The translations under genes were made by a program, and so were the position numbers. 41,808 bases of DNA from an uncultured Clostridia bacterium (lineage in GTDB: Bacteria > Bacillota > Clostridia > Oscillospirales > Ruminococcaceae). The first letter of the stretch is position 1; each line of letters opens with the position of its first letter. Under the pieces are notes generated by a model. That model did no database searches and was not told the origin of the DNA. It saw only the letters and a program-made list of their open reading frames with translations. This document shows, one piece after another, positions 1 through 41,808 of this stretch. The stretch spans positions 1-41,808 of the forward strand of contig CAMNVW010000002.1 in assembly GCA_946563605.1 (NCBI GenBank), read 5' to 3'.

Positions 1-269
1 AAATGCTTTGCATTTACTTCTCAACTTCTTTGCAAGAGAAAAGGTTCTCGAAAACTAACGCTTAGATGAAATTGTCCTCAAAAATTATCCGGTGGATGAT
101 TTTTGACAGTATAAACCTTTTCTTACTGTTCTGAAACAAGATTGGGATAAAATTTTTCAAAAATTGCAGCCGCTGTCGCGGTGTGCTGCCGCACAGGTGT
201 ATCGAAACAGCTTTGTGCCCCTATTCTTTTTATTTTTTTATATTATTTTTATTTTGAGTGTTTCGCTCA

Positions 270-316
270 TTGCGATGAGCGAGCAGGAGCTCTGCTCCTG
301 CACCTCGCAATTTTTT
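270..316 (+). terminator. Nested hairpin followed by T-run (terminator-like or small repeat element)
   Basis: TTGCGA (270-275) pairs with TCGCAA (305-310), enclosing the perfect hairpin GCAGGAGC-TCT-GCTCCTGC; followed by TTTTTT. Confidence 0.55.
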
Positions 317-354
317 GAAAAAAATTGAGTAAAACTTTTATTTTGGATAAAAGC

Positions 355-383
355 AAAGAGGCAAAGAAAATCTTTGCCTCTTT
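355..383 (-). terminator. Intrinsic terminator of the glutamate-fermentation operon
   Basis: AAAGAGGCAAAGA-AAA-TCTTTGCCTCTTT perfect stem just after the citF stop codon. Confidence 0.75.
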
Positions 384-393
384 TTCTATCCTA

Positions 394-1806
394 TTATTTT
401 ACAGAATGGAGCTCGTCCAGCAGTGTGCCGTCACGATAGATGATCTTAGCAACAACTTTGTCACCCATCTGAACCGGCTTCGGAACGCCTGCAAGCTCTT
501 CTGCCATGCGTTTGAGGTCGGTGATCTCAACAACCGGCAGTTTTGCAGCTTTCAGTCTTTCTTTCAGCTCAACGTTCTTGCCGTTTGCAGTGTTGACTGC
601 GATACCTCTCTGGGTAACAACAACGTCAACAGTCTTTCCTGGGGTGGAAACACACAGACATCTGTCAACTACCAGCGGCAGTCTTGCACGGGTCAGCGGA
701 GCGATGATGATTGCAAGCTGAGAACCTGCTGCGGTATCGCAGTGACCGCCGGAACCGCCCATGATGTAACCGTTGGAGTCAGTATGTACGTTGACGTTAA
801 AGTCAAGGTCAACCTGTGTTGCACCAAGCAGAACAACGTCGAGGTTGTCTACGCCTGCGCTCTTGCCGCTGACGCCTGCATACTGCGTTGCGGAAACTTC
901 CATATGTTTTGGATTGGAACGAATGGACTCTACTGCTTTCAGGTCGAAGCACTGTACGTCGAGCAGTGCTTTGAAGCAGCCTTCGTTCAGCATATCTACC
1001 ATGTAGCCGGTGATACCGCCCATGCCGTAGCTGCCCTGAATGCCTTTTTCAAGCATCATTTCTTTGATGTATTTTGCAGCTGCCAGTGTTGCACCGCCTG
1101 CACCTGTCTGGAAGGAGAAACCATCTTTCAGCAGACCGGATGCTTCGATTACTTTTGCAGCGTAGCTTGCCATCTTCAGACCAACTGGGTCGCGGGTGAT
1201 CTTGGTTGTACCGGAAACGATACCCTTTGGATCACCGATCTCATCAACTGCTACAACACAGTCAACGTAAACCTCTGGGATGGAGAAGTCAACCAGCGGA
1301 TATTCTACGAGGTTATCGGTGATAACAACAACCTTCTTTGCATTCATTGCGTCTGCAAAAGCATAGCCGATGGAACCACAAGCGGATTTACCGAATTTAC
1401 CGGTGCAGTTACCCATGTCATCGGAGGTTGGTGCTGCGATAAACGCAATATCAATCACAGAGGTGCCCTTTTCCATATCGGAAGCACGTCCGCCATGACT
1501 GCGGAAAATAACCGGTTTGTCCATGATGCCTTCGGAAATTGCCTTACCTACCTTAGCACCCATGTAGTTACATTCGATGCCGGTAACAACGCCGTTTTTG
1601 ATGTGTTCGATGATTGGCTCATGAACATCAAAAACAGAGCTTGCATTTACAGTCAGATCTTTGAATCCCATCTGAGCGATTGTATCCATAACCATGTTCA
1701 GTACATGGTCGCCGTTTCTCATATGATGATGGAACGAAATCGTCATGCCGTCCTTCAGACCGCACTTCTCAATCGCTTCTCTGATAGATGCTACTAATTT
1801 AGTCAT
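394..1806 (-). CDS. citF: Citrate/citramalate lyase alpha subunit
   Basis: CitF-like protein (MTKLVASIREAIEKCGLKDGMTISFHHHMRNGDHVLNMV..., GSGGHCDTAAGSQL); start set at MTKLV, overlapping the citE stop. Confidence 0.9.
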   Translation of the reverse strand: MTKLVASIREAIEKCGLKDGMTISFHHHMRNGDHVLNMVMDTIAQMGFKDLTVNASSVFDVHEPIIEHIKNGVVTGIECNYMGAKVGKAISEGIMDKPVIFRSHGGRASDMEKGTSVIDIAFIAAPTSDDMGNCTGKFGKSACGSIGYAFADAMNAKKVVVITDNLVEYPLVDFSIPEVYVDCVVAVDEIGDPKGIVSGTTKITRDPVGLKMASYAAKVIEASGLLKDGFSFQTGAGGATLAAAKYIKEMMLEKGIQGSYGMGGITGYMVDMLNEGCFKALLDVQCFDLKAVESIRSNPKHMEVSATQYAGVSGKSAGVDNLDVVLLGATQVDLDFNVNVHTDSNGYIMGGSGGHCDTAAGSQLAIIIAPLTRARLPLVVDRCLCVSTPGKTVDVVVTQRGIAVNTANGKNVELKERLKAAKLPVVEITDLKRMAEELAGVPKPVQMGDKVVAKIIYRDGTLLDELHSVK

Positions 1807-2680
1807 CGTCTTCCACGCCTCCAAACATTGCTCTTTCCATCTCGATAACCTGCTGTGCGCGCGCTACGATTGGCGCATCGATCATCTTGCCTCTGAGGGA
1901 GACAACGCCCTTGCCCTGTTCTTTGGCAATGCGGATGGTTTCCATAACCTCATGTGCATAGTCGATCTCTGCCTGTGTTGGGCTGAATACTTCGTTGATG
2001 CCTTCCACGTGTCTTGGAGAAATGGAAGCTTTACCGGAGAAGCCCAGCGCTTTTGCAAAGCGAGCGTCGGTGTACAGACCTTCGATATCCTCTACATCGG
2101 TGAATGGTGTATCGTATACATCAATGCCGCAAGCGCGAGCTGCACAAACCATTCTGGTACGAGCATAGAAAATCTCGGTGCCTTCTTTGGTTCTCTTGCA
2201 GCGCAGGTCAGCGGTCAGGTCCTCGCCGCCCAGGAACATTGCTGCTACACGTTCGTCAGCGCCAGCGATCTGGAATGCGTTTTCGATACCCATTGCAGTT
2301 TCGATCAGAGGGATCAGTTTAACGGTGTTCTTTTCAAAGCCGCATTTTTCCTCCAGTTTTGCAATGTAATCGGAAACAGTCTTAACGTCCTGTGCACAGC
2401 TTACCTTTGGAGGCATAATCATGTTTGGTTTGAGCGGAATGATTTCATCCAGGTCATGCATCCAGTAATCTGTGTCAACCGGATTGATACGGATGATGAT
2501 TTCGCAGCCTTTATAATTCAAGGATTTCAGCGCATTGCGGACCAGGATTCTTGCGGAATCCTTTTCAGCAGGAGATACAGCGTCCTCAAGGTCGAGGATG
2601 ATGCTGTCAGCACCCAAAACGTCGCCGTTCATCAGCAGGTTTGGTGTGTTGCCAGGGATAAACAACATAGATCTTCTCAT
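1799..2680 (-). CDS. citE: Citrate/citramalate lyase beta subunit
   Basis: CitE motifs MRRSMLFIPGNTPNLL, DSIILDLEDAV, PLIETAMGIENAFQIA. Confidence 0.93.
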   Translation of the reverse strand: MRRSMLFIPGNTPNLLMNGDVLGADSIILDLEDAVSPAEKDSARILVRNALKSLNYKGCEIIIRINPVDTDYWMHDLDEIIPLKPNMIMPPKVSCAQDVKTVSDYIAKLEEKCGFEKNTVKLIPLIETAMGIENAFQIAGADERVAAMFLGGEDLTADLRCKRTKEGTEIFYARTRMVCAARACGIDVYDTPFTDVEDIEGLYTDARFAKALGFSGKASISPRHVEGINEVFSPTQAEIDYAHEVMETIRIAKEQGKGVVSLRGKMIDAPIVARAQQVIEMERAMFGGVEDDD

Positions 2681-2946
2681 TACTTGTCTCCTCCTGCTCT
2701 CTTGATAGCGGTCTCAACACGCGCTTTGATAACGCAGTCGATTGCACCTTTGTCGTTGACAGTGATCTTGCCGGATGTTACGCCCAGATCCTCTACCACT
2801 TCCATGATGCTCTTTTTGATTTCCTCTGCAAACTGGTTGTAAACGACCGATTCAACTTCGACCTCCAGTTTGTCGCAAGGTTCTGCCTTTACATACACGT
2901 CGCTGGACTCCAGTGTTCCTGCAACGGCACTTTTTGTAATATTCAT
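2680..2946 (-). CDS. citD: Citrate/citramalate lyase acyl carrier protein (gamma)
   Basis: MNITKSAVAGTLESSDVYVKAEP... CitD signature; start moved to MNITK; overlaps citE. Confidence 0.9.
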   Translation of the reverse strand: MNITKSAVAGTLESSDVYVKAEPCDKLEVEVESVVYNQFAEEIKKSIMEVVEDLGVTSGKITVNDKGAIDCVIKARVETAIKRAGGDK

Positions 2947-2984
2947 TCCTTGTAACTCTCCTCTCTGCAACTTAGAGAATTTGA

Positions 2985-3521
2985 TTATTCCTCAATGCCT
3001 TTACGGCATGGCATTCCATTGTCAAAAGGATGTTTTTCCTTTACAAATTTGGTCACATAATCCGCGCGTTTGAACAGCTCACCCAAATCCATGCCATACT
3101 GATGACCGGTGATAACAAGCTCGGTATTTTCCGGTTTGTTGTCCATCATATCAAGCAGCTGCTCAGGCGGAATGGTTCCAAGGTTGTAAGCATCGATGAC
3201 CTCGTCGAGCACAACCAGGTCGTACTCTCCGGTAAAGAATTTTTCTCTGACGATATCGAATGTTTTCTGGAATTTTTCTTTGTAAAATTCCTGCTGTTCT
3301 GGCGTCAGATTAAACATAAATGGGATAGGGCCGTCGTTTTCAATATATTCAACGCCCGGCAAATTTTTCAGAATACCGACCTCTCCGCTGTTTGGCTCTT
3401 TCAGGAACTGATAAACCAACACTTTGAAGCCATGTCCTACACAGCGGACGATCTGTCCGACTGCTGCTGTGGTTTTTCCTTTTCCATCTCCATAATAGAG
3501 CTGGATACAACCCTTCTGCAT
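2985..3521 (-). CDS. cobO: Cob(I)yrinic acid a,c-diamide / corrinoid adenosyltransferase
   Basis: CobO/BtuR-type MQKGCIQLYYGDGKGKTTAAVGQ P-loop and DLVVLDEVIDAYNLG; fits the B12-dependent glutamate mutase operon. Confidence 0.85.
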   Translation of the reverse strand: MQKGCIQLYYGDGKGKTTAAVGQIVRCVGHGFKVLVYQFLKEPNSGEVGILKNLPGVEYIENDGPIPFMFNLTPEQQEFYKEKFQKTFDIVREKFFTGEYDLVVLDEVIDAYNLGTIPPEQLLDMMDNKPENTELVITGHQYGMDLGELFKRADYVTKFVKEKHPFDNGMPCRKGIEE

Positions 3522-3614
3522 AAAAATGACCTCCCCTTGGTATTTGCTCTAAAACAAACCTTCACAGGCAAGACTGCGCGCTTGTTTTCGCACAGCCTCT
3601 TGCATATTGGGATA

Positions 3615-4598
3615 CTAATATACGCTTTCGATCTTGTCAATATCCGAGCCGAACTTCGGCGTTTCTCTTTGTCCTACCAGACCAACGATCAGATAACCTT
3701 TTCTGACCGGATCATATGGCGTATCCTTCATCAAGGTAAATCCTTCGATCTCGCCGGTACTTCTCACATGATTTCTCGGCGCAGTGCAGGGGTAAACAAC
3801 ATCCCCGATATTGATATGGGTTTCATCATGGTAGGAAATCGGTATGTCCTGCGCGATGACCGCTTTTACCTTTTGTTCGATCATATCCAAAGAAACCAGT
3901 GGTTTTTCCTTAAAGCACAGCACAAAGCCATGCTTTACATCCGCGTGCTCGCACAATTGAGCTGCACGTCCATCGCTGCAAAGGAAATAACCGGTCAAGT
4001 CCTCTGCGGTATGAACCATCTTTCTGTACCGGATGGATTTATAGACAATATTCACAATGTCCTGCGGAAGCGGACCAAACAAATCCGGTCGGGTCACAAT
4101 AACCTCCTCGCCAACGCCGATCATCAAATCTGCGTTGACCGGAAGATTGTTTTCCTCCCTTTTTAAGAAGGGGTAGATCAGGTCAAAATGTTCTACCACG
4201 ACCCGTTTGCCCTTGTTGAGCGCTGACATGATCGCTCTTGCCAGCTCATGGCTTTGGGTAAAGCCCTGCTCAAAACGGATGTCCAGATGGTAGGTATGCG
4301 GCGTTGCAAAAAGGGAAAATCCCTTTTTGTTGAAGCTTCCCATCCCCAATGGATCATCCAGCATATCCAGCAGCGGCAGAGGGCGGACATTGACGCCTTC
4401 GTCATCATTTGTCAGTTCCAGTCCCGGAAACATACCTTTCACCAGCATACTTTTGCCGGAACCTGCATCCCCGATGATGCCGATGAGTTTATCCGTTGGG
4501 CGAAGATACTGTTGAGCGATCTGCATACCAAGCTCGGCCATACGCTCGCCGCCTCTTGGCGCAAAATAGATGCTGTACAAATGGCTGATGTATGACAT
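3615..4598 (-). CDS. Uncharacterised P-loop NTPase with C-terminal AlaRS second-additional-domain (SAD)-like region
   Basis: Walker A GDAGSGKSML; C-terminal ISYHDETHINIGDVVYPCTAPRNHVRSTGEIEGFTLMKD resembles SAD/AlaX '(C)GGTHVxNTGEIG' segments; inside the methylaspartate operon. Confidence 0.6.
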   Translation of the reverse strand: MSYISHLYSIYFAPRGGERMAELGMQIAQQYLRPTDKLIGIIGDAGSGKSMLVKGMFPGLELTNDDEGVNVRPLPLLDMLDDPLGMGSFNKKGFSLFATPHTYHLDIRFEQGFTQSHELARAIMSALNKGKRVVVEHFDLIYPFLKREENNLPVNADLMIGVGEEVIVTRPDLFGPLPQDIVNIVYKSIRYRKMVHTAEDLTGYFLCSDGRAAQLCEHADVKHGFVLCFKEKPLVSLDMIEQKVKAVIAQDIPISYHDETHINIGDVVYPCTAPRNHVRSTGEIEGFTLMKDTPYDPVRKGYLIVGLVGQRETPKFGSDIDKIESVY

Positions 4599-4693
4599 AA
4601 ATCTTCCCCCTGTCCTGTAGTTCTAAATACACAGATAGGGATTCTGTACCAGAATCCCTATCCATATTTCTTTATCAGACTAATCTTCGCTGA

Positions 4694-5941
4694 TTAGCAT
4701 TTTTTAGCGTTTCTCAGAGCGAGAACTCTGTTCATTTCGTTGTAAACGATCATGAAGCCTTCGTCAACGCCCATACCTGGTTTAGCAAGGATCTGGTCTG
4801 GTTTTGTTGCCATAGCGCAGTCTACGCAAACCTGACAGGATCTGTCTGTCTCGTTGCAGGTACCGCCCTGATATGCGCCGAAACCATGATCTTTACAGTA
4901 CAGAACTGCTTCGATGGTGTTGTTGATACCACCCAGGTCAGGTGTCTTGATCTGTGCCATATGACCAGCTTTGTTGTCGCAGAAGTAGATAACGTCTTCC
5001 AGAGTGTTGCACCACTCGTCAGCTACCAGCTCAACATTGATGCCGCGTCTGTCGATCTCTTCTCTCAGACCTTTCATGCAGAGCATCTGTTTTTCTCTTT
5101 CGCCTGCATCCATAGGACCTTCAATTCTCAGATGGAATGGTTTAGCAGCTTCTTCCAGCTCAGCGAGGTAATCAGCCATAGCAACAAAGTTGTCATCACC
5201 GAATGCCTGACCGATTGTGCCGTATACGTCAATGTGGAAGGTTGGCAGGTAGTTTTCGTTTGTGCGCAGTTTCAGGATACGGTCACGCAGCCAGCAAACG
5301 TACTCTTTCAGGATGGAACCGTCTCTGCCGAGCTTTGTTTCAACGTTGTTGATCAGAGCGTGTGGCAGGATAGCAGCGCCTTTGAGGATCATCTTGTCAG
5401 CGTTTTCGTATCTGTTATCACCGGACTGTGTGAAGATCGGAATTGGCTCTTCGGAAACGGTTGTGCCGTATTCGTCAGCTACAACTTCGCTCATCAGACG
5501 GTTGCTTGCTTTTGCAACTGCGTCCAGAATTGCCTGGGAAACACCGTAACGGATTGCAGTGTGCAGTCTCTTGCCGTCAACCTGGATAGCTTCCATCATT
5601 TTGGTCAGCTCTCTGAAGTTGTCTGCTTCTTTGCCTACCAGTGCAGGTTTGATGTATTTGTCGATAACAGGGATGAAATCCTCTGCCAGGAACAGTGGGT
5701 CACGGCCGCCTGCTCCAGAGTACTGAACTGCTGCACAGTCGCCCCATGCAATCTGTCCGTCCTCCAGAATCAGCATAACGGAGATGGACTCGCCAGCCTG
5801 TCTGATGGATTTGAAACCTGGTGTCATTGTGTTGCCGATGTAAGCAGCACCGTCGGATACTGCACCGCTCTTGATTGCTTTCTGGTCGTCAAAGAAGAAA
5901 CCTGTACGGCCTGGAGCACATACTACATTTACGATTTTCAT
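4694..5941 (-). CDS. mal: Methylaspartate ammonia-lyase
   Basis: MKIVNVVCAPGRTGFFFDDQKAIKSGAV..., LRIEGPMDAGEREKQM, AYQGGTCNETDRS typical of Mal. Confidence 0.95.
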   Translation of the reverse strand: MKIVNVVCAPGRTGFFFDDQKAIKSGAVSDGAAYIGNTMTPGFKSIRQAGESISVMLILEDGQIAWGDCAAVQYSGAGGRDPLFLAEDFIPVIDKYIKPALVGKEADNFRELTKMMEAIQVDGKRLHTAIRYGVSQAILDAVAKASNRLMSEVVADEYGTTVSEEPIPIFTQSGDNRYENADKMILKGAAILPHALINNVETKLGRDGSILKEYVCWLRDRILKLRTNENYLPTFHIDVYGTIGQAFGDDNFVAMADYLAELEEAAKPFHLRIEGPMDAGEREKQMLCMKGLREEIDRRGINVELVADEWCNTLEDVIYFCDNKAGHMAQIKTPDLGGINNTIEAVLYCKDHGFGAYQGGTCNETDRSCQVCVDCAMATKPDQILAKPGMGVDEGFMIVYNEMNRVLALRNAKKC

Positions 5942-6132
5942 TTTAAAAATCTCCCTTCTTATTTTGACCTGTCAGGGCAAAGCATCCGCCCTGACAGGTT
6001 CTGCATTCTCAATCAAAACAAATACCGATTGATTGTTGGGAATATTTCAGAAACGGCTTGCGCACGTTTGTCTGACAAATGATTTTGGAATCTCTAAGCG
6101 TTTATCCGGCTTTTACTCAAGCCGTGCAGCGA

Positions 6133-7608
6133 TTAAAGATTTGGTCTGCCAACCAGACGACCTTTGCTGATTGCGTAAACGTCGTCGATAACCATCTGGA
6201 AGGAAACCTGACGGTTTTCAGCTTTTGCACGCTCTTCCAGTTTTTCTTTGTGGAATTTCTTCAGGTCATCGGTGAATGGCAGGTTGCCTGTTTCAAGGAT
6301 ACGAACAGCGCCGTCGTTGTCACGAGCTGGCAGCATGATGCCTGCATTACATTTAGCAGGACCAAATGGAATATCGATTACGCCTGCGTTGATACCAGCG
6401 ATTGCGCCGAGGATGATATCACCATGACCCAGAGCGATACATTTATCCATAATGCATCTTGTCTCAGCCTTGATGATTTCTTTTTCATGCTCTACACGGC
6501 TTCCGATGGTAACCTGGTCAACCAGCATATTGGTCAGCTGTTTTGTGCAGCGCAGACCCTGTGCGTTTGCTTCTTTGGTTGGAACACCAGCAGCCTCGTG
6601 AGGAGTTTTAACAATAACTTTGGTTGCTTTGGACAGAGCAGCGCAAGCAGCACCCCAGGAAATTACGCCGAATGCCTGTGCTTCGTCAGCTGGGAAACCA
6701 CCCATCCACTGATGGAAAACGGTTGTAACGTTTACATCGGTGTAGCCGAATTTGTGCAGGTATTCTTCGGTCAGTTCTTCCAGAGTTCTGATAGCAGCAA
6801 CGTCCTGGATCTGGTTACCCAGCTGGCCGTAACCAACAGAGATGTTCTTAACGCCCTGCTCAGCAGCAGCCAGAGCTTCGATGATTGCAACAGCATGGGA
6901 GATACATGGTGGAACCAGTGTGCCGGTCAGAGGGCCGTATGGTTCACGGTTGATCTGAACGCCAGCTTCTTCGTAGATACCGGTCAGTCTGTCAACATAC
7001 TGCCAATCTTTCATGGTCTGTTCAATCGGAATGCTCTTTGCATATGGGATGTTGTAGGAGATACCGCCGCCTTCGTAGGAGGTAAATCCGCCAGCGTAAG
7101 CAATTTCGGTCAGCAGTCTTGCATCAGGTGTACCATGTCTTACCTGAAGTGGGGTGTCCAGAGCTTCAACTACCTGACGGCAGCCGTATACGCCGTGGTT
7201 AACAGCTGGGAAGCCGTTGAGGAATGGATGGAAGTTGCCGTTTGCCATACCTTCTTTTTCACGTCTGATACCTTCAGCGCAGTTTTCATACTGGTTCTGA
7301 CGGGTATAAGAATCGATGGTGCTTGGCAGCAGGTCAGCTCCGCCTTCATTCTGGAGGTGTTTGAGCAGTTCGATGTGGTTTTCGATCAGACCAACACCAG
7401 CTCTAGGCTGTACCAGTGTAACGCCTTCTTTTTTCGCTTTGTTCAGTTTCTTGGAGAAGATTTTATGTTCTGGCAGGGATTTGTGGTAATCAATAGCTTC
7501 CTGGAGGTTTACTTCTTTACCGGTTTCCCAAGTGCCCAGAACTTCTTCACGAATTTTATAGAATTCGTCGTCGGACCATTTTTTATTTTTGATTTCAATG
7601 AGTTCCAT
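6133..7608 (-). CDS. glmE: Methylaspartate (glutamate) mutase subunit E
   Basis: GlmE/MutE-like protein ([62 protein letters not shown]). Confidence 0.95.
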
Positions 7609-8986
7609 CTTTTACTAACTCCTTTTTCATGATTCTCAATGCCACATCAGGGTAAACGGTGCTGAGCAGCCCCATCGCTGCCAGGATATACTTCCTGTCT
7701 ACCAGCACCTCGGCATCCTTTGGTTTTAAAGAGAATGCATCTATCGGGTTAAACAATGCATGAGACGCAATCGCAGCGGTTCGTTTGGTATGGATCAGAG
7801 CACCGCCGGTAACGATTACTGTTTTCACAGCAGTCAGATCCTTGCCGGTCTGCATATAGCTGACGCCCATCGGGGAATAGAACTGTTCCAGATGTCCCGC
7901 ATGGCGTGTAACAGCCACTTCGATGGCAAGAGAAGCAAGCGCAAAGTCGATTGCTTCCAGCTCGTCGTCGTCATCCGCCGGTACAACGTCGGTATGGGTG
8001 CCGAGGTAATCAATCAGCTCTTTGCAGCGGTCTTCCGGCAAACCGGAAAGCTCAGAAACACGCATGATGTCGGTTGCATCAACGATTCCATGGATGCTGT
8101 AACGCATACCAATGTCGCCTTCTACGGTACGTTTCGCATACTCTTCACGCAGACCCTTCAGCGCGGTCATACCCATTGTCGGCAGACCGTAGGACATCGA
8201 ATAGATGTCGGTGGTCGCACCGCCAAGGTCAACGCCGACCAGATCGCCGATACCCGATTCTTCCTTTGTGCCCTTTGCCAGCAGCTTCATTGCTGTCAGC
8301 ATAGCGGACGGTGTCGGCATCAGGATGCCCTGAACAAGTTCCTGAGCGGTGCTCAGTCCCTTTGCCTTTACGATCTGTTCCAGGAAAATGCTGCGGATTT
8401 TCTGCTGGACCGGCTCCACATTTGGGATATCCAGTCTTGGCATAACGTTTTCGCAGACAAAGGTCTGTTTATCCTTGAGGATTGCTTCACATTCATCAGA
8501 GCAATTTCTGTTGCCTGCGATGATGATAGGGAAGTTTCTCTTGGAATTTGCCAGCATTTTGGCGTTAAAGACGATATTTTCCTTGTTGCCGCCATCTGTA
8601 CCGCCGGTCAGCAGACAGATATCAGGATTGATCTCGTCAATTTCCTGAAGGTCTTTCTCGGTAAGCTCATAGGAGTAGGTCTTGATAACCTTTGCTCCTG
8701 CGCCAAGGGATGCCTGTCTTGCCGCCTTTGCGGTAAGCTCCGGCACAAGTCCAATAGCGACCATCCGCAGTCCGCCGGCTGCACTGGAGCAGGCATACTG
8801 TTCCGCGAACTTGATATCTCCGATTTTTTCTTTCAGGATTGCGATGGCATTGTTAAGACCGTTTATGATATCGGTTTCGATTGTGGTATAGCTCTGCGCT
8901 GTACCCAAAATCTTTTCCTCATCAACGTCTACTGCCGTGATTTTTGTGTAAGTGCTTCCAAAATCTATCAGTAAAACAGGTTTCAT
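7595..8986 (-). CDS. glmL: Methylaspartate mutase accessory protein MutL (GlmL), actin/ASKHA fold
   Basis: [42 protein letters not shown] motifs; overlaps glmE. Confidence 0.93.
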
Positions 8987-9025
8987 TGCCTATACCTTCT
9001 TTGTATTATTTGGGCAGAATAAAAC

Positions 9026-9439
9026 CTAGTTTATACCCAAATCCTTTTTCAGGCAGTCGATGGTTTCCTGTGGAGGTGTGCCAGGGCCGAAAGCTCTGTC
9101 AAATCCCATTGCTTTGTAACGTCTTACAATTTCCTCTACCGGAACTTTACCTACTACCAGGTTGCCGCCTGCATACAGGAGGATACCTTTCAGACCTGCT
9201 TCATCGCATCTTTCTCTCATGCCTGTGCAGTCGATTTCGCCCTGACCATACAGAGAAGAAACGACGATAGCGTCAGCACCTACTTCTACTGCTGCCTGAA
9301 TGAATTCTTCCTGTGGAACCAGTACACCCAGATTGGTTACATCGAAACCAGCATCTGTGAAGGCACGATTGAGAATTGCATTACCTACTGCGTGACAGTC
9401 AGCGCCGATAACGCCGATAACCAGCTTTTTCTTTTCCAT
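9026..9439 (-). CDS. glmS: Methylaspartate mutase subunit S (B12-binding)
   Basis: [19 protein letters not shown] (DxHxxG) and [12 protein letters not shown]. Confidence 0.95.
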
Positions 9440-9484
9440 GTTGTTGCACCTCTCGTAAAAAGTTTTCCTAAAATAAATATTTCG

Positions 9485-10042
9485 TTACCGGAGCGATTCC
9501 AGATATTCTTTTCTTCCGGTTTCGTACAAGTTTTTGCCTTCGCTGTCAATGATAACGAAAGCCGGCAGATCCTCTACTTCCAGACGTCTGAGTGCTTCTG
9601 CGCCCAAATCTTCGTAAGCGATGACTTCTGCCTTTTTAATGCAGCGGGAAAGCAGTGCGCCAGCACCGCCGATTGCGCCAAAGTATACAGCACCGTGTTC
9701 TTTCATTGCTGCAACTACTTCAGGGCTTCTCTTACCTTTACCGATCATGCCTCTCTGTCCGAGAGCGATCATTGTTGGAGAATAAGCATCCATTCTGTAG
9801 CTGGTTGTAGGACCTGCAGAACCGATTACCTGGTTGCCCTTTGCCGGAGCTGGACCAACATAATAAATAATCGCATCTTTAGGATCGAACGGCAGTTCTT
9901 TGCCCTGTGCTACCAGATCGCACAGACGTTTGTGCGCTGCGTCTCTAGCGGTGTAGATGACGCCCGAAATCAATACACTGTCTCCACATTTCAGGTCTTT
10001 TACCTGCTCCAGGGTAAGTGGAGTTGTTATACGTTTTTCCAT
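9485..10042 (-). CDS. Class I fumarase/mesaconase beta subunit
   Basis: FumB/TtdB-like: GDSVLISGVIYTARDAAHKR, IGSAGPTTSYRMD, GKGKRSPEVVAAMKEHGAVYFGAIGGAGALLS. Confidence 0.9.
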   Translation of the reverse strand: MEKRITTPLTLEQVKDLKCGDSVLISGVIYTARDAAHKRLCDLVAQGKELPFDPKDAIIYYVGPAPAKGNQVIGSAGPTTSYRMDAYSPTMIALGQRGMIGKGKRSPEVVAAMKEHGAVYFGAIGGAGALLSRCIKKAEVIAYEDLGAEALRRLEVEDLPAFVIIDSEGKNLYETGRKEYLESLR

Positions 10043-10054
10043 AACCTTCTCCTC

Positions 10055-10894
10055 TTATAACTCAACAGTTTTATGACGTGTTACATGGCAGTTAATGTTG
10101 ACTGCGACCGGCAGACCTGCAATATGGGTTGCCATCTTTTCAATGTTGACTGCCAGAGCGGTGGTTTTGCCGCCGACTCCCTGAGGACCGATGCCCAGTG
10201 CGTTGATCTTTTCAAGCATTTCTTCTTCCAGCTGTGCATAGAAAGGATCTGCATTGCGGACATTGGTATTTCTCATCAGCGCTTTTTTAGCAAGCAGAGC
10301 TGCTTTGTCAAAGGTACCGCCGATGCCGACACCGACAACGATTGGCGGGCATGGGTTCGGGCCTGCATCCTCTACTGCTTTCAGGATGAATGCCTTTACG
10401 CCTTCCAAACCGTCGGATGGTTTGAGCATTTTGATCTGGCTCATGTTTTCGCTTCCGAAGCCCTTTGGAGCAACTGTCAGCTTAAAGCCGTCGCCCGGAA
10501 CAATATCGTAATAAATCATAGCAGGGGTATTGTCAGTGGTATTGACTCTGTCCAGCGGATCTTTTACAACAGATTTACGCAGGCAGCCTTCGGTGTATCC
10601 CTGTCTGACGCCTTCATGAATTGCTTCTTCCAGATTGCCGACTACATGAACATCCTGACCCATCTCGATAAAGACGCAGGCCACGCCGGTATCCTGGCAA
10701 ACCGGAACATAGCTGTCCTCGGCGATCATGTAGTTTTCTCTGATGATACCCAAAATGTTTTTTGCGAGCGCCCAAGGTTCAGCCTGTTCGCTTGCAGTGA
10801 TCTTCTCCTTGATATCTTCAGGAAGATAGGAGTTTGCTTCCATGCAAAGACGTTTTACCTGAGCGGTAATGTCCTGTGCATTAATCTCTCTCAT
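10055..10894 (-). CDS. Class I fumarase/mesaconase alpha subunit
   Basis: FumA/TtdA-like: VPVCQDTGVACVFIEMGQDV, KGFGSENMSQIKMLKPSDG, PCPPIVVGVGIGGTFDKAALLAKKAL. Confidence 0.9.
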   Translation of the reverse strand: MREINAQDITAQVKRLCMEANSYLPEDIKEKITASEQAEPWALAKNILGIIRENYMIAEDSYVPVCQDTGVACVFIEMGQDVHVVGNLEEAIHEGVRQGYTEGCLRKSVVKDPLDRVNTTDNTPAMIYYDIVPGDGFKLTVAPKGFGSENMSQIKMLKPSDGLEGVKAFILKAVEDAGPNPCPPIVVGVGIGGTFDKAALLAKKALMRNTNVRNADPFYAQLEEEMLEKINALGIGPQGVGGKTTALAVNIEKMATHIAGLPVAVNINCHVTRHKTVEL

Positions 10895-11543
10895 CTTGGT
10901 TCCCTCCCTGTGGTTTGCTTTCTTTTTGAAATCTTTTCATCCGTAACAGCAGTTTCCCTGTTAAAAGCTTCGCCGCTGTTTTGAATCTTATTTGATAAAC
11001 GTCCGGTCGCTGTCCGAAAAACATTCCGGTCAGCTTTCCAAACGTGTATATCCTGTGTTTTTGCCTGGATTTTCACGGCATAAAGTTTCTTAGCTTCTAA
11101 TTTAGCACCAATAGATTTTGTTTGCAAGTTTTTACAACAAAAAAATTGTTTTTCCTGTTGAGCTTTGGCTATGCACAACCGATAAAAAATTTAAACATTT
11201 CCAGTTCTTTCTCTTCAAGTGGAACAAGCTCGCCGTTTCATTCACATCGTTTTTAAGCAATATCTCTAAAAAATGCAAGATTTTTTTGTGGCAATAACGG
11301 CATTTTTCGCAAATTACACCTATTGTGATTTATTCAATAATAATATACCATAAATTTCATATTTTTGAAACACTTTTTATTGATAAAATTTCATGACATT
11401 TCCTTACATTTATCAGTAAAGTTTCCTTTTTATCTGCGGAAATGGAAAATCCTCCCTTTCCCTATGGTGCAGCCGGTCTGGCTATGATATAATAGGGGTT
11501 AATTTTAAAAAGTTGTGTGATTCTTTAGAAAGGAAGTTTTACG

Positions 11544-12308
11544 ATGTCCGACCTTCGCAAAAATATTGAGCTTTACCTGGAGGACCGCATCCTGCTGTAC
11601 TGCCAGGAGAATATGATCCCCCCGCTGTGGGAAACCCCCATTATCAAATATGCCGACGCGCATGACCCACGCTTTTCCGATTTAAAAGAAATCGTCACTC
11701 CAAAGCACCTTCTGCCGCAGGATATTCTGCCAAACGCAAAAACGGTGCTTTCCTATTTTCTGCCGTTCCAGAAGATGGTCGCGCTGAGCAATCTGGAACC
11801 TGGTGCCTGCTCCGAGCTTTGGGCAAGCGCCTACAACATCACCAACCTGATGGCGGCAAAACTCAACGACGATCTTGCCGATTTTATCTCCCTGCAAGGC
11901 TATGAAGCGGCTGTTCCGCAGAACATCGGCATGATGGGCTCCGATTCGCCTGAGCACATCCGCAGCCGGTGGTCGCAGCGCCATGTCGCTTTCCTTGCCG
12001 GTCACGGCACCTTCGGCATCAACAATATGCTCATCTCGGACTGCGGCTGCGTCGGCAGGTATTATTCCATCGTCACCACGCTGCCGTTCGGCGCCGACCC
12101 TTCTCCCGTACAGGAACGCTGTCTTTATAAACGGAACGGCAGCTGCGGACTTTGTGTAAAACACTGCGAAGCCGGTGCGCTGACCGCCGAAGGCTTCAAC
12201 CGTACCATCTGTATGGAAACCTGCGCCAAAAATGAAGCGCAGTTCGGTGCAGATGTCTGCGGCAAGTGCGTGGTCGGTCTGCCCTGTTCCTTTGCGGTGC
12301 CAAAGTAA
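11544..12308 (+). CDS. Epoxyqueuosine-reductase-like 4Fe-4S protein
   Basis: AGHGTFGINNMLISDCGCVGRYYSIVTTLP and CGLCVKHCEAGAL; short QueG-like protein. Confidence 0.65.
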   Translation: MSDLRKNIELYLEDRILLYCQENMIPPLWETPIIKYADAHDPRFSDLKEIVTPKHLLPQDILPNAKTVLSYFLPFQKMVALSNLEPGACSELWASAYNITNLMAAKLNDDLADFISLQGYEAAVPQNIGMMGSDSPEHIRSRWSQRHVAFLAGHGTFGINNMLISDCGCVGRYYSIVTTLPFGADPSPVQERCLYKRNGSCGLCVKHCEAGALTAEGFNRTICMETCAKNEAQFGADVCGKCVVGLPCSFAVPK

Positions 12309-12315
12309 GAGTCGG

Positions 12316-13203
12316 TTAATCACCGATCTGCAAATATTTGAAGCCTTCCCCATGCACCTCGTTTGATTCCAGAACCACCATAAAGGAGGCAGGGTCTGCC
12401 GCTTTGACTGCCTGCTGTACCTGATACATCTGCTTATCGCTGCAAGCGCACATGACGACCTGTTTATCTTCTTTGCTGTATCCGCCTGCCGCTTTGAGCA
12501 GGGTGGATCCACGGTGGCAGGTATCTTCGATGGTCTGGGAAATCTTCTCGCCATCGCTTGTTACAATGAGGGTCAGCTTGCCGGCGTTCGCACCGTACAT
12601 GACCTTGTCAATGACCACTGAAAAAATGAAGCTGACAATCATGCCGTAAATGATGCCGTCCATGTCCTGCATCAGCGCGCCGCCGGTCAGCACAATGATA
12701 AAATCGCTCAGGAAAATGATCTGACCCAGCGGAATATGCGGACGTACCGCCTTGACCGCCATCACCACAAAATCCGCACCGCCGGTGGAGGAGTTCTGCA
12801 TATAAATCAGCGCATAACCGATGCCCATGATGACGCCGGTGCACAGCGCCGCAAGCATCCTGTCACCGCTGTACGCAGGCAGCAATGGACCAACATAGTC
12901 GATGCAAAACGACGACACAATCATACTGCGCACCGAACGCAGGAAAAATCCTTTGCCGAGCAGCTTGTAACACAAAAATGCCAGCGGAATGTTGAGCAGC
13001 AAAATCGTCGCACCGATTTGCAGTCCGAACAGGCGGTTGATAATCAGCGCCACGCCGGAAAATCCCGTCAGCGGAAACGATGCGTTGATTGCAAAGCAGT
13101 CGATGGCAACCGCCACCAAAAAGCCGCCCAGCGTTTCTATCAAAAAGGAAACCCCCTGTTTTCCCCATTTTTCTTTTGCCGATAATTCTGACATTTTGCT
13201 CAT
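12316..13203 (-). CDS. YitT family (DUF161/DUF2179) membrane protein
   Basis: YitT topology with NSSTGGADFVVMAVK and C-terminal SDGEKISQTIEDTCHRGSTLLKAAGGYSKEDKQVVMCA. Confidence 0.88.
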   Translation of the reverse strand: MSKMSELSAKEKWGKQGVSFLIETLGGFLVAVAIDCFAINASFPLTGFSGVALIINRLFGLQIGATILLLNIPLAFLCYKLLGKGFFLRSVRSMIVSSFCIDYVGPLLPAYSGDRMLAALCTGVIMGIGYALIYMQNSSTGGADFVVMAVKAVRPHIPLGQIIFLSDFIIVLTGGALMQDMDGIIYGMIVSFIFSVVIDKVMYGANAGKLTLIVTSDGEKISQTIEDTCHRGSTLLKAAGGYSKEDKQVVMCACSDKQMYQVQQAVKAADPASFMVVLESNEVHGEGFKYLQIGD

Positions 13204-13231
13204 CCTTTCCTGTTTTTACTTTCAAAACGAA

Positions 13232-13277
13232 AAAAGAGCGTTTGCAGATCTGCCATATGATCCGCAAACGCTCTTTT
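13232..13277 (-). promoter_or_regulatory. Leader hairpin with U-run immediately after the predicted yitT transcription start
   Basis: 14-bp perfect stem AAAAGAGCGTTTGC (13232-13245)/GCAAACGCTCTTTT (13264-13277), followed on the minus strand by a T-run. Confidence 0.7.
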
Positions 13278-13285
13278 CTGCTTTC

Positions 13286-13314
13286 AATATATCACACAAT
13301 TTTTAAAAAGTCAA
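13286..13314 (-). promoter_or_regulatory. Sigma-70/A-type promoter of the yitT gene
   Basis: Minus strand TTGACT - 17 nt - TATATT. Confidence 0.7.
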
Positions 13315-13451
13315 ACGATGTATTTTTATTCGTTTTCACTAAAAAATATCCTTTTTTTGAATTTTACAAATACCCTTGTATTCCTTTCTTTCCCATGCTA
13401 TGATAATTTTATGGGGTTTCCAAAAGCTTTTGTGAAATGAGGTGTCCTTTT

Positions 13452-14066
13452 ATGAAGCGGATTTTTGCTCTTGTGTGTATCCTCACCGTTTGCCTGACCG
13501 CCTTTTCTTCCTGCAAGACAAACGGCAGCCAAACAGCAAACTATCTCAAACCGGTCAAACTCACCGAATCCGAGCAGCAGCTGCTGACCCTTACCCATCC
13601 GGCTGAGCCTCTCCTCTTGGACTACTGTGTAGAAGATGCTGTGTCTTTGTCGATCGACACCTTTTCCCTGCAAAACGGTCAGTGGGTCAAGGAAAACCAA
13701 GTCCTTGCTCTGGCTCAGGATGACACCGCAAAGCCGATGTCCGGCAGGCTTGCTCTAAACTATACTGCATGGGGTGACAGCTTCGGTCTGGACACGATTG
13801 CGGTGCAGGACACCACAGGAAGTGTGATTCGCTCTGGAGAGCTTTCCAAAAAAAATGCCTATGAATTTCGCGCTTCCAGCGTAAGCCGAAAGGAAACCGC
13901 TGTTGTCCTCAACGAGCCGGTCTGCCTTCTGCTTTTCTGCGCCGACAAACCTGAAACGATCAACAATGGCAAGATCCCCACCGACCCCTTCCACCATCCA
14001 GAGGTCTTTACAAGCGAATATGTGCAGATCGTTGCCATCACCTTTTCGGACAGCCCTCTTTCCTAA
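13452..14066 (+). CDS. Putative lipoprotein of unknown function
   Basis: MKRIFALVCILTVCLTAFSSCK signal peptide with lipobox-like LTAFSSC. Confidence 0.6.
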   Translation: MKRIFALVCILTVCLTAFSSCKTNGSQTANYLKPVKLTESEQQLLTLTHPAEPLLLDYCVEDAVSLSIDTFSLQNGQWVKENQVLALAQDDTAKPMSGRLALNYTAWGDSFGLDTIAVQDTTGSVIRSGELSKKNAYEFRASSVSRKETAVVLNEPVCLLLFCADKPETINNGKIPTDPFHHPEVFTSEYVQIVAITFSDSPLS

Positions 14067-14113
14067 TAATTGTATATTTTTTCCGTCCAGCAAAGTGCTT
14101 GCAGGAGTAAACT

Positions 14114-15025
14114 GTGCCTACCACCTTTACCATGATTCAAAATAAAGTATATCAATTCGATTTCGATTACAAAAATACCGATTTTCGCCGCAGACAGCTC
14201 AATGAAATGACCCAGCAAACCTTTGATTTTTCCTTTGAAAGCTGGTATCAGGGCGGCTGTTGGGAGGATTGCTGCGTCCCTTATTCCCTGTTCGACGGCG
14301 AACGCATGGTTTCTCACGTCACCGCCAGCACCATCCCATTTTCGCTGGACGGCAGACTTTACCGCACGCTTCAATTAGGAACGGTCATGACCGACCCCGA
14401 TTACCGCAGCCACGGTTTGAGCCGCTGGCTGATTGAAAAGGTTCTTGCCGATTATCAAAACCGTGTGGATTTTGTTTTCCTGTTCGCAAACGACAGCGTG
14501 CTCGATTTTTACCCGAAGTTCGGTTTTCACAAGGTCAGCGAATATTCTGCCGAGCTGCAAAATATCGAAAGGCAGAACAACTTGACCGTCCAGCGGCTGG
14601 ATCCGCTGCTGCCGGATCATCGGGAGATTTTGTACCGCACCGCACAGCAGAATGTGCCGCAGTATCGTCTTTGTCCTCTCGAAAACCAGTCCCTTGTCAT
14701 GCTGTACTGCGGCTATTCCGACCTGAATTTCTTGTCGGACAAGCTCTACTATCTGCCACAGATGGATGCCGTGGCTGTTGCTTCTTTTGAAGGCGGTGTG
14801 ATGACCTTGCACGACGTCCTTTCTCCAAACAAGGTCGATCTCATCCAGCTTGCCGGCGCACTCATGCAGTCCGACACCAAAAAGTGTGTCCTTGGCTTTA
14901 TCCCCGAGCAAAGCGAAAATGTGATTATCACGCCATTTCACGAGCCGGACACCACCTTGTTTGTCAAAGGGACGAATCTGTTTGATAAGCATCCTCTTCG
15001 TGTGCCGATTACTGCACACACCTAA
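14114..15025 (+). CDS. GNAT family N-acetyltransferase (Eis-like)
   Basis: LQLGTVMTDPDYRSHGLSRWLIEKVL (motif A) and FVFLFANDSVLDFYPKFGFHKV. Confidence 0.8.
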   Translation: MPTTFTMIQNKVYQFDFDYKNTDFRRRQLNEMTQQTFDFSFESWYQGGCWEDCCVPYSLFDGERMVSHVTASTIPFSLDGRLYRTLQLGTVMTDPDYRSHGLSRWLIEKVLADYQNRVDFVFLFANDSVLDFYPKFGFHKVSEYSAELQNIERQNNLTVQRLDPLLPDHREILYRTAQQNVPQYRLCPLENQSLVMLYCGYSDLNFLSDKLYYLPQMDAVAVASFEGGVMTLHDVLSPNKVDLIQLAGALMQSDTKKCVLGFIPEQSENVIITPFHEPDTTLFVKGTNLFDKHPLRVPITAHT

Positions 15026-15079
15026 TTCCCTGCATCTCGATATGAAAAACGTTTTCATCTGTAAATGGAGGTAAACATC

Positions 15080-15664
15080 GTGACTGAAAAGGACAAACAG
15101 GCAAAAGGAATTTTATATGACCCAGGCGACCCAGAGCTTTGTCTGGATCGCCGTCGCTGCAAAGACCTGTGCTTTGCTTACAACCAACTTCCACCTTCCC
15201 ACAGGGAAGATCGCCGGAAACTGCTGAAGCAGCTGCTTGGAAAAACCGGCGAGCGGCTGCACATTGAACCGACTTTCTGGTGCGATTATGGTTACAACAT
15301 TTCGGTGGGAGAAAATTTCTATATGAACCACAACTGCGTGATTCTGGACTGTGCCGCTGTCACCTTCGGCGACCATGTTTTGATTGCACCAAACTGCGGC
15401 TTCTATACTGCCGGACATCCCCTTGACCCTGAACAGCGCAATCAGGGGTTGGAGTATGCCTACCCTATCACCGTCGGTAACAACGTCTGGATCGGCGGAA
15501 GCTGCGTTATTCTGCCTGGTGTGAAAATTGGGGATAACTGCATCATCGGCGCAGGCAGCGTTGTGACCAAGGACATTCCCGCCGACTGTGTCGCCGTAGG
15601 GAATCCCTGCCGCGTGCTGCGCAAAATCACTGCGGCGGACCGCGACAAATACCGCTCCATTTGA
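15080..15664 (+). CDS. Sugar O-acetyltransferase (maltose/galactoside O-acetyltransferase family)
   Basis: LbH hexapeptide repeats; NISVGENFYMNHNCVILDCAAVTFGDHVLIAPN, GNNVWIGGSCVILPGVKIGDNCIIGAGSVVTKDIP; GTG start preceded by GGAGG. Confidence 0.92.
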   Translation: MTEKDKQAKGILYDPGDPELCLDRRRCKDLCFAYNQLPPSHREDRRKLLKQLLGKTGERLHIEPTFWCDYGYNISVGENFYMNHNCVILDCAAVTFGDHVLIAPNCGFYTAGHPLDPEQRNQGLEYAYPITVGNNVWIGGSCVILPGVKIGDNCIIGAGSVVTKDIPADCVAVGNPCRVLRKITAADRDKYRSI

Positions 15665-15750
15665 TTTCCTGCAAAGGCGCGCCTCTTAAAAATTTTTAGA
15701 CAAATAAAAACAGACCATCTTAGCAGAGATTTGCAGGACGGCAAAATAGT

Positions 15751-15781
15751 AAAAGGCGTGACCATGAAGGTCACGCCTTTT
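15751..15781. terminator. Bidirectional intrinsic terminator
   Basis: AAAAGGCGTGACC-ATGAA-GGTCACGCCTTTT. Confidence 0.8.
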
Positions 15782-15843
15782 GTGTTAAGAGGATAGCCGC
15801 AGCCTCTTGTATCGGTTCGGCAAGCTGAAAGTTTTCTGAACCC

Positions 15844-16194
15844 TTAGTCTATTATTATCGACTTCTTCTTTCCGTTTTTCTTTTTCGGATACTGTCTGAT
15901 GCGGGTGACAAAATCAAGGTTGATAACTTCCCGTTCGCCGGACGCTTTCTCAATGATCATGCCGCCGTCATCAATTTCTTTGATAACACCCTCTATACTT
16001 CCGCTGCTTGAAGTAATCGTGTAAATAATACATTCTTCACCGATAAACTGCATCGCAAGTTTTTTCATATCCGCTTTCTCCTTATCTTGTTTTCTGCGTT
16101 TTTGTATTTGCCGCACAACTGCCGCTGTTTGCTGCTCTTTTTCAATACAGCAAAAGATAATCAGAATAACGACAATCCACCAATAATTTGACAT
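15844..16194 (-). CDS. Small membrane-anchored protein with C-terminal Sm-like/beta domain (unknown)
   Basis: MSNYWWIVVILIIFCCI TM, then QFIGEECIIYTITSSSGSIEGVIKEIDDGGMIIEKASGEREVINLDFVTRIRQYP; GGGGG RBS upstream of ATG. Confidence 0.6.
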   Translation of the reverse strand: MSNYWWIVVILIIFCCIEKEQQTAAVVRQIQKRRKQDKEKADMKKLAMQFIGEECIIYTITSSSGSIEGVIKEIDDGGMIIEKASGEREVINLDFVTRIRQYPKKKNGKKKSIIID

Positions 16195-16217
16195 TGCCTG
16201 TCCCCCTGTGTTTTCGC

Positions 16218-16388
16218 TCACTTATGCTTTTCTTTGCATCGCACAAGCAATGCAATAAGCAATTCAGCCATTCCGCACAGCAGCCATACCACTCCAATGG
16301 CTGTATTTTGAATCCATAGAAACCATATCAGAGACACGAAAAGCCAAACGACTGCTAAAATCAAGCAGCCTTTATCACTTATCTTCAT
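16218..16388 (-). CDS. Small (56 aa) two-TM membrane protein, not in supplied ORF track
   Basis: Minus-strand reading MKISDKGCLILAVVWLFVSLIWFLWIQNTAIGVVWLLCGMAELLIALLVRCKEKHK*, directly upstream of the 15844..16194 gene. Confidence 0.55.
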   Translation of the reverse strand: MKISDKGCLILAVVWLFVSLIWFLWIQNTAIGVVWLLCGMAELLIALLVRCKEKHK

Positions 16389-16427
16389 TTTGACCTCCGT
16401 TCGGCTGCATCACTGCCCCATACAAAA

Positions 16428-16459
16428 ACAGACACGGCAATGAAAACTGCCGTGTCTGT
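16428..16459 (-). terminator. Intrinsic terminator after aldo/keto reductase gene
   Basis: ACAGACACGGCA-N8-TGCCGTGTCTGT followed by TTTTTG on the minus strand. Confidence 0.75.
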
Positions 16460-16526
16460 TGTCTGTCTTATAAACACCGCACTTTTCGACGGTCTGTTTT
16501 TATTTCTTAGGAAATGGAAAGTGCTT

Positions 16527-17681
16527 CTACTGCTGTTCCGCCGCTTCCAGCTCTGCTTTCTTTTCCTGATACAGGCTGTGAATCATCGCCAGCTTGTCTG
16601 GGATTGCAATGCTCTGCGGACAATGGCTTGCACAAGCCATACAACGGACGCAATGCTCTGCGCCATTGCCGTTCTTCATGATTTCCTCGTAATCATTGAC
16701 AAAGGATTTTTCTCTGCCGAAGATTTTCAGGCGGGAATAAGCTGCGAAGATTTCAGGAATATCCACACCCATCGGGCAATCCATGCAGTAGCGGCAGCCG
16801 GTGCATGGGATATCGTTCACCTTGCGGATGGATTCTACTACCTGTGCAACCGCTGCAAGCTCCTGCTCGTTCATCGGCTCAAAGTTTGTGAGCAGCGATA
16901 CGTTGTCCTCCAGCTGTGCCATATCGCTCATACCGCTGAGCACCACGGCAACCTGTGGCAGGGAGCTGACCCAGCGAATCGCCCAGCTTGCAATCGAACG
17001 GTTTGGTTCAAGGTCGAGGAACGGTTTTGCGCGCTCTTCGTCCAAGGTCGCAAGATAGCCGCCTCTGACAGGTTCCATAACCATACAAGGAATATTGCGT
17101 TTTTCAAGCTCTCTGTACAGCTGTTCCGCACCCTGGTTCTGCCAGTCCAGATAGTTCAGCTGGATCTGCGCAAACTCCCAGTCATACTCATCCAAAATCT
17201 GCTTAAAGACAGGGTAGGTGTCATGGAAAGAGAATCCCAAGTGTTTAATCTTGCCCTGACGTTTCATCTCCTGCAAAAATTCTATGCAGTGAAATTCCTT
17301 CGCCTTTTTGTAGTTGTCTTTATTCAGGCTGTGTACCAGATAAAAATCAATGTAATCGGTTTTCAGGGTCTTCAGCTGGCGTTCAAACAGGTCTTTCATC
17401 TCCTGCTCGCTGTTGCAGACCCAAATGCTCATCTTATCTGCGAGATAATAGGTGCTGCGGTCGTAAATCTCAAACGCTTTGCCGAAAATCTTTTCGGATT
17501 CGCCCTTGTGATACACTACCGCTGTATCAAAATAGTTGACACCCATTTCGTAAGCTTTTCTCAAAAGTTTTACTGCTTCGTCAACGTCTACCTCGTCGCC
17601 ATTTTTCGGAAAGCGCATACCGCCGTAAGCCAGACGGGAAATTTCTTCTCCGAGCTGTGGAATCATTCTGCGGTCGATCAT
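16527..17681 (-). CDS. Aldo/keto reductase with C-terminal 2x[4Fe-4S] ferredoxin region
   Basis: RRMIPQLGEEISRLAYGGMRFP, FDTAVVYHKGESE; CTGCRYCMDCPMGVDIP and CVRCMACASHCPQSIAIP. Confidence 0.92.
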   Translation of the reverse strand: MIDRRMIPQLGEEISRLAYGGMRFPKNGDEVDVDEAVKLLRKAYEMGVNYFDTAVVYHKGESEKIFGKAFEIYDRSTYYLADKMSIWVCNSEQEMKDLFERQLKTLKTDYIDFYLVHSLNKDNYKKAKEFHCIEFLQEMKRQGKIKHLGFSFHDTYPVFKQILDEYDWEFAQIQLNYLDWQNQGAEQLYRELEKRNIPCMVMEPVRGGYLATLDEERAKPFLDLEPNRSIASWAIRWVSSLPQVAVVLSGMSDMAQLEDNVSLLTNFEPMNEQELAAVAQVVESIRKVNDIPCTGCRYCMDCPMGVDIPEIFAAYSRLKIFGREKSFVNDYEEIMKNGNGAEHCVRCMACASHCPQSIAIPDKLAMIHSLYQEKKAELEAAEQQ

Positions 17682-17941
17682 TTCTAATCCTCTCCTTTAT
17701 TGTTCTGACATTTTGCTCACCAATATTGTGTTGTACATCTTTATCCTAGCACAACTGCTCTGGCTGCACAATGCCTTTTTTCTAAAATCAAGTGTAAAGA
17801 ATATGAACATTTCAAGAATTTGACCGATTTCCTATATGGGAAAAGCCCGAAAAGATTGACCTTTTCTGACGGTTGGTTTAAAATAAAATGGTATTGGTCT
17901 GTCCAAGGAAAAGTATTGTTTTAGAAAGGTAGTGTCCCTTT

Positions 17942-18592
17942 ATGATAAAAATTTCTCCATCCATTCTTTCCGCAGATTTCTCCGACCTCGGTGCCGAAGC
18001 GCGCAAAATGCAGCAGGCAGGCGCGCCATGGCTTCACATCGACGTCATGGATGGTCACTTTGTCCCGAATATTTCGTTCGGCGCACCGGTCATGAAATGT
18101 ATCCGCAAGGATTTTGACGGCGTGTTCGACGTTCATCTGATGATCAGCGAGCCTCTGCGTTATATCGACAACTTTGTCAAAGCCGGCGCGGATATGATCA
18201 CCTTCCATCTGGAATCGGACAGCGACGCCAACGCCACCATCGATGCAATCCGTGCAAAGGGCGTCAAGGTCGGCATCTCTGTCAAACCAAAAACCCCTGC
18301 TGAAGCAGTCAAACCTTACCTCGACAAGGTGGACATGGTGCTGGTCATGACCGTTGAACCAGGCTTTGGCGGTCAGCGCTTTATGGCAGATATGATGCCG
18401 AAGGTCAGCCAGATCCGTGAGTGGATCAACGAAAGCGGCCGTGAGATCGACCTGCAGGTGGACGGCGGCGTCAACGCAGATACTGCAAAAGTGTGCATTG
18501 AAGCTGGCGCGAATGTTCTGGTTGCAGGCTCTTACTTGTTCTCCAAGGACGACTACGCCGCAGCAATCAAAACCCTGCTGCCAAACGACTAA
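17942..18592 (+). CDS. rpe: Ribulose-phosphate 3-epimerase
   Basis: KISPSILSADFSDLG, HIDVMDGHFVPNISFG, VMTVEPGFGGQRFM. Confidence 0.97.
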   Translation: MIKISPSILSADFSDLGAEARKMQQAGAPWLHIDVMDGHFVPNISFGAPVMKCIRKDFDGVFDVHLMISEPLRYIDNFVKAGADMITFHLESDSDANATIDAIRAKGVKVGISVKPKTPAEAVKPYLDKVDMVLVMTVEPGFGGQRFMADMMPKVSQIREWINESGREIDLQVDGGVNADTAKVCIEAGANVLVAGSYLFSKDDYAAAIKTLLPND

Positions 18593-19146
18593 TATTTAAA
18601 ATATTGTTCCAGCGTCTGTGCGGCGGTATCCTGAATGAGGCACTCTGCGTGCTCCTTGAGGATGCCGTCCGCAAGCGCGTCGTGCTGCGCCTTGCCGCCG
18701 TATTCGAGCAGCATCCCTTTCACCAGCGCACAGTCTTCTTTCAAGGGCGACAGTGACAGATAATATTTTTTCTCCCATTTATACAGGCTGTTTTTTCCCA
18801 GTCTGTTGCCAAAGCCGCGGTGCAGATGGATGCCGCTTTGAATCATTTCCTCGCTGCTGTCAAAACAGTAAACCTGTACAAGCTGCTGCGTCTGTGTTTC
18901 TTCGCCGTCTACTCGGGTCAAGGTGAACACCGCACCTTCCTGCGCGTCGGAAACCTCAATGAGAAAATCGCTGCCGGTCAGACACAGTCCCGTTTCCTTT
19001 GCCGCCCTCTGCAATAGACGGCACAAAATTTTGTGCGTCAGCGGGTCGGTACAATCCATCTGCTGCGGACAAAGCTCCAAGGCGGAGAGTTCCCCCTGGC
19101 TGAGGATAATTTCCACCGCGTTTTTGCCCGTTTTTTTAAATTTCAT
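18589..19146 (-). CDS. MecA-like adaptor protein
   Basis: KFKKTGKNAVEIILSQGELSAL..., LIEVSDAQEGAVFTLTR, Glu-rich linker, FDSSEEMI and KYYLSLSP as in MecA; 4-bp convergent overlap with rpe. Confidence 0.65.
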   Translation of the reverse strand: MKFKKTGKNAVEIILSQGELSALELCPQQMDCTDPLTHKILCRLLQRAAKETGLCLTGSDFLIEVSDAQEGAVFTLTRVDGEETQTQQLVQVYCFDSSEEMIQSGIHLHRGFGNRLGKNSLYKWEKKYYLSLSPLKEDCALVKGMLLEYGGKAQHDALADGILKEHAECLIQDTAAQTLEQYFKY

Positions 19147-19206
19147 CTTTGCATCCACCCTTTCCTGTGAATTTTGATTCCGATACTGAAAGGAGTTTTT
19201 TCCCGA

Positions 19207-20262
19207 ATGTCTTTTTTTCATTGGCTGACAACCGGTTCTTCAAACGGCATTTTGCTTGAGCAGGAAAAAGAGCCTGCACTCTCGAAGCCGTTTCTGCCGT
19301 TTTACAGCTCCGCTACCCTGCAAAGCGCCGGTTTTTCGCATGGGTATGACTTCACAAAGCCTTTGACCAAAGCACAGCTTTGCCAGATCGCGCGTCTTGC
19401 GAACATCATCGACGAACGAGACGGCAAGCCGCTTGCAGAAAAAATAGAAAACTGTCCGAAGCAGAAGATCTCGGTCGTCTGCGCGGATGCCATCGACGAT
19501 GAACCGTATGTTTCCAGCCAGATCAATCCGCTTCTGCACTGCCGCACTGAAATCGTGCAGGCTTTAAACTGGCTTGCAGATGCTTTTGAAGCCCAGACCC
19601 GTTTCATCGCCGTATATAAGAATATGTCGCCGCTGGATACAAAAATACCATCCGTCATCGAATCGGTCGAGGTTCGCTCTATGGAAGGCAGATATCCGAT
19701 GGAGATTCGCGCCTTCCAGTCGCTGGGTGAGGATACGCTGATTGTCGGCACTGCCGCTTTGCTGCATCTGCACCGCGCAGTCACACAAGGCAAGATACAG
19801 ACTACCTCCTTTATCACGGTGGCAGGCAACTGTATTTCCAATCCGCGCAACCTGGAAGTGACCATCGGCACCCCTGTTTCACATCTTTTGGACCGCTGCG
19901 GACTTTCCCGAAAGCCCTCCTACATCATCCAAGGCAGCGCGATGCACGGCATTACCGTCTCTGACCCCGACAAAACCTCGGTGCGCGCCGACACGCGCTC
20001 GATTCTTGCCTTCCATGTAGATCATCAGGAACAGCTTTACAGCTGTATCGGCTGCGGCCGCTGCATCGAAGCCTGTCCTGCTGCGCTCAACCCCCGCAAA
20101 TTATACCGCTGCGTCACCACCAATCACGGTGAGCAGGCGATTGCGCTTGGGCTGTTTCACTGCATCGGCTGTTCGACCTGCAGCTACATCTGCCCCTCCC
20201 GACTGGATCTGTCTCATATCATCACCCTTGGAAAGCAGAAATTTTCCAAGGATAAAAATTAG
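19207..20262 (+). CDS. RnfC-like subunit lacking the canonical FMN/NADH glycine-rich loop
   Basis: ITVAGNCISNPRNLEVTIGTPVSHLL (SLBB-like), CIGCGRCIEACPAALNPRKLY and CIGCSTCSYICPSRLDLSHII; AGGAG upstream of ATG 19207. Confidence 0.8.
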   Translation: MSFFHWLTTGSSNGILLEQEKEPALSKPFLPFYSSATLQSAGFSHGYDFTKPLTKAQLCQIARLANIIDERDGKPLAEKIENCPKQKISVVCADAIDDEPYVSSQINPLLHCRTEIVQALNWLADAFEAQTRFIAVYKNMSPLDTKIPSVIESVEVRSMEGRYPMEIRAFQSLGEDTLIVGTAALLHLHRAVTQGKIQTTSFITVAGNCISNPRNLEVTIGTPVSHLLDRCGLSRKPSYIIQGSAMHGITVSDPDKTSVRADTRSILAFHVDHQEQLYSCIGCGRCIEACPAALNPRKLYRCVTTNHGEQAIALGLFHCIGCSTCSYICPSRLDLSHIITLGKQKFSKDKN

Positions 20263-20292
20263 CCTTTCCGTTTTGAAAGGAGCGTTATACTT

Positions 20293-21309
20293 TTGAATCC
20301 ATCTATCCATCATGCACCCTATATCCGACATCCTAATTCAAGCCGGACAATCATGAGCGATACGTTCATTGCGCTTGTTCCCTTGTACTTCATGTCCTAT
20401 TTTTACTATGGTTCGCGCGTCATTTTGGTTGGCGCAGTTTCTATTCTGACCTGTCTGCTGACCGACTGGCTTTGCAGTTATCTTTTGTACCGCAGAATCA
20501 ACCTGCGCGACATCAGCGCCGCCGTCACCGGCAGCATCATCTCGATGCTGGTTCCGCCGTCAGTGGAACTTTATGTGGTCGTCGGCGCATCGCTGTTTGC
20601 GATTCTCGTCGCGAAAGCGCCTTTTGGCGGAACCGGACACAATATCTTTAATCCTGCTGCCGCAGGACTTGCCTTTGCCACCATCTGCTGGAACAGCCAG
20701 ATGTTCCGTTACACAGCGCCTTTGCAGCATCTGCCCATCAACCTGAACGAAACAGTGACCTTTTTGCAGAGACCTACCGCGACCCTCAAGCTCGGCGGCG
20801 TTCCAAGCTTAAATATGACCGAGCTTCTGCTTGGAAAATTTCCGGGGCCGATCGGTTCCACTTACACTTTGATCCTTTTCGCCTGCCTGATCTACCTGAT
20901 TACACGCCGCGCGGTAAAATGGTACCTCCCTGCAAGCTATATTGCCGCTGTTTCCGTTGTCTCGGCGCTTCACCGTTCTTTCGGCGTCGGCCCATTGGAA
21001 TCCATCTTAAATGAACTGTTCTCCGGCTCGCTGTTTTTCATCGCCGTTTATATCCTGAACGACCCTGTCACAACGCCAAAATACCGCGTTGCGAGGGTCG
21101 TGTATGGCTTTTGCGCCGGTGTGCTGACCATGCTTTACCGGTATGTCAGCCCGTTTGAGCTGAGCGCAGTCTTTGCGATTCTGTCGATGAATGCGCTGAC
21201 TCCTGCCATCGACTGCCTGTGCGAATGGATCTTCTGGCGGGAAAATCCCTCTGCTGCAAACCCTGCAACATCAGATTCTGATGCGGTAAAAGGAGGTCAA
21301 TCACAATGA
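20293..21309 (+). CDS. RnfD/NqrB-like membrane subunit
   Basis: GGTGHNIFNPAAAGLA, GGVPSLNMTELLLGKFPGPIGSTYTLIL, NDPVTTPKYRVARVVYGFCAGVLTMLYR, SMNALTPAID; TTG start after GGAG. Confidence 0.85.
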   Translation: MNPSIHHAPYIRHPNSSRTIMSDTFIALVPLYFMSYFYYGSRVILVGAVSILTCLLTDWLCSYLLYRRINLRDISAAVTGSIISMLVPPSVELYVVVGASLFAILVAKAPFGGTGHNIFNPAAAGLAFATICWNSQMFRYTAPLQHLPINLNETVTFLQRPTATLKLGGVPSLNMTELLLGKFPGPIGSTYTLILFACLIYLITRRAVKWYLPASYIAAVSVVSALHRSFGVGPLESILNELFSGSLFFIAVYILNDPVTTPKYRVARVVYGFCAGVLTMLYRYVSPFELSAVFAILSMNALTPAIDCLCEWIFWRENPSAANPATSDSDAVKGGQSQ

Positions 21310-21992
21310 AACTTGCCTTCGCTCGCAAATACAGACGGTTTTTGCGCAAGACCAGCGGTATCTTTTATCAGAATCCTATTTTAACACTGGGACTTGCACT
21401 GCCCTTTGCAGTCGTTCCCTCCTATGGTTTAACCGGCGTTGCTGCCGTTTCGCTTGCAATGCTTGTGTGCTTTGTACCGACGGTATGGATCGCTTCCCTG
21501 CTCGGATGCAAGCTCGATAGGCATTGGCGCGCGGTGTTATATCCGCTCATTTCCTGCCTGCTGCTGATCCCTGCGAAGAGTCTGGTTGCGATGATCTCCC
21601 CTTCTATTTTTGACACCCTGGGCGTTTATTTTTCACTCGTCTGCGTCAACTCCCTTTTGATTTACGCAGTCGAAAAGGTGCAGCTGCAAAAGCCGGTGAA
21701 GTCGCTTGTGTTCGCGTTAAAGCACTGGCTTGGCGCAACGCTGGTGGTTTTGCTGTGCGGCATCATCCGAGAACTGCTTGCAAACGGTTCCCTTTGGGGT
21801 GTGGTGCTGTTTAAAAACACCCCAAAATTGCCCATCGTGCAGATGGCTTTGGGCGGATTTTTCCTGCTTGGATTTTTAGCCGCGTTTTTCCGCTTCATTC
21901 ACCGGTCGATTCTTGCTTTCACTTTAAAACATGAAGCCGCGGCAGAGCATCAGGAACCCTCTTCTAAGAAACGAGGTGAAACCCTTCGATGA
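21306..21992 (+). CDS. RnfE/NqrD-like membrane subunit, divergent
   Basis: NPILTLGLALPFAVV, VNSLLIYAVEK and IIRELLANGSLWG align with RnfE NxxL..GLCPLLAV, TNCIVVGRAEA and LREIIGNGTLF; ATGA overlap with rnfD-like gene. Confidence 0.75.
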   Translation: MKLAFARKYRRFLRKTSGIFYQNPILTLGLALPFAVVPSYGLTGVAAVSLAMLVCFVPTVWIASLLGCKLDRHWRAVLYPLISCLLLIPAKSLVAMISPSIFDTLGVYFSLVCVNSLLIYAVEKVQLQKPVKSLVFALKHWLGATLVVLLCGIIRELLANGSLWGVVLFKNTPKLPIVQMALGGFFLLGFLAAFFRFIHRSILAFTLKHEAAAEHQEPSSKKRGETLR

Positions 21993-22585
21993 TTTTATTA
22001 TCCGAACTCTTTTCTGCATTTTTGACTGCGCTGTTTTTGGAAAACCTGCTGTTTGCCCGTGCGTTTGACATTCCCGGGCTGTACCAAAAACACGCGCCAA
22101 GTCAAATCCTAAAAATCGGCGCGATCCTGACCGGTATTGTCACCGTTTCGGCGGTTCCTGCCTATTTCTTCAACAAGCTGCTCAAAGAACACGCCAGCCT
22201 TTCCGCTTTTTCCACGCTCGGTTTTTTGTGTATCAACTGTATTGTTTTCCTCTGTTTTTACTATGCGCTGGATCATTTCTTCCCTGCCTTTTTTGAATCG
22301 GTCAAAAAAAGCCTGCCGTTTTACGGCGTCAACTGCGTCACATTAGGTACGCTTCTCGTCACCGCACGCATGAGCGTCAGCGCAAAATTGATTACCTTCC
22401 TCGGTTACAGCTTTGGCTCCGGCGTCGGCTTTACCCTTGCGTTGCTGATCATCTGGTCGATTCGCCAGCCGCTTTCCATGTCCCGTATTCCAAAGGTGTT
22501 CCGCGGACTTCCCATCACTTTCATCTACCTCGGAATCGTTTCCCTTGCCCTGTTTGGTCTGCTTGGGAACCAGCTTCCTGCTTAA
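21989..22585 (+). CDS. RnfA/NqrE-like membrane subunit, divergent
   Basis: LTALFLENLLFARAFDIPGLYQK, YGVNCVTLGTLLV, VFRGLPITFIYLGIVSLALFGL; ATGA overlap with rnfE-like gene. Confidence 0.75.
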   Translation: MILLSELFSAFLTALFLENLLFARAFDIPGLYQKHAPSQILKIGAILTGIVTVSAVPAYFFNKLLKEHASLSAFSTLGFLCINCIVFLCFYYALDHFFPAFFESVKKSLPFYGVNCVTLGTLLVTARMSVSAKLITFLGYSFGSGVGFTLALLIIWSIRQPLSMSRIPKVFRGLPITFIYLGIVSLALFGLLGNQLPA

Positions 22586-22618
22586 AACTTCAACCTGTAT
22601 TCAGGGAGGATTTGTTCT

Positions 22619-23845
22619 ATGGCAAAACCGTATAAAATCAAACGTCATAAAAGCATCTACCGCCGTTCACGAGGGAGCATCCTCCTGCGCGTGCTCACCA
22701 TTACCGCCGCCGCTGCCGTTTTGTTTGGTATTGGCTGGGCTTTGTACGCGCCTGTCAGCGAGTGGATTCAACAGCGGCAGAATACACCTCAGGAGGAAGA
22801 ATTAACCCCCGGTCTTTCTAATGAAGAAAGCCTTGTTCCTGGGGAGTCGGAACAGGTTGAACCACCGCCTGCAGCGGATTCCTCCGCAGGGCAATCCAAA
22901 CAGACTGCTGACACCGCAAAAATGACGGCTTATCTGCCCGTTGAAACGGTAACGGATGCACAGCTCTTTGCCGCGGCGTTGGATTCCGCAAAGGCTGCCG
23001 GCTATGACAGCATCATGTTCGACCTCAAGGACATCGGCGGTGCAGTGCATTATCCTATCTCCTACAATGCTCTGGCTGATGAACGTGTCACCTCTGAAAA
23101 GACCGTGGATCTGCCGGCAATCGCCGCACAGATCAAGGACGCCGGACTGATTCCTGTTGCGTCTATTTACACCTTCCGCGACAATATCTACCCTTCCGCA
23201 GACAAGCACGCTGCCACCCGATACCGCAATTCTGACTTTTTGTGGATGGACAACGATCCAGAAAAGGGCGGCAAACCATGGATCAATCCATTCTCGCAGT
23301 CCGGTCAAGATTACATCAAAAAGATTGTTGATGATGCCTGCGATGCCGGATTTGAAATGATTGTCCTCCAAGGGCTGCAATTTCCAGAGGGTTACTCGCT
23401 GGATATGATCGACTATGGTGAACACGACACCGATAACAAAAATGAATTTTTGCGGCAATATCTCAGTCAAATGACCGTATACGCCGCTGAAAAAGGCGTT
23501 GAGCTGACAGCTCTCTTCCCTGCATCCAGTATGTTGGGCGGCAACAGCGGAATGTACTTCGGTGATACCGCTTCGATTGCAGGCGATTGCATCGCTGTTG
23601 ATTTCCGGCTGCGTGTGTTTGGAACCGGATTGCAGACCGACCTTGTTTCCATTCCTTCGCCTTCCGCCGACCCATACAACACCGTCAAAACTGCCGGTGC
23701 GGCTGTCCGAGAGAAGCTCAAGGACACACAGGTGATTGCTGTTCTTGACGGTGAAGCTTCCGGTGAGGATGTACTTTCCTCCCTGCTTCAGGCTGCCGCC
23801 GACAATCAGCTCGAACGCTGTATCATTGTATCGCCGACCCTATAA
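22619..23845 (+). CDS. Membrane-anchored putative glycoside hydrolase (DUF4015-like TIM barrel)
   Basis: N-terminal TM anchor; MFDLKDIGGAVHYPIS, AGLIPVASIYTFRDNIY, WMDNDPEKGGKPWINPFSQSGQDYI. Confidence 0.75.
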   Translation: MAKPYKIKRHKSIYRRSRGSILLRVLTITAAAAVLFGIGWALYAPVSEWIQQRQNTPQEEELTPGLSNEESLVPGESEQVEPPPAADSSAGQSKQTADTAKMTAYLPVETVTDAQLFAAALDSAKAAGYDSIMFDLKDIGGAVHYPISYNALADERVTSEKTVDLPAIAAQIKDAGLIPVASIYTFRDNIYPSADKHAATRYRNSDFLWMDNDPEKGGKPWINPFSQSGQDYIKKIVDDACDAGFEMIVLQGLQFPEGYSLDMIDYGEHDTDNKNEFLRQYLSQMTVYAAEKGVELTALFPASSMLGGNSGMYFGDTASIAGDCIAVDFRLRVFGTGLQTDLVSIPSPSADPYNTVKTAGAAVREKLKDTQVIAVLDGEASGEDVLSSLLQAAADNQLERCIIVSPTL

Positions 23846-23860
23846 CTCCAATCAAAACGC

Positions 23861-23893
23861 AAAGCGGCTAAAGGAAAATCCTTTAGCCGCTTT
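23861..23893. terminator. Intrinsic terminator after the Rnf-like operon
   Basis: AAAGCGGCTAAAGGA-AAA-TCCTTTAGCCGCTTT. Confidence 0.85.
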
Positions 23894-23997
23894 CCTTATG
23901 CAAAAGGTGCAGTCAGCTGCCCGCGCCTGACACTGTTATCCTATGCTCCTTTTTTGTTTTCTGTTCGCTTGTCCATTTTGGGGGAAAATCTAAAATA

Positions 23998-24028
23998 AAA
24001 GGAGCCGTCCTGCGGCGGCTCCTTTTGG
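23998..24028. terminator. Intrinsic terminator-like hairpin
   Basis: AAAAGGAGCCG-TCCTGCGG-CGGCTCCTTTT. Confidence 0.65.
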
Positions 24029-24127
24029 TTGTCAGAATTTTTAAAATATGTATTTTCGACGGGCTTTACAAATTTAAGGGAAAAAGGGAAGTCGCACTGG
24101 TGCGACAGATTGCAAACTGCATTTTGC

Positions 24128-24292
24128 TCATTTCTTTTTATAGAACACAAAAGAAATGCAAAGACATCCCAACGCCAGTAAAATCGAAGATAAAATACCT
24201 TCTCCTGTGTTCAATATATGGTTGACCGTTCCCGCAATAAAACAGCAGGCAGCCAATGCAAACAGAATCGATATTACTTTATACCTACGCAT
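24128..24292 (-). CDS. Small (54 aa) two-TM membrane protein, not in supplied ORF track
   Basis: Minus-strand reading MRRYKVISILFALAACCFIAGTVNHILNTGEGILSSILLALGCLCISFVFYKKK*. Confidence 0.55.
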   Translation of the reverse strand: MRRYKVISILFALAACCFIAGTVNHILNTGEGILSSILLALGCLCISFVFYKKK

Positions 24293-24368
24293 TTTGTTCG
24301 TTCCTCCGTCAAATCGGGATTTATCTCACTCTTTCAGTAAAGCATGAAAAACGCAACCGTCCGAACGA

Positions 24369-24406
24369 AAGCCGCCCGAAGAAGTTCAGACTTCTTCGGG
24401 CGGCTT
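24369..24406. terminator. Intrinsic terminator between rubrerythrin and small ORF
   Basis: AAGCCGCCCGAAGAAGT-TCAG-ACTTCTTCGGGCGGCTT, 17-bp perfect stem. Confidence 0.85.
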
Positions 24407-24425
24407 CTTTTATTGAAAGGATTGA

Positions 24426-24962
24426 TTAGTAGTTCTGTGCTCTGAGTTCAAAGTAAGCCTTTGGATGTGCGCACACTGGGCAAACTTCCGGTGCGGATTC
24501 TCCGAAATGGATATGACCGCAGTTGCGGCAGATCCAAGCCATCTTGCCTTCACGGTTGAATACTTTGCCTTCTTCGATATTTTTGCACAGGGCAAGGTAA
24601 CGCTCCTCATGCTCTTTCTCGATTGCGCCTACCTTTTCAAAGAGGTTTGCGATATGCTCAAAGCCCTCTTCTCTTGCGTCCTTTGCAAAGGATGCGTACA
24701 TATCTGTCCACTCGTAGTTTTCACCGGCTGCTGCATCCTTTAAGTTTTCTACTGTATTGCCAATACCGCCGTTGAGAAGTTTAAACCACATTTTTGCGTG
24801 TTCTTTTTCATTGTTTGCAGTTTCGGTAAAGATTGCGGAAATCTGCTCAAAGCCTTCCTTTTTTGCCTGGGAAGCATAATAAGTATATTTGTTTCTTGCC
24901 TGGGATTCCCCTGCAAAAGCTGCCTGCAAGTTTTTCTCTGTTTTTGTACCCTTCAAATTCAT
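24426..24962 (-). CDS. rbr: Rubrerythrin
   Basis: [39 protein letters not shown], rubredoxin-like [28 protein letters not shown]. Confidence 0.97.
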
Positions 24963-25016
24963 AAATTTTTCCGCCTTTCTGTTTTTTCAGTTTATTTTTG
25001 TTTTGCTTTTTTACGT

Positions 25017-25412
25017 TTATTTGCAGTGATCGCATACGCCCCACGCCATGATTTGAAGCGCTTCGATCTGCGCGGCGCTTTTCTGAAGCTTTTCGCGAAG
25101 CTGTGCGATTTCCTCGTCGATACAACAAGCAATATCCGCGACCCTGCCGCATTTTGTACAGATGATGTGCGGATGCTCGCTTACCACCGCGTCAAAACGA
25201 TCGCCGCTGACACCGGTATGGATCCGGTTGACCATCCGCATCTGCTCCAAAAGGTTCAGGTTCCGGTACACGGTACCAAGGCTGATGTCAGGCATCTGCT
25301 CTTTCACTGCAAGGTAGATTTCTTCGGCATTCGGATGCTCATGCGAAGCTTTGAGCGCATCAAACACCAGCGTCCTCTGCCGTGAATTGCGGATCGTCTT
25401 TTCCTGCGCCAT
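25017..25412 (-). CDS. Fur-family regulator, PerR-like
   Basis: RQRTLVFDALKASHEHPNAEEIYLAV, LGTVYRNLNLLEQM, HPHIICTKCGRVADI, CDHCK; adjacent to rubrerythrin. Confidence 0.9.
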   Translation of the reverse strand: MAQEKTIRNSRQRTLVFDALKASHEHPNAEEIYLAVKEQMPDISLGTVYRNLNLLEQMRMVNRIHTGVSGDRFDAVVSEHPHIICTKCGRVADIACCIDEEIAQLREKLQKSAAQIEALQIMAWGVCDHCK

Positions 25413-25432
25413 CCTGGAATCTCCTTATCAGT

Positions 25433-25489
25433 AATAATTCTTATTATTGTTTCTGATGACAGTATATCAGCTTTTTCTCTTCCTGTCAA
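25433..25489 (-). promoter_or_regulatory. Promoter and candidate PerR/Fur operator of perR-like gene
   Basis: Minus strand TTGACA - 17 nt - TATACT (25461-25489), then AATAAT-TCTT-ATTATT dyad (25433-25448) downstream of the -10. Confidence 0.65.
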
Positions 25490-25615
25490 GTCATTTTTGA
25501 GGGTTTCTGCAAAAAATTTCAAGTAAGGATAACCATTCAAAACAAAGCAAAAAAGTGCGTTGTTATGCACAATTCATAAATTTATATTTTATGATTCATT
25601 TTTTATTTCGAGCTC

Positions 25616-25644
25616 TTGACAGTTTGTGTTCACTCAGATATAAT
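25616..25644 (+). promoter_or_regulatory. Promoter of rplJ-rplL
   Basis: TTGACA - 17 nt - TATAAT. Confidence 0.85.
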
Positions 25645-25651
25645 AATAAAG

Positions 25652-25800
25652 CTGTCATATTCCAAAGACAGCAGGTGCAAATGCAAACAAGCATTGCTTA
25701 AAAGTAGCCTGCCGAGGAAACGATGATAAAGCATATGATTATGACTTTACATCCGCTCTTTTCCCTCGGTGATCCCACTGAGAGAAGGGAGCTTTTTTAA
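25652..25800 (+). ncRNA. Ribosomal protein L10 leader-like autoregulatory region with terminator
   Basis: Structured leader between promoter and rplJ ending in GCTCTTTTCCCTC...GAGAGAAGGGAGC-TTTTTT; position and content match the L10_leader family; covariance search not run. Confidence 0.7.
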
Positions 25801-25908
25801 GTTTTCGGGTTTTCCGAGAAGGTGTACCTTCTTGGGGCGGCGATTTGCATCGAATCCGCGCTGTGAACAATGTGTTCACGGCAAACAACTTTCAGGAGGT
25901 GAACTGAT

Positions 25909-26460
25909 TTGCCAAACGAAAAGGTTTTGCTCGAAAAACAGCAGTACGTTGCTGAGCTCAAAGAAAAGCTCGCAAACGCTGCTGCCGGTGTCCTGGTTGA
26001 TTACAAGGGCATCTCTGTTGCAGACGATACCAAACTTCGTAAAGAACTGCGTGAAGCTGGCGTTGAGTACCGTGTTATCAAAAACACAATGCTTCGTCTG
26101 GCGCTGAAAGATACCGCTTATGAGGATCTGTCCAGCGTTCTGGAAAACACCACTGCACTTGCACTCTCTAACGAGGATCCAATCGTTGCAGCTAAAATCA
26201 TCTGCAAATATATTGAGGATACAAAAGATACCTCTTACGCTGTAAAAGCTGGTTTTGCAGATGGTAAACCAATGGATAAAGCAGGCATTGAGACTCTGTC
26301 CAAACTGCCAAACAAAGAAGGCCTGGTATCTATGTTGCTCAGCGTTCTCACTGGCAACCTCAGAGGTCTTGCTGTTGCTATCAAAGCAATTGGCGAGAAA
26401 CAGGAAGAGGCTGGCGCTCCAGCTGCCGATGTAGCTGAAGAAGCTCCTGCTGCTGAATAA
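25909..26460 (+). CDS. rplJ: 50S ribosomal protein L10
   Basis: GVLVDYKGISVADDTKLRKELREAGVEYRVIKNTMLRLAL; TTG start after AGGAGGTGAA. Confidence 0.97.
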   Translation: MPNEKVLLEKQQYVAELKEKLANAAAGVLVDYKGISVADDTKLRKELREAGVEYRVIKNTMLRLALKDTAYEDLSSVLENTTALALSNEDPIVAAKIICKYIEDTKDTSYAVKAGFADGKPMDKAGIETLSKLPNKEGLVSMLLSVLTGNLRGLAVAIKAIGEKQEEAGAPAADVAEEAPAAE

Positions 26461-26528
26461 TCCATTTCCCACTTCGGACGGAATGTCCAAACACTACAAT
26501 TTATTTTTGAAATTATGGAGGTACTATC

Positions 26529-26900
26529 ATGGCTTCTGAGAAAGTTTTAGCATTTGTTGAAAATGTTAAAGAACTGACTGTTCTTGAGCTTGCTGAGCTC
26601 GTAAAAGCACTGGAAGAAGAATTTGGCGTTTCTGCTGCAGCTCCTGTAGCTGTTGCAGCTGCTCCAGCAGCAGCTGCTGTTGAGGAGAAAACTGAATTCG
26701 ACGTTATCCTCAAAAACGCTGGCGCATCCAAAATGGGTGTTATCAAACTGGTTAAAGAGATCACTGGTCTCGGCCTGAAAGAAGCAAAAGCTCTGGTTGA
26801 CGAGTGTCCAAAACCAATCAAAGAAGGCGCTTCCAAAGCTGAAGCTGAAGAAATCAAAACAAAGCTGGAAGAAGCTGGCGCAGAAATCGAACTCAAGTAG
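26529..26900 (+). CDS. rplL: 50S ribosomal protein L7/L12
   Basis: [48 protein letters not shown]. Confidence 0.98.
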
Positions 26901-26924
26901 TTCTATTTGCATCTGCAATAAAGC

Positions 26925-26959
26925 ACCGGATACAGAATATTCTGTATCCGGTTTTTTTA
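26925..26959 (+). terminator. Intrinsic terminator after rplL
   Basis: ACCGGATACAGAATATTCTGTATCCGGT followed by T7. Confidence 0.9.
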
Positions 26960-27070
26960 TTCTCAAAATTCAATTTTCTGCCGGCTTTGTATTTGCCACT
27001 CTTTCTTTCCTATGCTATAATAAAGAGCACAATAGAACAACATCAATCCGTTTTTATAAAGGAGCATACT

Positions 27071-29044
27071 ATGAGCTCAAAATTTCTTCCAATTACCAGG
27101 GCAGAAGCTCTCGAGCGCGGCTGGGAGCAGCTGGATTTTGTTTATATCATCGGCGATGCCTATGTCGATCACCCCAGCTTCGGCGCTGCGATCATCTCGC
27201 GCGTAATCGAGGCGATGGGCTTTTCCATCGGCATCATCTCTCAGCCGGTGTGCGACCGCGACTACATGGAATTTGGTCTGCCGAAATATGCCTTTCTGGT
27301 CACCGGCGGCAACATCGACTCGATGGTTGCACACTACACCGCTGCCAAACGCAAGCGCAGCGATGACGCCTATACCCCGGGCGGAAAAGCCGGCAGACGT
27401 CCTGACCGCGCCACCATCGTTTATTCCCGCAAGCTCCGCGAGCTTTACCCCGACTCGACCATCGTGATCGGCGGTCTGGAGGCTTCTCTGCGCCGGTTCG
27501 CACACTATGATTACTGGGACGATGCAGTGCGTCCATCCATTCTGGTGGATACGCAGGCGGATATGCTGCTGTACGGAATGGGTGAAAAGGTCGTTCGTCA
27601 GTTAGCTAACCAGCTTGCCGATGGAAAAGACATCCACGACATCCGCGATATCCGCGGCACCTGTTATCTGTGTACACAGGATGAAATCCCTGCTGAAAGC
27701 GTTTCCTGCGCTTCCTACCACAAGGTTTCCGAAAACAAGGAAAGCTACGCAAAAGCGCATCAGATTCAAAACGAGTGGCAGGATGCGGTCTACGGCAAGA
27801 TCATCGTTCAAAAGCAGACCGACACCGACTATCTGGTGCAGAATCCACCGATGTCCACCCTCACCCGAGAGGAATTGGACGAGGTGTTTGAGCTTCCTTT
27901 CACACGCACCTACCATCCTTCCTATGAAAAATTGGGTGGCGTAGACGCCATCAAGGAAGTGGAATTTTCCATCATGCAGAACCGCGGATGTTTCGGAAAC
28001 TGCAATTTCTGCGCGATCACCTTTCATCAGGGACGGCAGGTTGTTTCCCGAAGCGAGGAATCCATCCTCAAAGAAGCCGAGGAAATGACTCACAACCCTC
28101 ATTTCAAGGGCTACATCCATGACGTAGGCGGTCCGACCGCAAACTTCCGCTACCCCTCCTGCAAAAAGCAGCTGAAATACGGTCTGTGTCAAAACCGCAA
28201 ATGTCTTGCGCCAAAACCTTGTCCGCAGATGGATATCGACCACTCGGAATATGTACAGCTGCTGCGCAAACTGCGCAAAGTCAAGGGCGTGAAAAAGGTC
28301 TTTGTCCGTTCGGGCATCCGCTACGACTATGCCATCGCCGACCCCGACCCGACCTTTATGCAGGAGCTTGTCAAATACCACATCAGCGGTCAGCTCAAGG
28401 TCGCACCTGAGCATTGTGTCAACCATGTTCTGGATACAATGGGCAAGCCGCATATTCAGGACTTCGACCGCTTCTGCAAATGCTTTTACGAGGAAACCAA
28501 AAAAATCGGCAAGGAGCAGTACCTTGTCCCTTACCTGATGTCCTCCCATCCGGGATGCACGATTGCCGATGCGGTAGAACTTGCGCTCTATCTGAAAAAG
28601 CACCATATGCGACCGGAGCAGGTGCAGGACTTCTATCCGACGCCTGGCACCAATTCCACCTGTATGTTCTATACCGGTTTAGACCCGCAGACCATGAAGC
28701 CGGTCTATGTGCCGAAAACGGCGGAAGAAAAATTCTATCAGCGCACCCTGCTGCAATACTATAAACCGGAAAACCGCCGAAACGTCATTGAGGCATTGAT
28801 TCATGCGCACCGCGAGGATTTGATTGGTTACGGCGCAAACTGTCTTGTCGCACCGGATGCAGAATATATCCGCACCCACAACCAGAAAACTGCTGCGAAC
28901 CGAAATACCCCTGCGCCTTCCAGCCGCCGCACAAACGGCAAACCGGCAGCAAGAAAGCAAAAGGCTGCGCGCAAAACACCTGTTGTGGAACGTGGTGGAC
29001 TGCTCACCAACGACACACGCTCTTCCCGCAAAAAATATCGTTAA
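27071..29044 (+). CDS. YgiQ family radical SAM protein
   Basis: FLPITRAEALERGWEQLDFVYIIGDAYVDHPSFGAAIISR, radical SAM CFGNCNFCAITFHQGR; start moved to ATG 27071. Confidence 0.95.
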   Translation: MSSKFLPITRAEALERGWEQLDFVYIIGDAYVDHPSFGAAIISRVIEAMGFSIGIISQPVCDRDYMEFGLPKYAFLVTGGNIDSMVAHYTAAKRKRSDDAYTPGGKAGRRPDRATIVYSRKLRELYPDSTIVIGGLEASLRRFAHYDYWDDAVRPSILVDTQADMLLYGMGEKVVRQLANQLADGKDIHDIRDIRGTCYLCTQDEIPAESVSCASYHKVSENKESYAKAHQIQNEWQDAVYGKIIVQKQTDTDYLVQNPPMSTLTREELDEVFELPFTRTYHPSYEKLGGVDAIKEVEFSIMQNRGCFGNCNFCAITFHQGRQVVSRSEESILKEAEEMTHNPHFKGYIHDVGGPTANFRYPSCKKQLKYGLCQNRKCLAPKPCPQMDIDHSEYVQLLRKLRKVKGVKKVFVRSGIRYDYAIADPDPTFMQELVKYHISGQLKVAPEHCVNHVLDTMGKPHIQDFDRFCKCFYEETKKIGKEQYLVPYLMSSHPGCTIADAVELALYLKKHHMRPEQVQDFYPTPGTNSTCMFYTGLDPQTMKPVYVPKTAEEKFYQRTLLQYYKPENRRNVIEALIHAHREDLIGYGANCLVAPDAEYIRTHNQKTAANRNTPAPSSRRTNGKPAARKQKAARKTPVVERGGLLTNDTRSSRKKYR

Positions 29045-29059
29045 CAGAAAGGATTCCCT

Positions 29060-30040
29060 ATGGCAAAGCGAAAAAAACAATATAACCAGCGTCTCCCCAA
29101 ATGGGTCGTCTCGGTCTTTGCGGTCATCGCCGTTATTTTAAGCATCATCACCTTTGGCGGAGATGTCATCGGCGTCGATACCTCCTTTGTGCAGGAGTGC
29201 ATGAATGTCATCGACCGCATTCTCTATGGTGGTCCGACCGGTCCAACGCCTTCCCTGCCTGCTTCCGGTCAGGCGAAGGTATATATCATCGACGTTGAGC
29301 AGGGGGAAAGCATCCTCATCACCACCGAGGAAAAATCCATGCTCATCGACGCCGGTGAAAACAACATGGGTCAAACCGTACTGGATTTTATCGACACATT
29401 GGGACTTGACCACCTTGACTATGTGCTCGCTACCCATCCCCACTCCGACCACATCGGCGGCATGGATACCGTCTTGGAAAACATCGACGTAGGCGAGGTT
29501 TTCTTCGGGGATTTGCCGGACGAGCTCACCCCCACCACCAAAACCTACGAGGACGTTTTGGACGCCATTGAGGAAAAGGATATTCCGCTTTCTCTGGCAG
29601 CCCCGGGCGACACACTCGACCTTGGAAATGGCGCAGTGCTGACCTTCCTTGGACCTGTCACACAGGACATTTCCAGCCTGAACAATGCCTCTGTTGTCAG
29701 CCGTCTTGACTTTGGCGAAACTTCCTTCCTGTTTAACGGCGACCAAGAGGTTCCAATGGAAGAACTGCTGCTCGACAGCAATGCTTATCTTGACTGCGAT
29801 ATGATGACCATGGGACACCACGGAAGCTCCACCTCCTCCTCACAGGCTTATGTGGACGCAGTCTCCCCTGATTATGCCGTCATCTCTTGCGGACGCGGCA
29901 ACAAGTACGGTCATCCGCACAAGGAAACCACCGCCATGCTCGACGAAATGGACATTGAATATTACCGCACCGATTTATCGGGCAACATCACCTTTACCAG
30001 TAACGGCAAAGACATCTCTGTCCGCACCGAGAAACCGTAA
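29060..30040 (+). CDS. Membrane-anchored MBL-fold hydrolase (ComEC/Rec2-like domain)
   Basis: IIDVEQGESILITT, LATHPHSDHIGGMDTVLEN, DMMTMGHHGSSTSSSQAYVDAVSPDYAVISCG. Confidence 0.9.
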   Translation: MAKRKKQYNQRLPKWVVSVFAVIAVILSIITFGGDVIGVDTSFVQECMNVIDRILYGGPTGPTPSLPASGQAKVYIIDVEQGESILITTEEKSMLIDAGENNMGQTVLDFIDTLGLDHLDYVLATHPHSDHIGGMDTVLENIDVGEVFFGDLPDELTPTTKTYEDVLDAIEEKDIPLSLAAPGDTLDLGNGAVLTFLGPVTQDISSLNNASVVSRLDFGETSFLFNGDQEVPMEELLLDSNAYLDCDMMTMGHHGSSTSSSQAYVDAVSPDYAVISCGRGNKYGHPHKETTAMLDEMDIEYYRTDLSGNITFTSNGKDISVRTEKP

Positions 30041-30090
30041 CCAAACCTGCATATCCTGCACACCTGATTTTTACAAGGAGTTGTCTGTTT

Positions 30091-30333
30091 ATGAGAGAAC
30101 TGATTATCGACCGATTTGAAGAAACCTACGTCGTCTGCCAAACACCTGACGGGCAGTTGGATGCCTTTCCGCGCAAACGCCTGCCGGAGAATGCCAAAGA
30201 AGGCAGCTGGCTGGTCATCCACGATGACGGCACAGTGGAGGTGGACATTGAAAAGACCCTCCGCCATCAGGCAATCAATATGTACCGCATGAAAAATATG
30301 CTCAAACGCCGCAAAACTGACCCTGCTGACTAA
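30091..30333 (+). CDS. DUF3006-like small protein
   Basis: MRELIIDRFEETYVVCQTPDGQLDAFPRKRLPENAKEGSWLVIHDDGTVEVD; follows the MBL hydrolase. Confidence 0.8.
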   Translation: MRELIIDRFEETYVVCQTPDGQLDAFPRKRLPENAKEGSWLVIHDDGTVEVDIEKTLRHQAINMYRMKNMLKRRKTDPAD

Positions 30334-30338
30334 ATGCC

Positions 30339-30372
30339 AAAATCTCATCAGATCAAAATCTGATGAGATTTT
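30339..30372. terminator. Intrinsic terminator
   Basis: AAAATCTCATCAGAT-CAAA-ATCTGATGAGATTTT. Confidence 0.85.
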
Positions 30373-30380
30373 TTTAATTA

Positions 30381-30436
30381 CATATTGACATTTCTCGATA
30401 TGTTGCTTATACTATATATCGAAGAACATCAATATG
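30381..30436 (+). promoter_or_regulatory. Promoter embedded in a 56-bp two-shell dyad (candidate ArsR-type operator)
   Basis: TTGACA - 17 nt - TATACT; CATATTGA-N7-CGATAT-N14-ATATCG-N7-TCAATATG, symmetrically spaced. Confidence 0.7.
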
Positions 30437-30446
30437 AGGTGATCCC

Positions 30447-31727
30447 ATGAACCCTTCCTATACAGAAAACGTCGCCATCTTCAAGGCTTTGAGCGACGAG
30501 AACCGCTGGAAAATCCTTGAATTTCTGCAAGGCGGCGAAAAATGCGGCTGTGTGCTGCTCAATAAGCTCGACATCAGCCAGTCTACCCTGTCCCATCATA
30601 TGAAAATCCTCTGCGACTCCGGCATTGTGGTCGGACGCAAAGATGGCAAATGGATGCACTACTCCATCTCCCCCGAGGGCATTGAAACGGCACAGCGCCT
30701 GCTTCTTTCCCTCTCACAACCCGTTCTTGAACCGCAGCACTCTTCTGAACAGGGATGCGGCTGCAATAAAATTTCGCTACGAGGTGATTGTTCTATGGAA
30801 AACAAAACACAGCTCTATGTCCTGACCGGTTTTTTAGGTTCAGGAAAAACCACTATTTTGCTCAAACTTCTGGATACACTCAAAGACAAAAAGATCGGCG
30901 TTATCCAGAACGAATTTGGCAAACTCGGCATTGACGGCACCATCCTGCGCAATGATAATATCAAGATGGTCGAACTGAACCGCGGTTCCATCTTCTGTTC
31001 CTGCCTGCGGCTTTCCTTTGTGCAGGCTTTGGCGGAGATGGCGGAGCACCACTTTGATTATCTCTTTGTCGAAAGCTCCGGCATCGGCGACCCGTCCAAT
31101 GTGCTGGAAATCATCGAAGCGACCAAACAGATCTCCGGCGACTGCTTCGATTATCACGGCTCGCTGTGTCTGGTGGATGCAGTCAACTTTTTCGACCAGC
31201 TCGGCGATATGGAATCGGTTTACCGCCAGCTCAAACACTGCCATATGGCGGTGCTGACCAAGGTCGATCTGGTGGATGCCGACAAGCTCGTTGCGCTCAA
31301 AGAAAAAATCCGCGAGATCAACCCTGTCTGCCGCATCGAAACAAGTTCAAACGCCAGCCTTGATCTTTCCTTCCTCCACGAAAATCTTCTGCAATACCAG
31401 TGGGCAGAAAACGAGGAAACCACCAACTCGGAGGAAACCAAGCCAAAAACACTTTTCATGAACTTTGAGGGAGAGATAGACCCTGAAAAACTGGAAAACT
31501 TCCTCACCGTTTTGGAACCTGACCTTTACCGCGCAAAAGGCTTTTTCCACTTCACCGACGGCTGGCATCAGGTAGACGTGGTCGGCAGCAGAATCGACCG
31601 CAAACCTTGCCCAGAGCAGGAAAAATCCCAGATAGTATTTATCTCCAAGATCGGCACCGCTATCATCAAAAAAATCTTTGCTGCATGGGAGTTCGAGGTT
31701 GGACTGCCAATGGAGCTGAAAAACTAA
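30447..31727 (+). CDS. ArsR-family regulator fused in frame to COG0523/CobW-type GTPase
   Basis: N-terminal wHTH KALSDENRWKILEFLQGGEKCGCVLLNKLDISQSTLSHHMKIL; then LYVLTGFLGSGKTTILLKLL, VIQNEFGKLGIDG, FVESSGIGDPSNVLEI, LTKVDLVD; no stop between them. Confidence 0.85.
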   Translation: MNPSYTENVAIFKALSDENRWKILEFLQGGEKCGCVLLNKLDISQSTLSHHMKILCDSGIVVGRKDGKWMHYSISPEGIETAQRLLLSLSQPVLEPQHSSEQGCGCNKISLRGDCSMENKTQLYVLTGFLGSGKTTILLKLLDTLKDKKIGVIQNEFGKLGIDGTILRNDNIKMVELNRGSIFCSCLRLSFVQALAEMAEHHFDYLFVESSGIGDPSNVLEIIEATKQISGDCFDYHGSLCLVDAVNFFDQLGDMESVYRQLKHCHMAVLTKVDLVDADKLVALKEKIREINPVCRIETSSNASLDLSFLHENLLQYQWAENEETTNSEETKPKTLFMNFEGEIDPEKLENFLTVLEPDLYRAKGFFHFTDGWHQVDVVGSRIDRKPCPEQEKSQIVFISKIGTAIIKKIFAAWEFEVGLPMELKN

Positions 31728-31740
31728 AAGGAGGGTGCAT

Positions 31741-31986
31741 ATGAGCGTCAATATCAAGGTCATCGGCGAAGGCTGCGACCGCTGCGACACCTTATTCAAT
31801 AATACCATCGAGGCAGTGGCGGAGCTCCAGCTCGACGCGGAAATTGAAAAAATCGAAAATCTGATTGAAATTGTAAAACTCGGCGTACTCTCTGCGCCAT
31901 CGCTGATGGTAGACGGCAAACTGCTTGTCAGCGGTCAGGTGGCTTCCACCGAAAAAATCATCAAACTGCTGAAAAAATACCAATAA
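31741..31986 (+). CDS. Thioredoxin-fold small redox protein
   Basis: VKVIGEGCDRCDTLFNNTIEAV (CxxC), LSAPSLMVDGKLLVSGQV. Confidence 0.85.
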   Translation: MSVNIKVIGEGCDRCDTLFNNTIEAVAELQLDAEIEKIENLIEIVKLGVLSAPSLMVDGKLLVSGQVASTEKIIKLLKKYQ

Positions 31987-32131
31987 TTCCGGTATAGAAA
32001 ATCCAGAGGGAAGATTCCTTCTTCCTAAAATCTTCCCTCTGGACTCCTGCCTTCGTTGGCTGTTGGCACAGCCTGTTTTTTCAAAATATAAATCGTTATA
32101 ATTCGATAGACTAATCACGGGAGGTCCATTT

Positions 32132-33139
32132 ATGAACACCGTCAAATCCATCTGGTTTTTCTTTCAGGATCAAATCTTAGGGATGCAGTGGCTGAAAGCG
32201 CTGATCACAAATCTTCTGACTGCCATCGGCGTGGACAGCACCTCCGCATTAGGCGGAAGCCTTTGCTTTTTCATCTATGACGTCATCAAGATTTTCATTC
32301 TTCTCTCGGTGCTGATTTTCAGCATCTCCTATATCCAGAGCTTTTTTCCGCCCGAGCGCACCAAAAAAATCCTCGGACGTTTTCATGGCATCGGCGCAAA
32401 CACCCTTGCCGCACTGCTGGGAACTGTCACACCGTTTTGTTCCTGCTCCTCCATTCCGCTGTTCATCGGCTTCACCAGTGCCGGTCTGCCGCTGGGCGTC
32501 ACCTTCTCGTTTTTGATTTCCTCTCCGTTGGTTGACCTCGGTTCGCTCGTGCTGCTGACCAGTGTGTTTGGCGGTAAAATCGCCGTTGTCTACGTTGTTG
32601 TTGGACTGATTTTAGCGGTACTCGGCGGTTCGCTGATCGAACACCTGCACCTGGAAAACGAGGTGGAAGAATTTATCCGCAGCGCCGGACGTGTTGATAT
32701 CAATATGCCGGAACTGACCGTTGCTGACCGTCTGGACTACGCAAAGGAGCAGTTGCTTTCCACCGTCCAAAAAGTTGCACCATACATTTTCATCGGTGTA
32801 GGCATCGGCGCTTTAATCCACAATTTTATTCCCCAAACAATCGTTGAACAGCTTCTCGGTGCAGACAAATGGTACTCCGTTCCTCTTGCCACCCTCATCG
32901 GCGTTCCGATGTATGCGGACATCTTCGGCACCATCCCTGTGGCAGAAAGCTTGTTCGCCAAGGGAGCCGGTCTTGGCACCATCCTTTCGTTTATGATGGG
33001 CGTCACCGCGCTTTCCCTGCCGTCGATGATCATGCTGCGCAAAGCTGTCAAACCAAAACTGCTTGCCATTTTTATCGCTGTCGTTACTGTCGGCATCATG
33101 CTGATTGGATTCTTCTTTAACTTTGCCTTTTCGTTTTAA
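32132..33139 (+). CDS. Permease of the DUF318/ArsP-like family
   Basis: ALLGTVTPFCSCSSIPLFIGFTSAGLPLGVTFSFLISSPLVDLGSLVLL, FGTIPVAESLFAKGAGLGTILSFMMGVTALSLPSMIML. Confidence 0.88.
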   Translation: MNTVKSIWFFFQDQILGMQWLKALITNLLTAIGVDSTSALGGSLCFFIYDVIKIFILLSVLIFSISYIQSFFPPERTKKILGRFHGIGANTLAALLGTVTPFCSCSSIPLFIGFTSAGLPLGVTFSFLISSPLVDLGSLVLLTSVFGGKIAVVYVVVGLILAVLGGSLIEHLHLENEVEEFIRSAGRVDINMPELTVADRLDYAKEQLLSTVQKVAPYIFIGVGIGALIHNFIPQTIVEQLLGADKWYSVPLATLIGVPMYADIFGTIPVAESLFAKGAGLGTILSFMMGVTALSLPSMIMLRKAVKPKLLAIFIAVVTVGIMLIGFFFNFAFSF

Positions 33140-33145
33140 AACATC

Positions 33146-33178
33146 AAAAAGGAGCTGCCTTATCGGCAGCTCCTTTTT
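33146..33178. terminator. Intrinsic terminator after permease
   Basis: AAAAAGGAGCTGCC-TTATC-GGCAGCTCCTTTTT. Confidence 0.85.
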
Positions 33179-33198
33179 TTGCACAAATATCGGGAAAA

Positions 33199-33423
33199 CT
33201 ATATGCGCCGTTCTCTGGCTGTTTCATGGTGTGCCTCGGTATCTCGGAAAAAGAAAGAGATGGCCCAGATGCCTGCAAGCGCTACCAGCGTATAAATAAT
33301 ACGGCTGAGGAAACCTGCCTGACCGCCAAAAAGGGCCGCTACAATGTCGTACTGAAAAAGACCGATGCTTCCCCAGTTGAGCGCGCCAATGACTACCAGC
33401 GCAAGTACGATTCTATCCATCAT
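33199..33423 (-). CDS. DUF378 family small membrane protein
   Basis: MDRIVLALVVIGALNWGSIGLFQYDIVAALFGG...SRIIYTLVALAGIW. Confidence 0.9.
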   Translation of the reverse strand: MMDRIVLALVVIGALNWGSIGLFQYDIVAALFGGQAGFLSRIIYTLVALAGIWAISFFFRDTEAHHETARERRI

Positions 33424-33587
33424 AATAACATCTCCATTCTAAATTGCCAATGGGACAGCTGTTCTTAAACTGTATCCCATGTTATTTCAGGACAATGTTA
33501 TTCTTTGCGCAACATTCGTGTTCTATTCAAGGTTTTCTTTTCATACGCTGAAAATGAATCGGGAATTTTTTCAAAATCAATGAAACC

Positions 33588-33830
33588 CTACTTTGCACAA
33601 ATTTCATCCAAACATTTTTTGCATACACAACGTCCTTTAAAGCTTTGCAGCTCTTCTTTGGATGAGCAAAAGACACAGCACGGCTCATATTTTTTTAAAA
33701 TAATTTTATCGTCCTCTGAGGTAATCTCCAACGAATCCTTAATCTTGATGTCCAGCACACGTCTGAGCTCCATCGGAAGAACGATTCTTCCAAGTTCGTC
33801 TACTTTTCTTACAATCCCTGTTGATTTCAT
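33588..33830 (-). CDS. AbrB/SpoVT-type transition-state regulator
   Basis: MKSTGIVRKVDELGRIVLPMELRRVLDIKIKDSLEI; Cys-rich tail CCVFCSSKEELQSFKGRCVCKKC. Confidence 0.93.
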   Translation of the reverse strand: MKSTGIVRKVDELGRIVLPMELRRVLDIKIKDSLEITSEDDKIILKKYEPCCVFCSSKEELQSFKGRCVCKKCLDEICAK

Positions 33831-34007
33831 ATTGGTAATGCCCCTTTCATCTGCAAACTTCGTCTTTTCTTGATAAATATAACCTATTTTCCACCTGGTG
33901 TCAACCGCAAAGATTACCAAAATTTGGGATAAATTGGAAGAAAAAGTAAATTTTCAACAATTCCCTGTCGAAAAGTATCGAAACTGAAAGGTAGGAGGCT
34001 GATTTTT

Positions 34008-34643
34008 TTGCTGAATGTCCTTATCTCGGCAATTATTTTGTTTTCTTTTGTGACCGCCTGGTGCGGTGGTCGGATGGAACAGATGTGTACACGGCTGCTT
34101 GCATCCCCGCAAAAGGCGGTGGAACTGACCGTTGCCATCGGGTGCAGTATCTGTTTTTGGAGCGGCATCATGGAAACCGCACAGCGCGCAGGCATCTTAA
34201 AAACACTCTCAAATTTTTTTGCTCCGCTGATTTCTGTCCTTTTCCCAAAGCTCAAAAAGGATTCTGCGGGTGCGCAGGCGGTCTGCACCAACCTTGCGGC
34301 AAATCTGCTTGGACTTGGTGCAGCCTCTGCTCCTGCCGGTATCCGCGCCGTGCAGGAATTTCAAAAAGACACACCCGACAAAACCATCGCGTCGGACAGC
34401 AGTATCCTGATGATTCTGCTCAACACCGCCTCTTTGCAGCTGATTCCCACCACTGCCGCCGCACTCCGTTTGCAGGCAGGCTCTGCCGCTCCCATGGAGA
34501 TTTTGCCGGCGGTGTGGATGGCTTCTGCCCTTTCCATCTTCACCGGCGTGACAGCGGCAAAGCTGGTTTCCCTGTTTTATAAAAACAGCCCCTTGGAGCG
34601 GCAAACCCTTCGCCCGAATCAGCAAAGGAGGAAAACGGTATGA
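34008..34643 (+). CDS. spmA: Spore maturation protein A
   Basis: AVELTVAIGCSICFWSGIMETAQRAGI, TNLAANLLGLGAASAPAGIRAVQEF; upstream of spmB. Confidence 0.88.
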   Translation: MLNVLISAIILFSFVTAWCGGRMEQMCTRLLASPQKAVELTVAIGCSICFWSGIMETAQRAGILKTLSNFFAPLISVLFPKLKKDSAGAQAVCTNLAANLLGLGAASAPAGIRAVQEFQKDTPDKTIASDSSILMILLNTASLQLIPTTAAALRLQAGSAAPMEILPAVWMASALSIFTGVTAAKLVSLFYKNSPLERQTLRPNQQRRKTV

Positions 34644-35161
34644 GCTTTCTTTCCAATCTCGTCATTCCGTTGGTTCTCTGTGCCATCTTCGGCGTTGCTC
34701 TGGTACAGAAGGTGGATATTCTCTCTGCCTTTTCACACGGCGTTTTAGAGGGTCTGAAAATCGTTTTGGATATGTTTCCTGCACTGATGCTGCTGACCGT
34801 CGCCATTGGGATGTTTGAATCCTCCGGTGCGCTGGAACTTCTCTCTCGCGCACTCTCGGCGCCTGCGGTGGCACTCGGTCTGCCTGCCGAGCTTCTTCCG
34901 CTTACCTTGCTGCGTCCTCTTTCCGGCAGCGGCGCACTCGTTGTGTTTGAGAACACCCTTTCGCAATACGGTCCAGACAGTCTTCTGGGACGGATTGCCA
35001 GTGTGATGATGGGTTCGACCGAAACCACCTTTTATACCATCGCACTGTACTGTTCCGCCGCAGGCATCAAAAAAAGCCGGTATGCAGCACCGGCTTCTCT
35101 TTGTGCGGATTTAATGGGATTTTGCGCGAGCGTCATGGCGGTTCGGATTTTGCTGCCGTAA
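34640..35161 (+). CDS. spmB: Spore maturation protein B
   Basis: AFSHGVLEGLKIVLDMFPALMLLTVAIGMFESSGAL, LLRPLSGSGALVVFENTLSQYGPDSLLGRIASVMMGSTETTFY. Confidence 0.92.
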   Translation: MSFLSNLVIPLVLCAIFGVALVQKVDILSAFSHGVLEGLKIVLDMFPALMLLTVAIGMFESSGALELLSRALSAPAVALGLPAELLPLTLLRPLSGSGALVVFENTLSQYGPDSLLGRIASVMMGSTETTFYTIALYCSAAGIKKSRYAAPASLCADLMGFCASVMAVRILLP

Positions 35162-35349
35162 TTTCCCGGGAAATACACACCAACATATCCTTTGTGCAAA
35201 CTTTTCATTTTATTTCCGAAAAAGTAAGACGAAAGCCTTCTCCTCAATCATCATTCTAGCGGTAAACCCGTGGATTCTCCTGCTATCCGATTGTCTTTTT
35301 GGCTAATGTGTGCCAAAATAAGATTAGAAAAACAACAGGAGGCAAAAGT

Positions 35350-36111
35350 ATGTTTCAAATTGACAAGCAAAAATTCGGTGCCTTTATCGCCGCCCTGCGC
35401 AAAGAAAAGGGATTCACCCAACGTGAGCTTGCTGAGCAACTTTTTATCTCCGATAAAGCTGTTAGCAAATGGGAAACGGGAAACAGTTTGCCTAACACTC
35501 CTCTGCTCATTCCTCTGTCGGATTTATTGGGTGTTTCTGTCACCGAACTTCTTTTGTGTGAAAAGATAGCACAGGAAAAGACGCTCGCACCCAACAAGGT
35601 TGAAAATCTTGTCAAAACGGCAATCACCTATGCAAACGAACATCCTCAGCGCGCCTATCAAGTCAACCGCAGGTGGATAGTGCTCTACGCTGTTTCGCTC
35701 TTGGTGGGCTGTATCGGTTTTGCTGCCAACGTGCTGACAAAACAACTTTGCCTGGGGAATTTACAGACCATCATGCTTTTATCCGCTCTTTTCGGCGCAT
35801 ACTTTTGCTGCTTTGTCAAAACCAAATTGCCAGTGCGATATGATGAAGACGAAATTGCCCTCTTCCACGATGGTGTATTCAGCCTGCATCTCCCCGGAAT
35901 AAAACTCAATAACCGCAACTGGGCTTATATCCTTCGCGCCGCCCGTATCTCTCTGTGCTTGTGTCTGTGTCTTTTTCCGATAATCAATTTCATTGCTGTT
36001 CGTACTGCACCGAACCAATGGACGGCGGTCGGAAACATTGTCCTTTTACTGCTCTTTCTTGGTATCTTTTTTATTCCCATGTATTGGGTCGGAAAAAAGC
36101 ATGAATCCTAA
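35350..36111 (+). CDS. XRE-family HTH regulator with C-terminal transmembrane domain
   Basis: FGAFIAALRKEKGFTQRELAEQLFISDKAVSKWETGNSLPN; hydrophobic C-terminal half. Confidence 0.85.
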   Translation: MFQIDKQKFGAFIAALRKEKGFTQRELAEQLFISDKAVSKWETGNSLPNTPLLIPLSDLLGVSVTELLLCEKIAQEKTLAPNKVENLVKTAITYANEHPQRAYQVNRRWIVLYAVSLLVGCIGFAANVLTKQLCLGNLQTIMLLSALFGAYFCCFVKTKLPVRYDEDEIALFHDGVFSLHLPGIKLNNRNWAYILRAARISLCLCLCLFPIINFIAVRTAPNQWTAVGNIVLLLLFLGIFFIPMYWVGKKHES

Positions 36112-36122
36112 AAATCCATTTT

Positions 36123-37322
36123 CTACGGCAAAAAGACAGCCCCCTGTCGGTAATCCAAGCCGCACGGGAACATCTTCTCGGTGAGCAGAAAATACTGGTC
36201 GGTGCAGCGGCTCTCCAACTGTGCAAACTTCTGCGCCGCCGCGGAGGTTTGCTCCAGTCTTGCAAGGCTTGCAGAAACAGGCAGGACAGCGGTCGTTTTC
36301 ATCCGCGAAAGGATTTCCCTGCCCTTGCCGTTTGCACCTAAGATCCGCAGATATGCCGGCGGCTGTTCATGCAAATCCGACGGCATCCCCAAAAAAGCCG
36401 CTGTCACCAGCCGCCGCACTCTGGAAAGCGGGTAGCGTTTTGTCTTGATCCCATCGTAAAGTTCCTGCAATGAGCGCGCCTGCCGAATCGCCTGATACAA
36501 GCGGTTCTCGATACCCTCGGAGCAGTCCGGCAGTTGGGTGAGTTCCTCTTTTCTCCTGCTGCGCAGCACCGACAAAACCGCCCGTTCCCCGCGCAGAAGA
36601 TCGGCGGTCTGTCCATCCATCTGTGCCTGACGGTACAATTCATACGCACTCTGAGGCAGATATTGCTTTGCCGTCTGCCAATCCTGCGCCGCTATCAACT
36701 GCCGAATATAGCTTGCACTGGCAAACTCCCCCACAGGCGTTCCATCATGCGCACTGCCCATCCGTGCGACTGCCATCGGTGCAATCCTCTTTTCCCGATC
36801 GCATCTTTGCAGCTGGTACAGATATTCCACCGCTAAAATATTGTTCGGCTTTTGCAAAAGCCCTGCGATTCTTTCTCCAAACACCTGCTTTACCGCAAGT
36901 TCCCTTGCTTTTGCAAAGGTAAGACCCTTTCGCAGCTCCTGCTGCAACGCTGTTTTTACATTGACGTCATCCAGCGCCGCCGCTGCCTGCTGTAACTCCT
37001 CCAGCTGTGCGTCCTCCGCACCAAAGCAAAGGACATCCGCGCACCCCATCGCACAGGCGGTCTGCACTGCGCCATAGGCAAACCGCTGCGCGCCTGCCAT
37101 CGCATAGCAGACCGGCAGCTCCAGTATCAGATCCGCGCCGTTTTCGAGCGCTGCTTTTGCGCGTATCTGCTTTGGAAAAACAGCAGGCGTTCCGCGCTGG
37201 GTAAAGTTTGGACTCATCACCACCGCAATGTGGTCGATTCCCTGCTCGCGCATTTTTGCAAGCTGCCACCGATGTCCGTTATGAAACGGATTGTACTCCG
37301 CAATCACCACAGCCGTGCGCAT
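36123..37322 (-). CDS. tmcAL: tRNA(Met) cytidine acetate ligase (YlbM/TmcAL)
   Basis: MRTAVVIAEYNPFHNGHRWQLAKMREQGIDHIAVVMSPNFTQRGTPAVFPKQIRAKAALENGADLILELPV. Confidence 0.93.
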   Translation of the reverse strand: MRTAVVIAEYNPFHNGHRWQLAKMREQGIDHIAVVMSPNFTQRGTPAVFPKQIRAKAALENGADLILELPVCYAMAGAQRFAYGAVQTACAMGCADVLCFGAEDAQLEELQQAAAALDDVNVKTALQQELRKGLTFAKARELAVKQVFGERIAGLLQKPNNILAVEYLYQLQRCDREKRIAPMAVARMGSAHDGTPVGEFASASYIRQLIAAQDWQTAKQYLPQSAYELYRQAQMDGQTADLLRGERAVLSVLRSRRKEELTQLPDCSEGIENRLYQAIRQARSLQELYDGIKTKRYPLSRVRRLVTAAFLGMPSDLHEQPPAYLRILGANGKGREILSRMKTTAVLPVSASLARLEQTSAAAQKFAQLESRCTDQYFLLTEKMFPCGLDYRQGAVFLP

Positions 37323-37563
37323 TTTGTTCACCCCTTTTTGTGATTTTAAGATTATCTCACGGAATTTCCAGTCAAAATTCCCGAAAAAAACAGTCCTGTT
37401 CTGCACTTTTCAAAAAATATTGCCCTATAAAGCGAAAAATCACAGTTTCTCTCTTGAAAAGTACACCCAGATATAATAATATATTAGGTGTATAAAGGTG
37501 TCAACCTTGCCCCTGTGCCCTTGCGCTCAGGAGCGTTTCAATTTTTTATGGGAGGAATTTAAA

Positions 37564-38757
37564 ATGAAAATTCTCGTTTTAAACTGTGGAAGTTCATCCT
37601 TAAAGTATCAGCTGATTGATATGGAAAATGAAGAAGTTCTGACAAAAGGTCTGTGCGAAAGAATCGGTATCGAAGGTTCCGTTCTGACCCACAAAGTACC
37701 AGGCAAAGACAACTATATTGTTGAGACCCCAATGCCAGACCATTCCGTAGCAGTTCAGCTGGTTCTGGATGCTCTGACCGACAAAGAGCACGGTGTTATC
37801 AACTCTGTTGATGAGATCAATGCTATCGGTCACCGCGTACTCCACGGCGGTACAAAATTCACAAAATCCATCGTTGTTGACGCTGACGTTAAAGCTGCTA
37901 TCCGCGAGTGCTTTGACCTCGGTCCTCTCCACAACCCAGCTAACCTGATGGGTATTGAAGCTTGCGAAAAAGTTTGCCCAGGCAAACCAAACGTAGCTGT
38001 ATTCGATACCACCTTCGGTATGGGCATGGATGAAAAATCCTACCTGTATGCAATTCCACATGAGTACTATGAGAAATACGGCATCCGCCGCTACGGTTTC
38101 CACGGTACCAGCCACGGATTTGTTTCCAAAGAAGCAATCAAATTCGGCGGTCTGAAAGAGGATGCAAAAGTTATCGTTTGCCATGTCGGCAACGGCGCTT
38201 CCATCTCCGCTTCCATTGGCGGCAAATGTGTAGATACCTCCATGGGTCTGACCCCTCTGGAAGGTCTGATCATGGGTACCCGTTCCGGCGATATCGACCC
38301 AGCTGTTATCCAGTACATCTGCAACAAAGAAAACAAAACAGCTGACGAAGTTGTTACCATGCTCAACAAGAAATCCGGTCTGCTCGGCATGAGCGGCGGT
38401 CTGTCCTCCGACTGCAGAGATATCACAAAAGCTGCTGAAGAAGGCAACCACCTCGCACAGGTTACTCTGGATGCTTACACCTACCGCATTGCTAAATACG
38501 TTGGCGCATACGCTGCTGCTATGAACGGCGTTGACGCTATCGCATTCACCGCTGGCGTTGGTGAAAACGACATCGAAATCAGAGAAGAACTCTGCGAGAA
38601 ATACTGGGGCTACCTCGGTGTTAAGATCGACAAAGAAGCAAACCACACCAGAGGCGAAAACAAAGTTATCTCCGCTGCTGATTCCAAGGTTAAAGTTATG
38701 GTTATCCCAACCAACGAAGAGCTTGCAATCGCTAGAGATACTCTGGCTCTCATCTAA
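37564..38757 (+). CDS. ackA: Acetate kinase
   Basis: MKILVLNCGSSSLKYQLIDM, HRVLHGGTKF, RYGFHGTSHGFVS, GNGASISA, AFTAGVGEND. Confidence 0.98.
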   Translation: MKILVLNCGSSSLKYQLIDMENEEVLTKGLCERIGIEGSVLTHKVPGKDNYIVETPMPDHSVAVQLVLDALTDKEHGVINSVDEINAIGHRVLHGGTKFTKSIVVDADVKAAIRECFDLGPLHNPANLMGIEACEKVCPGKPNVAVFDTTFGMGMDEKSYLYAIPHEYYEKYGIRRYGFHGTSHGFVSKEAIKFGGLKEDAKVIVCHVGNGASISASIGGKCVDTSMGLTPLEGLIMGTRSGDIDPAVIQYICNKENKTADEVVTMLNKKSGLLGMSGGLSSDCRDITKAAEEGNHLAQVTLDAYTYRIAKYVGAYAAAMNGVDAIAFTAGVGENDIEIREELCEKYWGYLGVKIDKEANHTRGENKVISAADSKVKVMVIPTNEELAIARDTLALI

Positions 38758-38776
38758 GTTTTCTTGTAAAACTATC

Positions 38777-38810
38777 AACGCTCCTGTCCGTTTGGACAGG
38801 AGCGTTTTTT
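38777..38810 (+). terminator. Intrinsic terminator after ackA
   Basis: AACGCTCCTGTCC-GTTT-GGACAGGAGCGTT followed by T-run. Confidence 0.9.
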
Positions 38811-38822
38811 TGTTGACAAACT

Positions 38823-39467
38823 TTAAACAGCAAGGTAAAGCCGGCAATTTTGAAAATCATAGTCCTTCCCCAAACAGGAAACCTTCCCTTCCAGCAAGAG
38901 ATAGCCGGTTTGCTGGTCTGCATCCGTCATCGAAAAGGAAAAATCCAACGGCAGGGTCACTCTGCCGTCCTCGGAAAACTGGATTGGCACGACCTGTGCT
39001 TCCCTATTTGGCGCGCAGAGGGTCAGTGTAAAATCATGCAGGTGGCAATCCTGTTTGCAATAAACGTCCATGGAGAAAGAGGAAAGCTTTGCACAATACG
39101 CATCCTCCCCCGTTTTTTCCAGCGTGTAACCACAGGAAAAAGCCGCTTTCGCCAATGCTTTTTCGGCGTTGCCACTTTGTATCTCCTCTGTCTGCGCTGT
39201 GGGTTGCAAAAGCAGCAGAATGCCTTGCGCCGCCTTTTCTTTCGGATAAATCATCCGAAACCAAAACGGGATCTCGCCGCTGCCGTTCCCCTCCCGATGC
39301 CGTCCGGAAAATTCCATCACCTGACTGACTGCTGTATCGATACGCCTTTCCATCAGGATACGCTCGGCTGTTTGACTCCTCAGCCAGACCAGAGAACAGG
39401 CTAACAGCAGCGTCAGAATACCGAGCACCACTCTTGGGAAAACTGGAGATTTTTCTATCTCCCTCAC
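38823..39467 (-). CDS. Membrane-anchored hypothetical protein
   Basis: N-terminal TM VVLGILTLLLACSLVWL then soluble domain; no family recognised. Confidence 0.6.
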   Translation of the reverse strand: MREIEKSPVFPRVVLGILTLLLACSLVWLRSQTAERILMERRIDTAVSQVMEFSGRHREGNGSGEIPFWFRMIYPKEKAAQGILLLLQPTAQTEEIQSGNAEKALAKAAFSCGYTLEKTGEDAYCAKLSSFSMDVYCKQDCHLHDFTLTLCAPNREAQVVPIQFSEDGRVTLPLDFSFSMTDADQQTGYLLLEGKVSCLGKDYDFQNCRLYLAV

Positions 39468-39611
39468 CCCCTATCGTATATGTTATTGATATGCTAACAT
39501 ACCCTTTATTTGCGGTCAACCATTATAGAAAACAACAATATTTATAATCATACAGAAAAGCCTTTCCGTCCACTTCTGTTTTAGAATAATTATCCTAAAA
39601 TAACTCAAACC

Positions 39612-39656
39612 TGCACCAAACGATATATAAAATGTATGTTTATAAGGTGCATTTTT
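39612..39656 (+). promoter_or_regulatory. Hairpin with T-run upstream of glsA (candidate leader terminator/attenuator)
   Basis: TGCACC (39612-39617)...GGTGCA (39646-39651) with nested AAAC/GTTT, followed by TTTTT, between divergent genes. Confidence 0.45.
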
Positions 39657-39799
39657 CTTGTTTTTATTGCAGACCGATTGAGGAAATCAATAGGAGAAAA
39701 AAATCTTTTTTGACGGATTACTCTTGCATCCCATAGATTCTGACGGTAAAATAAGAAGTACCGACTTGTTATCACGATCAATCTTGAAAGGAAGATATT

Positions 39800-40720
39800 A
39801 TGCTTACTCAAGAATGCCTTGAAGATGCTGTCAAATACGGCCAATGCTTTGTCAAACTCGGAAAACCCGCTGAATATATCCCGGAGCTTGCTCGGGTCAA
39901 TAAATATCATCTGGGCGCTTGCGTGGTTGGTTTGGACGGCACCATCATGGAGTACGGGGACACCCGCATACCGTTTACCATCCAGAGTATTTCCAAAATC
40001 GCCTCGCTGATTCTGGCAATCAACGACAAAGGCTCGGACTATCTGTTCCATGACAAGGTGGGCGTAGAACCGACCGGCGATCCGTTTAACTCGATCATCA
40101 AACTGGAAACCAAGACCAGACCTTTCAATCCGTTTATCAACGCCGGCGCTATCACCGTTGCCAGCTGCATCGATGGAAAAGACTCCGATGAAAAATTCGG
40201 CCGCTTTCTTGCCTTCGTCCGCAAGCTGTGCGGCAACGAGGAGATCACCCTCAACGAATCTGTTTATCTCTCCGAAAAGGCGACCGGCGACCGCAACCGC
40301 GCGCTTGCCTACTATCTGAAGGCCTCCGGTATTCTGGAAGGCAACGTGGAGGAATGTCTGGACTTTTACTTCAAAATGTGTTCGGTCAATGTTACCGCGG
40401 TGGATATTGCCCAAATGAGCGCTGTGCTGGCAAATCACGGAACCTGCCCTTCCAGCGGAGAGGTGCTCATCGAACCCCACAGTGCAAAAGCAATCCGTTC
40501 CCTGATGCTCACCTGCGGAATGTACGACGGCTCCGGTGAATTTGCCATGACCGTCGGCTTCCCTGCCAAAAGCGGCGTTGGCGGCGGCATTGCGGCGTCA
40601 CTGGTTGACCGCATGGGTATCGGCGTATTCGGTCCGTCGCTCGACGAAAAAGGCAACAGCATTGGCGGTATTAAAATTCTGGAATACCTGTCCCAGAAGC
40701 TGGACTTTAACCTGTTCTAA
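39800..40720 (+). CDS. glsA: Glutaminase A
   Basis: FTIQSISKIASLILAI, VGVEPTGDPFNSI, RPFNPFINAGAITVAS, FPAKSGVGGGI. Confidence 0.97.
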   Translation: MLTQECLEDAVKYGQCFVKLGKPAEYIPELARVNKYHLGACVVGLDGTIMEYGDTRIPFTIQSISKIASLILAINDKGSDYLFHDKVGVEPTGDPFNSIIKLETKTRPFNPFINAGAITVASCIDGKDSDEKFGRFLAFVRKLCGNEEITLNESVYLSEKATGDRNRALAYYLKASGILEGNVEECLDFYFKMCSVNVTAVDIAQMSAVLANHGTCPSSGEVLIEPHSAKAIRSLMLTCGMYDGSGEFAMTVGFPAKSGVGGGIAASLVDRMGIGVFGPSLDEKGNSIGGIKILEYLSQKLDFNLF

Positions 40721-40773
40721 ATCTGTTTATAAAAAAAGAGCCTGAGAAATTGGGCGGTATCCATAAAACAGTT

Positions 40774-40806
40774 AAACCGACCTACGATTTGCTCATAGGT
40801 CGGTTT
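40774..40806 (+). terminator. Intrinsic terminator after glsA
   Basis: AAACCGACCTA-N11-TAGGTCGGTTT then TGTTTGT. Confidence 0.7.
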
Positions 40807-40835
40807 TGTTTGTATTATGTACTGGCGCGGGAGCG

Positions 40836-40958
40836 CCCAAGGCTCCCTTTACACAAGGGAGCCTTGGGTGCGGCGCAAAACCGCACTACACACTGAAAGG
40901 TGTATAGAAGTGCGCCCTTTAGTTCCTAAAGGGGGTTCAACAACCCTGCAAATTGCAG
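40836..40958. repeat. Array of consecutive short hairpins; candidate MITE-like or structured element
   Basis: CCCAAGGCTCCCTT-TACAC-AAGGGAGCCTTGGG; GTGCGG-N7-CCGCAC; TACAC-N8-GTGTA; CCCTTTAG-TTC-CTAAAGGG; GGGTT-CAAC-AACCC; CTGCA-AAT-TGCAG. Confidence 0.5.
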
Positions 40959-40970
40959 CTTGTCAATTAT

Positions 40971-41210
40971 CTATTGATCTACTTTCTCAATTTTGAACAC
41001 ATTTATTGTATCTACATCCGGGCAACAGAAAACATTGCTCTTTAACTTACCACCATAGCGTAAGATATCGATCATAGGAAAAAGAACGTGAGCAGCCATT
41101 GGACACAGCTTTCCTCTTTCTGTGTCAAAATCAAAAGTATCTCCAACCTTGTGTCCTCTGTGGCAAGGACAAGTACCTTTTTGTTCTACCAAAGTTATTT
41201 TAATCTTCAT
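40971..41210 (-). CDS. TIGR04076-like small protein
   Basis: MKIKITLVEQKGTCPCHRGHKVGDTFDFDTERGKLCPMAAHVLFPMIDILRYGG. Confidence 0.8.
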   Translation of the reverse strand: MKIKITLVEQKGTCPCHRGHKVGDTFDFDTERGKLCPMAAHVLFPMIDILRYGGKLKSNVFCCPDVDTINVFKIEKVDQ

Positions 41211-41808
41211 AATTTCCCCTCGCTTATGTAACGCTCGATATCAACACCGAAAAATTTTTCTTTCTTATCGAGGTTATCTATAATAATGATTCTTACCGTT
41301 TCCATTGCGTGTTTGGTGGCATCATACAACGACTCACCGTTCAGCACGTCGCTGACAAGAACTGCGGAAAAGATATCTCCTGTTCCAGGGAAACGAACGT
41401 CTATCAGTTCAAATCCAATTTTGAAGTTCTCATCCTTTGTGTGGTCATATCCAATAACGCAGTTTTCACCATTCACAGAAGTGCTTGTAATGACAACAGA
41501 TTTACAACCAAGCTGACGCACACTCTCAATCAATTCATCTGCTTCATCCTGACTCAAAGTATCTCTGCTGTAAAAACGATTTGTCAAGAAACAAGCTTCA
41601 GTGAAGTTGGGAATCAGAATGTCGGCGTATGAACTAAGTTTTCTCATAATCGCTACATTGTTATCTGTCATTCCATTGTATAGTTTCCCTTCGTCACCCA
41701 TAATTGGATCTACAACAACCAACAACTTGTCTGTGCCTTGATTGTTAATTAGGCGCTCAACAATGTTAATTTGTTTAGGACTAACCATAAAACCCGTGGA
41801 AATACAAT
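41207..41808 (-). CDS. Pyridoxamine kinase-like (PfkB/ribokinase superfamily), truncated by window edge
   Basis: VVVDPIMGDEGKLYNGMTDNNVAIMRKLSSYADILIPNFTEACFLT, DVRFPGTGDIFSAVL; reading frame remains open upstream (..CISTGFMVSPKQ). Confidence 0.88.
   Translation of the reverse strand, partial: CISTGFMVSPKQINIVERLINNQGTDKLLVVVDPIMGDEGKLYNGMTDNNVAIMRKLSSYADILIPNFTEACFLTNRFYSRDTLSQDEADELIESVRQLGCKSVVITSTSVNGENCVIGYDHTKDENFKIGFELIDVRFPGTGDIFSAVLVSDVLNGESLYDATKHAMETVRIIIIDNLDKKEKFFGVDIERYISEGKL

Follow-up and report, generated by a model that had tools for sequence, protein, structure and literature searches.

Many gut Ruminococcaceae and Oscillospiraceae carry, in addition to the normal Rnf pump, variant loci related to rnf whose trans-membrane electron path is gone, as gene content and counts of cofactor ligands show. 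What purifying selection maintains is an RnfC-like protein with two [4Fe-4S] motifs (vC), a core of RnfD-, RnfE- and RnfA-like membrane proteins (vD, vE and vA) and an adjacent membrane-anchored DUF4015 protein. Since subunits and electron-carrying parts have been lost and a surface enzyme is nearly always paired with the remainder, the job of the variant probably differs from that of the Rnf pump. Our preferred reading, to which we give a probability of roughly 0.45 and for which there are no biochemical data, is that an ancient Rnf paralogue turned into a different machine, a redox-poised membrane switch or transporter serving the surface enzyme.

The locus lies in a window of 41,808 nucleotides, the whole stretch of DNA that was analysed, with the following features:

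17942..18592, + strand: rpe (ribulose-phosphate 3-epimerase), the upstream syntenic anchor
18589..19221, - strand: MecA-like gene, divergent from the operon; a conserved neighbour whose membership in the system is unproven
19207..20262, + strand: vC (RnfC-like), ATG start at 19207, Fer4 and SLBB Pfam domains
20293..21309, + strand: vD (RnfD/NqrB-like membrane protein), TTG start, PF03116 at 1.4e-77
21306..21992, + strand: vE (RnfE-like membrane protein), PF02508 at 8e-23
21989..22585, + strand: vA (RnfA-like membrane protein), PF02508 at 6e-24
22619..23845, + strand: DUF4015 gene, the conserved fifth member, PF13200 at 1.5e-20
about 23856..23895, + strand: terminator of the five-gene unit, a strong stem-loop with a T-rich run, read by eye

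A first-pass annotation had described four intact, overlapping C-D-E-A-like reading frames lacking rnfB and rnfG and followed by a putative glycoside hydrolase and a strong terminator. All of this held: the coordinates, the ATGA overlaps at 21306 (D/E) and 21989 (E/A) and the Pfam matches support the four frames, both missing genes are indeed absent from the operon, and gene and terminator were confirmed, the latter by eye only. It had set the DUF4015 gene aside, which we correct here, as this glycosidase-like gene is found directly 3′ of A in nearly all orthologous loci of the family and belongs to the unit; also overlooked were the loss of cofactor ligands even within the retained subunits and the disappearance of RnfC itself in many relatives. 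Against the NCBIfam models for true RnfC, RnfD, RnfE and RnfA, the four proteins scored 146, 193, 44 and 67 bits, all below the respective cut-offs of 246, 207, 213 and 229, so by that yardstick they are relatives of Rnf and not members. No riboswitch was found near the operon, the sole match being an L10 leader elsewhere.

A separate canonical cluster, rnfDGEAB, was found in the same genome, with its C gene cut off by the end of the contig, and the sister genome G146 holds a complete rnfCDGEAB. Exactly one RnfB above cut-off occurs per genome, at the canonical locus, in the 11 genomes examined, and the single FMN_bind protein of the present genome is likewise located at canonical rnf. RnfB and RnfG were looked for next to the variant and in the orthologous C-D-E-A loci, where either would have pointed to a rearranged ordinary Rnf, and none was found in any of them; with the canonical cluster standing apart, that interpretation was rejected, and there is good support for the earlier suggestion, a reduced paralogue whose function is another. 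The failure to find ApbE (PF02424) in this genome is uninformative, because the assembly is only 87% complete.

The losses within the retained subunits were counted over about 80 orthologous loci, and for vD also over a wider set of 126 (88 with vC and 38 without). Both [2Fe-2S] cysteines of vE are missing throughout the own-family set (0/78 and 0/78; P33 and S116 in the present copy), a related family keeping one of them in two loci. The first [2Fe-2S] cysteine of vA is equally absent (0/78 in the same set; P29 here), and the second position is Cys in 46 of 78, including C116 of the present copy; in canonical RnfA and RnfE all these cysteines are present. The threonine that carries covalent FMN in RnfD is found in only 1 of 86 vD orthologues versus 27 of 27 canonical proteins (R160 here), and a T occupies that position in 3 of the 126 loci of the wider set. 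As for vC, the GLGGAxFPT loop for FMN and NADH is kept in 0/70, a conserved DExDG with invariant E standing in its place, and the N-terminal barrel of RnfC is missing in the own family; all 8 cysteines of the two [4Fe-4S] motifs are kept, 70/70 each, at orthologous loci. Without RnfB, RnfG, a complete A/E [2Fe-2S] site, the D threonine and the C loop, the variant should not be capable of passing ferredoxin electrons through the membrane and returning them to NAD+, although both this lack of activity and the lack of ion pumping are inferred.

In the phylogeny the C-D-E-A set is a single clade, with an SH-aLRT support of 100, and it was not found outside the order of its host. The core is present in 54 of 70 near-complete genomes, and the order rpe-mecA-[C]-D-E-A-DUF4015 is fixed across the family. 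Values of dN/dS lie between 0.09 and 0.2, internal stops are absent, and the variant shows 62-69% identity between sister species versus 88-95% for canonical Rnf, with stepwise gene loss seen in some lineages. Decay, against which the earlier annotation had argued from the intact frames, was rejected because of the dN/dS values, the wide occurrence and the newly invariant positions.

The present vD keeps N120 and D257, which correspond to the riboflavin ligands N and D of RnfD (PMC9588780, PMC11889175), and has newly conserved C198 and P258. Where vC is encoded, N120 occurs in 87/88 loci, D/E257 in 86/88 and C198 in 86/88, and in the 38 loci where vC was not detected these counts are 21/38, 31/38 and 21/38. 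A PHIR-type motif at the N-terminus of vD was found in 81 of 88 loci with vC versus none of the 38 without; in A. woodii, the N- and C-terminal loops of RnfD bind RnfC (PMC11889175). N120 and C198 are among the sites that relax most once vC is lost, whereas fold-core glycines are retained. The RnfC-binding tail and the riboflavin-pocket residues of vD decay in lineages without vC, riboflavin binding itself being inferred. This co-variation rests on few independent losses, the D tree showing only about two changes in the presence of vC, although N120 and C198 changed 8 and 9 times on it, compared with 3 and 1 changes at two control sites. An independent-pairs test offered 1-2 pairs only, too few to reach significance.

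The fifth protein is predicted to have a basic cytosolic tail, one TM helix (19-54) and an extracytoplasmic, TIM-barrel-like domain of glycosidase type. Its model resembles PDB 4s1a and Cwp19, a peptidoglycan lytic transglycosylase of C. difficile, the latter likeness being of the general TIM-barrel kind at 10% identity. It accompanies the core in 52 of 54 near-complete genomes, and remains beside rpe in four genomes without the core (G027, G097, G005 and G003), so it does not depend strictly on it.

When compared with the Rnf complexes of C. tetanomorphum (7zc6), A. woodii (9eri) and A. vinelandii (8ahx), the variant shares homologous C, D, E and A in the same order, the RnfD fold (the vD model matches 7zc6_D at E 8e-15), the RnfC Fe-S cysteines, the riboflavin ligands and the PHIR motif. 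Unlike Rnf, it has no RnfB or RnfG, has added DUF4015, and lacks complete A/E [2Fe-2S] ligands, the RnfD threonine, the RnfC loop and, in its own family, the N-terminal barrel. A precedent is Na+-NQR, an Rnf paralogue without RnfB in which NqrA, the counterpart of RnfC, no longer has its cofactors (PMC12174285, PMC4014512). That enzyme, however, keeps NqrC, both covalent FMNs and [2Fe-2S] and gained NqrF, whereas the variant keeps the Fe-S in C and lost the others, and no conserved gene of NqrF or NqrC type was found at its loci. The two-gene NQR/RNF-like systems (Meheust et al. 2021, PMC8238504; PMC10979944) resemble it in reduced subunit number and in an RnfD-like subunit without the FMN threonine, but they have a flavinylated RnfG-like subunit and an RnfD fused to an NAD-binding domain (PF00175), neither of which the variant has, its vD containing PF03116 alone.

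In the mechanism that we propose, vC would dock on the N-terminal tail of vD, as RnfC does on RnfD, and would let electrons pass between a carrier in the cytosol, which is probably ferredoxin, and riboflavin bound at N120 and D257 close to the new C198; both the ferredoxin donor and riboflavin binding are inferred. This short cytoplasmic chain would decide which state D-E-A takes up; that core may work as a redox-poised switch or transporter and not as a pump, no substrate having been shown. At the outer face, DUF4015, anchored like RnfG by a single helix, would replace RnfG and act on a cell-wall or surface glycan, and lineages without vC would have kept a redox-independent version. A bolder form, which we offer more as a conjecture and would not expect to win an even bet, is that the Rnf/Nqr superfamily here has its first member that neither pumps nor respires. 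It would be a redox-poised riboflavin switch whose cytosolic Fe-S clusters fix the state of a membrane transporter or gate, and this in turn would control a cell-wall enzyme; the system would be common among Ruminococcaceae and Oscillospiraceae of the human and animal gut and would until now have been taken for ordinary Rnf.

Among the alternatives, the one that survives best is that D-E-A is a plain solute or ion transporter or channel, a reversion towards the ammonium/urea transporters to which RnfD/NqrB is related (PMC12174285), with vC no more than a regulatory accessory, since discarded by many lineages. This remains possible: the electron cofactors are lost, vC was undetected in 38 of 126 sampled loci, and urea transporters are the first plausible structure matches of vD outside Rnf/Nqr. 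Their similarity is nevertheless weak (TM 0.33-0.43, E above 0.04), E and A partners are always encoded with D in the studied loci, no substrate-linked neighbour exists apart from DUF4015, and loci with vC show strict conservation of the riboflavin-pocket residues and of each of the 8 Fe-S cysteines. Less likely is a mere scaffold in which D-E-A, whether accompanied by vC or not, serves to hold the DUF4015 enzyme in the membrane, to help it fold or to place it, without transport or redox activity of its own; the very tight gene linkage and the single TM helix, as in RnfG, speak for it, but DUF4015 survives loss of the core in the four genomes named above, and this reading would not account for the Fe-S cysteines or for the conserved polar residues within D. 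That the variant borrows canonical RnfB and RnfG to form an alternative Rnf under some condition is very unlikely: canonical Rnf with one RnfB is indeed present in every genome checked, but with the A/E [2Fe-2S] cysteines, the FMN threonine of D and the FMN/NADH loop of C gone the borrowed subunits would have no electron-transfer partners. A functionless leftover of an rnf operon duplication, now in decay, would fit the faster evolution and the stepwise gene loss, but is equally improbable given the purifying selection that dN/dS indicates, the uninterrupted frames, the conserved operon, the breadth of the core and the new invariant residues (C198 and P258 in D; DExDG in C).

The variant genes are close enough to rnf to be annotated as such in many gut genomes. 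The literature searched contained no account of the variant as a system in its own right, and the only mention of C-D-E-A or D-E-A concerned Faecalibacterium duncaniae A2-165, whose 'rnfDEA' (CG447_09840-830) was simply listed as another putative rnf operon that helps to build a proton gradient (PMC10781979); two further matches to 'rnfCDEA' were rejected, being actually rnfCDEAB. This D-E-A without B, G and C, beside a full rnfCDGEAB, is likely a vC-less member of the variant family, although its sequence was not compared, and the ligand losses make it unsafe to credit it with a share in the gradient. The variant also hints that a scaffold for electron transfer can be tied, unexpectedly, to enzymes acting on glycans of the cell surface. 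Nature has, moreover, dissected Rnf here: vC and the riboflavin site persist in some members and are missing from others, so the needs of the D-E-A core are separable from those of electron transfer. This is relevant to the debate over which part carries the ion, RnfD or RnfA/E.

The first-pass annotation had described four intact, packed C-D-E-A ORFs with ATGA overlaps, a description that held upon ORF reading and Pfam assignment. The genes encoding the proteins of this variant (vC, vD, vE and vA) are:

19207-20262 (+), RnfC-like gene, intact ORF
20293-21309 (+), RnfD-like gene, intact ORF with a TTG start
21306-21992 (+), RnfE-like gene, intact ORF
21989-22585 (+), RnfA-like gene, intact ORF

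All four are tightly packed, with the overlaps joining D/E and E/A. D belongs to PF03116 and both E and A to PF02508, while vC matches Fe-S and SLBB domains, with Complex1_51K only below threshold. None of the four proteins reaches the NCBIfam cut-off for the true Rnf subunit. The closest solved structures are RnfC/D/E/A from C. tetanomorphum, A. woodii and A. vinelandii; for vE and vA, NqrD/NqrE also appear among the matches. The vD model (pLDDT 85) finds RnfD and NqrB at E 5e-16 to 4e-10, and its resemblance to urea transporters is only weak (TM 0.33-0.43).

It is established that the four A/E cysteines are the [2Fe-2S] ligands and that the RnfD threonine is the FMN ligand (PMC9588780, PMC11889175). 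Among orthologues mostly from the host's own family, aligned together with canonical proteins, both vE cysteines are absent (0/78 and 0/78), the first vA cysteine is likewise absent (0/78) and the second is found in 46/78, whereas the vD threonine remains in 1/86. The FMN/NADH loop of vC is missing (0/70), replaced by a loop with an invariant E and a near-invariant D, although only 3 canonical RnfC sequences, plus solved RnfC structures, were available for this comparison. Loci L224 and L226, both from a related family, retain a single E cysteine each, far short of the four required. These vC-less loci (genomes G372 and G355, another family of the order) keep it in GxCP, and their E proteins carry long acidic/proline-rich C-terminal tails. 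In a neighbouring family of the same order, the vC of L223 and L227 shows the variant's DExDG loop and an apparent RnfC-like N-terminal barrel, which may represent an intermediate step in vC reduction, as inferred from sequence alone.

A separate canonical rnf locus, which the annotation had proposed to look for, was found partially in the own genome (rnfDGEAB on contig C187, truncated before C) and complete in the same-genus G146 (rnfCDGEAB, away from the variant locus). RnfB passed the cut-off as a whole exactly once in each of 11 genomes, at the canonical locus, and therefore the variant lacks an RnfB of its own in all of them. Similarly, G146, two more of these 11 (G133 and G118) and the own genome contain only one FMN_bind domain, so the variant lacks its own RnfG in those four. 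With the A/E cysteines, the RnfD threonine, B and G missing, the U-shaped path ferredoxin-B-AE-G-D-C-NAD+ should fail, and the variant is very likely not an Rnf pump. The canonical contig of the draft own genome (L005) is cut at both ends, with rnfC missing and rnfB partial, and no ApbE was found in this draft, though flavinylated RnfG/RnfD would require one; both the truncation and the missing ApbE are probably assembly gaps. A third Rnf-type arrangement, RnfC-RnfD plus an RnfG-like match with SSSTPL at the FMN site, occurs in G031 (L075, contig C27), apart from that genome's own variant cluster.

Other sites are kept. All eight Fe-S cysteines of vC are present in 70/70, and by alignment vD conserves the riboflavin ligands N120 and D257 (window vD numbering; C. 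tetanomorphum N124 and D248), having gained P258 and, on helix VI where C. tetanomorphum has Gly194, C198. In an enlarged vD set, N120 occurs in 87/88 loci with vC versus 21/38 without detected vC, D/E257 in 86/88 versus 31/38, C198 in 86/88 versus 21/38, and an N-terminal PHIR-type tail in 81/88 versus 0/38. RnfD termini of such kind bind RnfC in A. woodii (PMC11889175). After vC loss, N120 and C198 rank with the most relaxed of the 29 most conserved vD columns, and the fold-core glycines are nearly unchanged. Since vC presence switches only ~2 times on the tree, raw-count p-values are too strong; state changes number 8 for N120 and 9 for C198, compared to 3 and 1 at two sites used as controls. 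This covariation of sites and tail with vC points to a physical complex with an Fe-S-to-riboflavin electronic link. That vC and vD form a complex is likely, and that vD holds riboflavin in electronic contact with vC is only slightly favoured; both are inferred, not proven.

The variant is constrained, yet evolving faster than the canonical system. Between the window and N. massiliensis no internal stops were found in C, D, E, A or DUF4015 (PF13200, the gene after A), and dN/dS values, rough because dS is close to saturation, were ~0.09, ~0.15, ~0.19, ~0.16 and ~0.18, respectively. Identities between the own genome and N. massiliensis were 88/95/90% for canonical D/E/A and 69/64/62% for the variant. 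RnfD-like genes are present in 188/199 family genomes, mostly two each, and variant-type A, as judged by us from score and position, in 54/70 near-complete ones. E-profile scores of ≥150 bits are restricted to the host's order, where they occur in its own family and in one or two related ones; outside these families, the best loci in the class (up to 143 bits) have the canonical layout. Among the named hosts are Negativibacillus massiliensis, Anaerotruncus colihominis, A. massiliensis, Marasmitruncus, Ca. Soleaferrea, Hydrogenoanaerobacterium and Angelakisella. A single branch (SH-aLRT 100) with a long stem separates the variant from the rest of a tree of 76 RnfD-like proteins, which indicates that it arose once, through duplication or early transfer, rather than by repeated decay. 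Two strongly reduced genomes of 0.7-0.9 Mb (L064 in G088, L071 in G068) carry a solitary variant-like RnfD gene, with no recognisable C, E, A or DUF4015 adjoining it.

The variant genes and DUF4015 make up a five-gene unit, and its loci read rpe, mecA (reverse), [C], D, E, A, DUF4015. DUF4015 lies immediately 3' of A and co-oriented with it in 77/~86 loci; some of the others, several in number, are cut off there by a contig end. DUF4015 occurs in 52/54 near-complete genomes with the D-E-A core versus 6/16 without. Four genomes (G027, G097, G005 and G003) lack the core with DUF4015 still adjoining rpe, and in G109 a degenerate D remains in this slot, a single genomic position with a loss series from C-D-E-A to D-E-A, D and none. 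DUF4015 is probably a functional partner of the variant. In its model (pLDDT 86) a TIM-barrel-like domain accompanies a single long TM helix, and the top structure matches are 4s1a, a hypothetical protein to which it is also related by sequence, and Cwp19, a peptidoglycan lytic transglycosylase carrying a GHL10 domain (PMC6016235). DUF4015 domains are also found fused to YkyA/PdcF-type domains, cofactors of cell-wall deacetylases (PMC12700454). The Cwp19 likeness and these fusions make a role on envelope glycan plausible, a possibility that is not shown.

Our tentative reading, inferred and held at a probability of roughly 0.45, is that the core would serve a surface enzyme, acting as a redox-poised switch or transporter. 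NQR offers a precedent for an Rnf paralogue doing another job, but keeps an RnfG/NqrC-type flavoprotein that the variant does not; two-gene NQR/RNF-like systems have lost the RnfD threonine, as vD has, but also keep that flavoprotein. No paper describing the C-D-E-A type was found in the open literature searched, most subscription journals being outside its scope, and the only trace there was the 'rnfDEA' of Faecalibacterium duncaniae, which one paper names as a second putative rnf operon (PMC10781979).

As for the neighbours, the MecA-like gene (18589-19221, -), whose start overlaps the divergent vC start, evolves very rapidly (sister species share 43% identity, versus 88% for the adjoining rpe), despite which it keeps its position across much of the family. 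The sole Rfam match in the window was a ribosomal protein L10 leader (RF00557, 54.5 bits; 25644-25807, +), upstream of rplJ/rplL-like ORFs.
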